Origin: Comamonas testosteroni
GTDB taxonomy: Bacteria; Pseudomonadota; Gammaproteobacteria; Burkholderiales; Burkholderiaceae_C
Direction: 5' to 3'
Assembly: GCF_030505195.1 (NCBI RefSeq)
Contig: NZ_CP129672.1
Span: 4,498,501 to 4,562,500, forward strand
DNA: 64,000 nt
Shown: piece by piece, positions 1 through 64,000 of the stretch
How the letters are laid out: the number at the start of each line of letters is the position of its first letter
How positions within the stretch are numbered: the stretch's first letter is position 1
Notes under the pieces: model-generated
Database searches by the model: none
The model's input: the letters and a program-made list of their open reading frames with translations, nothing else
Told to the model about the DNA's origin: nothing
Position numbers and translations under genes: made by a program

Positions 1-355
1 TGAGCATCACGTCGGCAGCGCGAGAAATCAGCGTGGAGCCAATGCCGTTGGCAATCTCGGCCAGCGTTTTCATCGAGCAAGGTGCAATCACCATGCCCAG
101 TGATTTGCAGGAGCCGCTGGCAACGCAGGCGCCGATGTCCTCGTTCTTGTGAACCTGTGCCGCCAATGCAGTGACCTGAGACAGCTTGAGATCGGTTTCC
201 GCGCCCATGGTGATCAGCGCGGCGCGGCTCAGGATCAGGTGCGCATCAATGTCCGTACCCTGCAAAAGCTGTAGTAGCCTGTAGCCATAGATGAATCCGG
301 ATGCTCCGGAGATGGCCACGATCAGACGCTGACGGTTGACCTGCTGCATCTTCAT
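1..355 (-). CDS. ubiX: UbiX-like flavin prenyltransferase (partial, 5' part)
   Basis: This minus-strand gene starts at 355 (ATG) and runs off the left edge, leaving 118 codons. The visible protein has the N-terminal GASG phosphate loop (IVAISGASGFIYG), an ASGS segment, and the PCSMKTLA signature typical of UbiX/Pad1 flavoproteins. Members attach a dimethylallyl group to FMN to make the prenylated flavin used by UbiD-type decarboxylases in ubiquinone synthesis or aromatic acid decarboxylation. An in-frame ATG two codons downstream (349) is an alternative start. The start lies 17 bases from the start of the divergent DUF2390 gene, so the two share a very short control region. Whether it serves ubiquinone or a catabolic UbiD partner cannot be told from this fragment. 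Confidence 0.85.
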   Translation of the reverse strand, partial: MKMQQVNRQRLIVAISGASGFIYGYRLLQLLQGTDIDAHLILSRAALITMGAETDLKLSQVTALAAQVHKNEDIGACVASGSCKSLGMVIAPCSMKTLAEIANGIGSTLISRAADVML

Positions 356-372
356 GAAACTCTCCCAGACAT

Positions 373-783
373 ATGAAAGCCATGACCCCGGAACAGGCCT
401 GGAAGGAAATCGGTGAGCGCTATGCGGTTCCCGGTCGTGCGGCTGAGCTGCTGCTGCAGCAGGACGAGCGCGGGGTGGATGTGGTTCTGGAGCTTTTCTG
501 CGAATGCGCGCAGGCTCGTGGATTCCGGCTCGATGCCCGGGACAGGCAAGAGGCTGATGATTGCGTGCGCGATTGGCGTGCGCAGGTGGTGCAGCCACTG
601 CGTCAGGTTCGCCGTGCGCTGAAGCCCATGATGGAGCGGGTGAGCGATGCTGCGCAACTCAGAGCCCAGATTCAAGCGTCCGAGCTGCAAGCCGAACGCG
701 TGCAAGTGGCGATGCTCTGCGAGTGGCTCGATAAATACCTGGCTCGATCTGCTGCGGCGAGTGCCGCTGGCTGCAAGATCTGA
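373..783 (+). CDS. DUF2390 / TIGR02444 family protein
   Basis: A 136-residue soluble protein with no signal peptide or membrane segment. The N-terminal half fits the DUF2390 (TIGR02444) pattern: a tryptophan near the start (AWKEIGERY), then a helix with paired leucines and glutamines followed by GVDVVLELF, and a tryptophan in DCVRDWR. The rest is charged and helical and ends in a Gln/Ala-rich stretch. The biochemical role of this family is not known to me. It is divergent from ubiX with almost no spacer and is followed by about 180 bases before the LysR gene. The family assignment is from recalled motif pattern only. Confidence 0.6.
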   Translation: MKAMTPEQAWKEIGERYAVPGRAAELLLQQDERGVDVVLELFCECAQARGFRLDARDRQEADDCVRDWRAQVVQPLRQVRRALKPMMERVSDAAQLRAQIQASELQAERVQVAMLCEWLDKYLARSAAASAAGCKI

Positions 784-900
784 AGCTCCCCTTGAGAACG
801 TGAGGGTAGAGCACAGCATCCTGGCCTCCTGCTTAGGAAAACCGACCCGACGAAGCCCTTTCGTCACGGGGATGAGTCAATGCTGGCAGAAGGTGAAGCT

Positions 901-928
901 TTGTAAAACTATCGAGGGCTTATATATT
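901..928 (+). promoter_or_regulatory. Possible sigma-70 promoter for the LysR-type gene
   Basis: TTGTAA at 901-906 and TATATT at 923-928 are separated by 16 bases in an AT-rich patch just upstream of the regulator start at 962. This is a visual match only. LysR genes are often autoregulated, so an operator may overlap it. Confidence 0.35.
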
Positions 929-961
929 CATTGCTGATTCATATGATTTGGCGATAAATAT

Positions 962-1942
962 ATGTCGATTACCCTACGTCAGCTGGAAGTGTTTGTCGCG
1001 GTTTCTGAGGAGGGTAGTCTCACCAGAGCCGGTGAATCGCTGGGCTTGCCGCAGTCCAGCATCAGCACCCAACTCAAGGAACTGGAGGGGTTGCTCGGCC
1101 TCAAGCTCTTCGATCGTCACACGCGCATGCTGCGCCTGACCGAGGGCGGCATGCAGATACTGCCGCTGGCGCGCAAAACACTGGCGGATCTGGCGGCCAT
1201 GCTCGACGGCTCAGCGCAGCTCAAGACGCTGGAGAGGGGGCGGGTTTCGATTGCGGCTTCTTCCATGCAGGCGGCTCTGGTGCTTCCCCGAATGGTCAAG
1301 TTCTTCAGCGAGATGCATCCGGGCATCAAGATTGAGCTGCTCGATGTTACCCAGGACGATGTCATCCAGATGGTCAAAGGCGGTGCTGTGGATTTTGGCG
1401 TGGGTACGGCCTTTGGTGACCATGGAGATTTGTCTATGAAAACACTGTGGTCAGAACCTTTTTTTGCCGTGATGCCGCACGACCATGCTTTGGCGAAAAA
1501 AAGAAGCGTGACCTGGAAGGAGTTGCAAAAACACCCCTTGATAGGATCTCGCAAGGGAAATCCGGTGAGAACGGCGCTGGAGTTTTCTCTGGCTAGTGAA
1601 GGCGTGTCGCTGAAATACGTGCATGAAGTTGCACTGCCGTTGACCATTGTCGGTATGGTTGCAGGGGGACTGGGTGTGGGTGTTCTGACGGGCTCTACAC
1701 GCCGCCTTTCGGAGTCGATGGGGTTAGTGCTTAAGCCTATTTCCCAACCTCGAATGGAGCGAGAAGTCGTGCTAGTGCTTCATGCCGCGCGTTCACTGTC
1801 TCCTGCAGCAAAGAAGTTCAGTGACGCATTGGTGAGTTGGACGAGTCTTAAAAGATCGCGCTCTAACGAAGATGACAATGATGGCCATTGGTTCTGCAAT
1901 GTTTGCTATCAATTTGGATGCGCACTAAAGCATCAGATGTGA
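962..1942 (+). CDS. LysR-type transcriptional regulator
   Basis: A 326-residue LysR family regulator. Residues 1-60 carry the winged helix-turn-helix (TLRQLEVFVAV, then AGESLGLPQSSISTQLKELE), and about 90-295 form the periplasmic-binding-like effector domain beginning GRVSIAASSM. It would bind DNA upstream of target genes and respond to a small molecule that is not predictable here. After residue 295 the tail is odd for the family: a basic/acidic stretch and then a Cys/His-containing segment (WFCNVC), in a less GC-rich part of the sequence. Family members usually stop near 300 residues, so the tail may be a read-through of an ancestral stop. No obvious target gene lies beside it; ubiX is 600 bases away on the other strand. 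Confidence 0.85.
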   Translation: MSITLRQLEVFVAVSEEGSLTRAGESLGLPQSSISTQLKELEGLLGLKLFDRHTRMLRLTEGGMQILPLARKTLADLAAMLDGSAQLKTLERGRVSIAASSMQAALVLPRMVKFFSEMHPGIKIELLDVTQDDVIQMVKGGAVDFGVGTAFGDHGDLSMKTLWSEPFFAVMPHDHALAKKRSVTWKELQKHPLIGSRKGNPVRTALEFSLASEGVSLKYVHEVALPLTIVGMVAGGLGVGVLTGSTRRLSESMGLVLKPISQPRMEREVVLVLHAARSLSPAAKKFSDALVSWTSLKRSRSNEDDNDGHWFCNVCYQFGCALKHQM

Positions 1943-2734
1943 TTCTGACCAGAGTTTTCTACATGGTTTTCAGGGCCCTGCTGATTGCGCACGTTCCTGC
2001 CGAATCAATCAGGTACTTCCATCTTCAAGGTGTTGAGTGTGGGGTCAACTGATCAATGCAATGCAACGACTGAGGCATGAAGCAAGGGCGGTGGGTTCAC
2101 TACACAGAAGTTCAGAAAGTACGGGTGTGGTGTTGCTGAAAAGCTGGCGATAGCTTGCATGAGATCGGCAAGCAGTTGGGCTGAGCACACCTCCGTTCAC
2201 TCCATCCTGAGTGGACCGTCCATCTGCGAGACGCCGATCGCGCTTGGCGCAGTCTCTGGCAGAGAGCGAATCAACCGGCTGACACTGCGGACAGCTAACC
2301 GGGAGGTTGGCACCATCAAATCCTTGACAGCGAACCACCTGGAAGGCATCAACATGAAAAAGATTCGCGAATGTGGCTTCTTGTCGGTGATTGCTTTGAT
2401 TGACTCTGGAGGGTGTTTACGCCTTTAGTTCGACAGGGCTGCGCAAGTGATGCTCTGGAAGGCGCGTGGATGCTCGGCCTGTGTTTACGACTTTAATGAC
2501 CCAGAACATCGTTTGTGGATAGTTGATTTGCTATTTAAAAGATAGCAATTATTGTATGTGAGTATTGAAATTTGAATGTTTTTAATATTGAAAGTAAGTG
2601 CTTGATTGCGGTAATAGCTTCTATATTAGTAGCATTCTACTGACTTACCCGCAGGCAGTCGCAAACGCTACGTTGCGCTGCAGCATGGGCGCTTAAAGTG
2701 GCCGCATCAATGCATAAGCAAGGAGCAAGACATC
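1943..2734. other. Gene-free stretch with imperfect direct repeat
   Basis: No convincing gene in about 790 bases. A 15-base motif beginning GTGTTTACG occurs at 2413-2427 and again at 2481-2495 with one mismatch. The segment 2510-2640 is clearly more AT-rich than its surroundings and holds a 7-bp hairpin at 2528-2548. It may be a decayed gene or the edge of an old insertion, but nothing identifiable remains. Confidence 0.5.
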
Positions 2735-3646
2735 ATGGCAATGGATTTTCAAGGTCGTGTGGCCATCGTGACGGGGGCGGGCGGCGGTCTGGGGCGTCTG
2801 CATGCACTGGCGCTGGCCAGGCGCGGCGCCAAGGTGGTGGTCAACGATCTGGGCGGCGCGGTGGACGGCTCGGGCGGCTCGGCCACGGCGGCGCAGCAGG
2901 TGGTGGATGAAATCCGTGCGGCGGGCGGCGAGGCGATTGCCAACGCGGCCTCCGTGACCGACTTCGACGCCGTGCAGACCATGGTCAAGCAAGCCATCAC
3001 GGCCTGGGGGCGCGTGGACATTCTGGTCAACAACGCCGGTATTCTGCGCGACAAGAGCTTTGCCAAGATGGACATGGCGGACTTCCGCCTGGTCGTCGAC
3101 GTGCACCTGATGGGCGCAGCCAACTGCTGCAAGGCCGTCTGGCCCTATATGCAGGAGCAAAACTATGGTCGCATCGTGATGACGACCTCGTCCACGGGCC
3201 TCTATGGCAATTTCGGCCAGGCCAACTATGGCGCGGCAAAGCTGGCCCAGGTGGGCCTGATGCAGACGCTGGCCATCGAAGGGGCCAAACACAATATCCG
3301 GGTCAATGCGCTGGCCCCCACGGCAGCCACACGCATGACGGCGGGCCTGCTGCCCGAGCCGGTGCTGGAGGCCCTGAAGCCGGAGGCCGTGGTGCCTGCC
3401 ATGCTGGTGCTGGCGCACGAGAGCGCGCCCACGCGCACCATTGTCTGTGCCGGCGCCGGCGGTTTCGAGGCGGCGCACATCACCATGACCGAGGGTATCT
3501 ATCTGGGCATGGGCGAGACCGTCCCCGAGGAGCTGGCCGCGCGCCTGGCCGAAGTCACGGCCAGCGAGGGCCAGCAGGTGCCGGCCAGCGGCTCCGTCCA
3601 GGGACAGGTGGAAGTGGGCAAGGCCATGAAAGCGCATGGACATTGA
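2735..3646 (+). CDS. SDR-family 3-hydroxyacyl-CoA dehydrogenase (MFE-2-like)
   Basis: A 303-residue short-chain dehydrogenase. The Rossmann glycine motif is at residues 13-20 (TGAGGGLG), NNAG is at 99-102, Ser at 152-153 and the catalytic YxxxK at Tyr165/Lys169. The NDLGG segment after the second strand suggests NAD preference. The sequence, including the insert VDGSGGS and the extension after residue 220, resembles the dehydrogenase part of the multifunctional enzyme MFE-2 (17-beta-HSD type 4), without its hydratase domain. The likely job is oxidation of 3-hydroxyacyl-CoA, or of a steroid/alicyclic hydroxyl group, in beta-oxidation. A strong ribosome site (AAGGAG) lies 9-10 bases before the ATG. 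It stands alone and ends near a terminator. The exact substrate is inference. Confidence 0.8.
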   Translation: MAMDFQGRVAIVTGAGGGLGRLHALALARRGAKVVVNDLGGAVDGSGGSATAAQQVVDEIRAAGGEAIANAASVTDFDAVQTMVKQAITAWGRVDILVNNAGILRDKSFAKMDMADFRLVVDVHLMGAANCCKAVWPYMQEQNYGRIVMTTSSTGLYGNFGQANYGAAKLAQVGLMQTLAIEGAKHNIRVNALAPTAATRMTAGLLPEPVLEALKPEAVVPAMLVLAHESAPTRTIVCAGAGGFEAAHITMTEGIYLGMGETVPEELAARLAEVTASEGQQVPASGSVQGQVEVGKAMKAHGH

Positions 3647-3963
3647 TCAAGGCCAAAGTCGCCGCATTTTTTGCCCTGTACGAGCGGCAAGAGCTGCTAG
3701 CGGTTGCGATTAGCACAGCTGAAAAAAGCCCTCTTGCGAGGGCTTTTTCTGTTCTGGAGTGAGCATGTGCTCATGTCTGGGTTGCGGTTAACCTGACAAA
3801 TTTCTGGTAGAGGTCCTGGCTCTTGGCAGCACAACAGGCCGAAAAACGTGGTTAAGCGGCCAGCCGCCATCGCGTTGCGTCTTGTTTCTCTATCATTCGC
3901 CGTCTGGGCGCGATTGGGCAGACGAAGTTTGTCGTCAGCGTCTTCACTAAGAAGGTAAGAACA
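3647..3963. other. Intergenic region between SDR gene and gshA
   Basis: About 317 bases. It contains the SDR terminator at 3722-3748 and presumably the gshA promoter. A degenerate copy of the GATAGC-type intergenic motif precedes the terminator (3690-3720). No gene is supported here. Confidence 0.5.
3722..3748 (+). terminator. Rho-independent terminator after the SDR gene
   Basis: An A-run, stem GCCCTC, loop TTGC, stem GAGGGC and a run of five T's. The symmetric A and T runs let it work in both directions. Confidence 0.85.
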
Positions 3964-5490
3964 ATGAAGACATCGCAGGCCGCCGTGAATATGCCCACTG
4001 CCGAGAGGCTGCTGGGCATTCGTCGCGGCATCGAGAAAGAGGGGCTGCGGGCATTGGCTACAGGCTCGCTGGCCCTGACGCCGCACCCGGCGGAACTGGG
4101 CTCGGCTCTCACGCACCCACACATCACCACCGATTACAGCGAGTCCCAGCTGGAACTCATCACCGGCGCGCGCCTGGGGGTGGAGGAATGCCTGGACGAG
4201 CTGACCGAAGTCCATCAGTTCGTGCTGCGCAACCTCAGCGAAAGCGGCGAGCTGATGTGGAACTCCAGCATGCCCTGCCGCCTGCCCACGGACGAGACGA
4301 TTCCGTTGGGCCGCTATGGCAGTTCGCACTCGGGCCGTTCCAAGAGTGTGTACCGCATGGGTCTGGGCCACCGCTATGGCCGCCGCATGCAGACCATCTC
4401 GGGGATTCATTACAACTGGTCGCTGCCCCGAGTGAGCAGTGACCAGTACTTTGCGCTGATCCGTAACTTCCGCCGCAACGCCTTCGTGCTGCTGTATCTG
4501 TATGGCGCTTCTCCCGCGCTGTGTCCCTGCTTTGTGGAAGGGCGTGAGCATCGCCTGCAACCGCTGGGCGAGGGCAGGCATGCGCTGTACCTGCCCTATG
4601 CCACATCGTTGCGCATGGGACGCCTGGGCTATCAGAGCGATGCGCAGTCCAGCATCAATGTCAGCTACAACGGACTCGACGGCTATGCGGACTCGCTGCA
4701 TGAGGCGCTGACCCGTCCTTACCCGGCCTACGAGCAACTGGGCGTGAGGAACCCCGGTGGCGACTACAACCAGCTGGGCACGGGCCTGCTGCAGATCGAG
4801 AACGAGTTCTACGGCACCATCCGCCCCAAGCGCACCGTCAAGAGTGGTGAGCGCCCGCTTCATGCGCTGCGCGAACGCGGTGTGGAGTATGTGGAAGTGC
4901 GGCTCATGGACATCGATCCCTATGAAACCGTGGGCATTGCCGCAGCCACCATGCGCATGATCGACGTCTTCCTGCTGCACTGCCTGCACAGCGATAGCCC
5001 CGATGACACGCCTCAGGAAATTGCCGACCTCAAGCACAACCAGCATCTGGCCGCAGAGCAGGGCCGCGAGCCGGGCCTGAAGCTGGTGCGCAACGGCCAG
5101 CAGGTGCTGCTGACCGACTGGGCGCAGGATGTGCTGGAGCAGTGCCGCCCGTATGCCCAGGCATTGGACGCCGCTCACGGCACAAGCGACTACGGCGCTG
5201 CGCTGGATCAGGCTCTGGCCCGCGTGCAGGATGCGCAGTCCACGCCCTCGGCCCATGTGCTCAAGGAACTCACCGACGCCTATGACAATCGTTTCATCGA
5301 CTTCATGACCATGCAGTCCGCCAAGGCCCGCGATGCCTTGCTGGCCATGCCCTGGACGGCCGAGCAGCAGGCGCGCTACGAGCAGATGAGCCAGGAGTCG
5401 GTGACCGCGCAGCAATCCATCGAGGCTGCCGACACCATGACGTTCGAAGAATGGCGCCAGCGCTATATGGACCCGGCCAGCCTGCGCTGA
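3964..5490 (+). CDS. gshA: Glutamate-cysteine ligase
   Basis: A 508-residue gamma-glutamylcysteine synthetase of the proteobacterial (E. coli GshA) type, where the usual length is about 520. It joins glutamate and cysteine using ATP in the first, rate-limiting step of glutathione synthesis in the cytoplasm. Supporting segments are GIEKEGLR near residue 22, TTDYSESQLELIT near 57, MPCRLP near 100, the glycine/tyrosine-rich RMQTISGIHYNWS near 140 and IENEFYGTIRPKR near 280, all of the GCS family. It has its own promoter region and terminator and appears monocistronic; gshB is not in the window. Confidence 0.95.
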   Translation: MKTSQAAVNMPTAERLLGIRRGIEKEGLRALATGSLALTPHPAELGSALTHPHITTDYSESQLELITGARLGVEECLDELTEVHQFVLRNLSESGELMWNSSMPCRLPTDETIPLGRYGSSHSGRSKSVYRMGLGHRYGRRMQTISGIHYNWSLPRVSSDQYFALIRNFRRNAFVLLYLYGASPALCPCFVEGREHRLQPLGEGRHALYLPYATSLRMGRLGYQSDAQSSINVSYNGLDGYADSLHEALTRPYPAYEQLGVRNPGGDYNQLGTGLLQIENEFYGTIRPKRTVKSGERPLHALRERGVEYVEVRLMDIDPYETVGIAAATMRMIDVFLLHCLHSDSPDDTPQEIADLKHNQHLAAEQGREPGLKLVRNGQQVLLTDWAQDVLEQCRPYAQALDAAHGTSDYGAALDQALARVQDAQSTPSAHVLKELTDAYDNRFIDFMTMQSAKARDALLAMPWTAEQQARYEQMSQESVTAQQSIEAADTMTFEEWRQRYMDPASLR

Positions 5491-5501
5491 TTCTCTGAAT
5501 T

Positions 5502-5546
5502 CGATAGCTGAAAGCGCTTGTGGCCCTTGGGCTGCAAGCGCTTTTT
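5502..5546 (+). repeat. GATAGC-type intergenic element acting as gshA terminator
   Basis: The element begins GATAGCTGAAAGCGCTTG. Its inverted halves AAGCGCTTG (5512-5520) and CAAGCGCTT (5535-5543) form a 9-bp stem followed by a T-rich run, so it should stop gshA transcription. It is one of several related elements in the window (31321, 33773 and 54129 among others). Confidence 0.75.
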
Positions 5547-5645
5547 CTTTTTGAGCAAGTCGCGATGTCACGGCCTTGTCATCTGTGTTTCATATCGTAA
5601 CCATCAGCGGAGTGCTGCGCTCCGCGCTTGATCGGCGGTGTGCTC

Positions 5646-7310
5646 ATGTTGTTGAAGAAATTCCAGAATCTTTCAGTGGCTCGCAAGATGTGGGCCTTGT
5701 TCCTGGGGCTGTTGCTGTGCAATGTGCTGGTGGCGGGCGGCTTGTTCAGCTATCTGCAGAATGTGGAGCAGCGGGTCAGCGCTGCTGTTCAGGCCACGGA
5801 CAAGCGCATCAATCTTGCGCTGCGCTGGCAGGCGCTGACGCTGCAGAGCGTGGAGGCTGCGCTGGCCAGCGTGCTCTCCTCGGAAGAGCATCTGATTGCT
5901 CAGCTCTCGCAGAAAGCGCGTGGGCTGATGCAACAGGCCGGTGGTCTGCAGCAACAGGTGCAGGCCGATGCGCAGAGCGAAGTCGATCGCAGCGGCCTGG
6001 CCAGGGTGGAGCAGGAACGCAAGGCAGTGCTCGATATCTACGAGCAGGCCTATCAGGCCCGTGATCTGGGCAAGGCCTGGGAGGCGCAGAAGCTGGTAGA
6101 CGAACAACTGATCCCCGCTTCCAGGCGCTATGTCCAGGCGCAGGATGCCTTTATCGAGGCCCAGCAGCAGCAGCGCCTGGAGGCCGAGCAGCATGGCCGC
6201 GAGCAAACCGCCATCGCCAAGCGCATGGCCATGGGTGTGGGCCTGTTCATGGGTCTGGTGGGGGCATTGCTGTCGCTGGCGACGATTCGCTCCATCACCA
6301 CGCCCTTGAGCGAGGCCGTGCAGCTTGCGCAGACCATTGCGGCGGGCGATCTCAGCTATGCACCGCTGGCGACGGGGCGCAGCGACGAGCTGGGTCGGCT
6401 CATGCAGTCGCTGGCGCTGATGACGCGCCAGCTGCGCGGCCTGGTGGGTGAGGTGCAGGGCGGAGTGGAGGCCGTGGCCGCCGCATCCAGCCAGATGGCG
6501 CAGGACAACAGCGATCTCTCCGATCGCACGGCCCATGCGGCAGAGCAGCTCAAGGCCACGGTCAGCAGCATAGATAACATGGTCACCCTGGTCACCCATT
6601 CGGCCGACAGTGCGCGCCATGCCGACCAGAGCGCGCGCAGCGCCGCCGAGGCTGCGGCCAGCGGCGGCAGCGTGGTGCAGGAGGTGGTTCGCAATATGGA
6701 GCACATGGCGCAAAGCAGCCAGCAGGTGGCGGCCATTGTGGGGGTGATTGACGGCATTGCCTTCCAGACCAATATCCTGGCGCTGAATGCCGCCGTGGAA
6801 GCGGCGCGGGCAGGCACTCAGGGCCGTGGCTTTGCCGTGGTGGCGGCCGAGGTGCGCGAGCTGGCCCAGCGCAGCGCCGAAGCGGCCAAGCAGATCCGCC
6901 AGCTCATGGAGCATTCCACCAAGCAGATGAAGTCGGGACAGACATTGGCGCTGCAGGCCGGCCAGCGCATGGAGCATATCGTGCGCGATGTGCGCACGGT
7001 CAGCGGCCTGATCGCGTCGATCACCGAAGCTGCACAGGCGCAGAACCAGGGTATCGCCCAGATCAGTGAGGCGGTGCAGGCGCTTGACCACATGACCAGC
7101 CAGAACGCTGGTCTGGTGGCTGAGTCCAGCGCGGCAGCGCGCGAGCTATTTCATCAGGCGCAAAGGCTGGAGGCAGGGGCGGGGCGCTTCCGTATCGACT
7201 ATCAAGCGCTGGATAACGAGATCGCCGAGATCGCCGATATCGAGGTAGATGTCATGGAAAAAGAAGTCCATGTGCCTCGCCTGGCTGCGCTGGAAGCCGA
7301 AATGGCATGA
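5646..7310 (+). CDS. Methyl-accepting chemotaxis protein
   Basis: A 554-residue chemoreceptor. One membrane helix lies at about residues 12-35 and a second at about 190-212 (VGLFMGLVGALLSL). The periplasmic helical bundle sits between them, followed by a HAMP linker and a long cytoplasmic coiled coil. The signalling hairpin tip (GIAFQTNILALNAAVEAARAG) is intact, so it should couple to CheW/CheA and control flagellar rotation. The ATG at 5646 is preferred over a TTG at 5628 because it directly precedes the expected MLLKKFQNLSVARKM start. The ligand cannot be predicted from the four-helix-bundle sensor. No che genes are nearby. Confidence 0.93.
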   Translation: MLLKKFQNLSVARKMWALFLGLLLCNVLVAGGLFSYLQNVEQRVSAAVQATDKRINLALRWQALTLQSVEAALASVLSSEEHLIAQLSQKARGLMQQAGGLQQQVQADAQSEVDRSGLARVEQERKAVLDIYEQAYQARDLGKAWEAQKLVDEQLIPASRRYVQAQDAFIEAQQQQRLEAEQHGREQTAIAKRMAMGVGLFMGLVGALLSLATIRSITTPLSEAVQLAQTIAAGDLSYAPLATGRSDELGRLMQSLALMTRQLRGLVGEVQGGVEAVAAASSQMAQDNSDLSDRTAHAAEQLKATVSSIDNMVTLVTHSADSARHADQSARSAAEAAASGGSVVQEVVRNMEHMAQSSQQVAAIVGVIDGIAFQTNILALNAAVEAARAGTQGRGFAVVAAEVRELAQRSAEAAKQIRQLMEHSTKQMKSGQTLALQAGQRMEHIVRDVRTVSGLIASITEAAQAQNQGIAQISEAVQALDHMTSQNAGLVAESSAAARELFHQAQRLEAGAGRFRIDYQALDNEIAEIADIEVDVMEKEVHVPRLAALEAEMA

Positions 7311-7338
7311 ATCCCGAGTAGCGGGGCTCGGGTCTCGC

Positions 7339-7557
7339 TCAGGCCTCGGTCAGGACTTGGGCCGCATCCTCCAGCCAAAAAGTCAGCGCACCGTAATAAC
7401 CTTCCCAGACGCAGCCGTTGCAGCCGCGCCCGCAGCAACTCGTGGGCTCGGGCGGCGGCTGGCGCAGCTTCACCGCCACTGCTGCGGCGCGCTGCTGCCA
7501 TAGCGCAATCTGGCTGCGCGCCTGGGTCAGCGGCTGCAGCAGGGCTGTGTCGCTCAT
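7339..7557 (-). CDS. Oxidoreductase-like domain protein
   Basis: A 72-residue protein whose centre has the conserved PPPEPTSCCGRGCNGCVWEGYY signature of the oxidoreductase-like family (PF09791), with four cysteines that could bind a metal or cofactor. Function is unknown to me; the family is also found as a short domain near redox enzymes. Its ATG overlaps the stop of the upstream membrane-protein gene by four bases (ATGA), so the two are translationally coupled. Confidence 0.75.
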   Translation of the reverse strand: MSDTALLQPLTQARSQIALWQQRAAAVAVKLRQPPPEPTSCCGRGCNGCVWEGYYGALTFWLEDAAQVLTEA

Positions 7558-7778
7558 TTCTTGAAGCGAACCCAGAGAAACTGGGCGATGAATGCCAGAC
7601 CCAGAACCAGAGCAAACCAGCCCACGATATGGGACTGGGCAAACAGCTGGGCAATTCCGCTTTCAGGCTTGAACACAGGTGCCAGCAAGATGATGATGCC
7701 GATCAGTGCAATCGTCAGGCCCTTGATCAGAACTTCGTTGCGGGCTTTGGACTTTTGGGGGGCGGAGGGCAAGGGCAT
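7554..7778 (-). CDS. Small two-helix membrane protein
   Basis: A 74-residue protein with a short basic N-terminus, a first hydrophobic helix (about residues 18-37, GLTIALIGIIILLAPVF) and a second (about 50-70, HIVGWFALVLGLAFIAQFLW), ending in Lys/Arg. The topology suggests an inner-membrane protein with both ends in the cytoplasm. I do not recognise a named family. It is first in a two-gene operon with the downstream Cys-rich protein, with a four-base overlap. Confidence 0.7.
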   Translation of the reverse strand: MPLPSAPQKSKARNEVLIKGLTIALIGIIILLAPVFKPESGIAQLFAQSHIVGWFALVLGLAFIAQFLWVRFKK

Positions 7779-7901
7779 AAGCGAGCGGACAGGTCAGAAA
7801 AGCAGAGGGAGATTATCCTTGCGCGCCTGAATTCACTGACATAAAAGGGTGTTTGCGCCCATTGCGTGCTCACACCCTGCAAAAAAGAAAGATCTCCGCT
7901 T

Positions 7902-8852
7902 ATGGCCATCCAATGGTTTCCCGGTCACATGCATCTGACGCGTCAGGCCATCACGGAGCGCGTCAAGGAAATCGATGTGGTCATCGAGGTTCTGGATGCG
8001 CGCTTGCCTGGCTCCAGTGCCAACCCCTTGCTGCAGGAGATGACGGGCCACAAGCCGCGCCTGAAGATACTCAACAAGCAGGATATGGCCGATCCGGTAC
8101 AGACCAAGGCCTGGATGGACTGGTACAACGCCCAGAGCGAGACGCGCGCCATTGCGCTGGATGCCTCGGAGCCAGCTCCCACCAAGCGCCTGATCGAGCA
8201 GTGCAAGCTGCTGGCGCCCTCGCGCGGCGGTCTGGCCAAGCCCATGCGCGTGCTGATCTGCGGCGTGCCCAATGTGGGCAAGTCCACGCTGATCAACTCC
8301 ATGAGCGGCAAGACCCAGGCCAAGACCGGTAATGAGGCCGGTGTGACCAAGCTGGAGCAGCGCATCGTGCTGGCTGATGACTTCTATCTCTGGGACACGC
8401 CCGGCATGCTGTGGCCGCGCATCATCGTGGAGAAAAGCGGCTACAACCTGGCAGCCAGCGGTGCCGTGGGGCGCAATGCCTATGACGAAGACCTGGTGGC
8501 GCTGGAGCTGCTTTTGTATCTGCAAAAGCACTACGCTCCCATGCTGGAGGCGCGCTACAAGCTGGGCATCTCGGCCGAGGAGATCGCAGCATTGCACGAT
8601 GACGAGCTGCTGACGCTGATCGGCAAAAAGCGTGGTGCCGTGATGAGCGGCGGCCGCGTGAACCTGCAAAAGGCTGCCGAGCTGGTGCTGACCGACTTCC
8701 GTGATGTGAGCATAGGCCGCATCACGCTGGAGACTCCGGCCGAATTCGAGGCCTGGCTTGCCGAGGGCCAGCAAAAGGATGCGGAGCGCCAGGCCAGGAA
8801 GGACGCCCAGACCAAAGCGCGCCGAAGCGCGCGGCGCCAGCAGCAGCGTTAG
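7902..8852 (+). CDS. ylqF: Ribosome biogenesis GTPase YlqF/RbgA
   Basis: A 316-residue circularly permuted GTPase. The order of motifs is G4 (LNKQDM, near residue 64), then G1 (GVPNVGKST, near 122), then G3 (DTPGM, near 166), which is the hallmark of the YlqF/YawG family. The start MAIQWFPGHMHLTRQ is characteristic, so the ATG at 7902 is chosen over an upstream in-frame ATG. It is expected to help late assembly of the 50S ribosomal subunit. The last 30 residues are a highly basic Arg/Lys/Gln tail that may contact RNA. It is divergent from the 7554 gene. Confidence 0.93.
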   Translation: MAIQWFPGHMHLTRQAITERVKEIDVVIEVLDARLPGSSANPLLQEMTGHKPRLKILNKQDMADPVQTKAWMDWYNAQSETRAIALDASEPAPTKRLIEQCKLLAPSRGGLAKPMRVLICGVPNVGKSTLINSMSGKTQAKTGNEAGVTKLEQRIVLADDFYLWDTPGMLWPRIIVEKSGYNLAASGAVGRNAYDEDLVALELLLYLQKHYAPMLEARYKLGISAEEIAALHDDELLTLIGKKRGAVMSGGRVNLQKAAELVLTDFRDVSIGRITLETPAEFEAWLAEGQQKDAERQARKDAQTKARRSARRQQQR

Positions 8853-9008
8853 GCTGCTGGCGACAAGCCCGATGCAGCCAGGGCTGGCATGCGCTCAAGC
8901 CTTGCAGGCCGTGCCTCTGGGCTTTCAAGACCTGGCTCGCCGGACGATTGAACTAATTGGCAACTGCCCCTAGCATTCATCATTCAGTCTGAATGCCAAA
9001 GGGCTTGC

Positions 9009-11294
9009 ATGCAGCGTCATTTCGTCGAGGCCAGATACCGGTTGCCCATGCGCCGCATGGTGTGGCTGGGCTGTCTCTGGATGTGGCTCCTGGGCGCCGC
9101 GATGAGTCTGGTCTGGTTGCTGACACCGGCGATGGACGACTGGGATCTGGCGCTGTCCGGCGGCGTCATGCTGCTTTCGCTGCTGTGCATGGGCCTGGCC
9201 AAGGCCAGGCAGTGGGTCTGGGCCGTGTCCTGCTTTGTCTGGGGCAACTGGCTGTTGAGCTTGCTCTGGGTCTGGCACATGGGAGGGCTCTATGGGCCGG
9301 GCGTGATGGCATTTCCTGCCTGGTTGGCTGTTGCGCTCTGGGTGCAGGGCACGCGTGCCGCCCTGACGATGCTGGGGCTGTCCTCCATCGTCGTTGCCGC
9401 CCTATGGTGGCTGGCTCCTCATATCGGCACTCCGTTTGCGACTCTATCGGCAGCCGAGCATCTGCTGGCGATGATGCATTTGCTGGGCATGATGATGCTG
9501 GTGCTCATCATTTGCTTGCAGGCAAGAGCCAGCCTGGGGCGGCGCGTGCAGAAAAGCCAGGAGATGCTGGCCGCACTGGAGGCCAGCCAGAACGAGTTGC
9601 GCAAGTTCTATCGGGCGGTCGAGCAGAACCCCGAGAGCATCGTCATCACCGATCCCGAGCTGAAGGTCATCTATGTCAACGAGGCCTTTCTGCTGCGCTC
9701 GGGCTATGCGCGTGAGCAGGTGCTCGGCCAGTCTACCGAACTGGTATCCACCATGGGCATGGACCGCAGTCATCGCCAGCGCGCGCTCAAGCAACTGGCC
9801 AAGGGAGGGCTATGGCGTGGCGAGATGACCAATCGCACGAGCAAGGGTGAGGCCTTGCGGGAGTCTGTGCTGGTGACACCGATTCGCACTCCTCAAGGAG
9901 AGGTCGTCAATTATGTGGAGCTCAAGCGCGATCTCTCCGAGCGCGTTCTGGCCGAGCGCCGTATCCACGATCTGGTCTACCTGGACTCACTCACAGGGCT
10001 GCCCAACCGCCATTCGCTGACCTTGCATCTGCGCGAACTGGCCCTGGTTCGGCAGGATGCCAGCCATGGCTTGCTGCTGCTGGATGTAGATCGCTTTTCC
10101 GTCTTCAACGATGTGCATGGCATGCAGCACAGCGACGAGTTGGTGCAGGCCATAGGGGCCAGACTGGTCGAGGTGCTGCCTGACGATGCCTGGATTGCGC
10201 GTATCGCGGCTGCGGAGTTTGCTATCGTCTTCGATAGCCTGCACAAGCATGCCCAGGGTGTGGAGGAGCAGCTGCAGCAGTACGCGCTGACCTTGAAGAA
10301 GGCCTTGCAAAAGCCGTTTTCCCTCGACAGCTGGGTGGAAACCGAGTTTGTCAGCTGTTGCATCGGTGGCGCGGTGCTGGAGCCGGCCATCAGAGGCGGC
10401 AACAGCCATGACGTGCTGCGCTTTGCCAGCGTGGCCTTGCATGAGGCCAAGCAGGGCGGTCCGGGCAGTGTGGTGCTGTTTGAGCCGCGCATGGCCCAGG
10501 ATGTGTATCGGCGCGTGCGCATTGCCAGGGATTTGTACCATGGCATCTCCGACGGGGAGCTGCGTCTGTATCTGCAGAGCCAGACCGATGCGCGCGGTCG
10601 CTGTGTGGGTGCCGAGGCACTGGTGCGATGGCAGCACCCCGAATGGGGGCTGCTCAGCCCGGGAGAGTTCATTCCGGTGGCCGAGGAGTCCGAGCTCATT
10701 GTGCGTCTGGGCGATTGGGTGCTGCGTCAGGGCTGCATGCTGTTGGCCAGACCGGCCATGGCAGAGCGCGGATTGCGCCTGTCGGTCAACGTCAGCGCCC
10801 AGCAATTTGCGCATGACGACTTCATGGCCACGCTGGACAAGGTCTTGAGGGAAACCGGTGCCAATTCGCGCCAGCTGACACTGGAGATCACCGAAGGCAC
10901 CTTGCTGCGGGATCTGGATCAGGCGCGTCGGCGCATGCTGGCACTGCGCGGCCTGGGCATAGAGATTTCTCTCGATGACTTCGGAACCGGCTACTCCAGC
11001 ATGTACAGCCTGCAGCACCTGCCGATTCAGGAACTCAAGATCGACAGAAGCTTTGTCAGCGGCAGTCATCGTTCCGAAAAAGATGCGGCTCTGGTGGAGG
11101 CCATGCTGCTGGTGGCGCGCCGCTTGCAACTGCGCGTGGTGGCCGAAGGCGTGGAGCTGTCCGAGCAGGCGCTGCAGTTGACGCAGTGGAACCCGGATAT
11201 CGTGCTGCAGGGCATGCTGCTCGGCATGCCCATGCCGCAGCAGCGTTGGCTGGTCGAGGTATTGGGCGAGCCCGATGCCGCCGCCAAGATATGA
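9009..11294 (+). CDS. Membrane PAS-GGDEF-EAL protein, predicted c-di-GMP phosphodiesterase
   Basis: A 761-residue protein. About six N-terminal membrane helices (residues 15-175) are followed by a PAS domain (about 200-310), a GGDEF domain (about 325-480) and an EAL domain (about 500-750). The GGDEF signature is replaced by AAAEF at residues 400-404, so cyclase activity is unlikely. The EAL motif is intact (Glu536-Ala-Leu538), as are the metal-binding DDFGTGYSS (from Asp656) and the later Lys and Glu of KIDRSF and AEGVEL. The expected activity is hydrolysis of cyclic di-GMP, with the degenerate GGDEF perhaps binding GTP as a regulator. It stands alone. Confidence 0.9.
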   Translation: MQRHFVEARYRLPMRRMVWLGCLWMWLLGAAMSLVWLLTPAMDDWDLALSGGVMLLSLLCMGLAKARQWVWAVSCFVWGNWLLSLLWVWHMGGLYGPGVMAFPAWLAVALWVQGTRAALTMLGLSSIVVAALWWLAPHIGTPFATLSAAEHLLAMMHLLGMMMLVLIICLQARASLGRRVQKSQEMLAALEASQNELRKFYRAVEQNPESIVITDPELKVIYVNEAFLLRSGYAREQVLGQSTELVSTMGMDRSHRQRALKQLAKGGLWRGEMTNRTSKGEALRESVLVTPIRTPQGEVVNYVELKRDLSERVLAERRIHDLVYLDSLTGLPNRHSLTLHLRELALVRQDASHGLLLLDVDRFSVFNDVHGMQHSDELVQAIGARLVEVLPDDAWIARIAAAEFAIVFDSLHKHAQGVEEQLQQYALTLKKALQKPFSLDSWVETEFVSCCIGGAVLEPAIRGGNSHDVLRFASVALHEAKQGGPGSVVLFEPRMAQDVYRRVRIARDLYHGISDGELRLYLQSQTDARGRCVGAEALVRWQHPEWGLLSPGEFIPVAEESELIVRLGDWVLRQGCMLLARPAMAERGLRLSVNVSAQQFAHDDFMATLDKVLRETGANSRQLTLEITEGTLLRDLDQARRRMLALRGLGIEISLDDFGTGYSSMYSLQHLPIQELKIDRSFVSGSHRSEKDAALVEAMLLVARRLQLRVVAEGVELSEQALQLTQWNPDIVLQGMLLGMPMPQQRWLVEVLGEPDAAAKI

Positions 11295-11325
11295 AAAAGC
11301 CCGCAACCATTGCTGGTTGAGGGCT
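11294..11325 (-). terminator. Terminator for the M20 amidohydrolase gene
   Basis: Read on the minus strand: stem AGCCC-CAACCA with loop GCAA, one mismatch in the stem, then five T's. It lies between convergent genes, and the symmetric A-run may serve the plus strand too. Confidence 0.75.
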
Positions 11326-11358
11326 GTCAGCTATGAATGGCGTAGTGGGTGGTAGTCG

Positions 11359-12555
11359 TCAGGCGGCAGGCTGCTCAAAATAGCGACGTGCCAGCAGATC
11401 CCAGAACCTGGAGCCGCGACCGATGTTGTCATCGTTGAAGTCGTAGGCCGGATTGTGCAGGCTCACGCCGGGCTGGTCTCCCTTGGCATTGCCAATCCAG
11501 CCATAGGCGCCGGGGACGGCCTCCAGCATGAAGCCGAAGTCTTCGGAGGTCATGGCGGGCAGCACATCGTCAAAGGCGTTGTCATTACCGACCACTTCAC
11601 GCATCACGGCGGCCATGAACTTGGCTTCGCGGGCGTGGTTGGTGGTGTTGGGGTAGGAGCCGGGGCGCAGCGTGAACTCGGCCGTGCACAGATGGGCGGC
11701 TGCCACATGGCTGCTGATGCGCTTGAGGCCTTCAACAAACATCTCGCGCGTTTCCTTCTTCAGGGTGCGCACGGTGCCGGCGATGATGGCGTCATCGGGA
11801 ATGATGTTTTCCACGGTGCCGCTGGTGATCTTGCCCACTGTGAGCACTGCCGAGTCCAGCGGATCGGTGCTGCGCGAGACCAGGGTCTGCAACTGGCTGA
11901 CGATGGCGCAGGCCACGGGAATCGGGTCCAGCGTGGTGTGGGGCATGGCCGCATGGCCGCCCTTGCCGTGGACTCTGATCTGAAAGCGCAGGGTGGAGGC
12001 CATGATGGGGCCTACGCGCACCGCCATTTGACCTGCCGGCAGCGATGGCCAGTTGTGCAGCGCAAACACAGCTTCGCAGGGGAATTTGTCGAACAGGCCA
12101 TCGTCCATCATGGCCTTGGCGCCAGCGCCGCCTTCTTCGGCTGGCTGGAAGATCAGGTGTACGGTGCCGTCAAAGTCGGGCTGCTGAGCCAAGGTGGTGG
12201 CAGCGCCCAGCAGCATGGTGGTGTGGCCGTCGTGGCCGCAGGCATGCATGCGGCCCTTGTTTTGGCTGATGTGCCCGAAGGTGTTGATTTCCGTGACCGG
12301 CAGGGCATCCATGTCGGCGCGGATGCCGATGCTGCGGCCGGGGTTGTCCTTGCTGCGGCCCTTGCCATAGATGCTGGCGACAACGCCAGTCTGGCCCAGG
12401 CCACGATGCACGGTCAGGCCCAGGGCCGTGAGATATGCGGCTACCTTGTCGCTGGTGCGGTGCTCTTCGTATTTGAGCTCAGGATTGGCGTGCAGGTCGC
12501 GGCGAAAACTGAGCAGCGTACCGAGGTGAGGAGTGATATCGGGTGTAGATCGCAT
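11359..12555 (-). CDS. M20 family amidohydrolase/carboxypeptidase (HipO-like)
   Basis: A 398-residue zinc-dependent M20D peptidase of the hippurate/N-acyl-amino-acid hydrolase type. Metal-site motifs are visible: ADMDALP near residue 85, ACGHDGHTTMLLG near 115, PAEEGGAGA near 150, and GKGGHAAMPH near 200 in the dimerisation domain. It would cleave an amide bond between an acyl group and an amino acid. The substrate could be hippurate, an indole-acetyl conjugate or a dipeptide-like compound. The start at 12555 gives the family-typical FRRDLHANPEL at the front. No transporter or regulator is adjacent. Confidence 0.9.
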   Translation of the reverse strand: MRSTPDITPHLGTLLSFRRDLHANPELKYEEHRTSDKVAAYLTALGLTVHRGLGQTGVVASIYGKGRSKDNPGRSIGIRADMDALPVTEINTFGHISQNKGRMHACGHDGHTTMLLGAATTLAQQPDFDGTVHLIFQPAEEGGAGAKAMMDDGLFDKFPCEAVFALHNWPSLPAGQMAVRVGPIMASTLRFQIRVHGKGGHAAMPHTTLDPIPVACAIVSQLQTLVSRSTDPLDSAVLTVGKITSGTVENIIPDDAIIAGTVRTLKKETREMFVEGLKRISSHVAAAHLCTAEFTLRPGSYPNTTNHAREAKFMAAVMREVVGNDNAFDDVLPAMTSEDFGFMLEAVPGAYGWIGNAKGDQPGVSLHNPAYDFNDDNIGRGSRFWDLLARRYFEQPAA

Positions 12556-12892
12556 ACAGGGGCCGCGGAGCACCCAGCGCTGTAACTGTCCTGGCAGGCA
12601 AGCGTTGCGGGCCTGCCGGTGACCGCAGCATTTCAATAGCAAGACCCCCATCATAGGCGTATGCGAAGAGTGGGGGCTTAGGTAGATACCGAAATCAGGG
12701 ATTTCAGCGCTTGTGGTAACCGAGGGAAAAGCAAGCGGTGACTTACCAGGCATGAGGCCTCTTGCGGGCGGCCGGATGAGCCCCGCTGGCCGTGTCTGGC
12801 AGGGCGAAATAGCTGCTGGATGCAGCCAGCCGTGAACCCGCAATGCCCCGTGCGTCGCCTCGTTTCGGCGCAAGCGGCGAAAATGCCGGGCT
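12556..12892. other. Divergent intergenic region
   Basis: About 337 bases between the amidohydrolase and the DHH phosphoesterase, which point away from each other. It must hold both promoters. No clear motif, repeat or small gene was recognised. Confidence 0.4.
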
Positions 12893-13912
12893 ATGACCGC
12901 ACAGAACGCCAAAATTTCCCTGTTCCAGCAGTTGCTGGTGCGCCCCGATCGCAACGATCCCAACCCCCTCATCCTCTACCATGGCCGTCGCTGCCCCGAC
13001 GGCTTCGGCGCGGCGCTGGCGGCCTGGCTGTTCTATGAAGGTCAGGCCGAGTTTCGCGGTCTGGATCACGGCGAGATTCAGACGGCCGATGACTTGGGCG
13101 AGCTGGCTGGTCGCGCCGTCTATGTGCTGGACTTTGCCTTCGAGCCCACGCTGATGGCCGAGATCGAGTCGCGCGTGGCCAAGCTCGTGGTGCTGGACCA
13201 TCACAAGAGCGCGGCCGAGAAACTCAGCGGCTACCAATGCCAATGCGGCGTGGTGCATTTCGATATGAGCAAGTCCGGCGCGCGTCTGGCCTGGGAGTTT
13301 TTCCAGGCCGACAAGCCCGTGCCCGGTCTGATTCGCTACATCGAGGACCGCGATATCTGGAAATGGGAATTCCCCGAAAGCGCGGCGTTTCTCGCGGCTC
13401 TGGATATGGAGCCCGTGCGCAGCTTTGAGCGCTGGGCCGAGATTGCGGCCTTCACGCCCGAGCAGGAAACCGTCTACATGGCCCGTGGCGGCGCCATGGA
13501 CGAGAAATTCCAGAAGCTTTGTGCCGATATTGCCGACGGCGCCCAGGTGCTGGTCTTCAACGGCAGGCAGGGCCTGATGGTCAACTGCCCGGGCATGTTC
13601 CACAGCCAGGTGGGTGACTTGCTGGCACGCCAGAGCGGCAGCTTTGCCCTGATGTGGCATGCCAATCACAAGGGCACCAAGGTGGGCCTGCGCTCGCGCT
13701 CGGACTTCAACTGCATTCCTCTGGCCGAGAGCTTTGGAGGCGGCGGTCACGCCCAGGCCTGTGGCTTCAAGATGGGCAACGAGCGTCTGGTGGAGTTGCT
13801 GCAGGGCGAGCTCAAGGCCGACCCCGAAGCGCAGTACGATTTCCTGGCCGCACCTAGCCTGCAGTTCGACGAAGAGGGCAAGTGGATTCGCGCCACGCCC
13901 AAGTCTGCGTAA
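12893..13912 (+). CDS. DHH-family phosphoesterase
   Basis: A 339-residue DHH/DHHA1 phosphoesterase. The N-terminal domain has CPDGFGAA (near residue 40) and LDHHK (near 101), which coordinate manganese. The C-terminal DHHA1 domain has the glycine-rich FGGGGHAQACGF (near 280) that grips the substrate. Relatives hydrolyse short oligonucleotides or cyclic dinucleotides, or act as exopolyphosphatases; which applies here is not clear. It is monocistronic and ends in a bidirectional terminator shared with truC. Confidence 0.85.
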   Translation: MTAQNAKISLFQQLLVRPDRNDPNPLILYHGRRCPDGFGAALAAWLFYEGQAEFRGLDHGEIQTADDLGELAGRAVYVLDFAFEPTLMAEIESRVAKLVVLDHHKSAAEKLSGYQCQCGVVHFDMSKSGARLAWEFFQADKPVPGLIRYIEDRDIWKWEFPESAAFLAALDMEPVRSFERWAEIAAFTPEQETVYMARGGAMDEKFQKLCADIADGAQVLVFNGRQGLMVNCPGMFHSQVGDLLARQSGSFALMWHANHKGTKVGLRSRSDFNCIPLAESFGGGGHAQACGFKMGNERLVELLQGELKADPEAQYDFLAAPSLQFDEEGKWIRATPKSA

Positions 13913-13922
13913 TAGCAAAAAT

Positions 13923-13966
13923 AATAGCTGTCAGTTCTTTATATAAAAAGACTTTCAGCTATTTTT
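13923..13966. terminator. Bidirectional terminator between DHH gene and truC
   Basis: AATAGCTG at 13923-13930 pairs with CAGCTATT at 13956-13963, followed by a T-run, with a shorter CTTT/AAAG pairing inside the loop. It belongs to the ATAGCTG family of intergenic elements. Confidence 0.7.
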
Positions 13967-14732
13967 ATGGGGTGGACTGCCAGCCCGGCAGGGCCAGCAG
14001 CGTTTGCCAGTCCTGTGCTTCCTGTACCTGGGGCAGGGTGGACCAGTCGGCCTCGAAGCGCAGCGGCTGGCCGCTCACGGGGTGAGCGATCTCCAGTGCC
14101 CTGGCATGCAGCCACAGCCGTTGCTGACCCAGGCGCTCGGCCCACCAGCGGTTCAGCGGACCTTTGCCGTGGGTGGCGTCGCCGATGATGGGGTGGGCCA
14201 CATGCTTGAGGTGACGGCGGATCTGGTGTCTGCGGCCCGTGGTGGGCAGGGCTTCGACCAGGCTGATGCGGGTCTCGGGGTGCCGGCCGTCATAGCTTTC
14301 GGGCCAGGACAGGCGTGCCAGGCAGCGCAAGCGCGTGTGCGCCTCCTGCACCGGGGCATCCTCGGGTGCATCGTCGGGCTTGAGGGGGTGATCGACTTCC
14401 ACTATTTCGGGCAACCAGCCGCGCACCAGGGCCCGATATTCCTTGCGGGTTTCATGGACTGCAAAGCTCGCCGCCAGGGCCTGGGCCGCTTGCTTGTTCA
14501 GTGCCATGAGCAGCACGCCGCAAGTGCCCTTGTCCAGCCGGTGCACCGGCCAGACATGGCGACCCAGCTGGTCGCGCAGCGTCTGCATGACAAAGCGCGT
14601 CTCGTGCGCATCCAGCCCTGTGCGATGCACCAGCCAGCCGGCGGGTTTGTAGACGGCGACCAGGTGCTCGTCCTGCCAGAGGATATGCAAAAGGGGATTG
14701 GCAGAGCAGGCGGTCGGGGCGGTGTCGGGCAT
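13965..14732 (-). CDS. truC: RluA-family pseudouridine synthase (TruC-like)
   Basis: A 255-residue pseudouridine synthase without an S4 domain. The catalytic segment HRLDKGTCG (near residue 80) holds the active aspartate, and RRHQIRRHLKH near 185 is the second conserved box. Length, absence of S4 and the GTCGVLL/QAAQAL region point to TruC, which modifies U65 in tRNA, though other single-domain RluA members are possible. ATG at 14732 is chosen; a TTG at 14747 would add five residues, and neither has a clear ribosome site. It is convergent with the DHH gene. Confidence 0.78.
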   Translation of the reverse strand: MPDTAPTACSANPLLHILWQDEHLVAVYKPAGWLVHRTGLDAHETRFVMQTLRDQLGRHVWPVHRLDKGTCGVLLMALNKQAAQALAASFAVHETRKEYRALVRGWLPEIVEVDHPLKPDDAPEDAPVQEAHTRLRCLARLSWPESYDGRHPETRISLVEALPTTGRRHQIRRHLKHVAHPIIGDATHGKGPLNRWWAERLGQQRLWLHARALEIAHPVSGQPLRFEADWSTLPQVQEAQDWQTLLALPGWQSTP

Positions 14733-14924
14733 GAGGAGGACAGGCAATACAGGGCGAGCCGCACTCTAGCGCACAGTGCAAAGCTTTGCTGACCAGGGCC
14801 TGCCTGCTGGCAGGCCGCGCCGTGGCCGAGAATCGGTGCGGGCCGCTCTACGTCGGCTCATTTTTGGGGAATAGGTGCCGCGCATGATGGATCGATGCCG
14901 GCAGCCATTTGGAGGCTTGATCTT

Positions 14925-15824
14925 GTGTCTGTGATGTTCAAGGGCGTGGTGGTTTCGGTACTGGCGTCCGTGCTGTTCGCTTCGCTGTATTACCTCTCGC
15001 CTTTTCTCGCCCCGCTCGATGGCGAGCAGATCTTTGGCTGGCGCGTGCTGGTGACCTTGCCCTTCACCACGGCCCTGCTGTTCGCTCTCAAGGAGGTGGC
15101 GGCGGTACGCGCCTTGCTGGCGCGAGCCCTGGCCCAGCCCCGGTTTGGACTGCTGCTGGTGCTGAGCTCGGCGCTGCTGGGCGTGCAGCTGTGGATCTTC
15201 ATGTGGGCACCGATGAACGGGCGCGCGTTGCCGGTGTCACTGGGCTATTTTCTGCTGCCGCTGGTGATGGTCGTGGCCGGGCGTGTGCTGTTTGCCGAGC
15301 GCCTGACGCCCGGCCAGGGCCTGGCCGCGCTGGTGGCGGCGGCGGGTGTGGCACACGAGTTCTGGCAGGCGGGCGGTATGTCCTGGGAGACCTGGGTGGT
15401 GGCGCTGGGTTACACGGTGTATTTCTTGCTGCGCCGGTGGCTGCAGACCGATACCCTGGCAGGTCACTGGATCGACATGGCCCTGCTGGTACCGGTGGCC
15501 GTCGGCTTTACGCTGCGCGTGCCCGGCAGTTGGCCGCTGCTGGCGGGCCATCCCTCGCTTTGGGCCCTGCTGCCCTTGCTGGGCATCGTCAGCGCCGTGG
15601 CGCTGGCGCTTTACATGATTGCCAGTCGCTGGCTGCCACTGGGGCTGTTCGGACTGCTTTCCTATGTGGAGCCGGTCTTGCTGGTCGTGGTGGCCTGGCT
15701 GCTGGGCGAGAGCATGGAGCCACAGCAGCAACTGAGCTATGCGCTGATCTTTGCCGCCGTGGGCCTGCTGATCGGCGACGGTTTGCGGCATTCATGGCGT
15801 GGGCGTTCACACACATCGGACTGA
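14925..15824 (+). CDS. rarD: RarD-type EamA permease
   Basis: A roughly 299-residue inner-membrane protein with about ten hydrophobic helices in two EamA halves. It begins with the RarD-like FKGVVVSVLASVLFASLYY and contains FGWRVLVTLPF near residue 40, as in RarD proteins. The substrate is not established. A GGAGG at 14911-14915 sits nine bases before the GTG at 14925, which is preferred; the ATG at 14934 is the alternative and an ATG at 14895 is less likely. It is divergent from truC. Confidence 0.82.
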   Translation: MSVMFKGVVVSVLASVLFASLYYLSPFLAPLDGEQIFGWRVLVTLPFTTALLFALKEVAAVRALLARALAQPRFGLLLVLSSALLGVQLWIFMWAPMNGRALPVSLGYFLLPLVMVVAGRVLFAERLTPGQGLAALVAAAGVAHEFWQAGGMSWETWVVALGYTVYFLLRRWLQTDTLAGHWIDMALLVPVAVGFTLRVPGSWPLLAGHPSLWALLPLLGIVSAVALALYMIASRWLPLGLFGLLSYVEPVLLVVVAWLLGESMEPQQQLSYALIFAAVGLLIGDGLRHSWRGRSHTSD

Positions 15825-15905
15825 GATTGCTGCAGTTTCAGCCCCAATTTGGTGCATCAAAGGACAATAATTGAAGTTTTGTTTTGTTTGAAGGAATTGC
15901 TCGTC

Positions 15906-16901
15906 ATGGCATCGACTCCATCCCCTATCCGCGTTGCTATCGTTGGTTACGGCAATCTGGGCCGCGGCGTGGAAGCTGCTGTCGCCAGGAACCCCGATAT
16001 GCTGCTCAAGGGGATTTACACCCGTCGCGACCCTTCCCAGCTCCAGCCCCTGAATGCAGGCACACGGGTGCACTCCATGGACGCCTTGCTGTCGCACAAA
16101 GGCCAGGTCGATGTGCTGATTCTCTGCGGCGGCTCCAAGGACGATTTGCCCAGGCAGGCGCCCGAGCTGGCGGCCCATTTCAATCTGGTCGACAGCTTTG
16201 ACACCCATGCCCGCATCCCTGAACACTTTGCCAATGTGGACAAGGCCGCTCAGGGGGGGCAGTGCACGGCCCTGATCTCGGCCGGCTGGGACCCGGGCAT
16301 GTTCTCCATCAACCGCGTGCTGGGTGAAGCCCTGCTGCCTGACGGCGCTACCTACACCTTCTGGGGCAAGGGCCTGAGCCAGGGGCATTCCGACGCCATC
16401 CGCCGCGTCGAAGGCGTGGCCGGCGGCGTGCAGTACACCATCCCTGTGGAAGAGGCCATCAACAAGGTGCGCTGCGGCGTGCGCCCCGAGCTGTCCACTC
16501 GCCAGAAGCACCAGCGTGAATGCCATGTGGTGCTCAAGGATGGCGCCGACGCCGAAGCCGTGCGCAAGACCATTGTGGAAATGCCTCACTACTTCGACCA
16601 GTACGACACCACGGTCCACTTCATCAGTGCCGAAGAGCTGGCACGCGATCACTCTTCCATGCCCCATGGCGGCTTTGTGATCCGCAGCGGCAACACCAGT
16701 GCCGAGAACAAGCAGGTCATCGAATACCGTCTGCAGCTGGACAGCAACCCCGAGTTCACTTCCAGCGTGCTTGTTGCCTATGCCCGCGCCGTGCATCGCC
16801 TGGCCCAGGCCGGCCAACATGGCTGCAAGACCGTGTTTGACGTGGCCCCCGGCCTGCTGTCGCCCAAGAGCACCGAACAACTGCGTGCCGAGCTGCTGTA
16901 A
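15906..16901 (+). CDS. ddh: meso-Diaminopimelate D-dehydrogenase
   Basis: A 331-residue NADPH-dependent dehydrogenase that aminates tetrahydrodipicolinate to meso-diaminopimelate in one step, for lysine and peptidoglycan. It opens with a Rossmann motif (VAIVGYGNLGRGVE). CGGSKDD near residue 75, SAGWDPGMFS near 123 and FWGKGLSQGHSDA near 150 are family signatures. The ATG at 15906 gives the standard N-terminus and follows AAGGAA; an upstream in-frame start would add 19 atypical residues. It has its own terminator. The enzyme is less widespread than the succinylase route. Confidence 0.9.
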   Translation: MASTPSPIRVAIVGYGNLGRGVEAAVARNPDMLLKGIYTRRDPSQLQPLNAGTRVHSMDALLSHKGQVDVLILCGGSKDDLPRQAPELAAHFNLVDSFDTHARIPEHFANVDKAAQGGQCTALISAGWDPGMFSINRVLGEALLPDGATYTFWGKGLSQGHSDAIRRVEGVAGGVQYTIPVEEAINKVRCGVRPELSTRQKHQRECHVVLKDGADAEAVRKTIVEMPHYFDQYDTTVHFISAEELARDHSSMPHGGFVIRSGNTSAENKQVIEYRLQLDSNPEFTSSVLVAYARAVHRLAQAGQHGCKTVFDVAPGLLSPKSTEQLRAELL

Positions 16902-16920
16902 ATTAGCCGCCGCGATCAGG

Positions 16921-16953
16921 AAAAAAGCCTCGCAGACTCTGCGAGGCTTTTTT
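16921..16953. terminator. Bidirectional terminator between ddh and MFS gene
   Basis: A perfect 14-bp inverted repeat (AAAAAAGCCTCGCA / TGCGAGGCTTTTTT) with a five-base loop, usable from either side by the convergent genes. Confidence 0.93.
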
Positions 16954-16996
16954 GTGTCGAAACGGGTTGCAGCGCTAATCGCCCGATGGTTGGCAG

Positions 16997-18301
16997 TTAT
17001 TGATTTGCAAGTGGTTGCGGGGGCTCGAGGCCGCTCACGCGCGCTGCATCTTCGAGCCTGTCCACATCGCGCAGAGGTTTGAACAGCGTCATCCAGCCGC
17101 CCACCACGCCCAGGGTGCACAGGCTGCCCAGAATGGCGGCAGGAACTGCGCCAAACCAGGACGCGCTGCTGCCTGCGCGGAACTCGCCCAGCTCGTTGGA
17201 GGAGCCGATGAACAGCATGTTCACCGCATTCACGCGGCCGCGCATATGGTCGGGCGTGGAAAACTGCACCAATGCGCCGCGAATATAGACGCTGACCATA
17301 TCGGCCGCGCCGGCCACGGCCAGTGCCAGCATGGACAGTACAAACCAGTGCGAGAGCGCAAACACCAGATTGGCCAGTCCGAACACTGCTACGGCGGCAA
17401 ACATCACCTTGCCCACGCGGCGGTTGATGGGGCGCGATGCCAGCCACAGGCCCATGCAGACCTCACCCGCAGCCATGGAGGAGCGCAGCAGGCCCAGTCC
17501 TTGCGGACCTACCTGAAGCACTTCATGCGCATAGACGGGCAGCAGGGCCACAACGCCGCCCAGCAGCACAGCAAACAGATCGAGCGAGATGGTGCCAAGG
17601 ATGATGGGGCGGGTACGCATGAAATGCAGGCCTTCGGAAAAGCGTTGCCACATGGTTGTTGGCACGTCAGTGACGATCCTGGGGCTGGCAAAGTGCACGG
17701 GGACCTGGCTGAGCAGGCCTGCGCCTAGAAGCAGAGCAACGCCGCAGACCGCATAGGTCAGCACGCCGCCGCCAAGCGCATACAGCAGGCCGCCCAGCAC
17801 GGGAGCGGCAATCGCCGAGATACGCATCAGCATGCTGTTGGTGGCAAGGGCCTGGGCCAGTCGCTCGCGGGCTACGATCTGCGGCAGCAGGCTTTGCAGC
17901 GCCGGTCCGCTGAAGGCCCGGCTGCAGCCAAACAGCACCAGCACGGCGTAGATCCAGTGCACATTGTGCGCGCCGCTCTCGGCCAGCAACCAGAGCAGGC
18001 CTGAGCAAACTGCGGCCACCAGCCAGCTGATGCCGAGCAGCCGCTTGCGGCTCATGCGGTCGCTGAGATCGCCAGCGGGAATCAGCAGACCAGCCATGGG
18101 CAGGAACTGCGCCAGCCCGACATAGGCCAGAGACAGCGGCTCACGCGTGATGTCATACACCTGCCATGCCACCACAACGGCCTGCATCTGCTGGGCAAAC
18201 ATGGCAAGCATGCGTGCCAGCACGAAATTGACAAAAGCGGGATCGCGCAATGGTGGGGTGGTGGAGGCCTGAGGCGCTGTAGAGGTGACGGGGGTAGACA
18301 A
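16997..18301 (-). CDS. MFS transporter (MFS_3/EntS-like)
   Basis: A 434-residue major facilitator protein with about 12 helices. The cytoplasmic loop 2-3 motif appears as AGDLSDRMSRKRLL (near residue 75), and RMLAMFAQQMQ at the N-terminus is typical of the MFS_3 exporter group. The substrate is unknown; relatives export siderophores or drugs. The apparent start is TTG at 18301, because the next in-frame Met lies about 30 residues in, inside the first helix. It stands alone and converges on ddh. Confidence 0.82.
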   Translation of the reverse strand: MSTPVTSTAPQASTTPPLRDPAFVNFVLARMLAMFAQQMQAVVVAWQVYDITREPLSLAYVGLAQFLPMAGLLIPAGDLSDRMSRKRLLGISWLVAAVCSGLLWLLAESGAHNVHWIYAVLVLFGCSRAFSGPALQSLLPQIVARERLAQALATNSMLMRISAIAAPVLGGLLYALGGGVLTYAVCGVALLLGAGLLSQVPVHFASPRIVTDVPTTMWQRFSEGLHFMRTRPIILGTISLDLFAVLLGGVVALLPVYAHEVLQVGPQGLGLLRSSMAAGEVCMGLWLASRPINRRVGKVMFAAVAVFGLANLVFALSHWFVLSMLALAVAGAADMVSVYIRGALVQFSTPDHMRGRVNAVNMLFIGSSNELGEFRAGSSASWFGAVPAAILGSLCTLGVVGGWMTLFKPLRDVDRLEDAARVSGLEPPQPLANQ

Positions 18302-18645
18302 GGTGAGATCCGTGAGTGCGGCTGGTGAGGCGGGAGTTGGCCTGGGCCGACTTCCTGCCTTGGCGACCGGAAATGTCAGAGGGCCGAGTATGCGCGATTG
18401 CCTTGTTTTCTGCAGTGCCTGTGGCCGTTATGAGCGTTCACTTCTGTTGTGGTTCATATCCGGCAAGCAGGCTGCGGCTTGACCTTCACGCCATGCAGGA
18501 GAGAAGCCTTGTGTGTCAAAAAATGTTGACCGACGAATGCATGAGCCACTTTCCCACACCCAAAGAAACGGTGGCGATTCATCATAGCTTCACACGAATG
18601 GTTTTGCGTTATGAATAGCGAAGCTTTCTCTCAAGGAGTCACATC
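18302..18645. other. Divergent intergenic region
   Basis: About 344 bases between the MFS gene and the MoaF-like gene. A good ribosome site (AAGGAG) ends it at about 18635. No repeat or regulatory motif was recognised otherwise. Confidence 0.4.
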
Positions 18646-18993
18646 ATGTCCATGCTTTCGATGCAATACGCAGGAACTCTTCTGGGCCGCGAAGCAGTCA
18701 TTGAATTCCCGGACAGTCAGGCCCAGGTCCGCTACACCGCCAGCGGTCAGATGCGCTGGCGCGTGGTGGACTCGCAAGGGCATATTTCCGAGGGCTGCGA
18801 GAATCTCAGCTATCTGCAACTGAGCGACCACCTGCATTTTTTGAACTGGATCGAGAAAACCGGCTTCACGGTCAGCCAAGTCATAGACTCGGCCAAGGGC
18901 ACGGTTCAGGCTTTCTGGTCCTACGCTGACAACCAGTGTGAAAGCGGCCATCGCTCCTCCATGTTTGTGGAAGGCCGCTTCCGTCTGCGTTGA
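18646..18993 (+). CDS. MoaF-related lipocalin-fold small protein
   Basis: A 115-residue soluble protein with strongly alternating beta-strand pattern and no signal peptide. The order of segments matches MoaF-related proteins: YAGTLLGREAVIEFPD, a WRVVDSQGH turn, LHFLNWIEKTGFTVSQVID, and GTVQAFWSY near the end. The role of this family is poorly known; some are tied to monoamine regulation or bind small hydrophobic molecules. AAGGAG 10 bases upstream supports the start. It is monocistronic. Confidence 0.6.
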   Translation: MSMLSMQYAGTLLGREAVIEFPDSQAQVRYTASGQMRWRVVDSQGHISEGCENLSYLQLSDHLHFLNWIEKTGFTVSQVIDSAKGTVQAFWSYADNQCESGHRSSMFVEGRFRLR

Positions 18994-19295
18994 ATCTGCC
19001 GGTTCTTGCTCAGGGCATGGAGCGGGGGTAAGAGCCAGCTCAATGATTTGCGTGTGTGAGGTCAGTGACTTTCCTCTCTTGCCGACATCCGAATAGTGCC
19101 GGCTTTTTTCTCCGTGAAACATCGCAGGCTCAACCATCCCTGCGTATTTTTTGATCGCAGGGCCCGAAGTCAATGCCCGTGCGGCCTCGCCCTGTTTTCC
19201 CGAGGCTTGTCCACAGGCGTCTCCACAGACGCTGGGCATAACCTGCAATCCTGTTTTCCGAACTGCTGCGTTCAGAAAAAACTCCCTAAGTAGTT

Positions 19296-19325
19296 ATTGC
19301 CAAAGGAAAATCGTCCTTTGGCAAT
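19296..19325. repeat. Perfect 12-bp inverted repeat, 6-base loop
   Basis: ATTGCCAAAGGA (19296-19307) is followed by AAATCG and then its exact complement (19314-19325). No T-run follows, so it is not a classical terminator. It could be an RNA hairpin, a protein-binding palindrome or a mobile-element trace. Confidence 0.8.
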
Positions 19326-19386
19326 GAATCTGATTGATAAAGCCTGGAGCGTGAAACATCGGCGTTGAATGTGCGCATGAAAATAG

Positions 19387-19413
19387 AAAAGCCGGCACCT
19401 GGGCCGGCTTTTT
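19387..19413. terminator. Bidirectional terminator
   Basis: AAAAGCCGGC, loop ACCTGG, GCCGGCTTTTT. It lies 19 bases past the end of the minus-strand META gene. Confidence 0.9.
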
Positions 19414-19431
19414 CAATGCCTGAGCGCTGAT

Positions 19432-20253
19432 TTACTTGCGCTTGTCAGCGATGGCCGAGGACACCACCATGTCCAGCACATAGACATAGCTTGAAGCATC
19501 GGCGGGAACATTCTGGCGCTTGAAGCGGTTGATGCGCAGCACATTGCTCACACCGGCTTCGTGCTTGTAGCCTTCAATCTCGCTGTAGAAGTTCTCCCAC
19601 TGGCCGGTATAGGTCTTGACGCCGTTGTCGCCGTAGCGGATCTCGCGCACCTGCAGACACTGATGGCGGCCTGCACCTGCACTACAGGCCTTGCGCTCGG
19701 GACCGACCTCGAGAAATATGCGTTCGGGCGCGCTGCCGTATTGGGTCTGGGCGGTGGGCTTGCCGTTGAGCTGCCAGCGCGTGCCATCAATGAACTGCAG
19801 CGTCAGGCGAGGCTGTTCAGTAGTGGAGCCGCCGAGCTGCACGTTCCACTGCTTGGCCGTAGGCAGAATGCGCGCAACCTTCTGCTCCAGCATCATCAGC
19901 TGGCTGTCATTGCAGGCACGCAGGGTGCTCATGCCGCGCTGCAGATTGATGCGCTGGCCTTCAACGGTGTAAGCCGACGAGATGACGTTGCACAGATTCT
20001 TGACGACGACGCGCTGGTCCACGAAGTCCAGCTCGATAGGTGCCTGGCTGGAGCTCAGAAACCAGCTCTGGTCTTCATTGCCGGCTGGCGTGAAGGCCTC
20101 TTGCAATTTCCAGTGGTAGGCGGTCAGCGACGCGGCATCGCCTGCGGGGCCTGTAGGGCCGGGCTTGCTTGCACCGCCGCCGCCTGTCGTACCGCAGGCG
20201 GCAAGCGTCATGGAAGCAACAAGGGGAAGGCACCAGGTCCAGCGAAATTTCAT
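19432..20253 (-). CDS. META and DUF4377 domain lipoprotein
   Basis: A 273-residue predicted lipoprotein. The signal ends in a lipobox MTLAAC (Cys at about residue 20), followed by a Gly/Pro-rich linker. Residues about 45-165 resemble a META (HslJ-like) domain, opening YHWKLQEAF. Residues about 180-270 match DUF4377, with GPERKACSAG, CLQVREI and GQWENFYSEIEGY. Two cysteine pairs in the second domain may be disulfide bonded in the periplasm. Relatives are linked to heat and antibiotic tolerance, but the function is not settled. AAGGAAAC precedes the ATG. Confidence 0.82.
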   Translation of the reverse strand: MKFRWTWCLPLVASMTLAACGTTGGGGASKPGPTGPAGDAASLTAYHWKLQEAFTPAGNEDQSWFLSSSQAPIELDFVDQRVVVKNLCNVISSAYTVEGQRINLQRGMSTLRACNDSQLMMLEQKVARILPTAKQWNVQLGGSTTEQPRLTLQFIDGTRWQLNGKPTAQTQYGSAPERIFLEVGPERKACSAGAGRHQCLQVREIRYGDNGVKTYTGQWENFYSEIEGYKHEAGVSNVLRINRFKRQNVPADASSYVYVLDMVVSSAIADKRK

Positions 20254-20545
20254 AGGGTTTCCTTAAGGTGGAATAGAGGAATACGGCAAACCGTGTCAGC
20301 ACAAACAGAGTCTCTGTTGACCATATCAGTTCCCTGCGGTTTTATCTGACCTTAACTCAACGTTGCTGTTGTTTTGCGCTTCGACAACCTCAGAGTGTCA
20401 ACAAATGCTGCGCTCTGACGGGCGGAGAAATCAGATGTGCAGCTCGGGCGTGAAGCCCCTGTAAAGATCGAAAAAATCCGTACGTCTAGACAGCGCTTCG
20501 TCAAATTAGTCTTCGCCAAGCTGCTACGCTTCAAAGGTTCGGGCT

Positions 20546-21148
20546 ATGAAGAAACTATGGCCCAGGCATCAAGGAGTTTCTGTGCGCTTAGGTGGTGTTG
20601 CTTTGTTTGGGCTGAATTGGGGGCGGCTGGGTTCTGTGGGCATATTGGCAGGTTTGCTGGGGGCATGCTCGGCAACGGCACCCCAGCATATGCCGGTACA
20701 GGAGACCTTCGACTCCAGTTCCACGTTTTCCCGCGGCTTTGATGCGACACCGGCACAGACTTGCGAGGCCGCGCGTCGCGCCTTGTTGAGCCAAGGCTAT
20801 ATCGCAACGGCCAGGACGCAGGAGCTGATAGAAGGGCGCAAGAACTTCCAGCCCAATACGGAGACCAATCTGGAAATCAATTTCCGTGTGGTCTGCGTTC
20901 CGCAGACCAGCGATGGCCTGGTCAGTCTGGGTTTTGCGACAGCGTTGCAGGATCGCTATTCGCTCAAGAAAAGCGCGACCTCGGCCAGCGTGGGCGTGAG
21001 CGCTCTGGGGTCGCTGTCTCTGCCGTTTTCTTCCAGCAACGATTCGCTGGTCAAGGTGGGCAGCGAGACCATTTCCAAACGCAGCTTCTACGACAGTTTT
21101 TTCGAGCTGGTGGAAAACTATCTGAAGCAGGATCAGGATTCACCATAG
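20546..21148 (+). CDS. DUF2242 lipoprotein
   Basis: A 200-residue predicted lipoprotein with an unusually long basic N-terminal region and a lipobox LLGACS at about residue 40. The mature part matches DUF2242: FDATPAQTCEAARRALLSQGY, a central FQPN...LEINFRVVC segment, and a serine-rich stretch that ends in a helical tail. Its function is unknown. A later start inside the long leader is possible. It is followed by a strong terminator. Confidence 0.75.
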   Translation: MKKLWPRHQGVSVRLGGVALFGLNWGRLGSVGILAGLLGACSATAPQHMPVQETFDSSSTFSRGFDATPAQTCEAARRALLSQGYIATARTQELIEGRKNFQPNTETNLEINFRVVCVPQTSDGLVSLGFATALQDRYSLKKSATSASVGVSALGSLSLPFSSSNDSLVKVGSETISKRSFYDSFFELVENYLKQDQDSP

Positions 21149-21214
21149 TTTCGAGCAAACCGGTCTGTAGCGCTTGGTAGGTCGGGCGCTTGTGATTCTG
21201 ATCTGGTAGCAGGA

Positions 21215-21247
21215 ACTAAAAAGCGGCTCGCGGAGCCGCTTTTTAGT
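21215..21247. terminator. Bidirectional terminator
   Basis: A perfect 15-bp inverted repeat (ACTAAAAAGCGGCTC and its complement) with a three-base loop, between convergent genes. Confidence 0.93.
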
Positions 21248-21260
21248 CGGCGAAATCCGT

Positions 21261-22163
21261 TCAGATGAACAGCGCCGGGTCCACCATGGCGCGGTTCAGC
21301 ATCACGCTCCAGTGCAGGTGGGGTCCGGTCACGCGGCCGGTGGCTCCGACCTTGCAAAACGCATCGCCCGTCTGCAACTGCTCGCCTGGCTTGCAGTCCA
21401 CCTGGCTCAGGTGGCAGTACATGGTGAGCAGGCCGCCGCCATGGTCCAGCCAGACCGTGCCGCCATTGAAGAAATAGTCGCCCACATCAATCACCTTGCC
21501 GGGCAGCGGTGCACGCACCGGCGTGCCCGTAGGAGCGGCGATGTCCATGCCGCTGTGCGGATTGCGCGACTGGCCGTTGAAGACACGGCGCAGGCCGAAG
21601 CTGCTGGAGCGGCGACCCGGCACCGGCACGCGCATGTGCAGGCTGCCGGAAGGCGGCGGCTCGGTGAAGGTGGCCATCACGGTCTTCAGGTGGGCGGCCT
21701 CGCGCTCATAGCGGGCATTGTCTTCGGCAGACAGATCCACCGTCTTGGGCGAGACTTTGAGGCGTTGCTCCACATACTGTTTGTCGCGCACCGTATAGCT
21801 CATGGTGCGCAAACGGCCGTCGGCCTTCACGCCAACGCTTTGCTCACCCGGTGTGGCGGCAAGCGGTATGCCCACGAGTGCGGTCCATTCGATCATGTCT
21901 CCAACCACCAGAATCTCTGCCTCTGCGGCCGTGACCAGGGGACGTGCGGAAGCCGGGCCCAGCGACAGGCGTGCGACGCCGCCAGGAACCCTGCTGTCCT
22001 GAGGCCAGAGCGCGTTGTCCGGGCTGGCGCTGCGTGCAGCCCAGGCCGGTGCAGCGGAAAACAGCGCCGTTTGCGCCATCCATTGCAGCAGACGACGGCG
22101 TTCGGGCGGGAGAGAAGGGCTGGTGAGTTTTTCGGTTGGCATGGTGCTTATCGGGTTGTGCAT
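21261..22163 (-). CDS. M23 family metallopeptidase (LytM domain)
   Basis: A 300-residue exported peptidase. A twin-arginine-like leader (ERRRLLQWMAQTALF, then AAPAWAA) precedes a linker domain, and the C-terminal LytM domain spans about residues 190-295. Zinc ligands are visible: His and Asp in NPHSGMDIA, and the HLHW triad at the end, so it should be an active peptidoglycan endopeptidase, unlike NlpD further on. ATG at 22142 (MPTEKL) is an alternative start that keeps the whole leader. The paiB gene lies upstream on the same strand, with a gap of about 90 bases. Confidence 0.88.
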   Translation of the reverse strand: MHNPISTMPTEKLTSPSLPPERRRLLQWMAQTALFSAAPAWAARSASPDNALWPQDSRVPGGVARLSLGPASARPLVTAAEAEILVVGDMIEWTALVGIPLAATPGEQSVGVKADGRLRTMSYTVRDKQYVEQRLKVSPKTVDLSAEDNARYEREAAHLKTVMATFTEPPPSGSLHMRVPVPGRRSSSFGLRRVFNGQSRNPHSGMDIAAPTGTPVRAPLPGKVIDVGDYFFNGGTVWLDHGGGLLTMYCHLSQVDCKPGEQLQTGDAFCKVGATGRVTGPHLHWSVMLNRAMVDPALFI

Positions 22164-22256
22164 GCATTGTGCTGTATTGCTATCGATAGCGGAGCTAATG
22201 GCGATACAGGGATGGGAGCTTTGCGCTGGCTATGCCTTGAAGACCGGTTGCGGTGA

Positions 22257-22883
22257 TCAGGGCTGGCGCATGCTCCGGGCCAGATCCAGCTGTCCCAGCT
22301 GCTCCAGGGCCTGGACCGCACCGAGCCGGTCGCGCTGCTGCTTGTTCTGGCTCAGCTTGAACTTGGCTTCCAGGCGGTCGACGGTAATTTCCAGGCCCAC
22401 GATGGCGCCGAGCATGCGCTGCAGATAGTCGGGCGGAGCGTCGCTCATCTTCCATGGGGCCTGGGCATTGTTGTTGGCCTCATGGCGGCGGGTGAGCCGG
22501 CCCACCACGCCGCGCACGAACTTTTCATCGTCGCGAACGCTGATGCGGCCAAGCGCATGGACCACACGGTAGTTCCAGGTCGGTACCTGCTCATGGTTCT
22601 CGTGCTTGCTGGGATACCAGTTGGGGGAGATATAGGCATGCTCGGCACGGAAGATCACCAACACGGAGTTGTCTTCCCGGATCTGCTGCCACACAGGATT
22701 GGCGCGCGCCACGTGGGCGATCAGGCGCAGCAAACCGTCCTCGCCCTGCAGCAACTCGAAAGGCAGGTGATTGGCATCCAGTCCCGCGTCGGACTGGGTG
22801 ACCAGGCAACCCAGCGGGTGAGCCTGGATCAGTGCATGCAGGGTGGCGGGGTCGTCGACCTTGAAATGGCTGGGGTTGTACAT
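22257..22883 (-). CDS. paiB: PaiB-type FMN-binding regulator
   Basis: A 208-residue protein of the PaiB / FMN-binding negative regulator family (split-barrel flavin fold). It starts MYNPSHFKVDD, and contains HLPFELL near 45, ANPVWQQI near 75, and WNYRVVHALGRI near 112. Relatives repress degradative enzyme or sporulation genes in Bacillus; in proteobacteria the role is uncertain. The reading frame is open far upstream (to 23576), but that part has low-complexity Ser/Arg sequence antisense to the DUF3300 repeats, so the start at 22883 is chosen. Confidence 0.85.
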   Translation of the reverse strand: MYNPSHFKVDDPATLHALIQAHPLGCLVTQSDAGLDANHLPFELLQGEDGLLRLIAHVARANPVWQQIREDNSVLVIFRAEHAYISPNWYPSKHENHEQVPTWNYRVVHALGRISVRDDEKFVRGVVGRLTRRHEANNNAQAPWKMSDAPPDYLQRMLGAIVGLEITVDRLEAKFKLSQNKQQRDRLGAVQALEQLGQLDLARSMRQP

Positions 22884-23001
22884 GAAGACCTGCTGCAGTG
22901 AGTGGCGCAAAAAAGCATGGCCTTGTTTATACAGCTGCGCAGGCCGCGCGCTCACAACCCGCCGGTGTGACAGGCGGCCTGACATGAGGACCAGCGGCGT
23001 T

Positions 23002-24846
23002 TCAGCGGTGCTCGCGGTCCCCGCGCGTGCGGCCCTCGGCGCGCGCTGCCTGCATGCGTGCCTGCTGCTCGGCCTGGTGATGTTGAGCTTGCATCTGGGC
23101 CTGCTGCTGGCGCTCTTGCTGCATTTGCTGCTGGCGTTGGGCCTGTTCCTGGGCGCGCTGTTGCTGCATCTGGGCCTGCTGCTGGCGCTCTTGCTGCATT
23201 TGCTGCTGGCGCTGGGCCTGCTCCTGGGCACGCTGCTGCTGCATCCGGGCTTGCTGCTGGCGCTCTTGCTGCATTGGCTGCTGGCGCTGGGCCTGCTCCT
23301 GGGCACGCTGCTGCTGCATCTGCTGCATCTGCTGCATCTGGGCCTGCTGCTGGCGTTCCTGCTGTTCGTGGGCTTTCTGGATTGGCTGCTGGCGCTGGGC
23401 TGGCTCCTGCGCGCGTGGCTGCAAGGCCTTCTCCGTCGTGGCGGCCTGCATCTGCGCAGTCTGCTGCGGATGGGCACCGGGGCTGCCTGAGCGATCACGC
23501 GGGTCTTGCGGCTGCAGCAGGGCATGGCCATTGGGCGCGCGCGGCAGGCCTGGAGCCCGGGTGGTCCCCTGGGCAAAGTCAGGCTGCCCCTGCGGCTGTG
23601 TCGCCAGGGGACGCGGTGCTGGCTGGCGCTGGTTCAGGACATGGCCACCGGCTGCCACGGCGGCGGCACCGACGGCAGCGCCCGCAGCCATCGTGCCCGG
23701 CGCAGCAAAGATGCCTGCGGCCTGAGGCTGCCCGCTTGGCCCCCGGCGCTCGCCTGCGCCATTTTCATGGATGTTGTTGATGTAGGTGTTGTCCGTGCGG
23801 TGGATGTTCTGCACCACGGTTCGCGACTGCGATATGTAGGTGGTGTTGTTGTAGACCACGGCCGGACGGGTCTGCTCGGGCGGGGGGCGCTCGCCGTGGC
23901 GCCAGGGCCTTTCGGGATCGCCCCAGTGCATATTCCAGGCATTCCAGCCCCAGGATGGATGCCTGTCCATGGACTCGGCCAGCACGATGCCGGCACCAAA
24001 GCCCAGCAGGCCGGCCATCACGGGCACGCCGGCCACGGGAGCCGGAGGCGGCACTTCCACATAGCGATAGCCGCCATATACGGGTAGCGGCTGACCGTAG
24101 ACCGCAGCGGGGTTGTACTGGGGAACGTAGACCGTATCCACCTGGGAAGGGCTGATTTCAATGAACTGCTCCGGTGGCTCTATGACCGGGTCGGGCAGCG
24201 GTGTGACTATGGCTCCAGGCATATAGGCCACGGCGGCTGGCGTGGAGGCCAGGTTGACCTTGAGCTGGCTCGAGGTCTTGAGCGTGCCGGCCTTGTAGGC
24301 CCGGTTGCGCATGACCTGTATGGCGTTCATCACATCCGAAGGATCGTTGTAATAGGCCTTGCCAAGCGCCGTGGTCCAGGGCAGGTTGGAGGCCATCTGT
24401 TCCAGCACATTGGGAAACTGGGTCAAAGATTTGACGGACGGGTCCCAGTTCTGGGCGTTGACGGCATTGCTCAGCGCCGTCCTCTGCAGGCCGGGGTTTT
24501 GCCCCAGCCAGGTTTCGGCGGCGCTGATCTGGTCTGGATAGGTGGCACCGGCCAGGATCTGGGCCACCAGCTTGTCCGGGTAAAGCGCAATCGGCGCCAC
24601 CATCCGGTAGAGCGCGTCTACATCGGGTGGCACATAGGCTGTGGGCTCAGACCGGGCGGCATCGGGCGTGGCGGCTGGTGCCAAGGCTGGCAGTGTGCTG
24701 TCCGCCTTGATCGGCGAATTCTTGTCGTTGCAGGCACTCAACGCCATGGCTGCAGCCAGGGCAATCATGCCCGGGTGCCAGTGGTGGGAGAGCATGTTTG
24801 GCTGCAGGTCCGGCTGCTCAGGCCGGGTCCGGGAGAAATGCGACAT
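23002..24846 (-). CDS. DUF3300 lipoprotein with Gln-rich repeats
   Basis: A 614-residue predicted lipoprotein. Its lipobox is MALSAC near residue 39, followed by an Ala/Pro-rich linker and then a DUF3300 domain (about 75-330) with LYRMVAPIALYPDKLVAQIL and YNPAAVYGQPLPVYGG. The last 200 residues are Gln/Arg/Met-rich, ending in three nearly identical 25-residue repeats (23095-23319). Such tails are probably flexible or coiled coil. The role of DUF3300 is unknown. The ATG at 24846 follows AAGGAG by seven bases and is preferred over one 33 bases upstream. Confidence 0.82.
   Translation of the reverse strand: MSHFSRTRPEQPDLQPNMLSHHWHPGMIALAAAMALSACNDKNSPIKADSTLPALAPAATPDAARSEPTAYVPPDVDALYRMVAPIALYPDKLVAQILAGATYPDQISAAETWLGQNPGLQRTALSNAVNAQNWDPSVKSLTQFPNVLEQMASNLPWTTALGKAYYNDPSDVMNAIQVMRNRAYKAGTLKTSSQLKVNLASTPAAVAYMPGAIVTPLPDPVIEPPEQFIEISPSQVDTVYVPQYNPAAVYGQPLPVYGGYRYVEVPPPAPVAGVPVMAGLLGFGAGIVLAESMDRHPSWGWNAWNMHWGDPERPWRHGERPPPEQTRPAVVYNNTTYISQSRTVVQNIHRTDNTYINNIHENGAGERRGPSGQPQAAGIFAAPGTMAAGAAVGAAAVAAGGHVLNQRQPAPRPLATQPQGQPDFAQGTTRAPGLPRAPNGHALLQPQDPRDRSGSPGAHPQQTAQMQAATTEKALQPRAQEPAQRQQPIQKAHEQQERQQQAQMQQMQQMQQQRAQEQAQRQQPMQQERQQQARMQQQRAQEQAQRQQQMQQERQQQAQMQQQRAQEQAQRQQQMQQERQQQAQMQAQHHQAEQQARMQAARAEGRTRGDREHR
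23095..23319 (-). repeat. Three tandem 75-bp repeats inside the DUF3300 gene
   Basis: Each unit encodes about 25 residues (MQQQRAQEQAQRQQ then QMQQERQQQAQ), with small changes between copies. A shorter QMQQ repetition precedes them. The copy number probably varies between strains. Confidence 0.8.
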
Positions 24847-25183
24847 CTGACGCTCCTTGCGCCGCGCCGTGCGAATCACGGAGCTTTGGCGGATGCTGTT
24901 TTAACGCCAGTGTTGAGCCGTTGTTGACAGTGTGTTGTAAGCAAATAAAGCATGTGGCTGCAGTCCATGCTCCAAGAGGGCCTTGTAAATTTTGATAGCA
25001 GTTATCGCAGTGTGAGTAATGCGCTAATGCTAAGAATAGTGAAAGTTTACGACAAGAAATGCAAAGGGCGGCTTCTCGTCCGCGTCGCTGCGGTTGGGGC
25101 GCTATTTCCCCATGAAAAAGGCCTGCGCGAGGCAGGCCTTGGAGGTATCCGCGAAGCAACCCGCTTCCCGGAACTGGGTCACA
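24847..25183. other. Intergenic region upstream of DUF3300 gene
   Basis: About 337 bases. It includes an AT-rich middle (24990-25060) with a GATAGC-type element at 24991 and the terminator of the DUF945 gene at 25115-25140. No gene is supported. Confidence 0.45.
25115..25140 (-). terminator. Terminator for the DUF945 gene
   Basis: Minus strand: AAGGCCTGC, loop CTCGC, GCAGGCCTT and then three more T's. It lies about 45 bases past the stop codon. Confidence 0.85.
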
Positions 25184-26605
25184 TCATTCGGCCATGGTGC
25201 CCATGAGTGTGCTCGTACCCATGGCATCCAGCGGCTTTCCGTTGACCTGGAATTCACCCTTGGCATAGACGATCTCGGTACGCATCTTGCCATCCTTGTC
25301 TTCGAAGATGCCTTGCTCCTTGAGCATTTCCAGGCTGGCTTGAGTCTGGGCTTTGGCGGTTTCCTCGATGTCTTCGGGCTTGTACTCGCTCTCGCCTTCA
25401 AACATGGCCAGCAGGCTGGAGCGCCTGCGCGAGAGCATCATGTTCTCCATGAAGGGCTTGGGCATATCGGCCTTGAGGCTGACTTTCAGGTCCTGCAGCA
25501 GCGTACCCATCTTTTCGCCATCGCCCAGATACTGAACGGCTGCCGCGAACTCGCTCACGCCGTCAGGGGTGCGCATGGACAGGCGTTTGAGTTCGATCAC
25601 GGGCTGTCGTGCCAGCGCCTGTGTCAGCGACTTGAGCATTTTTTCGCGCAGATCACCGCTTTGCTGATCGTCAGTGTCTTCACCGTCCCCGGCTTCTCCA
25701 GCAGCACCGAGCAGCGGGTTCTTGCGCTTGCTCATTTCCACAACCTGGTTGATCCAGTTGGCATCGACATTGTTGAACGCCATCTCCAGCAGCAGGTCGT
25801 CAGCCTGTTTGTCCTCAAGTTTTGCGGTCTTGATGCCGGTCTTGAGCGTCATTTCCACCACCTCTCCCTTGAGGATGGTGTCCGAATCCATGGTGATGCC
25901 TTCGAAGTGGCTGGCAGAGCTCTTGCCTTCCTCTTCCTGCTTGGTGGCGGCGATCTTGGCAATCGTCATGGCAAACGGGCCGGTCCAGAACTGCTGACCC
26001 GCAGGCTGCTTCATGTCGAAGCGCATATCGGCCTTGTCCAGAGTCACGCTGCCTTCCTCGTCCTTGAACTGCAGGCCGGCAAAGCTGCCTGTACCCTTGG
26101 CGGCCTTCATGTCGGCGGGCATGTCCCAAACGATCTTCATGCCGCCCCAGTTCATTTCGCTGTCCTTGATCTTGCTGCTCACGGCCGGCGATGTCATGAC
26201 GTTGGAGCTGCTGCGGCCCCAGCCGACCTTGGTGTCGACTTCCAGCGGAGAGCGACCATTGAGTGCGGTTTTCAGCGCCGGGTCCGCGTCCTCGGGCAGA
26301 TTGAAGCTGGTGTGAATTTCGGCGGCATGGCCCAGGGGCAGCGGACCATGGCTGATCTTGTGCTCGGCGGTGAACTGGACGGGCTCGTCGCCGCTGTCCA
26401 GCGTCCAGACCGTTTTGGCAGTGGAAGAAAAAGCACCACGGTCATAGCTGGTGACCTGAATCTTCACGCCATGCTCGCTCCACTTGTCCAGGCCTTCGGT
26501 GAAGCTCTGCTGCAGCTTGCCGCCCATGTAATAGCTGGTGCCCAGTGTTCCTGCCACGATGACGGCGATGGCCGCTGCAATGCCTGCTCCTGCTTTTCTG
26601 TTCAT
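25184..26605 (-). CDS. DUF945 (YdgA-like) protein
   Basis: A 473-residue protein with one N-terminal membrane helix (AGAGIAAAIAVIVAGTLGTSYYMG, residues 5-28) and a large exported region. It fits the YdgA/DUF945 family: GKLQQSFTEGLDKW after the helix, many alternating strands, and a helical, acidic middle part. Relatives are inner-membrane-anchored periplasmic proteins of unknown role; the fold resembles AsmA-type beta structure. The ATG at 26605 follows an AAAGG site; an upstream ATG at 26725 would add an AT-rich leader of no clear character. Confidence 0.78.
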   Translation of the reverse strand: MNRKAGAGIAAAIAVIVAGTLGTSYYMGGKLQQSFTEGLDKWSEHGVKIQVTSYDRGAFSSTAKTVWTLDSGDEPVQFTAEHKISHGPLPLGHAAEIHTSFNLPEDADPALKTALNGRSPLEVDTKVGWGRSSSNVMTSPAVSSKIKDSEMNWGGMKIVWDMPADMKAAKGTGSFAGLQFKDEEGSVTLDKADMRFDMKQPAGQQFWTGPFAMTIAKIAATKQEEEGKSSASHFEGITMDSDTILKGEVVEMTLKTGIKTAKLEDKQADDLLLEMAFNNVDANWINQVVEMSKRKNPLLGAAGEAGDGEDTDDQQSGDLREKMLKSLTQALARQPVIELKRLSMRTPDGVSEFAAAVQYLGDGEKMGTLLQDLKVSLKADMPKPFMENMMLSRRRSSLLAMFEGESEYKPEDIEETAKAQTQASLEMLKEQGIFEDKDGKMRTEIVYAKGEFQVNGKPLDAMGTSTLMGTMAE

Positions 26606-26913
26606 TCTTGACCTTTGATGAAAATAAAAAATCCGCGAATGAATTGCGGATTGGTAATGTTGTGGTGAGCAGGATTCTAGAAAGAAAATAATGAAATGCT
26701 CTGAATTTAAGAACATTTTATGCAAATGCTTATCGAGTATTAAAAATCAATACCTGCGGTATTTATTTCAATATGTAACCACGATTCATGGGGCACTATC
26801 CATTTCCCGATCGGGAGAACCGAATAGCGGTCTCGGGATAAATGCTGCGGCGGTTTGTGCATAAAAAAGGCTGCCAGTGAATCCTGGCAGCCTTGCTGAA
26901 TCGGCTGGAGTGC
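26606..26913. other. Intergenic region with AT-rich patch
   Basis: About 308 bases. 26620-26770 is notably AT-rich and probably holds the promoter of the DUF945 gene. A palindrome TCCCGATCGGGA lies at 26805-26816, and the glnS terminator is at 26863-26894. Confidence 0.45.
26863..26894 (-). terminator. glnS terminator
   Basis: Minus strand: AAGGCTGCCAG, loop GATTCA, CTGGCAGCCTT, then four more T's. It lies about 20 bases after the glnS stop. Confidence 0.9.
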
Positions 26914-28731
26914 TTACTTGCCCCAACTGTCCTTGAGTCCAGTGATCTTGTTGAACACGGGCTTGTCGCTGCGGTGATCCTTGCGGTCGGCCACAAAATA
27001 GCCAAAACGCTCGAACTGGAACTTGTCGTCAGCCTGAGCCGCCTTGAGCGAAGGCTCCATATAGGCGGTGACAACCTTCAGGCTGTCGGGGTTCAGCAGG
27101 CTCAGGAAATCCTTGCCGCCGGCATCGGGTTGCGGATCGGTGAACAGGCGGTCGTACATGCGCACTTCGGCTTGCAGGCCGTCGGCCACGCCCACCCAGG
27201 TGATGGCGGCCTTGACCTTGACGCTGTCTGCGCCCGGCGTGCCGCTCTTGGTGTCGGGCACCACGGTGGCCAGCACCTTGGTCACATTGCCATCGGCATC
27301 CTTTTCGGCGCCCGTGCATTCGATCACATAGCCGCCCTTGAGGCGGACCTTGTTGCCGGAGAAAAGGCGCTTATAGCCCTTGGGCGGCACTTCGGCAAAG
27401 TCTTCGCGCTCGATCCACACTTCGCGGCCCAGGGTGAAACGGCGCTCCGGCACGCTTTCACCTTCTGCCGCGTGGGGCAGGGCGGGCAGGTGGCAGTCCT
27501 CCAGATGTTCGGCGCTGCCAAACACCTCGGCCCAGTTGCTGAGTTCGAGCTTGACCGGGTCCAGTACGACCATGGCGCGGTGGGCCTTGCTTTCCAGGTC
27601 TTCACGCAGGCAGCCGTCCAGCGTGCCGTAGTCGATCCAGGCGTAGTCCTTGGTCACACCGATGCGTTCGCAGAAGTTGCGGATGGACGCAGGCGTGTAG
27701 CCGCGTCGGCGCAGGCCGACCACGGTGGGCATGCGCGGGTCGTCCCAGCCCGTGACGAACTGGTTGTCCACCAGATGCTTGAGCTTGCGCTTGCTGGTGA
27801 TCACATAGGTCAGGTTCAGGCGCGAGAACTCGTACTGGCGGGGCTGGGGGGCGTCGATCAGACCGCCTTCGCGCAGGTGGTTCAGCAGCCAGTCATAGAA
27901 GGGGCGCTGATCCTCGAACTCCAGCGTGCAGATGGAGTGAGTGATGTGCTCGTAGGCATCCTCGATGGGGTGCGCAAAGGTATACATCGGGTAGATGCAC
28001 CACTGGTTGCCGGTGTTGTGGTGCTCGGCATGGCGCACGCGATAGATGGCCGGGTCGCGCAGATTGATATTGGGTGCGGCCATGTCGATCTTGGCGCGCA
28101 GCACGGCGGCGCCATCGGCGAGCTTGCCGTCCTTCATGTCGGCAAAGCGCTGCAGGTTTTCGGCCACGGAGCGGTCGCGGAAGGGGCTGTTCACGCCGGG
28201 ACGGGTGAAGTCGCCGCGGTTGGCCTTCATCTCGTCGGCCGATTGCTCGTCCACATAGGCCAGACCTTGCTCGATCAGGTAGACCGCACAGCGGTACATG
28301 AAGTCGAAGTAATTGCTGGCGAAATAGAGGTTCTCGTGCCCGTCGGCATCCTTCCAGTCGAAGCCCAGCCAGCGTACGGCATCGATGATGCCGTCCACAT
28401 ATTCCTGATCTTCCTTTTCCGGATTGGTGTCGTCGAAGCGCAGATGGCAGACGCCGCCGAAGTCGCGTGCCAGACCGAAGTTTAGACAGATGGACTTGGC
28501 ATGGCCCACGTGCAGATAGCCGTTGGGCTCTGGCGGAAAGCGAGTGCGGATCTTGGCTTCATCGACCTGGCCGCTCTGGTGATGCTGGGCATCGCCGGGC
28601 GCACCGCCCCAGTGACGGGTGGCATAGGTGCCCTTGTCCAGATCCGATTCGATAATCTGGCGCAGGAAGTTGGTGGGCTTGACCGCTTCGGGGGCGGAGT
28701 TGTTGGATTTGGAGGCGTCAGCAGAGCTCAT
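26914..28731 (-). CDS. glnS: Glutaminyl-tRNA synthetase
   Basis: A 605-residue class I synthetase that charges tRNA-Gln. The HIGH-type motif appears as PNGYLHVGHAKS (near residue 70), the KMSKS equivalent as VITSKRKL (near 312), and LRFDDTNPEKE near 98 is typical of GlnRS/GluRS. A polar N-terminal extension of about 20 residues precedes the NFLRQIIESDL core. GlnS presence means direct glutaminylation of tRNA-Gln rather than reliance on GatCAB for this tRNA. The gene has its own terminator. Confidence 0.96.
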   Translation of the reverse strand: MSSADASKSNNSAPEAVKPTNFLRQIIESDLDKGTYATRHWGGAPGDAQHHQSGQVDEAKIRTRFPPEPNGYLHVGHAKSICLNFGLARDFGGVCHLRFDDTNPEKEDQEYVDGIIDAVRWLGFDWKDADGHENLYFASNYFDFMYRCAVYLIEQGLAYVDEQSADEMKANRGDFTRPGVNSPFRDRSVAENLQRFADMKDGKLADGAAVLRAKIDMAAPNINLRDPAIYRVRHAEHHNTGNQWCIYPMYTFAHPIEDAYEHITHSICTLEFEDQRPFYDWLLNHLREGGLIDAPQPRQYEFSRLNLTYVITSKRKLKHLVDNQFVTGWDDPRMPTVVGLRRRGYTPASIRNFCERIGVTKDYAWIDYGTLDGCLREDLESKAHRAMVVLDPVKLELSNWAEVFGSAEHLEDCHLPALPHAAEGESVPERRFTLGREVWIEREDFAEVPPKGYKRLFSGNKVRLKGGYVIECTGAEKDADGNVTKVLATVVPDTKSGTPGADSVKVKAAITWVGVADGLQAEVRMYDRLFTDPQPDAGGKDFLSLLNPDSLKVVTAYMEPSLKAAQADDKFQFERFGYFVADRKDHRSDKPVFNKITGLKDSWGK

Positions 28732-28933
28732 CGCACCATTTTAGGCCGGCTGCCATGACCTCATGTCGAGCTGCGGACACTGCAGCTTTGCCTCGTGTGC
28801 ATTTGGACACAATGTTTTTGAGGAATCATGCCATCCTGACGGGACTCTGAAACGTTATATCCCCAAGGGCCGAAGGCGCAGCACAGATTTGCAAGCTTGC
28901 CCCCGGTGACTCATAAACAGAGGAGAGATTGTG

Positions 28934-29290
28934 ATGTCCAGAACAACTTCCCCCCGCATGGCCAGGCTGCTTGCCGCTGGCTCTATCGTTGTGGCCGGCC
29001 TGATGGCAGCCGCAGGCGCCCAGGCACATGGTGGCGTCAGCCTGTCGGTCGGCATCGGCGTGCCTGGTGTGGCCGTGGGTGTCGGCGCTCCCGTCTACGC
29101 TGCGCCCTATGTGGTGCCAGCCCCGGTCTATATGCCGCCGCGCCCCGTCTACTATGCGCCTCCGGCACCGGTCTACTATGCTCCGCCACCCCCTGTGTAC
29201 CGTCCCGCACCCGTGATGGTCGTGCCCGGCCCGATGTACTACGGTGGCGGCCCACGCTGGCGTGGTCATCACCATCATCACTATCGTTGA
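28934..29290 (+). CDS. Small exported Pro/Tyr/Gly-rich protein
   Basis: A 118-residue protein with a clear signal peptide (about residues 1-31, cut after AQA) and a mature part of low complexity: a glycine/valine-rich SVGIGVPGVAVGVG section, repeated PVYYAPP motifs, and a C-terminal HHHHHY. No known enzymatic domain. It resembles the many small periplasmic or surface proteins with PVY repeats in Burkholderiales. AGGAGAG precedes the start; GTG at 28931 is an alternative. The His run could bind metals, which is inference. Confidence 0.75.
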   Translation: MSRTTSPRMARLLAAGSIVVAGLMAAAGAQAHGGVSLSVGIGVPGVAVGVGAPVYAAPYVVPAPVYMPPRPVYYAPPAPVYYAPPPPVYRPAPVMVVPGPMYYGGGPRWRGHHHHHYR

Positions 29291-29330
29291 TGGCATCGAT
29301 AGCAGAGCCCTGAAAGACTCTGCACCCAAG

Positions 29331-29354
29331 ACGGCTGCCTAGGCAGCCGTTTTT
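29331..29354 (+). terminator. Terminator after the small exported protein
   Basis: ACGGCTGCC, loop TA, GGCAGCCGT and a run of T's. Confidence 0.85.
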
Positions 29355-29423
29355 GATGCCTGCAGGCTGGGTGCCGCGCTCGCATAATCCGGGGCAGTCC
29401 TCAAAAATAAGGAGAATGCTTCC

Positions 29424-29867
29424 GTGAAAACCGTCTATGTCCTCAATGGCCCGAATCTCAATCTGCTGGGCATGCGCGAACCCGCCATCTATGGCTCGGC
29501 CACGCTGGCCGATGTCCAGAAGCTGTGCGAGGAGGCTTGCGTGCGCCATGGCCTGAAGCTGGAGTTCCGCCAGAGCAACCATGAGGGAGAGCTGGTGGAC
29601 TGGATTCACGAGGCAGGCCGTCTGCACGCCAAGGGGGAGTTGCAGGCCCTGATCATGAACGCCGCGGCCTATACCCATACTAGTGTGGCAATTCTCGATG
29701 CCGTCAAGGGCACGGCCGTGCCGCTGGTGGAGTTGCACATCAGCAATGTCCATGCGCGCGAGAGCTTTCGCCACCATTCCTATCTGTCGGCCACGGCGCG
29801 CGCCGTGATGTGCGGCTTTGGCGTGGCCGGCTACGGCCTGGCTATCGATGCGGTGGCGCAGTGGTGA
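29424..29867 (+). CDS. aroQ: 3-Dehydroquinate dehydratase, type II
   Basis: A 147-residue type II dehydroquinase of the shikimate pathway, forming 3-dehydroshikimate. Motifs are complete: NGPNLNLLG at residues 8-16, the catalytic tyrosine and arginine region (REPAIYGS), [33 protein letters not shown] near 77, and [17 protein letters not shown] near 100. It starts with GTG, supported by AAGGAG 9 bases upstream. It is first in a three-gene overlapping operon with a hydrolase and arfB. Unlike in many relatives, accB/accC do not follow. Confidence 0.95.
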
Positions 29868-30799
29868 CATCGGCGGTTGAAGCAGCCTGTTCCCTGGAAC
29901 AGGTTTCGCAGGAGCTGAGTGTCGACGTGCCGGCAGCGATTGCCCGGCTGCAGGCCACGGCGCGGCGCGTGCAGACTAGGTTTGGCGAAGCCGCCGGCAG
30001 CGGCGTGATGATCTGGCATGGCTGGCAGCCCCCTGCAGGGGTGGCGCAGCGTGGCTTGCCGCTGGTGCTGCTGCATGGCGGCAGCGGCAGCTGGACGCAT
30101 TGGTTGCGCGTGATTGAGCCGCTGACCGAGGCGGGCTACAGCCTGTGGCTGGCCGATCTGCCGGGTTTTGGCGAATCCGATGGCGTGCCCGGCGGCATGG
30201 ATGTGGACTCCATGCTGGAGCCTCTGGCCTATGGCATCCGGCAACTGCTGGGCAATGCCGGTGCGGGTCCGGTCTGCGATCTGGTTGGTTTTTCCTTTGG
30301 TGGCATGACCGCCGGTCTGCTGGCCGCCGAGCATCCGGAACTGGCCCGCAAGCTGGTGGTGGTCGGTGCACCCGGCATGGGCATGACCGAGGGGCGGACC
30401 GTGCGTTTGCTGGGCTGGCGCCACCTGCCGGGGCTGGAGGCGCAGATGCAGGCCCATCGCCACAATATTGCGGCCCTCATGCTGCATGACGCGACACTGA
30501 TCGACGAGGAGACGCTGGCATTGCATGCGCTCAATGTGGCTCGTGACCGGCTGCCGCGCAGGCGGCTGTCGCGCACCGATGTGCTGGCCCGGGCCCTGAC
30601 CCGTGTCAAGGTGCCGGTGGCGGCGATCTATGGTGAGCATGACCCTCTGTATGCGGGCTGCCTGGCAGAGCTGCAACTGTTGATGCAGCGCCAGTACGGT
30701 GGTGCGCTGGACTGGCAGGTGATGCCGGGCGTCGGCCATTGGGTGCAGCACGAGGACCCGGCCACCTTCTGCGCCGCGCTGCAGGAGGCTCTGTCGTGA
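29864..30799 (+). CDS. Alpha/beta-hydrolase
   Basis: A 311-residue hydrolase. [10 protein letters not shown] near residue 54 carries the oxyanion loop, GFSFGGM near 145 holds the nucleophile serine, YGEHDP near 260 the acid, and GVGHW near 290 the histidine. The specific substrate is unknown; relatives cleave esters or C-C bonds of ring-cleavage products. The start is a GTG that overlaps the aroQ stop by four bases (GTGA), implying coupled translation. The 3' end overlaps the arfB start in the same way. Confidence 0.85.
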
Positions 30800-31206
30800 G
30801 CAACGCTGCCGTCTTCGAGCTGACCGAAGCCGATGTGCAATGGAGCGCCGTGCGCTCGCAAGGCCCTGGCGGCCAGAATGTGAACAAGGTGGCCAGCGCC
30901 GTGCATCTGCGCTTTGACATCCGAGCCTCGCGTCTGCCTGCCGATGTGCAGCAGCGCCTGCTGGCTTTGGGTGATTCGCGTATCACCACCGATGGAGTGG
31001 TGGTCATCAAGGCGCAAAAATACCGCACTCAGGAGCACAACCTGTGGGATGGGTTGCAGCGCCTCAATGCGCTGGTGGCCACGGTTGCCAGGCCGCCACG
31101 CCCGCGCAAGCCCACCAAGCCGACATGGGGCTCGCAGCAAAGACGCTTGCAGGGCAAAAGCCTGCGCTCCGGCATCAAGGCTTTGCGCGGCCGGGTGCAT
31201 GATTGA
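30796..31206 (+). CDS. arfB: Peptidyl-tRNA hydrolase ArfB (YaeJ)
   Basis: A 136-residue codon-independent release factor. The catalytic GGQ is at GPGGQNVNKVASAVHLRF (about residues 24-40). The C-terminal tail is rich in Lys, Arg and Pro, as expected for the part that enters the empty mRNA channel of a stalled ribosome. It rescues ribosomes stuck on mRNAs without a stop codon by hydrolysing the peptidyl-tRNA. The GTG start overlaps the previous stop, and GGAGG lies seven bases upstream. Confidence 0.93.
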   Translation: MSNAAVFELTEADVQWSAVRSQGPGGQNVNKVASAVHLRFDIRASRLPADVQQRLLALGDSRITTDGVVVIKAQKYRTQEHNLWDGLQRLNALVATVARPPRPRKPTKPTWGSQQRRLQGKSLRSGIKALRGRVHD

Positions 31207-31320
31207 GCTTCTGTAGCGGCAAAGCCACGCTCAGGTCAGTCAACTGTATCAAAAGGCATGCGCGTCCCCTGTCGGGCCGGGTGCGGATCGGTCAGCCGGC
31301 TGCGGGTCTGCGCTATATTG

Positions 31321-31370
31321 TTTTGATAGCTGCAGTCGCAGAATGCAAGAGCGCTACAGCCTGTTTTCCA
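31321..31370. repeat. GATAGC-type intergenic element
   Basis: TTTTGATAGCTGC followed, after a short spacer, by AGCGCTACAGCCTGTTTTC. It is one of the best-kept copies of the motif family in this window and lies between arfB and the esterase gene. Confidence 0.65.
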
Positions 31371-31401
31371 TCTAATTCCGTGCTGCCTTCGGGAGTTGTC
31401 C

Positions 31402-32094
31402 ATGAGCACATTGCCTTTGACTTATCTGGAGCGGCCCGCGCAGCTTGCCGCCGGTCAGCCTGCCTGGCTGCTGGTGCTCATGCATGGCGTGGGCAGCAAT
31501 GAGCAGGACCTGTTTGGCCTGGTGCCCTATGTGCCGCCGCAGTTTCATGTGCTCAGTCTGCGTGCGCCCTTTGCCATGGGCATGGGCGCTTATGCCTGGT
31601 TTCAGTTCACTGTGGATGCCGATGGCACGCGCCATATCAATGTGCCGCAGGAGCAGCAGGCGCGCATCTTGCTGCAGCAGACGGTGGAGCAGGCCGCGCA
31701 GCAACTGGACATCCCGCCCGAGCGGGTGGTGCTGGGAGGCTTCAGCCAGGGCGGCATCATGAGTCTGAGCCAGTTGCTGACGCAGCCCCAGACCTTGCGT
31801 GCCGCACTGGTCTGGCACAGTCGACTGCTGCCCGAGATCGCTTCGCTGCATGCGCCCGCTGCCGCATTCGAGGGCAAGTCGGCCTGGGTCAGCCACGGTA
31901 CTTATGACAATGTGATTCCGCTGACCAGCGCCCATGCCGTGCGTGACCGCCTGGCCTCCTTGCCCCTGCAGCTGAGCTATCACGAGTATCCGGGCGCCCA
32001 TGAGATCCGGCCCGAGGAGCTGCGTGCCAGCATGCAGTGGCTGCAGGATCTGACGCAGTCGGCGGATGACTTCGGAAGCGATGGCGATCAGTGA
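31402..32094 (+). CDS. Carboxylesterase/phospholipase-type alpha/beta-hydrolase
   Basis: A 230-residue hydrolase of the phospholipase/carboxylesterase (YpfH-like) group. LMHGVGSNEQDLFGL is near residue 30 and GGFSQGG near 113 with the nucleophile. SHGTYDNVIP (near 172) gives the acid and GAHEIRPEEL (near 200) the histidine. The substrate is not known. GGGAG precedes the ATG at 31402 by six bases. Its 3' end overlaps the convergent SMR gene by seven bases. Confidence 0.85.
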   Translation: MSTLPLTYLERPAQLAAGQPAWLLVLMHGVGSNEQDLFGLVPYVPPQFHVLSLRAPFAMGMGAYAWFQFTVDADGTRHINVPQEQQARILLQQTVEQAAQQLDIPPERVVLGGFSQGGIMSLSQLLTQPQTLRAALVWHSRLLPEIASLHAPAAAFEGKSAWVSHGTYDNVIPLTSAHAVRDRLASLPLQLSYHEYPGAHEIRPEELRASMQWLQDLTQSADDFGSDGDQ

Positions 32095-32420
32095 CCGGCG
32101 GTCTTTGAAAACAGATTGATCACCAGCACGCCGCCGACAATCATGGCCATGCCGGCCAGAGCGGGGGCATCGAGCTTCTGGCCCTGCCAGAAATAGGCGA
32201 CGGCCGAGACCAGCACGATGCCCACGCCGGACCAGATCGCATAGGCCACGCCCGTGGGGACGGTGCGCAGCGTCAGCGACAGCAGATAGAACGAAATCGC
32301 ATAGCCCACCAGGGAAACAGCGGTAGGGCCGAGCCTGGAGAAGCCTTCCGACCTGGCGAGGAAGGAGGTGGCAATCACCTCGCAGATGATGGCCAGGCCC
32401 AGATACAGGTAATTTGTCAT
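32088..32420 (-). CDS. Small multidrug resistance (SMR) transporter
   Basis: A 110-residue protein with four membrane helices, starting MTNYLYLGLAIICEVIATSFLA, where the conserved glutamate (Glu14) is in place. GVAYAIWSGVGIVLV in helix 3 matches EmrE-type exporters, which trade protons for toxic cations. Resemblance to EmrE/QacE is stronger than to SugE/Gdx because the helix 1 segment is CEVIATSFL. The open frame continues upstream (to 32537), but that leader is not family-like, so 32420 is used. Confidence 0.88.
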   Translation of the reverse strand: MTNYLYLGLAIICEVIATSFLARSEGFSRLGPTAVSLVGYAISFYLLSLTLRTVPTGVAYAIWSGVGIVLVSAVAYFWQGQKLDAPALAGMAMIVGGVLVINLFSKTAGH

Positions 32421-32560
32421 GCCGGGCACTGTAGTGCGGCCGAGGTCGGGCTGTTTCCAGGCCGGTTTCAAGACCCCGGACCGCTTCTGGCCGTTATTGC
32501 CAAAATCCAGCAGCTGTGCGCACATCGCCGAGGGCAATATGCGCGGTTTGCCCCACTCGG

Positions 32561-33367
32561 TCAGATGGCGGGGTAGTCACCTGTCCCCTCAGGCCAGGGC
32601 GTCAGCACCTCGAATCCGGTCTCCGTCACCAGCACCATATGCTCCCACTGGGCAGAGAGCGATTTGTCGTTGGTGATCACGGTCCAGCCGTCAGACAGTT
32701 CGCGTGTGGCGGCCTTGCCGGCGTTGAGCATGGGCTCGATGGTGAAGATCATGCCGGGCTGCAGCAGCAGTCCCTGGCCGGGCGTGCCGTAGTGCAGCAC
32801 CTGAGGCTCGTCGTGATAGACCTTCCCGATGCCATGACCGCAGTACTCGCGCACGATGGAAAAGCGCTCACGCTGGGCCACGGTCTGGATGGCATGGCCT
32901 ACATCGCCCAGAGTGGCCCCGGGCTTGACGGCGCGGATGCCGGCCACCAGGGCTTCATAGGTGGTGTTGACCAGGCGCCTGGCCAGATTGCTTGGCTGGC
33001 CCACGTAGTACATGCGGCTGGTGTCGCCGATCCAGCCTTCGGGCGTGGTTACTGCGACGTCGACATTGATGATGTCGCCGTCCTTGAGGACCTGCTCGAC
33101 ATTGGGGATGCCGTGGCAGACCACATGGTTGACGGAGGTGCACACGGTCTTGGGAAAACCGTAATAGCCCACATTGGTGGGCGTGCATTTCAGCTCGTTG
33201 ACGATGTAGTCGTGGCAGATCTTGTCCAGTTCCTCGGTGCTCACGCCAGGCTGCACATGGGGCGTGAGCATGGCCAGCACCTTGGCGGCCAGGCTACCGG
33301 CCTTACGCGAGAGAAAGATGTCTGTGGCGTCATGAATGGGCACGACTTTCTGTTTGCCGCGCTTCAT
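32561..33367 (-). CDS. map: Methionine aminopeptidase, type I
   Basis: A 268-residue MetAP1 that removes the initiator methionine from new proteins. Metal ligands are visible in INVDVAVTTPEGWIGDTSR (two Asp), YCGHGIGKVYHDEP (His), and MIFTIEPMLN (Glu), with a final Glu near VTETG. Its ATG overlaps the stop of the ParD-like gene (ATGA), so translation of the two is coupled. It starts MKRGKQKVVPIHD, unlike the chromosomal copy that follows rpsB in many genomes, so a second map may exist elsewhere. Confidence 0.93.
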   Translation of the reverse strand: MKRGKQKVVPIHDATDIFLSRKAGSLAAKVLAMLTPHVQPGVSTEELDKICHDYIVNELKCTPTNVGYYGFPKTVCTSVNHVVCHGIPNVEQVLKDGDIINVDVAVTTPEGWIGDTSRMYYVGQPSNLARRLVNTTYEALVAGIRAVKPGATLGDVGHAIQTVAQRERFSIVREYCGHGIGKVYHDEPQVLHYGTPGQGLLLQPGMIFTIEPMLNAGKAATRELSDGWTVITNDKSLSAQWEHMVLVTETGFEVLTPWPEGTGDYPAI

Positions 33368-33627
33368 TGCATGCCTCCTACCAGGCGCACCGGACGGGGG
33401 CGGCGCATGACTGTATCGGGTTCATGAGCGCTGGCAGGCTGCAGCTCACGCTCGGCTTGCTGCAGAAGCAGGGCACAAATGCCTTCGTAATTGAGCTGGG
33501 GGTGATGTTCGGCCAACTGGCCTACACGCAGCCAGTGCTCGGCCTGGGCATTGATGGAGCGGCCAAGGGCCGCACTGGAGACACGAATCTGGTCGTGCAA
33601 CTGGTCTGAAATTTTGACGATTCCCAT
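33364..33627 (-). CDS. ParD-like protein
   Basis: An 87-residue protein of the ParD-like family (PF11903). It starts MGIVKISDQLHDQIRVSSAALGRSINAQAEHW, a ribbon-helix-helix DNA-binding arrangement, followed by a short helical tail. It resembles an antitoxin, but no ParE-type toxin is next to it; map takes that position and overlaps by four bases. A perfect palindrome (33649-33663) sits 22 bases before its start and may be its own operator. Whether it is a toxin partner, an orphan or a map regulator is open. Confidence 0.8.
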   Translation of the reverse strand: MGIVKISDQLHDQIRVSSAALGRSINAQAEHWLRVGQLAEHHPQLNYEGICALLLQQAERELQPASAHEPDTVMRRPRPVRLVGGMQ

Positions 33628-33648
33628 AGCCGAGCATCATAAGGGCTG

Positions 33649-33663
33649 TATACGTTTCGTATA
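33649..33663 (-). promoter_or_regulatory. Possible operator of the ParD-like gene
   Basis: TATACG-TTT-CGTATA, a perfect 6-bp inverted repeat. On the minus strand a TTGTCA lies just upstream of it, so it probably overlaps the promoter. Ribbon-helix-helix proteins commonly bind such repeats to repress themselves. Confidence 0.45.
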
Positions 33664-33772
33664 TTGACAAACGCAAATTGCATGGTTGAAGCAGCGGTTT
33701 TGCAACCGTTTGACATGCGCAGTTCGTCGAGCAGGGTTTTGCGCCACTGCCGAATGACACAGTGCCCAAGAA

Positions 33773-33819
33773 GTTGATAGCACTCTGCGCTTGCTTGGTA
33801 TTGCTTGCAGCTAGGGCTG
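33773..33819. repeat. GATAGC-type intergenic element
   Basis: GTTGATAGCACTCTGCGCTTGC, a spacer, then TTGCTTGCAGCTAGGGCTGT. A diverged copy of the same motif family as at 31321. Confidence 0.55.
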
Positions 33820-34015
33820 TTCAGAAAACTGAAAGCTTCTAAAGCAGGCCTTGCATCCGTGTCGCTCAAGTCTTATAAAAGATATATATCATCAGTATTT
33901 GCCTTGCCCATATTGAGTTTCCTGCTATAAAAATTGAAGAACAATCAATGCGTGCCAGACATCTTGAGATGTTTTGGCGTCCGGTTACAACAGACGCAGA
34001 GAGTCAGGGTCGTTC

Positions 34016-35395
34016 ATGGAAAACGCAGTCAGTCAGGCAGAGCAGGGCGAGCAGCCCATCATCGAATCTCAGGGGCGGCAAGCTCAAAAGCCACAGCCTC
34101 CACGCAATGTGCATGCGGCCCGCATCGTGGTCGTGGGCGGTGGCGTGGCGGGGCTGGAGGTGGCCACTGCCCTGGGCAAGCTCAAAAGCGAAAGCATTGA
34201 CACGGTGACGCTGGTGGACAGCGACTCCGCCCATGTCTGGAAGCCCATGCTGCACACGATTGCGGCTGGCACCCGCGATCTGGCGCAGCAGCAGACCACT
34301 TATCTCGCCCAGGCCACCGATGCCGACTTTGCCTACCAGCCTGGCGAGATGTGCGGCCTGGACCGTGAGGCACGCGAGATTCTGCTTGCCCCTATTTATG
34401 CCCCCGATGGTCGCGAGCTGGTGGCGGAGCGGCGTCTTGCCTATGACAAGCTGGTGATTGCGGTGGGTAGCGGTGCCAACGACTTCGGCACGCCCGGCGT
34501 GCATGAGCACTGCTTCATGATCGACTCGCGTCGCAAGGCCGATGCCTTCAACCAGGAAATCCGTCTGCGCATGGTGCGCTGCATGACCAGTGGAGAGCAG
34601 TTGCAGGTCGCCATCGTGGGCGGCGGTGCCACGGGGGTTGAGCTGGCGGCAGAGCTTGTTCAGCTTGCAGAAAGTGCCACGGCTTACGGAGCATTGGGCG
34701 AGGCGGCCAAGTTCCGCATCGTGCTGATCGAGGCAGGCTCGCGCCTGCTACCCAGCTTTCCCGAAGAAATCTCCGAGGCCACGCGCGTGCGGCTGCAGGC
34801 CCTGGGCGTTTCCGTGATCGTCGGCGGCCGCGTCAGCCGTGCGACGGAGCAAGGTTTCGAGCTGGCCAATGGTGAGCTGATTCCTGCCAGCCTGCGTGTC
34901 TGGGCTGCCGGGGTCAAGGCACCGGAATTTCTGATGCAGCTGGGTTTGCAGACCACGCGCAGCAATCAGCTGCTGGTCAATGACGAGATGCAGACCAGCG
35001 ACTCTGATATCTATGCCCTGGGCGACTGCGCCAGCTATACCTTGCCGGGCAAGCAGGAGGCTTTGCCTCCTACGGCCCAGGTGGCCCACCAGCAGGCCCG
35101 CTATCTGATCGAGACCCTGCCCCATGTGCTGGAGCGTCCTGGGGCCAAACCCGTAGGCTTTGCCTATCGCGACTTTGGCGCCTTGGTGTCCCTTGCACAT
35201 TACGACGCCTATGGCTCGCTGGGAAAGTTCGGTCTGTTCAACGGCGGTGTGATCCGTGGCCGCATGGCCATGCTCAGCCACATCATGCTGTACCGCTCGC
35301 ACCAAGCGCGGCTTTACGGCTTCTGGCGCGGTGGCCTGCTGTGGCTGATCGATCTGATGAACGCGCGGCTGCGTCCCTCCATCCGTCTGGACTGA
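34016..35395 (+). CDS. ndh: Type II NADH dehydrogenase (NDH-2)-like flavoprotein
   Basis: A 459-residue FAD-dependent pyridine nucleotide oxidoreductase. After a Gln/Glu-rich leader of about 35 residues come the FAD-binding fold (VVVGGGVAGLEVATALG, near 35), the NADH-binding fold (VAIVGGGATGVELAAEL, near 200), and the second FAD contact (YALGDCASY, near 340). The last residues form an amphipathic tail for membrane attachment, as in NDH-2 enzymes that pass electrons from NADH to quinone without pumping protons. The ATG at 34016 is chosen; the frame is open to 33974 only from a TTG. Confidence 0.87.
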   Translation: MENAVSQAEQGEQPIIESQGRQAQKPQPPRNVHAARIVVVGGGVAGLEVATALGKLKSESIDTVTLVDSDSAHVWKPMLHTIAAGTRDLAQQQTTYLAQATDADFAYQPGEMCGLDREAREILLAPIYAPDGRELVAERRLAYDKLVIAVGSGANDFGTPGVHEHCFMIDSRRKADAFNQEIRLRMVRCMTSGEQLQVAIVGGGATGVELAAELVQLAESATAYGALGEAAKFRIVLIEAGSRLLPSFPEEISEATRVRLQALGVSVIVGGRVSRATEQGFELANGELIPASLRVWAAGVKAPEFLMQLGLQTTRSNQLLVNDEMQTSDSDIYALGDCASYTLPGKQEALPPTAQVAHQQARYLIETLPHVLERPGAKPVGFAYRDFGALVSLAHYDAYGSLGKFGLFNGGVIRGRMAMLSHIMLYRSHQARLYGFWRGGLLWLIDLMNARLRPSIRLD

Positions 35396-35396
35396 A

Positions 35397-37067
35397 CTAC
35401 AAAAGCCCTTCGATGGGCAGCCAGCTCAGCACCCGCACCATGAAACGCTGCCACCAGCTGGTGCTGGGGTCGGCACTGAAGGTCTGGGTTTCATGGGGCG
35501 GCTGCGGATTCTGGCCTGTCCAGCTCAGCCTGCCCTGCGGGTCCAGCTGCACCTTGTAGGCCATGCGCGGCAGATGCTGATCCAGGCTGATGCTGACCTG
35601 CTGGCTCAAGGCCGGGTCTTTGATGACCACGCCCATTTCGGTATTGAGCATGGCCGAGCGCGGATCGAAGTTGAAGGAGCCGACAAAGAGCTGCTTGCCG
35701 TCGACCGCGAAGGTCTTGGCATGCAGGCTGGCGCCCGAGCTGCCCGTGGTGGCGGAGCTGCCGCTCAGCGCTGCAGGTGACGGGGCTTCGTGCTTGGGAG
35801 TCTTTTCGGCTGGCTTGCTCTTTCGGGTCTTGTCCGGCTCGTCGGCTGCGGGCTGACTGCGCAGATCGATCTGGCGGCGCATCTCGTAGAGTTCCACGCC
35901 CATCTTCAGCAGCGGCTTGCGGTATTTCTCGTAGCCCGCGTGCACCACGGCCACATCGGTTGCCTCCAGGCTGTTGGTCAGAATGCGTACTCGCACACCT
36001 TGCCGGCGCAGATGAGCAAAGGCGTCGACTCCGGCCTGGGTGGGCACGAAATAGGGCGACACCACTTCCAGCAACTGCTGGGGCTGGCCAATCACAGGCT
36101 GGAGCTGGGACAGCAGCAAGTCCTCGGGCGCAGCTTCGCGCAGGACCTTGGCCGGGTCGTCGCTGACCAGGGTGGTCTCGGCCCATTGCAGCGGCAGTCG
36201 ACCCGCCAGCAAGTCGGTGCTGAAGCGGCTGCGGCCCACGGCCTGCACATAGGCCTGGGACTCCGGGCGGTTCACATCGGCGTGCAGGCTTGCGTAGACC
36301 TTGTCCACGGCCTGCTGCGGCATGGCCGGCAGCAGGCTGGCTGCCGGGTATGCGGAGGGGCTGTTCCAGTAACGGTCGAATTCCGCTGCTACCTCGCTCA
36401 CCACCGAGCCTGTGGCCACCACATCGAGGTCGGCGAACAGCACACCATCGGAGGCGGCAAAGTACTCGTCGCCGATATTGCGCCCGCCCACGATGGTGGC
36501 GGCGGAGTCGGCCGTGTAGCTCTTGTTGTGCATGCGCCGCTGGGTGCGCGCGAAGTCCGTCACATAGCCGATCACCTTGGGTGTGCGCAAAGCGAAGGGG
36601 TTGAACAGCCGTACCTCGATCTGCGGATGCTGGTCCAGGGCGGCCAGCATGGCGTCCATGCCGCCGGTGCCGCCATCGTCCAGCAGCAGGCGTACGCGCA
36701 CGCCGCGGTCTGCAGCGAGCAGCAGCTCATCAAGCAGCAAATGGCCTGTGGTGTCGTTACGCCAGATGTAGTACTGCACATCAAGCGTGCGCTGCGCGGC
36801 CCGGGCCAGCAGGGCGCGGGCGGCGTAGGCGTCATGGGCATCGGCCAGCATATGGATGCCGCTCTGCCCCGGATGCGCCTGCTGCAGCGGCTCCAGCGCC
36901 TGGCCGAGCCGGGTTTGCAGGGCCTGTTCGGCACTCAGGGCCTCGGTGGCAGTGCGATCCGGCATGGGCGGCAGGCCGCAGCCTGCGAGCAGACCTGCGA
37001 TCAGCAGGGCTGCCGCCGTACCGCGCCACAGAGGAAGTTCGGATCTCGAAGCCTGTGTGTTTTGCAT
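35397..37067 (-). CDS. clsC: Cardiolipin synthase-like phospholipase D lipoprotein
   Basis: A 556-residue predicted lipoprotein (lipobox LLAGC near residue 28) with two phospholipase D HKD motifs. The first is RRMHNKSYTADS (near 180) and the second ASLHAKTFAVDG (near 445), followed by GSFNFDPRS. This matches the ClsC/YmdC group, which makes cardiolipin from phosphatidylglycerol and phosphatidylethanolamine. A Lys/Glu-rich insert precedes the second motif. The gene follows phoD on the same strand by 22 bases and probably shares its transcript. It converges on ndh with one base between. Confidence 0.85.
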   Translation of the reverse strand: MQNTQASRSELPLWRGTAAALLIAGLLAGCGLPPMPDRTATEALSAEQALQTRLGQALEPLQQAHPGQSGIHMLADAHDAYAARALLARAAQRTLDVQYYIWRNDTTGHLLLDELLLAADRGVRVRLLLDDGGTGGMDAMLAALDQHPQIEVRLFNPFALRTPKVIGYVTDFARTQRRMHNKSYTADSAATIVGGRNIGDEYFAASDGVLFADLDVVATGSVVSEVAAEFDRYWNSPSAYPAASLLPAMPQQAVDKVYASLHADVNRPESQAYVQAVGRSRFSTDLLAGRLPLQWAETTLVSDDPAKVLREAAPEDLLLSQLQPVIGQPQQLLEVVSPYFVPTQAGVDAFAHLRRQGVRVRILTNSLEATDVAVVHAGYEKYRKPLLKMGVELYEMRRQIDLRSQPAADEPDKTRKSKPAEKTPKHEAPSPAALSGSSATTGSSGASLHAKTFAVDGKQLFVGSFNFDPRSAMLNTEMGVVIKDPALSQQVSISLDQHLPRMAYKVQLDPQGRLSWTGQNPQPPHETQTFSADPSTSWWQRFMVRVLSWLPIEGLL

Positions 37068-37089
37068 GGCCCGAGTATGCCGCAGCGCA

Positions 37090-38697
37090 TCACGCGATCT
37101 TCACAGGGCCGGGGCGGCGATCTTCCACCACAAAGCGTGCCAGCGTATAGAGGCTGCTGTCGGCCTGCAGCGGGTTGCTCACGGCGCGCAGCTCCGTGGT
37201 CATGGACTGCGGCGTGATCTCCACGAGGCTGTAGCCGCGCTCCTCGCAGCGTGCGAAAACTACCTGGGGGTTGTGGGCCACGATGGCATCGACCCTGGCC
37301 TGTGTCGTGCCGCTGTGCGAGCTGATGGAGGTTCCGCAGAATTCGCTGGCAATCACCGGATTGGCCTTGTCCGGGGCCTGATCGGCCCGGGCTGCAATGG
37401 CGCAGACATAGTTCTGGTGAATGTCTCCGCCAAGCAGCACGCTGTTGCGTGGCTGGCTCTCGGCAATCTGGCTCACCAGGCGCTGACGTGCCTGAGGGTA
37501 GCCGTCCCAGCTGTCGGTCGACTGCCGGCCGTTGGGGTGCTTGCGGGCCGCGAACAAGGTGGTCTGCACCACGGTGCTCCAGCGGGTGGCCTCGACCCTC
37601 TGGCGTGCATCGTCCTGCAACTGCCGGGCCATCCAGCGCTCCTGATCCCAGCCCAGAAAGCTGCGTCCCGGATCTTGCAGGGCAGGGCATTCGGCCGGGT
37701 CCACGGTGCCGGTGCTGGCCTTGCCCTCGGGGCGGCAGGCCTGCAGATCGCGGTACTGGCGGCCGTCCAGCAGGTGCAGTCTGGCCAGCTTGCCCCATTG
37801 CAGGCTGCGGTACAGCGCCAGGCCTTGAAAGTTGCGCTGCAATGCGCTGTCACGCAGTGGCATGTTTTCATAAAAAGCCTGCCAGGCCGCCATGCGCCTA
37901 GCCAGAAAGTGAGCGCTGTCCCCCCGTCCGTACTGCGCCACATAGTCGTTTTCAACCTCGTGATCGTCCCAGATGACGGACCAGTTGCATACGGCATGTG
38001 CGGCCTGCAGATGAGCATCGCTTTTGTGCAGCGCATAGCGGTCGCGATAGTCCTGCAAGGTCTGGGCGGTACGCAGCGGCTGCGCACGCGCCAGTCCATC
38101 GGGCTTGGCCGGTTGCGCATATTCATAGATGTAGTCGCCGAGAAACAGCACCAGATCGGGCGAGGCCTGCGCGGCATCGGCCCAGGCGCTGTAGAAGCCG
38201 TGCTCCCAGCGTTGGCAGGAGGCAACGGCCAGACGCAGCCTGCGGACATCGGCTCCGGCCGCTGGGGCGGTGCGGCAGCGTGCGGTGGTGCTGAAGGCAT
38301 CGCCACAGCGGAAGCGGTAGAAATACCAGCGGTCCGGGCTCAGGCCGTTGACCTGCACATGGACGGCATGGCCCCATTCGGCCATGGCCTGAGTCTGTCC
38401 ATGAGCCACGGGCTGGCGGAACTGGGTATCGTGGGCCACCTCCCAATGCACGGTCTGTGCTGCCAGGTCGGGCGCGACCGCTGTACCAAGATAGTCTAGA
38501 GGCGCCGTGAGCCGCGTCCAGATCAGGATGTTGTCGGGTTCCGGGTCGCCGCTGGCCACTCCCAGGGTGAACGGGTTGTGGGTCAGTGATTCCGTGGCGC
38601 GGGCCCAGGCGGGAAGGGCGCCCACGGCCGTGGCAAGGCTGGAGGCAATCAGAAAGCGCCGGCGATCCGGCGCGGGCGTGTGGGCAGGAGAAAACAT
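37090..38697 (-). CDS. phoD: Alkaline phosphatase D (PhoD)
   Basis: A 535-residue phosphodiesterase/phosphatase of the PhoD family with a twin-arginine signal (DRRRFLIASSLATAVGALPAWA, residues 11-32), so it is exported folded. Conserved PhoD segments: TLGVASGDP near 43, ASCQRWEHGFYSAW near 150, LGDYIYEY near 180, the metal-site WDDHEVENDY near 240, and LLGGDIHQNYV near 425. It releases phosphate from phosphoesters in the periplasm. No Pho box was identified. It is probably cotranscribed with clsC, which would fit lipid or phosphate turnover. Confidence 0.92.
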   Translation of the reverse strand: MFSPAHTPAPDRRRFLIASSLATAVGALPAWARATESLTHNPFTLGVASGDPEPDNILIWTRLTAPLDYLGTAVAPDLAAQTVHWEVAHDTQFRQPVAHGQTQAMAEWGHAVHVQVNGLSPDRWYFYRFRCGDAFSTTARCRTAPAAGADVRRLRLAVASCQRWEHGFYSAWADAAQASPDLVLFLGDYIYEYAQPAKPDGLARAQPLRTAQTLQDYRDRYALHKSDAHLQAAHAVCNWSVIWDDHEVENDYVAQYGRGDSAHFLARRMAAWQAFYENMPLRDSALQRNFQGLALYRSLQWGKLARLHLLDGRQYRDLQACRPEGKASTGTVDPAECPALQDPGRSFLGWDQERWMARQLQDDARQRVEATRWSTVVQTTLFAARKHPNGRQSTDSWDGYPQARQRLVSQIAESQPRNSVLLGGDIHQNYVCAIAARADQAPDKANPVIASEFCGTSISSHSGTTQARVDAIVAHNPQVVFARCEERGYSLVEITPQSMTTELRAVSNPLQADSSLYTLARFVVEDRRPGPVKIA

Positions 38698-38783
38698 GGC
38701 GATGCTCTGGTGTCGGGGTTTTGTAGCCAGTGGCTGGAAGTATCTCCCCGCCCCCGCAGGCATCGCCGCGATTTACCGCAGCT

Positions 38784-39761
38784 TTACGCGTTGACCAGCA
38801 CCAGCTTGCCCTGTACCTGGCGCGAGCCCATGCGCTCATAGGCGGCGAACAGCTCACTCATGGGCATGGTGCGGTCGATCACGGGCTTGATCCTGCCCTG
38901 GGCCCACCATTGCGACAGCTCCTGCATCATGGCTGCATTGTTCTGAGGCTCGCGCTTGGCGAAGTCGCCCCAGAACACGCCGACCAGAGAGGCTCCCTTG
39001 AGCAGCGGCAGGTTCAGCGGCAGCGAGGGGATGGGGCCGGAGGCAAAGCCGATGATCAGATAGCGGCCTCGCCAGGCAATGGAGCGGAAGGCAGGCTCGG
39101 CGAACTCGCCGCCCACGGGATCGTAGATCACATCGGGGCCCTTGCCATCGGTTGCAGCCTTGATGGCTTCGCGCAGATTGCCCTGGCTGTAGTTGATGGT
39201 GACGTCCGCACCTTGCGCCTTGCACAGCGCACATTTGTCGTCCGTGGAGGCCGCTGCAATCACCCGTGCACCGGCCGCCTTGGCAATCTGTATGGCAGCC
39301 GTGCCAACGCCGCCCGCCGCGCCCAGCACGAGCACGGTCTCGCCGGCCTTGAGTTGACCGCGGTCGATCAGCGCATGGTGGGAGGTGGCATAGGTCATGA
39401 TGAAGGAGGCGGCATCGACAAAGGGGAACTCGGTCGGAAGCGGCATGCACATGGCGGCGGGTGCCAGCGTATGCGTGGCGAACCCGCCCGTGCCCGAAAG
39501 ACAGGCCACATGCTGGCCTACCTTGAGGTGTTTGACGCCTTCGCCCACGGCCTGCACCACGCCGGCGTATTCCGAGCCCGGCACAAAGGGCAGGGGCGGC
39601 TTGATCTGGTATTTGTTCTGCACGATCAGCAGATCGGGAAAGTTCAGGCTGGCAGCCTTGACTTCCAGCAGCACCTGGCCGGGGCCTGGCTGCGGTGTGG
39701 GCTGCTCGGTCCATTTCAGGGTCTCGACGCCGGTGGGGGTGGTGCAAAGCCATGCGTGCAT
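38784..39761 (-). CDS. NADPH:quinone reductase-like MDR protein
   Basis: A 325-residue medium-chain dehydrogenase/reductase. The N-terminal GroES-like half has FVPGSEYAGVVQAVGEGV near residue 60, and the Rossmann half has VLGAAGGVGTAAIQIAKAAGA near 145. No structural or catalytic zinc cysteines are seen, so it groups with quinone oxidoreductases (Qor/zeta-crystallin type) rather than alcohol dehydrogenases. The electron acceptor is unknown. AGGAGA precedes the ATG. It reads toward phoD, 86 bases away. Confidence 0.85.
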   Translation of the reverse strand: MHAWLCTTPTGVETLKWTEQPTPQPGPGQVLLEVKAASLNFPDLLIVQNKYQIKPPLPFVPGSEYAGVVQAVGEGVKHLKVGQHVACLSGTGGFATHTLAPAAMCMPLPTEFPFVDAASFIMTYATSHHALIDRGQLKAGETVLVLGAAGGVGTAAIQIAKAAGARVIAAASTDDKCALCKAQGADVTINYSQGNLREAIKAATDGKGPDVIYDPVGGEFAEPAFRSIAWRGRYLIIGFASGPIPSLPLNLPLLKGASLVGVFWGDFAKREPQNNAAMMQELSQWWAQGRIKPVIDRTMPMSELFAAYERMGSRQVQGKLVLVNA

Positions 39762-39885
39762 ATCTTGTCTCCTGATCTTCTTGAGGTGAGATTGGGGGGG
39801 AATCGGCTCGCAGATGATAGAAGTGTGGTGCGAATGCCGCGTGTCTCTGTCGTGACCTTGGAGCCGCCTACAATCCGCCTCATCC

Positions 39886-40671
39886 ATGAAGATTCTTATT
39901 TGCAATGACGACGGCTTCCAGGCCCCAGGCATCGTGGCTTTGCACGATGCGCTGCGCACCGTGGCAGACGTTGAAGTGGTGGCGCCCGAGCACAACAACA
40001 GCGCCAAGTCCAACGCGTTGACGCTGAACGCGCCGCTGTATGTGCATCAGGCCTACAACGGCTTTCGCTACGTGAACGGCACGCCCGCAGACTGCGTGCA
40101 TATCGCGCTGACCGGCCTGCTTGGCTACCGGCCCGATCTGGTGGTCTCGGGCATCAACAACGGCGCCAATATGGGCGACGACACGATTTACTCGGGCACC
40201 GTGGGGGCGGCCATGGAAGGCTATCTGTTCGGTATTCCGTCGATTGCCTTCTCGCAGGTGGACAAAGGCTGGGCTGAGCTGGAGGCGGCAGCTGCCACCG
40301 CCCGTCAGATGGTTCAGCAGATGCAGGCCCAGCAACTGATCGGTACTGCTCCCTGGCTGCTGAACGTGAATATTCCCAATATGCCGCTGCATGCACTCAA
40401 AAGCGTCAAGCTGTGTCGCCTGGGGCGCCGCCATGCGGCCGAGCAGGCCATTCAGCAGCAAAGTCCACGTGGCGAGACCATGTACTGGATCGGCAGCGCC
40501 GGCGCTGCAAAGGACGACTCCGAAGGCACGGACTTCCATGCCACGGCCCATGGCCATGTCTCGATGACGCCGCTCAAGGTCGATCTGACCGATCATGAAA
40601 ACCTGGGCTATTGGGCGCAGACGGCCAGCAAGCTTGCAGGTCCATCCACCACATCGGCGGCAGCATCGTGA
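39886..40671 (+). CDS. surE: 5'/3'-nucleotidase SurE
   Basis: A 261-residue metal-dependent nucleotidase. The N-terminal metal site ICNDDGFQAPGI (residues 5-16) and PEHNNSAKSNALT near 35, together with VVSGINNGANMGDDTIYSGTVGAAMEG near 87, are complete SurE signatures. It dephosphorylates nucleotides in stress and stationary phase. Its stop overlaps the pcm start by four bases (GTGA), the usual surE-pcm pairing. Confidence 0.95.
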   Translation: MKILICNDDGFQAPGIVALHDALRTVADVEVVAPEHNNSAKSNALTLNAPLYVHQAYNGFRYVNGTPADCVHIALTGLLGYRPDLVVSGINNGANMGDDTIYSGTVGAAMEGYLFGIPSIAFSQVDKGWAELEAAAATARQMVQQMQAQQLIGTAPWLLNVNIPNMPLHALKSVKLCRLGRRHAAEQAIQQQSPRGETMYWIGSAGAAKDDSEGTDFHATAHGHVSMTPLKVDLTDHENLGYWAQTASKLAGPSTTSAAAS

Positions 40672-41453
40672 GCGAGCGTCGTCCGCCTCAGGTCCCGGGC
40701 TGGATTGCACGCTCGGTTCAGACGGGCACCAGCGCGGCGCGGCCGCCCGTTGCTCCCAAGTCCATCAATCCGCTGCGTGTGGCCGCTTCACCTGTGGGGG
40801 TGGGGCTGGACTCATCCACGGTGCGTGCCCGCATGGCCCAGCGCATCGGTGCGGCCGGCGTCAGCAACCCTGCCGTGCTTCAGGCCATGGCCACTGTGGA
40901 GCGTCACCGCTTTGTCGACAGTGCTCTGGTCAACCAGGCCTATGAAGACACCAGTTTGCCTATCGGCCTGGGTCAGACCATCTCCAAGCCCAGCATCGTG
41001 GCCCGCATGATCGAGCTGCTGCTCGATTCGGATGCGGCACGGAACGGGCAAGGGCGCGTGCTGGAGATCGGCACGGGCTGCGGCTATCAGGCCGCCGTGC
41101 TGTCCATGCTCACCAAAGAGGTTTATTCGATAGAGCGGCTGCGCGGCCTGCATGAGAAAGCACGCAGCCATCTGCGCCCCATGCGCCTATCGAATGTGCA
41201 TCTGATTCTTGGAGACGGCATGGTGGGTTTTGCCAGTGGCGCGCCCTATGCGGGCATCATCTCCGCTGCCGGAGGTGATGTGGTGCCGCAAGAGTGGTGT
41301 GATCAACTGGCGGTGGGCGGGCGTCTGGTGGCTCCGGTCGTGGTAGGTGCGGGTAAGCAGGCACTGCTGGTGATTGACAAGAGTTCACACGGTTTTACGC
41401 AGACAGTTTTGGAAGCAGTCAACTTTGTCCCTCTAAAATCGGGGATCGCCTAG
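40668..41453 (+). CDS. pcm: Protein-L-isoaspartate O-methyltransferase
   Basis: A 261-residue methyltransferase that repairs isoaspartyl residues in aged proteins using S-adenosylmethionine. About 45 extra N-terminal residues precede the core, whose catalytic region is PIGLGQTISKPSIVARM (near 100), and the SAM-binding motif is VLEIGTGCGYQAAVLS (near 128). The GTG start at 40668 overlaps the surE stop. nlpD follows 13 bases downstream. Confidence 0.93.
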   Translation: MSERRPPQVPGWIARSVQTGTSAARPPVAPKSINPLRVAASPVGVGLDSSTVRARMAQRIGAAGVSNPAVLQAMATVERHRFVDSALVNQAYEDTSLPIGLGQTISKPSIVARMIELLLDSDAARNGQGRVLEIGTGCGYQAAVLSMLTKEVYSIERLRGLHEKARSHLRPMRLSNVHLILGDGMVGFASGAPYAGIISAAGGDVVPQEWCDQLAVGGRLVAPVVVGAGKQALLVIDKSSHGFTQTVLEAVNFVPLKSGIA

Positions 41454-41466
41454 AAGGGAATAGCTT

Positions 41467-42327
41467 ATGTTGGTATCGCGAAGTCTTGGTGCATGGGGAA
41501 CGGCCGTGCTGGCAGGTGTCATCCTGGCCGGTTGTGCTGCCCAGGCAAACAGGGCTCCTGTGGAGGATCGCGGACAGTCGGCCTCCTCGTCTTCAACTGT
41601 GGACGTCAAGTCGCTGCCCGGCGCTGAAAATGCCGGCAAGCCGGGTTACTACACCATCAAGCCTGGCGACACTCTGATCAGGATTGGTCTGGAGCACGGC
41701 CAGAGCTGGAAGGACATTGCTCGCTGGAGCAATCTGGACAATCCCAATGTGATTGAAGTCGGTCAGGTGGTGCGTGTGGTGCCGCCCGGACGCGAGGCGC
41801 CTGTCGCATCGTCCGGCTCGGGTCGCGGTGTTGCGCCCGTGGTCGTGGGCGGTGGCAGCACTGCAGCCACGACGAACTCCGTGACGCCCCCGGCTGCAAC
41901 CGCAACGGCAGTGCCATCCACGCCTGCAACAAGCCCTGCGCCTGCTGCCAAGGGAGCCGATGATGTGAACTTCATCTGGCCTGCCAGCGGCTCGCTGATT
42001 GCCGGCTTCGACGAGCAGCGCAACAAGGGCTACGACATCAGCGGCAAGGCCGGTGATCCCGTGGTGGCTGCGGCCGATGGTCGTGTGGTGTATGCCGGTG
42101 CCGGCCTGCGTGGCTATGGCAACCTCATCATCCTCAAGCACAACAACACCTATCTGACTGCCTACGCCCACAACCAGTCTCTGCTGGTCAAGGAAGATCA
42201 GGCCGTGAAGAAGGGGCAGAAGATTGCAGAGATGGGCAGCACCGATGCCGATCGCGTCAAGCTGCACTTCGAGGTGCGTCGCCAGGGTAAGCCTGTCGAT
42301 CCTTCGCGCTATCTGCCCTCGCGTTGA
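41467..42327 (+). CDS. nlpD: NlpD-like LysM/LytM lipoprotein
   Basis: A 286-residue lipoprotein: lipobox VILAGC near residue 22, LysM domain at 60-105 (GYYTIKPGDTLIRIGLEHGQSW), Ser/Pro/Thr linker, and a LytM domain at about 170-286. Two of the zinc-binding residues of active M23 peptidases are replaced (NKGYDISG instead of HxGxD; LHFEVR rather than HLH), as in NlpD/EnvC, which activate amidases during cell division instead of cutting murein. Usual neighbours surE and pcm lie upstream, but rluD rather than rpoS follows. Confidence 0.92.
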   Translation: MLVSRSLGAWGTAVLAGVILAGCAAQANRAPVEDRGQSASSSSTVDVKSLPGAENAGKPGYYTIKPGDTLIRIGLEHGQSWKDIARWSNLDNPNVIEVGQVVRVVPPGREAPVASSGSGRGVAPVVVGGGSTAATTNSVTPPAATATAVPSTPATSPAPAAKGADDVNFIWPASGSLIAGFDEQRNKGYDISGKAGDPVVAAADGRVVYAGAGLRGYGNLIILKHNNTYLTAYAHNQSLLVKEDQAVKKGQKIAEMGSTDADRVKLHFEVRRQGKPVDPSRYLPSR

Positions 42328-42329
42328 GC

Positions 42330-43406
42330 ATGGCCTCGCAACGCAAGCAAGCCGCACAAGCCCCTGCCCAGCAGGGGCTTGTGCCTTCTGACGCGGTCGA
42401 GCAGAGCTGGGACGAAGCAGCCGAAGACGGCATTGCCTCGGCCGAGGTCGAGAGTCGCGAACTCACGGTCGCCACCGAGCATCATGGTCAGCGTGTGGAC
42501 AAGGTGCTGGCGCTGGGGGTGTCCGAGTTCTCGCGCAGCTATCTGCAGCAGTTGCTGGCCGACGGTGCGGTCACGCTCAACGGCAAGGTCTTGATCAAGC
42601 CCTCGGTCAAAGTGGCCGTGGGCGACCGCCTGCGTGTGGAGATGCGGCCCACCCAGCAAAGCATGGCCTTCAAGCCCGAGGCTATGGATCTGCAGGTGGT
42701 CTATGAGGATGAGGATCTGCTGGTCATCAACAAGCCTGCGGGTCTGGTGGTGCATCCGGCGCCCGGCAACTGGACGGGCACATTGCTCAACGGCCTGCTG
42801 GCGCGTGATGAAAAAGCGCGCCAGGTGCCGCGTGCCGGCATTGTTCACCGGCTGGACAAGGACACCAGCGGTTTGATGGTGGTGGCACGCAATCGCAGCA
42901 CCATGGATGCGCTCATCAAGATGATTGCCGCGCGCGATGTGAGCCGTCAGTATCTGGCGCTTGCCCACAAGCAATGGGGCAGCCGCAAGCGCCGCGAGGT
43001 CGATGCGCCGATCGGTCGCGATCCGCGCAACCGCCTGCGCATGGCGGTGGTGGATCTGAATCTGCACCCTGGCAAGCAGGCGCGTACCGATTTCGATCTG
43101 CTCGATGGCGATGCAGCGCACAGCCTGGTGCGCTGCACGCTGCACACCGGCCGCACGCACCAGATCCGGGTGCACATGGCTTCGCTCGGCCATCCGCTGG
43201 TTGCCGACACGCTTTATGGTGGTCAGCCCGAGGGCGGACTGGAGCGCCAGGCACTGCATGCCTTCAGGCTGGCCTTTGAGCACCCTGTGACGAAAAAGCC
43301 GCTGGTCCACTATGCGCCGTTGCCACAAGACATGGCCGGTGCACTGGATTTATGGGGTCTGCGTTACAATCTACCGGAAAGGTGCGACACGTTTGTCGCT
43401 CTGTAG
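42330..43406 (+). CDS. rluD: 23S rRNA pseudouridine(1911/1915/1917) synthase RluD, 3' end interrupted by group II intron
   Basis: An RluA-family synthase of 358 residues as read straight through. An S4 RNA-binding domain (about 50-110) precedes the catalytic HRLDKDTSGLMV (near residue 170), and LHTGRTHQIRVHMASLGHPL near 270 completes the site. It modifies helix 69 of 23S rRNA. The group II intron begins at 43382, inside codon AG|G, so unspliced RNA gives a tail NLPERCDTFVAL. Splicing to 46243 would give NLPESL and a stop at 46247-46249. ATG 42330 is used; a TTG at 42324 overlaps the nlpD stop and could also start it. Confidence 0.9.
   Translation: MASQRKQAAQAPAQQGLVPSDAVEQSWDEAAEDGIASAEVESRELTVATEHHGQRVDKVLALGVSEFSRSYLQQLLADGAVTLNGKVLIKPSVKVAVGDRLRVEMRPTQQSMAFKPEAMDLQVVYEDEDLLVINKPAGLVVHPAPGNWTGTLLNGLLARDEKARQVPRAGIVHRLDKDTSGLMVVARNRSTMDALIKMIAARDVSRQYLALAHKQWGSRKRREVDAPIGRDPRNRLRMAVVDLNLHPGKQARTDFDLLDGDAAHSLVRCTLHTGRTHQIRVHMASLGHPLVADTLYGGQPEGGLERQALHAFRLAFEHPVTKKPLVHYAPLPQDMAGALDLWGLRYNLPERCDTFVAL
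43367..43381 (+). other. Intron-binding sites IBS2 and IBS1 in the 5' exon
   Basis: CAATCT (43367-43372, IBS2) and CCGGAAAG (43374-43381, IBS1) at the end of rluD are exact complements of intron segments at 43956-43961 (EBS2) and 44019-44026 (EBS1). This pairing defines the insertion site. Confidence 0.85.
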
Positions 43407-44400
43407 TCGGTTGAGCCTCTGAAAACCGTACAACCAGACCTCCCAAGGGTCCGGTGCGAGGCACATTCTTCCCATCAGGCTGTACCCCACTGGGGTCAGT
43501 CCAGTCTCTGGCTCCGAGCTTCGGCAGCCTCATCAGCTTGACTATTCCTGCAATAGTCCGGCTCAGCTGTGGTCGCGTGCAATGCACGTCCCGGCCGTAT
43601 CACACTGACCGCCACAAGCGGACATTTCTAAGAAACAGAAATCCTTCATTGGAGGACTTCTTACGTGCATACGTTTTTGACTGATGGAAGAAGCACAGAG
43701 TGCAACTCTGACCTGCCTTGTCATGCTCCCCAGCGATGGAGTGTCATGACCTTGTGTGCAACCACAAGTAGCCTACGGTGACGTGCAAGACCAGTAATGG
43801 GTTTGTGCGAAGCTCACCTGACAAAGTACCCCCGCGCAAGCGGTACATCCGACCTGCGAGGGCGGATGTAGACACTGCCAGCAGAAGGGCGGTAGAGGGG
43901 CCAGGCTAGTTCCGCATGGGCAACGTAAAGTGAATCATCGTTTGAACCTAGATGAAGATTGAATGGCCAAATCTGCTGATAGGCCATAACCAAAAGGTGT
44001 GCTGCCAGGACTAACCGTCTTTCCGGGGTAGTCGTTGTCATAAGTGCAGTTCTAGGAGAGATGAGTCCTAACCGGATAGACATGCAGCGATGCGAATCGC
44101 CCGTGTCGGCAAGTCAGGGAACGTGGTAAGCCCCACTATCCGCCAGCATGCGTAAGCGTGTCGGCAGGGAAGCCGTAAGGCAACCTGTTGGATGAGGGGG
44201 TATGGGATGGTGGAAAAAGCGAATGGCTGCCTGTAATGGGTGGCATAGGGGTTCATACCCTGACGCGAAAGCGTGCCCACTTCCACTTGGTGCAACCGTC
44301 GCTCGCGACTGCATTTGTTTAAACCTAGCCCGAAGGGATTGTGCGTATCCCTTCGGGGAGACGTGCGTCCTCTGAGGGTTCAACTCGGTAGGAGGAAAGC

Positions 44401-46104
44401 ATGAGAAAACTCACCGGCGACGGCGAATCTGCGTCCTCACGCGAACCGCAAGACTGGCATGCCATCGATTGGCATCGTGTCGAGCAGTTTGTGAGAACGA
44501 CGCAGCAACGCATAGCGAAGGCAACGCTGGACAAGGACTGGCGCAGGGTGAAAGCTCTGCAACGGTCTTTATTCCACTCGTTTTCCGCCAGGGCTTTGGC
44601 GGTAAGACGTGTAACTGAAAACCAAGGCAAACGAACGGCGGGAGTCGATCGTCAGCTTTGGGATTCTCCTGCCTTGAAACGGGCGGCGATTGGAAGGTTG
44701 AAACAGCAGAGGGGATACAGACCCAAGCCATTGCGGCGGGTCTACATCCCCAAAGCCAACGGGAAGGAGCGTCCTCTGGGCATTCCAACCATGTTGGATC
44801 GGGCCATGCAGGCGCTACACCTGCTTGGACTGGAACCGGTGGCGGAAACCACGAGCGATCCGAATAGCTACGGCTTCAGGAGGAATCGTTCAACGGCAGA
44901 CGCTATGGGTCAGATATTCGTTTGTACATCCAAAAAGGCTTCGGCTCAATGGGTGCTGGAGGCGGATATTCGAGGCTGTTTCGACCATATCAACCACGAG
45001 TGGCTGGCGCGTCATGTTCCCATGAACAAGGCAATCCTGCGCAAATGGTTGAAAGCCGGGGTGGTCCACCAGGGACGCCTCTCGCCGACTGAGGAAGGGA
45101 CGCCGCAAGGCGGCATCATCTCGCCAACTTTGGCGAACATGTGTTTGAACGGGCTGGAAACAGGTCTGATCGCGCACCTTCGGGGGCATGTCGGAGCTAG
45201 GAAAGCTCAGAAGCTGAAAGTGAATGTGATCCGGTACGCCGACGATTTCGTAATCACTGGCAACTCGCGAGAGTTGTTGGAAACCGAAATCAGGCCGTGG
45301 ATAGAGGCATTTCTCGCACAACGAGGTCTGCAACTGTCGCCGGAAAAGACCAAGGTCGTTCACATAGACGAGGGTTTCGATTTTCTGGGGTGGAACTTCC
45401 GCAAGTACAAAGGGAAGTTGCTCATCAAGCCGAGCAAGAAGAACGTGCAAGCGTTCTATCGCAAGGTCAGTGAAACCGTGAAAACACACCTGTCGATGAA
45501 GCAGGAGGATCTCATTGCCAAACTAAACCCAATCCTTCGGGGTTGGGCAAGGTACCACCAGCCGGTGGTGGCGAAAGAAACCTTCAGTCGGATGGACAAC
45601 CTGATCTACTGGCGCATAGTGCGCTGGACGAGAAGGCGACATCCGAATAAATCCCGACCCTGGTGCAAAAGCCGTTACTGGCAGCGCATCAAGGATAGGG
45701 AGGAATTTGCTGCAACCGTGAAAACGGCAGATGGTCCGCTTACGACCAGACTGTTGAAGCTTGCGGATACAGAGATCGTGAGGCACGAAAAGATCAAGGG
45801 GGACTACAACCCCTTTGACCCGGCCTGGGAAGTGTATGGCGAGACATTGCGAACGAAACGCATGTTGAAAAACATGGCGTACCAGTACGAAACGTCGATG
45901 CTTTACATCAATCAGAATGGGCGTTGCGCTCTTTGCGCAGAACCATTGGAAGAGGGCGAGCGCTGGCACGACCACCACATTGTTCACAAGGTGGCGGGCG
46001 GGTCGGACAAGCTCTCCAATCGGGTGCTATTGCATCCGGTCTGTCATAGACGACTGCACGCTCTTGGTTTGCAGGTAGCGAAACCGGCCTCTCAAAGGCT
46101 TTGA
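44401..46104 (+). CDS. ltrA: Group II intron-encoded reverse transcriptase/maturase/HNH endonuclease
   Basis: A 567-residue multifunctional protein. An N-terminal conserved block (AIDWHRVEQFV, then QGKRTAGVDRQLWDS) is followed by the RT domain with GRLSPTEEGTPQGGIISPTLANM (near 230) and the catalytic YADD at residues 279-282. A maturase (X) domain covers about 340-470. A Cys/His HNH nuclease is at about 505-560 (Cys509, Cys512, then HDHHIVHK and PVCHRRLH). All key motifs look intact, so splicing, reverse transcription and target-strand cutting should be possible. AGGAGG lies seven bases upstream of the start codon. There is no frameshift or stop. Confidence 0.95.
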   Translation: MRKLTGDGESASSREPQDWHAIDWHRVEQFVRTTQQRIAKATLDKDWRRVKALQRSLFHSFSARALAVRRVTENQGKRTAGVDRQLWDSPALKRAAIGRLKQQRGYRPKPLRRVYIPKANGKERPLGIPTMLDRAMQALHLLGLEPVAETTSDPNSYGFRRNRSTADAMGQIFVCTSKKASAQWVLEADIRGCFDHINHEWLARHVPMNKAILRKWLKAGVVHQGRLSPTEEGTPQGGIISPTLANMCLNGLETGLIAHLRGHVGARKAQKLKVNVIRYADDFVITGNSRELLETEIRPWIEAFLAQRGLQLSPEKTKVVHIDEGFDFLGWNFRKYKGKLLIKPSKKNVQAFYRKVSETVKTHLSMKQEDLIAKLNPILRGWARYHQPVVAKETFSRMDNLIYWRIVRWTRRRHPNKSRPWCKSRYWQRIKDREEFAATVKTADGPLTTRLLKLADTEIVRHEKIKGDYNPFDPAWEVYGETLRTKRMLKNMAYQYETSMLYINQNGRCALCAEPLEEGERWHDHHIVHKVAGGSDKLSNRVLLHPVCHRRLHALGLQVAKPASQRL

Positions 46105-46167
46105 GTTCAGTTCAAAAGGTTTTCCGTCTTAAAATGGAAACCTAGCGAAACTGAACGTGTTGTGCTT

Positions 46168-46201
46168 GAGCCGGATGCGGTGAAAGTCGCAAGTCCGGTT
46201 C
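46168..46201 (+). ncRNA. Group II intron domain V
   Basis: A 34-nt hairpin GAGCCGGATGCGG, GAAA tetraloop, then the complement ending CCGGTTC. The sequence and position, just before the domain VI hairpin, are those of the catalytic core of group II introns. Confidence 0.93.
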
Positions 46202-46348
46202 TTAGGGGGGGATGGTTCAGCAATGAACTGTTCCTACCCTACCCTCTGACCATCACTCGCATGGCATCTTTGGGGCGCTTCCCTCTCTTCTTAGAATCAG
46301 GCGTCCCACCGTAGTCGGTGCGACGGCCGCTCCCGAAACGCTGCGCCC

Positions 46349-47503
46349 ATGAATACGGTAGATGCCAAGCGGGTTCTTGAAACAGCATTGATTTGTGCCC
46401 CGCAGCCTGTAACGCTGCGGGAATTGCGCTCACTTTTTGATGATGTGCTGGGCTCGGACACGGTTAAGGATTTGCTGCTGGATCTGCAAAAGGACTGGGC
46501 CCTCAAGGGCGTGGAACTGGTTCAGGTGGCTTCTGGCTGGCGTTTTCAGAGCCGGCCAGAGATGCGGGTCTATCTGGACAAGCTTCACCCCGAGAAGCCG
46601 CCCAAGTACACGCGGGCTACGCTTGAGACGCTGGCCATCATTGCCTACCGTCAGCCGGTCACGCGCGGTGATATTGAGGACATTCGCGGTGTGACCGTGA
46701 ACAGCCTGATCATCAAGCAGTTGGAAGACCGAGGCTGGATCGAGGTCATCGGCCATCGTGAAACCGTGGGTCGGCCCGCGCTGTTTGCCACCACGCGCCA
46801 GTTTCTCGATGATCTGGGTCTGCAGTCGCTGGATCAGCTGCCCATGCTGGAGGAAACCCAGGCCCAGCAAAGTCTGTTCAAGGCGCTGGATGGAGAGGAG
46901 GGCGAGCAGGCCGGTGCGGAGGATGCCCTGCCTCTGGAGGGGGTGGAAGCCGCAGAGCCGGCCGACGTCGTAGCGAATACGGATGTCGCTGCTGAGTCCG
47001 ATGCGGCTGAGAGTGAAGTCCTGGGTGCCTCGAATGAGGAAGATGGCGCCGAGGAGCAGTCTGCTCTAGGTGCTGATCAAGTGGCGGAAGGGCAGGCGGT
47101 GATTCAGGCGGAGCTTCAGCCTGAGTCCGATGTGCCGGAGCTGGAGTCATATTCAGTTCAGGCGCAGGCTGATATTGCGCAAGCTGCTACGGAAACAATA
47201 GAGACCGCGCTGGCTGACTCGGAGCCTGGGCCTGCTATGGAGCTGCCGTCTGTGAGCAAGCCCAAAGCGGCCAGGCCCGCCAGGACTGCCAAGGCGGCAG
47301 AGTCGCAGCCCAAGCCGGCGGCCAAGAAAGCAGGCCGTACCGAGTGGGTGGGACTGAAGGCGTTTCTCGAGGATGACTACGGCAGCGACGACGAGGCCGA
47401 GGACGCAAAGACGAAGGCGCGGGCCGACGATGCCGTCGAGTCGGCAGAACAACGAATTGTGGAGGATGACGATGGCGTCGTCCCCGAAGGAAAACTGGAA
47501 TGA
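46349..47503 (+). CDS. scpB: SMC-associated segregation protein ScpB, with long acidic tail
   Basis: A 384-residue protein. Residues 1-170 are the two winged-helix domains of ScpB ([24 protein letters not shown] near 90, [30 protein letters not shown] near 115). ScpB works with SMC and ScpA to organise the chromosome. From about 180 the protein is Glu/Ala/Asp-rich, then basic ([16 protein letters not shown]) and acidic again; such tails are disordered and much longer than in the roughly 190-residue Gram-positive form. It overlaps rluB by four bases. The intron now separates it from rluD. Confidence 0.9.
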
Positions 47504-49089
47504 ACAACGAGACATCGAACCCGATGCCCGAGTCTGCAGCCGCTTCGCCCGAAGCCGAGCCGGTCAAGAAGACTCGCAAGCCCCGCGCAGCCAAGGCCGA
47601 TGGTGCCAAGGATACTGTCGAGGCCAAGAAGCCTGCCGCACCGCGCAAGCGTGCCGGCGTCAAAAAGGACGCTGCTGCCGAGGCCAAGCCTGCGCGCAAG
47701 CGCGTGACCAAGCCCCGGGCCGAAGAACCCGTGGCCGTCGAGGAGCCGGTTCAGCCCGTGGCCGAGCAGGATGTGGAGGTGCAGTCCCAGGGCAATGACC
47801 ATGACGCAGCAGATGCCGTCGTCGCGGAGGTGGCCGCGGGAAGCGTTGCCGCTCCTCATGGGCACAAGGGACGCAAGGGGCAGAACATCGACTTTGCCGA
47901 TGTGATCTCGGGCGACTTCGATGACGACGAAGAGAACGGCAGCGCCATGCCTGCCAAGCGCGTGCTTGCACCCCAGCTCGATTCTCCCAAGCTGCACAAG
48001 GTGCTGGCCCAGGCCGGCATGGGTTCGCGCCTGGAGATGGAGCAACTGATCCTGGAAGGGCGCATCTCGGTCAACAACGAGCCTGCCCACGTCGGTCAGC
48101 GCATTCAGTTCGGCGATATCGTCAAGGTCAACGGCCAGCCCATTCGCTTTCGTATCGACCCGCCGCCCGCACGCGTGATTGCCTATCACAAGCCCGTGGG
48201 CGAAGTGGTGACGCATGACGATCCGCAAAACCGCCCTACGGTGTTCCGCAAGCTGCCCAAGCTGCAGCATGGCAAGTGGCAGTCGGTGGGTCGTCTGGAC
48301 CTGAATACCGAAGGTCTGCTGCTGTTCACCAGCTCGGGCGAGCTGGCGAACTCGCTGATGCACCCCCGCTTCGGGCTGGAGCGTGAATACGCGGCCCGTG
48401 TGCTGGGCGCGCTGAGCAAGGAAGAAAAGCAGCGTCTGCTGGACGGCGTGCAGCTCGAAGACGGCGAAGCCAGCTTTGGTGCCGTGGAAGATGGCGGCGG
48501 CGAAGGTGCCAACTGCTGGTATCGCGTGACCATCTCCGAAGGTCGCAACCGCGAAGTGCGTCGCATGTTCGAGGCTGTGGGTCATGCCGTCAGCCGTCTG
48601 ATCCGCATTCGCTACGGTGCCATGATGCTGCCGCGCGGTCTCAAGCGCGGCGCCTGGGTGGAGCTCGATCAGGCCGATATCCAGGCGCTGATGTCGGCAG
48701 CCGGCGTCAAGGAGCGTGCTCCTGTCGAGCGCAACAACGCTGGCGCCCGTGGTGCCAACAACCGTGGCGGCCGCAACAGTCGCAGCGGTGGTCGCGGCAA
48801 TGGCATGAATGCCGATCGCGCACCTCAGGGTCGCCGTGAAGGCGGTGGTCAGCGCCGTGGCGAGTGGGACGGCAATCGTCCGGCACCTAGCGGCATGCTG
48901 GGCGACAGCCCGCGCAACAAGTCCGGTGGCCGCTCCGGTGGCTCGGGTCGCTCGCAAGGGGATAGTCAGCCCGACCCCATGCGCACTTCGGTGGGCTATA
49001 TCGGCAGCGACAGCCTGTCGCGTGCCCGCCAGAACGCCAAGCGTCGCCCTGCTGGCGGTGGCGGCGGTGGTCGTCGCGGCGGTCGCTAA
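47500..49089 (+). CDS. rluB: 23S rRNA pseudouridine(2605) synthase RluB
   Basis: A 529-residue RsuA-family synthase. Residues 1-155 are a Lys/Ala/Glu-rich low-complexity extension; an S4 domain follows ([28 protein letters not shown]), then the catalytic domain with [26 protein letters not shown] (near 270) and [14 protein letters not shown]. The last 120 residues are Arg/Gly/Asn-rich (RGG-like) and probably contact RNA. The ATG overlaps the scpB stop. The bulk of its unusual length is in the tails. Confidence 0.9.
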
Positions 49090-49211
49090 AAAGTCGTCCG
49101 TAAGGATTTGAGTGCTGCCTGGACTTAAAGGTCTATGGCGGCACCGCTAAAATCAACTGTTTTGCTTTTTCGGCAAAAACCCATAGTAACCCTGATTAGG
49201 AAATAATCATC

Positions 49212-49637
49212 ATGGCTATCGAACGTACCCTCTCCATCATCAAGCCCGACGCAGTTGCCAAGAACGTGATCGGCCAAATCTACGCCCGCTTCGAAGCTGC
49301 TGGCCTGAAGATCGTGGCTGCCAAGCTGGTGCACCTGTCGCGCGGCGAAGCCGAGCAGTTCTATGCTGTGCACGCCGCCCGTCCTTTCTTCAAGGATCTG
49401 GTTGACTTCATGGTCTCCGGCCCCGTGATGATTCAAGCTCTGGAAGGCGAGAACGCCATCCTGAAGAACCGTGAGCTGATGGGCGCTACCGATCCCAAGA
49501 AGGCAGAGAAGGGCACCATCCGCGCCGACTTCGCCGACAGCATCGACGCCAATGCCGTGCACGGCTCTGACGCTGCTGAAACTGCTGCTGTGGAAGTTGC
49601 CTTCTTCTTCCCCGGCATGAACGTGTACTCGCGTTAA
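49212..49637 (+). CDS. ndk: Nucleoside diphosphate kinase
   Basis: A 141-residue kinase that moves the terminal phosphate between nucleoside triphosphates and diphosphates through a phosphohistidine. [18 protein letters not shown] at the start and [15 protein letters not shown] near 115 with the active histidine are invariant family features. It is spaced about 120 bases from rluB and 130 from rlmN, so it is likely transcribed on its own. Confidence 0.96.
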
Positions 49638-49676
49638 TCCACGCTAGCTTTACAGCATGCTCTTGCTGACGCCGGC

Positions 49677-49696
49677 GCTTTGCATTCGTGCAAAGC
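49677..49696 (+). terminator. UUCG-capped hairpin between ndk and rlmN
   Basis: GCTTTGCA, loop TTCG, TGCAAAGC: an 8-bp perfect stem with a very stable tetraloop. There is no T-run, so it may be an mRNA-stabilising end rather than a terminator. Confidence 0.5.
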
Positions 49697-49769
49697 GGGT
49701 GTCAGCACTTGAAGATGCTGGCCACGGCGTGGCAAACACCGTTCGCAAGACGCCTCGCCACATGCCGAT

Positions 49770-50891
49770 ATGACTACTAATTTGCTTGATTTTGACCTCG
49801 AAGGACTGACCGCTTATTGCGAGCAGCTCGGGGAGAAGCGTTTCCGTGCGACGCAGCTGTTCCGCTGGATTCACCAGCGTGGTGCATCCGATTTCGACCA
49901 GATGACAGATCTGGCCAAGTCTTTGCGCGAAAAGCTCAAAAGCCGGGCCCACATTACCGCTTTGCCTGTGGTGACGGAGCATGTCTCTGCCGACGGCACC
50001 GTGAAGTGGCTGTTCGATGTGGGTGACGGCAATGCCGTTGAATCCGTTTTCATTCCTGAGGACGACCGTGGCACGCTGTGTGTATCGTCCCAGGCAGGTT
50101 GCGCCGTGGGCTGCCGCTTTTGCTCGACGGGGCATCAGGGCTTCAGCCGCAACCTCAATACCGGCGAAATCCTTGCTCAGCTCTGGTACGCCGAGCATTC
50201 GCTGCGCAAGCGCTTCGGTACCGAAGATCGCATCATCTCCAACGTGGTGATGATGGGCATGGGCGAGCCGCTGCAGAACTACAGTGCGCTGGTGCCAGCT
50301 CTCAAGGTGATGCTGGACGACCATGGCTATGGCCTGTCGCGTCGCCGCGTGACGGTGTCCACCTCGGGCGTGGTGCCCATGATGGACCGACTGTCGCAGG
50401 ATTGCGCGGTGGCGCTTGCGGTGTCGCTGCACGCGCCCAATGATCCGTTGCGTGACAACCTGGTGCCGCTGAACAAGAAGTACCCGATTGCCGAGCTGCT
50501 GGATGCCTGCGAGCGCTATCTGGAGTTTGCGCCGCGTGACTTCATCACCTTTGAATATTGCATGCTCGACGGCGTTAACGATCAACCTGAGCATGCACGC
50601 CAGCTGATAGAGTTGGTGCGCGCGCGCGGCGATGGCAAGAGCTGGTGCAAGTTCAATCTGATCCCGTTCAATCCCTTCCCCGCTTCGGGTTTGTTGCGCT
50701 CGCCTTCGGCTCGTGTGACCGAGTTCGCTACGTTGCTGAGCAATGCCGGCATCGTGACCACGGTGCGTAAGACCCGGGGTGACGATATCGATGCGGCCTG
50801 TGGTCAGCTCGCGGGCGATGTGAAGGACAGAACTCGCGCTGCCGAGCGTATGGCCAAGCAGCGAACTATCCCGCTCAAGCAGGTGTCTTGA
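49770..50891 (+). CDS. rlmN: 23S rRNA/tRNA adenine(2)-methyltransferase RlmN
   Basis: A 373-residue radical SAM methyltransferase that adds a 2-methyl group to A2503 of 23S rRNA and A37 of several tRNAs. The iron-sulfur motif is GCAVGCRFC (near residue 111). GMGEPLQNY near 165 is the SAM contact and the C-terminal Cys lies in ACGQLAGD near 350. An N-terminal helical domain ([14 protein letters not shown]) binds RNA. It is followed 25 bases later by pilF. Confidence 0.96.
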
Positions 50892-50916
50892 CGGAGTTTT
50901 GAATAAAGGACAGTCA

Positions 50917-51768
50917 ATGAGGGCAGTGGTACAGCGACCGGTTTGGCAACATTGGGGCTTGTTGGCCCGGTGGGGGGTACCGGTTGCGGTCGCGGCACTT
51001 GTGGGTTGCACTTCGACAACGACCACTACCACTTCCTCTACGTCCGTGCCTCAGTCTTCCGTGGTTGGCACGGGCGGGACCCAGGTGGCCGATGCCAATC
51101 GCCGCGCACAGATTCGCCTGGAGCTGGCTGCCAATTACTTTCAGGCAGGGCGCCTGGACGTGGCCATGGATGAGGTGGGGCAGGCCTTGGCTGCCAAGCC
51201 CGATTACGCCGATGCATATGGTCTGCTGGGCCTGATCCTCATGCAGAACCAGGACTGGACGCAGGCCGAGGTCGCCATGCGCAAGGCCGTGGATCTCAAT
51301 CCGCGTGACGGCAACCAGATTCACAACTACGGCTGGATGCAATGCCAGCAAAAGCATTTCGATGCGGCCCAGCAGTGGTTTGATAGAGCCTTGCAGGCCC
51401 CGGGCTACCGTGAGCAGCCCAGGACCCTGCTGGCCAAGGGCATGTGCTATCAGCAGGCGGGACAGTTGGAGCAGGCCTACCAGAACATGTTTCGCGCCTA
51501 CGAGATGGATATGGGCAACTCCGCCGCAGGCTACAACCTGGCAAATGTGCTTTGGCTCAAAGGTGATCTGAAAAAGGCGCAGTTCTACATCCGGCGCTTG
51601 AATAACAATAGCAATCAGGCCAGTGCGGAAAGCCTCTGGCTTGGAATCAAAATAGACAGGGCACTGCACGACGACATTGGAGTGCGTCAACAGGCCGATC
51701 AGTTGCGTGAGCGTTTTCCTCAATCGCGTCAGTGGCTGGCCTATGAACGTGGAGCTTTCAATGAATGA
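50917..51768 (+). CDS. pilF: Type IV pilus biogenesis/stability lipoprotein PilF (PilW)
   Basis: A 283-residue lipoprotein with lipobox AALVGC near residue 30 and a Thr/Ser-rich linker. From about 55 it consists of TPR repeats (LAANYFQAGRLDVAMDEVGQALA is one) that act as the docking platform for the secretin PilQ in the outer membrane. The ATG at 50917 follows AAAGGACAG; a TTG at 50899 would add six residues. It overlaps rodZ by eight bases, so the pair is coupled. Confidence 0.87.
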   Translation: MRAVVQRPVWQHWGLLARWGVPVAVAALVGCTSTTTTTTSSTSVPQSSVVGTGGTQVADANRRAQIRLELAANYFQAGRLDVAMDEVGQALAAKPDYADAYGLLGLILMQNQDWTQAEVAMRKAVDLNPRDGNQIHNYGWMQCQQKHFDAAQQWFDRALQAPGYREQPRTLLAKGMCYQQAGQLEQAYQNMFRAYEMDMGNSAAGYNLANVLWLKGDLKKAQFYIRRLNNNSNQASAESLWLGIKIDRALHDDIGVRQQADQLRERFPQSRQWLAYERGAFNE

Positions 51769-52747
51769 GGCTGCGGTGGAAGAGGAAACTATGCAAAGCG
51801 AAGAGCAGGTGCCCACTCAGGGGCAGGCCACGGCCGGGGTCTTGTTGCGTCAGGCGCGGGAAGCAGCCAGGATGCAGTTGCCCGTGATGGCTGCGACATT
51901 GAAGGTGCCGCAGCACAAGCTGCAAGCGCTGGAGGCCGATGACTATGCGGCCTTTCCCGATCATGTGTTCATGCGTGCTCTGGCCATGGGAATGTGCCGG
52001 ACCTTGCATATCGATGCCGAATCGGTGCTGGCCAAGCTGCCGCGCACCGAGATCAAAAGCCTTGCCAAAACAGGTCCTGGCATCAACGAGACCGTCAAGG
52101 TGCGCAGCAGCTTCAAGGTCACAGGGACATCGCTGGACTCTGGCAACAGCAGCTCTCGCAAGATTGCGGCAGGCGTTCTGATTCTGCTGGCAGCGGCCGC
52201 TGCCGTGTACTTTGTGCCATTCCAGCAGATGGTGGACGGCGCCGATGGGGCAGGCGCGCCAGCGCCGGCTCAGGCCCAGTCTGGCCAGACGGCAGCGGTG
52301 AGCGCTCCGGCTGCAGAACCGCTTGCCCAGGCTGAGGGGAGTGCACAGGGCAGCTCTGCCACACCCGCAGCGCCGGTGGCAGAGCCTGTGTCGGCAGCTG
52401 CTGCTGCCAGCATGCCTGGCGACAGCGCTGCAGCAAGCGCTCCCGCACCTGTGGCAGCGGCCCAAACCGCAGCCCCGGCAGCCGAGGCAGCCACGCCTGC
52501 GGCCGGCGCTGGCGGCCTGCTGGTGCTGAAGGTGAATACCGGCCAGTCCTGGGTCAAGGTCAGGGACGCAAGCGGCAAGGTGGTGCTGGAAAAGACCCTG
52601 TCCAAGGATGAATCTGCGACTGCCGAAGGCCAGTTGCCCCTGTCGGTGATTGTGGGCAATGCCAAGGGCACGCAGGTGACGGTACGTGGCGAACCCTTCG
52701 ATATCTCGAGCACACGCGACAATGTGGCTCGCTTCGAGGTGAAGTAA
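51761..52747 (+). CDS. rodZ: RodZ-like cytoskeletal membrane protein
   Basis: A 328-residue protein. An N-terminal helix-turn-helix domain (about 20-100; GVLLRQAREAARMQLPVMAATLKVPQHKLQALE) faces the cytoplasm. One membrane helix follows (IAAGVLILLAAAAAVYFVPF, near 130-150), then an Ala/Pro-rich periplasmic linker and a C-terminal DUF4115 beta-domain (GGLLVLKVNTGQSWVKV onward). RodZ links MreB to the envelope and helps keep rod shape. The ATG at 51761 has a GGAG seven bases upstream. The linker is longer than usual. Confidence 0.87.
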   Translation: MNEAAVEEETMQSEEQVPTQGQATAGVLLRQAREAARMQLPVMAATLKVPQHKLQALEADDYAAFPDHVFMRALAMGMCRTLHIDAESVLAKLPRTEIKSLAKTGPGINETVKVRSSFKVTGTSLDSGNSSSRKIAAGVLILLAAAAAVYFVPFQQMVDGADGAGAPAPAQAQSGQTAAVSAPAAEPLAQAEGSAQGSSATPAAPVAEPVSAAAAASMPGDSAAASAPAPVAAAQTAAPAAEAATPAAGAGGLLVLKVNTGQSWVKVRDASGKVVLEKTLSKDESATAEGQLPLSVIVGNAKGTQVTVRGEPFDISSTRDNVARFEVK

Positions 52748-52766
52748 CCGTTCGAGGTAAACAAGA

Positions 52767-54047
52767 GTGCAAGATTCTCAAAGCTCGCAGCAGCTCAGCC
52801 AGGCGATAGCCATCGCCAGCCCGCTGCCGCGCAAATCGCGCCAGGCCCGGGTGGTGTGGCGCAACAACGTGGTCACCGTGGGGGGCGATGCGCCCGTGCG
52901 CGTGCAGTCCATGACCAATACCGACACCGTGGATGCGGTGGAGACTGCCATCCAGGTGCGTCAGCTGGCCCAGGCCGGCTCGGAGATGGTGCGCATCACG
53001 GTGAACACGCCCGAGGCGGCGGCGGCCGTGCCCTATATTCGCGAGCAGCTCGATCGCATGGGCGAGTATGTGCCGCTGGTGGGCGACTTCCACTACAACG
53101 GCCACCGTCTGCTGACCGACTACCCCGACTGCGCCCAGGCGCTGTCCAAGTACCGCATCAACCCCGGTAATGTGGGCAAGGGTGACAAAAAGGACAAGCA
53201 GTTCGGTCAGATGATCGAGATTGCGGCCAAATACGACAAGGCCGTGCGCATCGGCGTGAACTGGGGCTCGCTGGACCAGGAAATCATGGCCGATCTGATG
53301 GACCAGAACAGCCGTCGTGACAAGCCCTGGGAGACGCGCCAGGTCATGTACGAGGCGCTGATCACCTCGGCCATCAGCTCGGCCGAGCTGGCCAGGAATA
53401 TTGGTCTGAACCCCGACAACATCATCCTGTCCTGCAAGGTCAGCGGTGTGCAGGATCTGATTGCGGTCTACCGCGAGCTGGCGCGCCGCTGCGACTATGC
53501 GCTGCACCTGGGCCTGACCGAGGCCGGCATGGGCACCAAGGGCACGGTGGCATCCACCGCAGCACTGTCGGTGCTGCTGCAAGAAGGCATCGGCGACACG
53601 ATTCGCGTCTCGCTCACGCCCCAACCCGGTGAAGCTCGCACGCAGGAGGTCGTTGTAGCCTCCGAAATCCTGCAGGCCCTGGGGCTGCGCGTGTTCGTGC
53701 CCAGCGTCACCGCCTGCCCGGGCTGTGGCCGCACCACCAGCACCACGTTCCAGGAGCTGGCCAAGAAGATCGACGATTTCCTGCGTGGTGAAATGCCGGT
53801 CTGGCGCACCCAGTTCCCCGGCGTGGAAGCCATGAAGGTGGCGGTGATGGGTTGCATCGTCAATGGTCCCGGCGAGAGCAAGCATGCCGATATCGGCATC
53901 AGTCTGCCCGGCAATGGCGAGGCACCTGCGGCGCCAGTGTTCATCGACGGTGAGAAGGCCTTGACGCTGCGCGGCGAGCATATCGCCGAGGAGTTCCAGA
54001 CCCTGGTGCTGGAATATGTGCAGCGCCGCTACGGCCAGAAGGCCTGA
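52767..54047 (+). CDS. ispG: 4-Hydroxy-3-methylbut-2-enyl diphosphate synthase IspG
   Basis: A 426-residue iron-sulfur enzyme of the MEP isoprenoid pathway that converts MEcPP to [20 protein letters not shown] near 47 is the substrate-binding part. The 4Fe-4S cysteines are in TACPGCGRT (near 315) and [11 protein letters not shown] (near 358). It starts with GTG 19 bases after rodZ and shares its operon. The sequence between residues 120 and 175 is the usual insert of the family. Confidence 0.96.
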
Positions 54048-54128
54048 GCGACTCGAGCGCTTGCAGCGGCCCAGCATGCGGGTGGTGATTGCGCTTGCTG
54101 GCACAATGCCAGCGAGCCAAGACTTTGG

Positions 54129-54175
54129 AATTGATAGCTGCTTGCGCACTATCTGTATGGATTTGAATTAGGTTT
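54129..54175. repeat. GATAGC-type intergenic element
   Basis: AATTGATAGCTGCTTGCGCAC followed by a spacer and a TTTGAATTAGGTTT half. It lies in the 200-base gap before hisS. Confidence 0.55.
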
Positions 54176-54246
54176 CTAGTTGAAGTGCATGATTGCCGTG
54201 CGCAATATGCTCTTATTTTGCTAGTAACCCAAGTGTGAGACTTCAC

Positions 54247-55551
54247 GTGGCCAAGAACGAAAAACTGACCGCCGTCAAAGGCATGAACGACATTCTCCCA
54301 CCCGATTCGGCGCGTTGGGAGTGGTTTGAAGCCAAGGTGCGCGATCTGATGGGGCGCTTTGCCTATCGCAATATCCGCACTCCCATCGTCGAGCCCACGG
54401 CCCTGTTTGTGCGCGGCCTGGGCGAGGTGACCGATATCGTCGAAAAGGAGATGTACTCCTTCGAGGACAAGCTCAACGGCGAGCACCTGACCCTGCGCCC
54501 CGAAGGCACGGCCGGCGTGGTGCGTTCGGTGGTGGAAAACAATCTGCTCTACGAAGGCGGCAAGCGCCTGTTCTACATCGGCCAGATGTTTCGCCACGAG
54601 CGTCCCCAGCGCGGCCGCTATCGCCAGTTCCATCAGGTCGGTGTGGAAGCCATGGGCTTTGCTGGTCCCGAGCTGGATGCTGAAGTGATTTTGCTGGCCG
54701 CTCAACTTTGGAAAGAGCTGGGCATTGAAGGCGTGCGTCTGGAGCTCAACAGCCTGGGTCAGCCCGAGGAGCGCAAGGCGCATCGCGCGGCCCTGATCGC
54801 CTACTTCGAGCAGCACACCGAGGTGATGGACGAGGAGGCCAAGCGCCGCATGTACAGCAACCCGCTGCGCGTGCTGGATACCAAGAATCCGGCCATGCAG
54901 GACATGGTCAACGCAGCGCCCAAGCTGATGGACTACCTGGGTGATGCCTCCAAGGCGCATCTGAAGGCCGTGCAGGAGATTCTGGATGCCAACGATGTGG
55001 CCTGGAGCCTGAACCCGCGTCTGGTGCGCGGCATGGACTACTACAACCTCACGGTGTTCGAGTTCATTACCGACAAGCTGGGCTCGCAAGGCACGATCTG
55101 CGGCGGCGGTCGTTACGACTATCTGATCGAGGAAATCGGCGGCAAGCCCGCACCGGCCGTAGGCTGGGGCATGGGTGTGGAGCGCGTGCTCGAAGTGCTC
55201 AAGGAGGTGGGTGCCGAGATTCCCCAGCCCGCAGCCGATGTCTACGCCATCATTCCCGACGCCTCGGCGCTGCCCCAGGTCTTCAAGACTGTGCAGCAGC
55301 TGCGCGCCGCCGGTGTGGCGGTGCAGATGCATGCAGCGGCCGGCGGCTCTGCCGAAGGCATGGGCTCGATGAAATCCCAGTTCAAGAAGGCCGATGGCTC
55401 GGGTGCACGCTTTGCCCTGATCTTCGGCGCCGACGAGCTGGCCCAGGGCAAGGTGACTGTGAAGTCGCTGCGCGACGGCGAAGGCCAGCAGGTGCAGCAA
55501 GCTCTGGCGGATGTGGCCTTGTGGGCCGGCAGCCTAAAATCGGCGGTTTGA
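54247..55551 (+). CDS. hisS: Histidyl-tRNA synthetase
   Basis: A 434-residue class II synthetase charging tRNA-His. Motif 1 region [13 protein letters not shown] near residue 12, EGTAGVVRS near 90, motif 2 [16 protein letters not shown] near 115, [14 protein letters not shown] near 255 and the class signature [15 protein letters not shown] near 285 are present, with the anticodon-binding domain at the end. GTG at 54247 gives the expected N-terminus ([13 protein letters not shown]). The related but non-catalytic hisZ lies 9 kb downstream. Confidence 0.95.
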
Positions 55552-55600
55552 TTTTCCGCTTCCCGTTTTCCGACCAGCGTTCCACTCAATCTAAGTAGCC

Positions 55601-56278
55601 ATGGCAAATCATCTCGATCTTGAAGAACAAGAGCAAATTGAGCAGCTCAAGCATTTCTGGAATTCCTGGGGAACCCTGATCACCAGCGTTCTGGTCGTGG
55701 TCTTTCTCGGGCTGGCCGGCTGGAACGGCTGGCAGTACTGGCAAAAGCGTCAGGCCACCCAGGCCTCGGCCCTGGAGTTTGCCGTGGACGAAGCACTGAC
55801 GGCCAAGGATGCGGCGCGCGCCGACCAGGCATTCAGCGAGCTGCGGGACAAGTACGCGGGCACGGCGCAGGCCGCCCAGACGGCTTTGCTGATGGCCAAG
55901 GCCTCGGTGGATGCCGGCAAGCTCGATGACGCCAAGGCTCAGCTGAGCTGGGTGGCCGACAAGGGTGATGAAGGCTTCAAGGCCCTCGCTCGCATTCGTC
56001 TGTCTTCCGTGCTGGAGCAGCAAAAAAGCTATGACGAAGGCCTGAAGGTGCTTGAGGCGGCCATGCCCGAGTCCTATGCCGGTCTGCAGGCTGATCGCCG
56101 TGGCGATCTGTATGTGGCGCTGGGCAAGCAGGCTGAGGCGGTTGCCCAGTACCAGGCGGCCTACAAGGCGCTGGACAAGGATCTGGACTACCGCCATCTG
56201 GTGGAATTCAAGCTGAACGCGCTGGGCGTGGCTCCTGAAGCCGCAACCCTGGTAAAGACAACGCCGTCGGAGAAATAA
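55601..56278 (+). CDS. yfgM: YfgM-like SecYEG-associated TPR protein
   Basis: A 225-residue membrane-anchored protein. The N-terminal acidic segment (DLEEQEQIEQLKHFW) is cytoplasmic, one membrane helix follows (about 22-42, TLITSVLVVVFLGLAGW), and the periplasmic part is TPR-like helices. YfgM in E. coli helps periplasmic chaperone work at the SecYEG translocon. The hisS-yfgM-bamB-der order is conserved in proteobacteria. bamB starts two bases after its stop. Confidence 0.9.
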   Translation: MANHLDLEEQEQIEQLKHFWNSWGTLITSVLVVVFLGLAGWNGWQYWQKRQATQASALEFAVDEALTAKDAARADQAFSELRDKYAGTAQAAQTALLMAKASVDAGKLDDAKAQLSWVADKGDEGFKALARIRLSSVLEQQKSYDEGLKVLEAAMPESYAGLQADRRGDLYVALGKQAEAVAQYQAAYKALDKDLDYRHLVEFKLNALGVAPEAATLVKTTPSEK

Positions 56279-56280
56279 TC

Positions 56281-57456
56281 TTGAAGACTTTTGCCCATCA
56301 AGTGAAGTCCGCTGCCCCTGCAGCGCAATCCGCAGCCCGTGTGCTGGTGCTGACTGCGGTGGCCGCGTCGCTGGCTGCCTGCTCCATGTTCGGCGGCAAG
56401 GACAAGCCCAAGCCACAGGATCTGGGGCCCAACCCCGGCAAGATCGCCGTGCACCAGGCCTGGTCGGCCAAGCTCGGCAGCGAAGTGCCTCTGGCCATGC
56501 CTGCGCTGGTGCAGGGCAATACTGTCACCGTGGTCACCAAGGATGGCAGCGTTACCACGCTTGATGGCAATACCGGCAGCCAGCTGGGCAAGTTCAGTGC
56601 GGGCGAGCCGCTGACCACCGGCGTGGGCAGCGACGGCCAGCGCACAGCGGTGGTTACACGCAGCAACCAGCTCATGGTGTTTGCCGAAGGCAAGCAGCTG
56701 TGGAAGAACAACCTGACCGCAGCGGTCTATACGCCGCCTCTGGTGGCTGGCGGTCGCGTGTTCGTGATGGCGGCTGATCGTTCTTTAGCTGCTTTCGATG
56801 CCAATACGGGTCGTGAGCTGTGGTCGGTTGAAGGCCCCAGCAATGAACCGCTTATTTTGCGACAGCCAGGCGTTTTGCAGGCCGTTGGTAATAATCTGGT
56901 GGTAGGCGTGTCCGGACGTCTGGCAGGCGTTGATCCTGACAATGGCTCGGTGCGCTGGATGGCTCCTCTGGCCGCACCGCGCGGAACCAACGATGTGGAG
57001 CGACTGGTAGATCTGGTCGGTCCCGTCAGCCGTGTGGGCAGCAGTGTCTGTGCACGTGCGTTCCAGGCCTCGGTGGGGTGTGTGGATGTGAGCACGGCCA
57101 ATGTGCGCTGGACGCAGACCTCCAAGGGCAGCGACGGCGTGGCGGGCGACGAGCAGGCCGTGTTTGGTGCGGAAGGCAACGGCACGGTGCAGGCCTGGAA
57201 TCGTGCAGACGGTCAGCGTCTGTGGTCCATCGACAAGCTGCAGTACCGCAAGCTGACTGCGCCTTTGGTGCTGGGCCGCTCCGTGGTGCTGGCCGATGAT
57301 TTGGGGACAGTGCATATGCTCTCGCGTGAAGACGGCTCTGCACTGGCCCGTTTGGAAACTGACAAGGCAGGAGTTGCCACTTCCCCGGTTGTCGCCGCCA
57401 ATACTCTGGTGATCGTCAGCCGAAGCGGAACTGTGTATGGCTTCAAGCCGGATTGA
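56281..57456 (+). CDS. bamB: Outer membrane assembly lipoprotein BamB
   Basis: A 391-residue lipoprotein, part of the BAM complex that inserts outer membrane beta-barrels. The lipobox is ASLAAC near residue 33. The mature part is an eight-bladed propeller of PQQ-like repeats (for example TLDGNTGSQLGKFSAGEP, AFDANTGRELWSV, GVDPDNGSVRW). It starts with TTG; a GGAG nine bases upstream and the immediate position after yfgM support that start. The next gene, der, is 15 bases away. Confidence 0.92.
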   Translation: MKTFAHQVKSAAPAAQSAARVLVLTAVAASLAACSMFGGKDKPKPQDLGPNPGKIAVHQAWSAKLGSEVPLAMPALVQGNTVTVVTKDGSVTTLDGNTGSQLGKFSAGEPLTTGVGSDGQRTAVVTRSNQLMVFAEGKQLWKNNLTAAVYTPPLVAGGRVFVMAADRSLAAFDANTGRELWSVEGPSNEPLILRQPGVLQAVGNNLVVGVSGRLAGVDPDNGSVRWMAPLAAPRGTNDVERLVDLVGPVSRVGSSVCARAFQASVGCVDVSTANVRWTQTSKGSDGVAGDEQAVFGAEGNGTVQAWNRADGQRLWSIDKLQYRKLTAPLVLGRSVVLADDLGTVHMLSREDGSALARLETDKAGVATSPVVAANTLVIVSRSGTVYGFKPD

Positions 57457-57471
57457 TAGGTTGTTTTTGGA

Positions 57472-58812
57472 ATGAAGCCAGTTATTGCCCTGGTAGGGCG
57501 CCCCAATGTGGGCAAGTCGACGCTGTTCAATCGACTCACGAAGTCGAGGGATGCCATCGTCGCCGACTTTGCAGGGCTGACGCGTGACCGCCATTACGGC
57601 CAGGGCCGTCAGGGCAAGCATGAGTACATCGTCATCGATACGGGCGGTTTCGAGCCGGACGCATCGCGCGGCATCTTCAAGGAGATGGCCAAGCAGACGC
57701 AGCAGGCCGTGGCGGAAGCCGATGTCGTGATCTTCGTGCTGGATGCGCGTGCCGGTCTTTCCGGTCAGGATCATGAAATCGGCAACTACCTGCGCCGTCT
57801 GGGCAAACCCACCATGCTGGTGGCCAACAAGGCCGAAGGCATGCAGGATGGTGCGCATCTGTCCGAGTTCTATGAGCTGGGTCTCGGCGAGGTCGTGCCC
57901 GTGTCTGCAGCCCACGGTCAGGGTGTGCGCAGCCTGGTCGATGCGGCTCTGGGTCTCCTGAACTTGCCCGAGCCCGAAGAGGAAACTTTTGGCGAGGAAG
58001 ACCAGAAGCCCGTGCGTCTGGCGGTGGCTGGCCGTCCCAACGCCGGCAAGTCCACGCTGATCAACACCTGGCTGGGTGAAGAGCGCCTGGTAGCTTTCGA
58101 CATGCCCGGCACCACGCGTGATGCGATCACCGTGCCTTTCGAGCGCAATGGTCAGAAGTTCGAGCTGATCGATACAGCCGGTCTGCGCCGCAAGGGCAAG
58201 GTGTTTGAAGCCATCGAGAAATTCTCGGTGGTCAAGACGCTGCAGGCCATCGAAGGCGCCAACGTCGTGCTGCTGCTGATCGATGCCACGGAAGGCGTGA
58301 CCGACCAAGACGCTCATATCGCGGGCTATATCCTGGAGAGCGGTCGCTCGGTCGTGTTGGCCATCAACAAATGGGATGCCGTGGATGACTACCAGCGCCA
58401 GATGCTGGAGCGCTCCATCGAGACGCGCCTGTCCTTCCTGAAGTTTGCGCCGCTGCACTTCATCTCGGCACAGAAGCGCCAGGGTCTCGAGCCGCTGTGG
58501 AAGTCCATCATCCAGGCCCATCGTGCAGCCACCTGCAAGATGCCTACGCCGGTGTTGACGCGCATTCTGATGGAGTCGATCCAGTTCCAGACGCCCAAGA
58601 AGGTGGGAGCCTATCGCCCCAAGATGCGCTATGCCCACCAGGGCGGCATGAACCCGCCCATCATCGTGATCCATGGCAACTCGCTGGAACTGGTCACCGA
58701 TGCCTACAAGCGCTTTCTGGAGGGGCGTTTCCGCAAGGAGTTCAATTTGGTCGGAACCCCGTTGCGCATCGACTTGAAAACCTCCCATAATCCTTACGCC
58801 GACAAGGATTAA
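57472..58812 (+). CDS. der: Ribosome biogenesis GTPase Der (EngA)
   Basis: A 446-residue GTPase with two GTP-binding domains and a KH-like domain. Domain 1 (1-165) has [10 protein letters not shown] and DTGGFE; domain 2 (about 180-350) has [20 protein letters not shown] and NKWDAV. The KH-like end (about 355-446) has [14 protein letters not shown]. It is needed for 50S subunit assembly. All G-motifs look intact. Confidence 0.97.
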
Positions 58813-58916
58813 TATCTGCCTGCTGGAGCCTGCGGGAAAACCCCTTTTACTGTTTTTCCCGGGCCCTGTGGTAACGTGTCGGTTTACAACAACACTCTTC
58901 GAACACGGAGAATATC

Positions 58917-59171
58917 GTGAGCAATAAAGGTCAACTCCTCCAAGATCCGTTCCTGAACGCACTGCGTCGTGAACACGTGCCGGTCTCCATCTATCTGGTC
59001 AACGGCATCAAGCTGCAAGGCCAAATCGAGTCGTTCGACCAATATGTGGTGCTTCTGCGCAACACTGTGACCCAGATGGTTTACAAGCACGCCATCTCCA
59101 CCATCGTTCCCGGTCGCGCCGTGAACTTCTCGGCCGCTACTCCGGCTGACAACGACGCCGCTGCTGCCTAA
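58917..59171 (+). CDS. hfq: RNA chaperone Hfq
   Basis: An 84-residue Sm-like RNA chaperone that forms a hexamer and helps small RNAs pair with mRNAs. The Sm1 segment is [30 protein letters not shown] and the Sm2 segment [13 protein letters not shown], with the conserved Gln, Phe and Lys-His residues in place. It ends in a short Ala/Asp tail. The start is GTG with GGAG seven bases upstream. hflX follows after a 62-base gap with a hairpin. Confidence 0.97.
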
Positions 59172-59190
59172 GCTTTCTTGCGTCAACGCC

Positions 59191-59215
59191 CGCCGGCTAG
59201 CCCGGCGCGGCTTTT
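59191..59215 (+). terminator. Hairpin between hfq and hflX, possible attenuator
   Basis: CGCCGG, loop CTAGC, CCGGCG, then CGGCTTTT. The T-run is short, so partial termination is more likely than complete. Confidence 0.4.
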
Positions 59216-59233
59216 ACCCTACGGGACAGGTAT

Positions 59234-60436
59234 TTGAGTTCTGAATCCTTTGAACGTTCCGCGTCTGCTCCAGTGCTGCTGGTGGGCGTGGATTTTGGTG
59301 TTCCCCATTTTGACGACGAGCTGGAAGAGCTGGGCCTGTTGGCACAGACCGCTGGCTTGCAACCCGTGGCGCGCTTGACCTGCAAGCGCAAAGCCCCCGA
59401 TCCCGCGTTGTTCGTGGGCAGTGGCAAGGCGGATGAAATCCGCATGCTGGCCCAGATGCACGGCGCCAAGGAAGTCTGGTTCGACCAGGCCCTGAGTCCG
59501 GCGCAGCAGCGCAATCTGGAGCGCCATATCCAGATGCCGGTCAACGACCGGACCATGCTGATTCTGGAAATCTTCGCCCAGCGTGCACGCAGCCATGAAG
59601 GCAAGCTGCAGGTGGAGCTGGCTCGCCTGCAATACATCAGCACGCGCCTGGTGCGCCGCTGGAGTCACCTGGAGCGTCAGGCCGGCGGTATCGGCGGCCG
59701 TGGCGGCCCCGGTGAAAAGCAGATCGAGCTGGACCGCCGCATGATTGACGATGCCATCAAGCGCACCAAGGAGCGCCTGAAAAAGGTCAAGAAGCAGCGC
59801 TCTACGCAGAGGCGCCAGCGCTCGCGTCGCGAAGTTTTCAATATTTCCCTGGTTGGCTATACCAATGCCGGCAAATCCACGCTGTTCAATGCCATGGTGA
59901 AGGCTCGCGCCTATGCCGCAGATCAGCTGTTTGCCACGCTGGATACCACCACCCGGCAGATGTATCTGGTGGAGGCCGAGGAATCGGTTTCCCTGTCGGA
60001 TACCGTCGGTTTTATTCGTGACTTGCCGCACGGTCTGGTGGATGCTTTCCAGGCGACCTTGCAGGAGGCGATTGACGCCGATCTGCTGCTGCATGTCGTG
60101 GATGCATCGAACCCCGGATTCCCGGAACAAATACAACAAGTCCAAAAAGTTCTGGGTGAAATCGGGGCCGATGATGTGCCTCAGATTCTGGTTTTCAACA
60201 AGCTGGATGCCATTGAGCCCGAGCGTCAGCCTGCCATGCTGCAGGATATGTATGAGCTCGATGGCACGCCGGTGCCGCGTGTGTTTGTCAGTGCTCGCTC
60301 GGGGCAGGGGCTGGCGCAGCTGCGGCAGATGTTGGCTGACCGGGTTTTGCAGGTACGTGAAGAGGCGGCACGCGAAGAAGTCGAGGGGCAGGACGATACG
60401 TACTGGATGTCCCCTGATGACGACGCGCAATACTAG
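59234..60436 (+). CDS. hflX: GTPase HflX
   Basis: A 400-residue GTPase. The N-terminal HflX domain (VGSGKADEI near 63, GRGGPGEKQIELDRR near 158) is followed by the GTP-binding domain with GYTNAGKSTLFN (near 212), DTVGFIRDLPH (near 255) and NKLDA (near 320). It splits stalled or stressed 70S ribosomes. The start is TTG at 59234, with a GGGACAGG ribosome site. It belongs to the hfq-hflX-hflK-hflC cluster. Confidence 0.95.
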   Translation: MSSESFERSASAPVLLVGVDFGVPHFDDELEELGLLAQTAGLQPVARLTCKRKAPDPALFVGSGKADEIRMLAQMHGAKEVWFDQALSPAQQRNLERHIQMPVNDRTMLILEIFAQRARSHEGKLQVELARLQYISTRLVRRWSHLERQAGGIGGRGGPGEKQIELDRRMIDDAIKRTKERLKKVKKQRSTQRRQRSRREVFNISLVGYTNAGKSTLFNAMVKARAYAADQLFATLDTTTRQMYLVEAEESVSLSDTVGFIRDLPHGLVDAFQATLQEAIDADLLLHVVDASNPGFPEQIQQVQKVLGEIGADDVPQILVFNKLDAIEPERQPAMLQDMYELDGTPVPRVFVSARSGQGLAQLRQMLADRVLQVREEAAREEVEGQDDTYWMSPDDDAQY

Positions 60437-60507
60437 GGGCTTGCGTTCCTATTGGGCACAATGCTTGCCATGGTCCATGTCTTTTTGAAAACACAGAGAC
60501 GTCTCGC

Positions 60508-61899
60508 ATGAATTTTTCACAACGCGTCCATCGCCTGGCGGTGCTGCCGCAACGCATTCGCGGGATGTTCAATTTGAACGATCCGCGCTGGGGTCGTGGC
60601 GACAACAACAACGAAGATGGCTCCAAGCCGGACAGCTCGGCACCCGAAGGGGAGCGTCCTCCGATGCCGCCCGCACCCGAGCAGCGGCCTCGTCCTTCCT
60701 CTTCCCAGCAAGGCCAGCCGCCTGATCTGGAGGAGGTGTGGCGTGATCTCAATCGCAAGCTTTCCGGTCTGTTCGGTGGTGGCTCCGGCAATGGCCGTGG
60801 TGTGCCGCCCAGCCGCAGTGGCGGCCAGCCTGGCGAGCCGTTCAACCCCGGTAAAGGAATTTTCCTGATTGCCGGCGTGGCCGTGCTGATCTGGCTGGGT
60901 ACAGGCTTTTTCATCGTGCAGGAAGGCCAGCAGGCCGTCATCACGCAGTTCGGCAAGTACAAGAGCACCGTGGGAGCGGGCTTCAACTGGCGCCTGCCTT
61001 ATCCCGTTCAAAAGCATGAGCTGGTCTACGTTTCGCAGATTCGCTCGGCCGAGGTGGGCAGCGACAACATCGTGCGCAGCACGGGGCTGCGTGAATCGGC
61101 AATGCTTACCGAGGACGAGAACATCGTCGAGATCAAGTTTGCCGTGCAGTACCGCCTGAGCGATGCGCGAGCATGGTTGTTCGAAAGCCGCAGTCCTTCC
61201 GAGGCCGTGATCCAGGTTGCAGAGTCCGCCGTGCGTGAAGTTGTCGGCAAGATGAAGATGGACGCGGCTTTGGCTGAGGAGCGTGACCAGATCGCACCGC
61301 GAGTACGCGATCTGATGCAGTCCATCCTGGATCGTTACAAGGTGGGCGTTGAAGTGGTGGGCATCAATATGCAGCAAGGCGGCGTGCGGCCGCCCGAGCA
61401 GGTGCAGGCCTCTTTTGACGATGTGCTCAAGGCTGGTCAGGAGCGTGAGCGTGCCAAGAATGAGGCCCAGGCTTATGCCAACGATGTGGTGCCCCGCGCT
61501 GCGGGTGCCGCGGCGCGTCTGGGTGAGGAGGCTGCGGCCTACAAGTCCAAGATCGTGGCCCAGGCTCAGGGTGATGCCGGACGCTTCAGTTCGCTGTATT
61601 CCGAGTACCAGAAGGCTCCTCAGGTCACACGCGACCGTCTCTACATCGATGCGATGCAGCAGGTCTACACCAACGTGACCAAGGTTCTGGTGGAGTCGCG
61701 CCAGGGCTCCAATCTGCTGTATCTGCCTCTGGACAAGATCATGCAGAACGTGGGTGGCAGCGCCGCTGCTCCCGCTGCGTCGGGTGATGCGGCTGCTGGC
61801 GGCGCAGCTTCGGCTCCAGCCAACGTACGTGTAGTACCCAATCCCGCCGGTGATGCGCGTAGCCGCGATGCGCGCAGCCGTGACCGTGACGCACGCTAG
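60508..61899 (+). CDS. hflK: FtsH modulator HflK
   Basis: A 463-residue SPFH/prohibitin-family membrane protein. The N-terminal 110 residues are Pro/Gly/Arg-rich and cytoplasmic. One membrane helix follows (about 113-133, IFLIAGVAVLIWLGTGFF), then the SPFH domain (VQEGQQAVITQFGKY onward) in the periplasm. With HflC it forms a large complex around the protease FtsH and limits its access to membrane substrates. hflC follows 11 bases later. The Ala/Asp-rich tail ends in three DARSRD-like repeats. Confidence 0.94.
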   Translation: MNFSQRVHRLAVLPQRIRGMFNLNDPRWGRGDNNNEDGSKPDSSAPEGERPPMPPAPEQRPRPSSSQQGQPPDLEEVWRDLNRKLSGLFGGGSGNGRGVPPSRSGGQPGEPFNPGKGIFLIAGVAVLIWLGTGFFIVQEGQQAVITQFGKYKSTVGAGFNWRLPYPVQKHELVYVSQIRSAEVGSDNIVRSTGLRESAMLTEDENIVEIKFAVQYRLSDARAWLFESRSPSEAVIQVAESAVREVVGKMKMDAALAEERDQIAPRVRDLMQSILDRYKVGVEVVGINMQQGGVRPPEQVQASFDDVLKAGQERERAKNEAQAYANDVVPRAAGAAARLGEEAAAYKSKIVAQAQGDAGRFSSLYSEYQKAPQVTRDRLYIDAMQQVYTNVTKVLVESRQGSNLLYLPLDKIMQNVGGSAAAPAASGDAAAGGAASAPANVRVVPNPAGDARSRDARSRDRDAR

Positions 61900-61910
61900 G
61901 AGAGAATGCA

Positions 61911-62801
61911 GTGAATCGAATCGGATTTTTTGTCACCAGCATTCTCGTGGTGCTGGCCTTGCTGAGCTCGACCCTGTTTGTCGTGGATCAGCGTCAGTTC
62001 GGGGTGGTCTATGCGCTGGGTCAGATCAAGGAAGTGATCACCGAGCCCGGGCTGAACTTCAAGCTGCCGCCACCGCTGCAGAACGTGCGCTACATCGACA
62101 AGCGTCTGCTGACGCTCGACAGCACCGATACCGAGCCCATGCTCACGGCTGAAAAGCAGCGCGTGGTCATCGACTGGTATGTGCGCTGGCGCATCTCCGA
62201 GCCTTCGGAATACATCCGTAACGTGGGTCTGGATGAATCTGCCGGTGCCATGCAGCTCAACCGTGTGGTGCGCAATGCCTTTCAGGAAGAGATCAACCGT
62301 CGCACCGTGCGTGAGCTGCTGTCTTCCAAGCGTGAAACGCTGATGGCCGACGTCAAGCGTGAAGTGCTGGAAACCGTGCGCGGCTCCAAGCCCTGGGGTG
62401 TCGACATCGTCGATGTGCGCATCACTCGCGTGGACTATGCCGAGACCATCACCGAGTCCGTCTATCGCCGTATGGAGGCCGAGCGCAAGCGCGTGGCCAA
62501 CGAGCTGCGCTCCACGGGCGCGGCTGAAGGTGAAAAGATTCGCGCCGAGGCCGACCGTCAACGTGACATCACCATTGCCAATGCCTACCGCGATGCCCAG
62601 AAGATCAAGGGTGAGGGCGATGCTGAAGCCGCACGTGTCTACGCAGAATCCTTTGGCAAGGATCCGCAGTTTGCGCAGTTCTATCGCAGTCTGGATGCTT
62701 ACAAGGAGAGCTTCTCCAAGAAGAGCGATGTGCTGGTGCTCGACCCTTCGCAAAGCGACTTCTTCAAGGCTTATCGCAGTGGCGGTTCTGCGGGCAAATA
62801 A
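61911..62801 (+). CDS. hflC: FtsH modulator HflC
   Basis: A 296-residue partner of HflK. A single N-terminal helix (residues 4-24, GFFVTSILVVLALLSSTLFVV) is followed by an SPFH domain beginning DQRQFGVVYALGQIKEV, with a coiled-coil ESVYRRMEAERKRVANELRSTG. It starts with GTG; AGGAGAG lies eight bases upstream. Located in the periplasm facing HflK, it regulates FtsH. Confidence 0.94.
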   Translation: MNRIGFFVTSILVVLALLSSTLFVVDQRQFGVVYALGQIKEVITEPGLNFKLPPPLQNVRYIDKRLLTLDSTDTEPMLTAEKQRVVIDWYVRWRISEPSEYIRNVGLDESAGAMQLNRVVRNAFQEEINRRTVRELLSSKRETLMADVKREVLETVRGSKPWGVDIVDVRITRVDYAETITESVYRRMEAERKRVANELRSTGAAEGEKIRAEADRQRDITIANAYRDAQKIKGEGDAEAARVYAESFGKDPQFAQFYRSLDAYKESFSKKSDVLVLDPSQSDFFKAYRSGGSAGK

Positions 62802-62907
62802 GCCCTGGCTGGCGCAAATTCGGATCAGGCATGGTGTGTTGCCGATAGCAATGCCTGTGGTGCATCCTGGTTTGCGCAAGTTCGGAGAGCTTTGACAACG
62901 ATACAAA

Positions 62908-62930
62908 CAATGGCCCCTTGAGGGCCATTG
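62908..62930 (+). terminator. Hairpin after hflC
   Basis: CAATGGCCC, loop CTTGA, GGGCCATTG: a 9-bp perfect stem, with only TT following soon after, so terminator function is uncertain. Confidence 0.45.
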
Positions 62931-62947
62931 CTTATTGGGGGATTGCA

Positions 62948-63136
62948 ATGGACTGGTGGGAGAGTATGGGGCTGGCGATCGCCATGCTGCTGGTGCTGGA
63001 AGGGCTGCTGCCCCTGTTCGCGCCCGGGCTGTGGCGCCAGCTGTTTGCCCAACTGCTGCAGCTCAGAGATGGGCAGCTGCGCTTTTGCGGATTGCTCTGT
63101 ATCGCAGCAGGCGCCATCATGCTGGTGCTGCTTTGA
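62948..63136 (+). CDS. DUF2065 small membrane protein
   Basis: A 62-residue protein with two hydrophobic helices (about 6-24 and 42-60) separated by a short polar loop. It starts MDWWESMGLAIAMLLVLEGLLPLFAP, which fits DUF2065. This family lies between hflC and hisZ/purA in many Burkholderiales. The function is unknown; location suggests a membrane partner of the HflKC-FtsH system, which is inference. Confidence 0.82.
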   Translation: MDWWESMGLAIAMLLVLEGLLPLFAPGLWRQLFAQLLQLRDGQLRFCGLLCIAAGAIMLVLL

Positions 63137-63229
63137 ATACTGCCGATACTGGCTAGGCCTTAGCGGTCAAATTGGGCGGGGCTGGCAAAGCCGGTAGAAT
63201 CGCGTTTTTAACAGCCTCCCCATTTCTCC

Positions 63230-64000
63230 ATGTCTGCTTGGGTCCTGCCGGATCACATTGCCGATGTTTTGCCCTCCGAGGCACGGCACATCGAAGAATT
63301 GCGTCGAGGATTGCTCGATACTGCGCGCAGCTATGGCTATGAGCTTGTCATGCCACCCATGCTGGAGTATCTGGAGTCCTTGCTGACGGGTACAGGCGAA
63401 GCTCTTGCCCTTCAAACCTCCAAACTGATTGACCAGCTCTCCGGTCGCACCATGGGCCTGCGTGCAGACATGACGCAGCAGGTGGCACGCATTGATGCAC
63501 ATTTGCTCAATCGCAAGGGCGTAACCCGTCTGTGCTACTGCGGCCCTGTCGTTCATGCACTCCCCGATCGTCCGCGTGCCACGCGTGAGCCGTTCCAGTT
63601 CGGTGCTGAAATCTACGGCCATGAAGGCCTGGAAGCCGACCTCGAAGCCTTGCACCTGGCTCTGGACTGCCTCAAGGGCGCGGGCGTCAAGGACGTCATC
63701 GTGGACCTGGCCGATGTGCGCATCGTGCGCAGTCTGCTGGCCGGCGTGATGGTGGACGAGCAAGTGCTGCGAGGCGTTCATGCAGCCCTGGCTTCCAAGG
63801 ATGCAACCGAGCTGGCCCAGCTGAGTCGCGATTTCCCCGAAGCTTCGCGTGAAGGCCTGATGGCGCTGCTGCAGCTTTACGGCGGCATGGAAGTGCTCGA
63901 TCAAGCTGAAAAGCTGCTCGAGCGCACTGCCGGCGTGCGCAATGTGCTGTCACATTTGCGCTGGCTGGTGCAGCATCTGGATGGCGTCAAGGTCAGCTTC
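63230..64000 (+). CDS. hisZ: ATP phosphoribosyltransferase regulatory subunit HisZ (partial)
   Basis: The first 257 codons are present; the gene runs past the right edge. It resembles a class II synthetase core without the anticodon-binding domain. [20 protein letters not shown] is at the start, [17 protein letters not shown] near 42, [19 protein letters not shown] near 72, and the motif 2-like [15 protein letters not shown] near 118. HisZ joins a short HisG to make the first enzyme of histidine synthesis and gives it histidine feedback. It implies a short-form HisG in this organism. Confidence 0.92.

Follow-up and report, generated by a model that had tools for sequence, protein, structure and literature searches.

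The window, a 64-kb stretch of the Comamonas testosteroni chromosome, carries a predicted mobile element in the last codons of an rluD-like gene, just upstream of scpB. The features at this locus are the following.

42330..43381, + strand: rluD-like gene, 5' exon, encoding a RluA-family 23S rRNA pseudouridine synthase (TIGR00005, 290 bits; PF00849, PF01479)
43365..43370, + strand: TACAAT, a -10-like hexamer in the rluD Tyr-Asn codons and the proposed core of the intron target
43367..43372, + strand: IBS2, CAATCT, a perfect complement of EBS2
43374..43381, + strand: IBS1, CCGGAAAG, a perfect complement of EBS1
43382..46242, + strand: group II intron, 2861 nt (empty site of relatives equals the joined flanks; Rfam RF02012 and RF00029)
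43750..43900, + strand: match to RF02012 (group-II-D1D4-7), 122.4 bits
43956..43961, + strand: EBS2, AGATTG, pairing with IBS2
44019..44026, + strand: EBS1, CTTTCCGG, pairing with IBS1
44401..46104, + strand: intron-encoded protein, 567 aa, with reverse transcriptase (RT), maturase and HNH endonuclease (TIGR04416, 378.8 bits; RVT_1, RVT_N, GIIM, HNH)
46166..46242, + strand: domains V and VI (RF00029, 67 bits)
46243..46249, + strand: 3' exon, CCTCTGA, the remainder of a Ser codon, Leu and stop
46349..47503, + strand: scpB (TIGR00281, 107 bits; PF04079)

The element is a group IIB intron with an LtrA-type protein, as judged by its ends, domains V and VI, exon pairing and protein domains; its splicing and mobility are predicted. 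The 5' end, GTGCGAC at 43382, fits the GUGYG of group IIB and splits a codon after its second base (AG/G), and the match to domains V and VI stops at 46242. Close relatives (e.g., L005-L008) have the empty site CCGGAAAGCCTCTGACCATCACTCGCATGGC, identical to the joined flanks, and a shift of 1 base either way would not give this sequence. The original prediction of an intron in the last rluD codons with these two boundaries, the first in mid-codon, is thereby borne out. It had also described EBS1 and EBS2 as complements of the bases just upstream; the pairing is indeed perfect (8/8 pairs for EBS1/IBS1 and 6/6 for EBS2/IBS2), with the correction that a 1-base spacer (A, 43373) separates IBS2 from IBS1. 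CAATCT followed after 0 to 3 nt by CCGGAAAG has a single occurrence on both strands of the window, the insertion site. The translated RT contains YADD, and the protein has both the maturase domain and HNH. The intron may be of class CL (EcI5-like); its RT is 51% identical to those of E. coli plasmid introns. The same genome has a second copy, 90% identical, in front of carA.

The host gene scores above the cut-off for the RluA family (TIGR00005, 290 bits). The name rluD in the original prediction holds only to this level: among named equivalogs RluD scores best, yet with 268 of 351 bits it stays under the cut-off, which makes "rluD-like" the more cautious name. Translation confirms the two protein ends that had been foreseen, NLPESL* when the flanks are joined and NLPERCDTFVAL* in unspliced RNA. 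We read the rluD ends of 29 of the 52 other Comamonas genomes, these being the best matches (L004-L032). The end is -SL* in 24/29 (-ESL* in 20/29), in line with the prediction, and the contrary outcome, the unspliced tail, occurs in 0/29, as does an intron at the rluD end. Splicing is thus predicted to join the flanks back to the ancestral rluD-like C-terminus. The conserved family match stops at residue 341 of 360, so the exchanged residues fall outside it, which speaks against the further claim that splicing meaningfully decides RluD.

The TACAAT hexamer lies 11 nt upstream of the intron start, and scpB starts 106 nt downstream of the intron. TA[CT]AAT is kept at the rluD end in 29/29 of the genus relatives read, falling in the Tyr-Asn codons in 27 and in intergenic DNA in the 2 where rluD stops earlier. 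The Asn codon in the box is AAT in 27/27, compared with 54/209 elsewhere in rluD. The carA site of the second copy is empty, with TATAAT, in 29/29 relatives read. Outside the genus, the rluD-tail box was found in 1/3 loci; the order-wide rluD search gave 5/120 genomes at the limit used, 2 of these in the genus. A consensus promoter scan called no promoter at the rluD tail. The gene that the box would serve is likely scpB.

To compare insertion sites, we took the 5' flank of the window intron together with those of 80 related loci, which gave 52 distinct site sequences. From a search that found 314 relatives, the best 80 had been retained. The sequences represent fewer than 52 genes, with guaB entering four times (L054-L057) and pyrG twice. 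The count left out 7 of 87 loci, namely L046, L103, L112, L117, L121 and L127, which have no clear 5' end, and L122, the same record as L042. Separately, L123 was excluded for stops in its translation. The intron starts of L042, L066, L113 and L118 were set by hand, and that of L056 was read by eye. With EBS2-IBS2 pairing as the anchor, the two bases in front of IBS2 are T-A (T in 50/52, A in 52/52), and the fourth base of IBS2 is T in 49/52. The target can be written as 5'-T-A, IBS2 (6 nt, fourth base T), 1 to 4 nt, IBS1 (counted as 6 nt) and insertion. The pattern, TAnnnT, is the sigma70 -10 core, its three fixed bases corresponding to T-12, A-11 and T-7. Only the T-A before IBS2 is fully independent of the anchor, since T-7 is inside IBS2 and the EBS2 anchor often pairs with AAT.

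TAnnnT is present at -15 to -18 in 48/52 sites, against 0.99% of 130,774 background positions. The best hexamer starting at -19 to -13 matches TATAAT in at least 4 of 6 bases in 51/52 sites, in at least 5 in 39/52 and perfectly in 17/52; for positions drawn at random from these loci (n = 40,400) the corresponding values are 7.1%, 0.47% and 0.05%. In 50/52 distinct sites a hexamer with at least 4/6 identity to TATAAT ends 9 to 12 nt before the intron. EBS1 and EBS2 vary along with the site. Over the 52 site sequences, the EBS2 fit is 5.34 at an intron's own site versus 3.89 at permuted sites (SD 0.095), and the EBS1 fit is 5.39 versus 3.88 (SD 0.090); the highest values among 2000 permutations were 4.20 and 4.17, respectively.

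Genes on the same strand follow most sites: an ORF of at least 80 aa starts at most 400 nt behind the intron in 47/52. In G+C-rich DNA, length is weak evidence for calling the first downstream ORF, and the calls were backed by family searches of 30 of 46 downstream ORFs, which were chosen and not a random draw; 26 of the 30 hit a named family, and 18 of these hits exceed a curated cut-off. The genes after the sites include carA, pyrG, guaB, serS, secA, rpsO and tRNA-Leu, and tRNA-Leu and tRNA-Tyr lie in sense behind other related sites. Three other assignments were dropped: L050 precedes tRNA-Tyr by ARAGORN and not tRNA-Ser, the C. terrae copy (L042) is not at carA, as its carA site is empty (L186), and lptD behind L111 was not borne out by family search.

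It is probable, on these comparisons, that this proteobacterial intron lineage targets the -10 element of sigma70-type promoters. The intron would then sit in the last rluD codons most likely because a transcription start signal is hidden there. We infer a division of labor in which the protein recognizes T-A (mostly -16/-15) and the RNA everything else in the target, with IBS2 holding the remainder of the -10 box and IBS1 the start region, matched by EBS2 and EBS1. The intron would land in sense about 2 to 6 nt beyond the start of transcription, and would therefore be read from the host promoter as a leader ahead of the host gene, doing little damage. Because the EBS drift with the site, the family would move from promoter to promoter. 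At the rluD tail, the conserved -10-like box, probably that of scpB, would lie within the last rluD codons, and landing at the box would also have placed the intron in rluD. Read-through rluD RNA would retain the full 5' exon and could splice to the native -SL* end. If the -10 reading as a whole, which we favor, is right, the gene-end position is incidental.

A further step, which we regard as doubtful, is that the lineage lives off the promoters it captures. RNA from such a promoter would lack IBS2 and part of IBS1, as it would keep only about 2 to 6 nt of the 5' exon. Most intron RNA would be born almost as free linear intron; this linear-intron-like RNA, fused to the downstream gene and splicing poorly, would feed mobility. 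Melted promoter DNA (roughly -11 to +3), the stretch paired by EBS2 and EBS1, might also aid mobility. The -10 reading is directly testable, since the promoter's own RNA should be without the exon bases needed for splicing.

A possible, though somewhat unlikely, alternative is that T-A and EBS2 pairing form an AT-containing homing motif unrelated to transcription, and that insertions hit promoters only because genomes rich in G+C hold few TATAAT-like words anywhere else. TATAAT does occur just 21 times in 919 kb of flanking DNA, both strands counted. This alternative also draws on the lack of a -35 signal that stands out: in the 52 sites the mean best match to TTGACA at 16 to 18 nt is 2.46/6, against 2.24 when shuffled (SD 0.115; highest of 1000, 2.60) and 2.13 to 2.50 at control offsets in the same sequences, and only 6/52 sites match in at least 4/6. 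Some sigma70 promoters, however, can do without a strong -35 element. EcI5-type proteins, moreover, read a few bases upstream of IBS2 (PMC2882425). However, landing at promoters would be the outcome in any case, with named housekeeping and tRNA genes following in sense; the boxes are conserved in intron-free relatives, and T-7 does not vary, even though EBS2 would be free to track a substitution at that base.

The original prediction presented the extreme gene end as a place where insertion does little harm but may alter the C-terminus of RluD. The copy in the last codons, with its exact EBS/IBS fit and restored -SL* end, agrees with an element that targets or is kept at such ends, and a few remoter relatives start directly after a stop codon. 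We consider this very unlikely, as the intron's relatives are not at gene ends as a rule: the second copy is 53 nt past the stop of the ORF preceding it, 47/52 sites have the same-strand ORF close behind, and the exchanged rluD residues are outside the conserved match. Least credible is that the intron enters whatever AT-rich stretch melts easily, with no recognition of particular bases in a -10 box: positions -16 to -11 are AT-rich and -24 to -21 have 50-60% A+T, but A+T is just 29-42% at -20 to -18 and -9 to -5, and the pattern prescribes particular bases (T-A-n-n-n-T), whereas a plain AT preference would allow A or T throughout.

The promoter -10 reading sets the lineage beside, and apart from, known systems. 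The CL/IIB1 introns EcI5 (E. coli) and TeI4 (Thermosynechococcus) are, like the window intron, group IIB with an RT-HNH protein. These introns find targets through pairing of EBS1 and EBS2, while their proteins read a few bases immediately 5' of IBS2 (C-18, C-17, A-15 and A-14 for EcI5; A-15 and C-16 for TeI4h), and TeI families reach new sites by EBS divergence (PMC2882425). In contrast, the window lineage has a constant T-A pair, mostly at -16/-15, which sets it apart from EcI5 by description, and its whole target would be a promoter -10 box. Class C introns have no endonuclease domain and are found downstream of intrinsic terminators or within attC sites. Like the lineage proposed here, they use a single kind of transcription signal for landing and thereby spare coding sequence (PMC4424553, PMC8919778). 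The window intron differs in lying behind a -10-like box and having HNH, and no terminator-like site was found on the + strand from 43200 to 43382. A group II intron in the stop codon of Azotobacter groEL likewise interrupts a conserved gene at its very end; it is not known to be associated with a promoter motif.

If true, a -10-reading lineage would add a target specificity to the three (homing sites, terminators and attC sites) given for bacterial group II introns in a 2015 review (PMC4424553). A 2022 survey measured terminator distance and strand bias and asks why Cyanobacteriota CL-type introns increase if unrelated to terminators; the word "promoter" has 0 occurrences in it (PMC8919778). 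Promoter targeting by group II introns did not appear in the titles and abstract openings of the openly licensed literature matches listed. A lineage of this kind would account for the spread, at little harm, of introns with changing EBS through the promoters of basic genes, and gives a starting point for engineering introns to insert at promoters.

How widely the trait extends was gauged from 37 loci fetched later. L129 and L132 (repeats) and L139, L144, L149, L151, L152, L160 and L161 (without a usable start or flank) were left out beforehand, and the window genome's own second copy (L140) was not counted. TAnnnT is present in 6/7 of these loci with an RT at least 57% identical and in 1/21 below, a divide that was chosen after seeing them. 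Loci above 57% without the motif are L146, L070 and L105 and, in the 52-site set, the L113/L118 site; the motif is also absent from L119, with an RT at 56%. On an RT tree of 115 rows made by a quick search, the trait was scored in 105 (79 yes, 26 no), and its distribution needs 4 changes.

The group II intron in the last codons of the rluD-like gene (copy 1) is made up of the following features, with positions counted within the window:

43382-46242: group II intron copy 1, 2861 nt, 5' end GTGCGAC
43750-43900: RF02012 match (Rfam)
44401-46104: intron ORF, 567 aa, RT-maturase-HNH protein
46166-46242: RF00029 match, domains V-VI (Rfam)

The predicted intron ends are confirmed, as joining the flanks CCGGAAAG and CCTCTGACCATC gives the uninterrupted sequence of close relatives; a one-base shift would not yield that empty site, which fixes the ends at 43382 and 46242. 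EBS1 and EBS2 perfectly complement 8 and 6 exon bases (IBS1 and IBS2) as originally predicted, except that these do not all lie just upstream, with 1 base between IBS2 and IBS1. Splicing would give the C-terminus NLPESL-stop, and unspliced RNA reads NLPERCDTFVAL-stop. We compared rluD ends in the 29 best matches (L004-L032) of 52 other genus genomes: 24 end in SL-stop, none has the unspliced tail, and none carries the intron at this site.

The genome has one further copy (L002), 90% identical across the entire intron, which precedes carA (TIGR01368) and follows CCTATAATGGGCGGCTTT; the ORF upstream looks like an RNA methyltransferase. The carA site is empty, with TATAAT present, in 29/29 relatives read, and this sets the ends of copy 2 to L002:1501-4361, a length of 2861 nt like that of copy 1. 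Its EBS1 and EBS2 are unlike those of copy 1 and match its own site, GU pairs included.

A -10-like box also precedes related introns. The best 80 of 314 RT relatives from a scan of named genomes, six genus loci and L002 made 87 loci, of which 80 gave a 5' flank; with the window, 81 flanks represent 52 distinct site sequences (<80% identity over 30 nt). These are not 52 genes, as guaB and pyrG promoters from several species were each counted separately. A hexamer matching TATAAT at 4/6 or more positions starts 13-19 nt before the intron in 51/52 sites (L063 reaches 3/6), with at least 5/6 in 39 and a perfect match in 17, against backgrounds of 7.1%, 0.47% and 0.05%, respectively (40,400 random positions, same loci). 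Scoring sites by their best TATAAT match involves circularity, so they were also anchored on the EBS2-IBS2 pairing. T then stands two bases before IBS2 in 50/52, A one base before in 52/52, and T at IBS2+4 in 49/52, with the remaining bases more variable. The fully independent part is the T-A before IBS2, since AAT is itself often included in the EBS2 pairing. Overall, TAnnnT, the core of the sigma70 -10 box and the proposed target, occurs at -15 to -18 in 48/52 sites versus 0.99% of 130,774 background positions. EBS2-IBS2 fit (GU as half) was 5.34 at the own site versus 3.89 at permuted sites, and EBS1-IBS1 fit 5.39 versus 3.88 (highest of 2000 permutations, 4.20 and 4.17). Thus, the EBS pair varies with the site, while T-A-n-n-n-T is constant.

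Downstream, 47/52 sites are followed within 400 nt by the start of an ORF of 80 aa or more on the same strand, though in G+C-rich DNA this is weak evidence that the sites are promoters. Outside the window there are 46 such ORFs, and in 21 the first possible start is 14-40 nt behind the intron. An NCBIfam scan of 30 of them gave a named family for 26 and no match for 4; 18 passed the curated cut-off, namely carbamoyl-phosphate synthase small subunit, LptA, CTP synthase, S15, IMP dehydrogenase, HisZ, UbiH, phosphatidylserine decarboxylase, UvrC, adenosylhomocysteinase, serine-tRNA ligase, SecA, RibF, PmbA, peptide deformylase, DinG, LipB and FtsY. Two site groups are followed by tRNA-Leu(CAG) and tRNA-Tyr(GTA). 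A -35 element upstream of the sites showed no excess over control offsets.

At the rluD end, the Tyr-Asn codons hold TA[CT]AAT in 27/29 genus relatives. The Asn codon in the box is AAT in 27/27, compared to 54/209 Asn codons elsewhere in rluD, and in L029 and L032, where rluD stops earlier, GGGCTACAATCC lies in intergenic DNA. From this codon bias and intergenic retention, the box looks conserved as DNA rather than as protein. Among the remoter genus members (L023-L032), rluD stops earlier or has other tails, with the box retained despite this C-terminal variation; outside the genus, it is present in 1/3 loci. The candidate gene served, scpB, starts 106 nt behind copy 1.

How might a promoter be recognized? 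Transcription usually starts 6-9 nt behind a -10 box, so insertion would fall a few bases into the transcript. The promoter would be left whole and the intron transcribed in sense as a leader. RNA from the captured promoter would have a 5' exon too short to splice normally; the complete 5' exon would be present in read-through RNA, e.g., from rluD. In relatives of this intron, according to PMC2882425, RNA pairs via EBS1/2/3, and the protein opens the DNA and reads a few bases immediately upstream of IBS2: C-18, C-17, A-15 and A-14 for EcI5, A-15 and C-16 for TeI4h. By analogy, the protein here may instead read T-16 and A-15, i.e., promoter T-12 and A-11.

Among the papers listed in searches of mostly open-access literature, none dealt with group II introns that target promoters. 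A review names three known specificities, homing sites, terminators and attC (PMC4424553); a prokaryotic survey looked at strand bias and at how far introns lie from terminators (PMC8919778); the authors of a Thiomargarita genome paper note, in passages that give no motif, that many of its introns adjoin key replication/repair genes, e.g., ribosomal protein genes (PMC4853749); and the word promoter is absent from an Enterobacteriales study (PMC3522654).

Order- and class-wide searches plus plasmids added 37 loci, 28 with a usable new site. At RT identity of at least 57%, a divide chosen after these results were known, 7/7 have a hexamer of at least 4/6 and 6/7 have TAnnnT (exception, L146, 58.9%); below it, the counts are 3/21 and 1/21. 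On an RT tree of 115 rows (quick search), the trait, scored in 105 (79 yes, 26 no), needs 4 changes. One 26-row clade holds 21 of the 26 "no" rows (5 unscored there); the others are L070, L105, L113, L118 and L146. The single TAnnnT below 57% belongs to L166 (G757). The RT of this remote intron is 41% identical, and a perfect TATAAT starts 15 nt upstream; either the trait goes back further, or L166 has converged on it.

Four introns outside the promoter pattern, L113 and L118 (Xenorhabdus), L119 (Gilliamella) and L137, begin right after a stop codon, which is another way of sparing a gene. The insertion point is the end of an ORF in L113 and L119; by flank letters alone, the flanks end in TGA (L118) and TAA (L137).

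A circular P. aeruginosa "plasmid" record of 2837 bp (L152; CP075775.1, 1-2837) corresponds exactly to a single related intron joined head to tail, with GTGCGAC at 1 and CTACCCGAC at its close; it is either circular intron DNA or an artefact of assembly.

Four related introns were found to split a tRNA-Gly gene in the anticodon arm, and 4/4 contain an intact tRNA-Gly gene with the same anticodon just 5' of the RT ORF:

L143 (G204), 1389-1462: tRNA-Gly inside intron
L154 (G683), 1365-1438: tRNA-Gly inside intron
L156 (G757), 1380-1453: tRNA-Gly inside intron
L164 (G683), 1367-1440: tRNA-Gly inside intron

No further intact tRNA-Gly gene with this anticodon turned up in these three genomes in an exact pattern search, strict enough that it could miss variants, and no title among the literature matches listed concerned an intron-borne rescue copy. 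The intron-borne tRNA-Gly appears to be a rescue copy, or an addiction copy, built into the intron.
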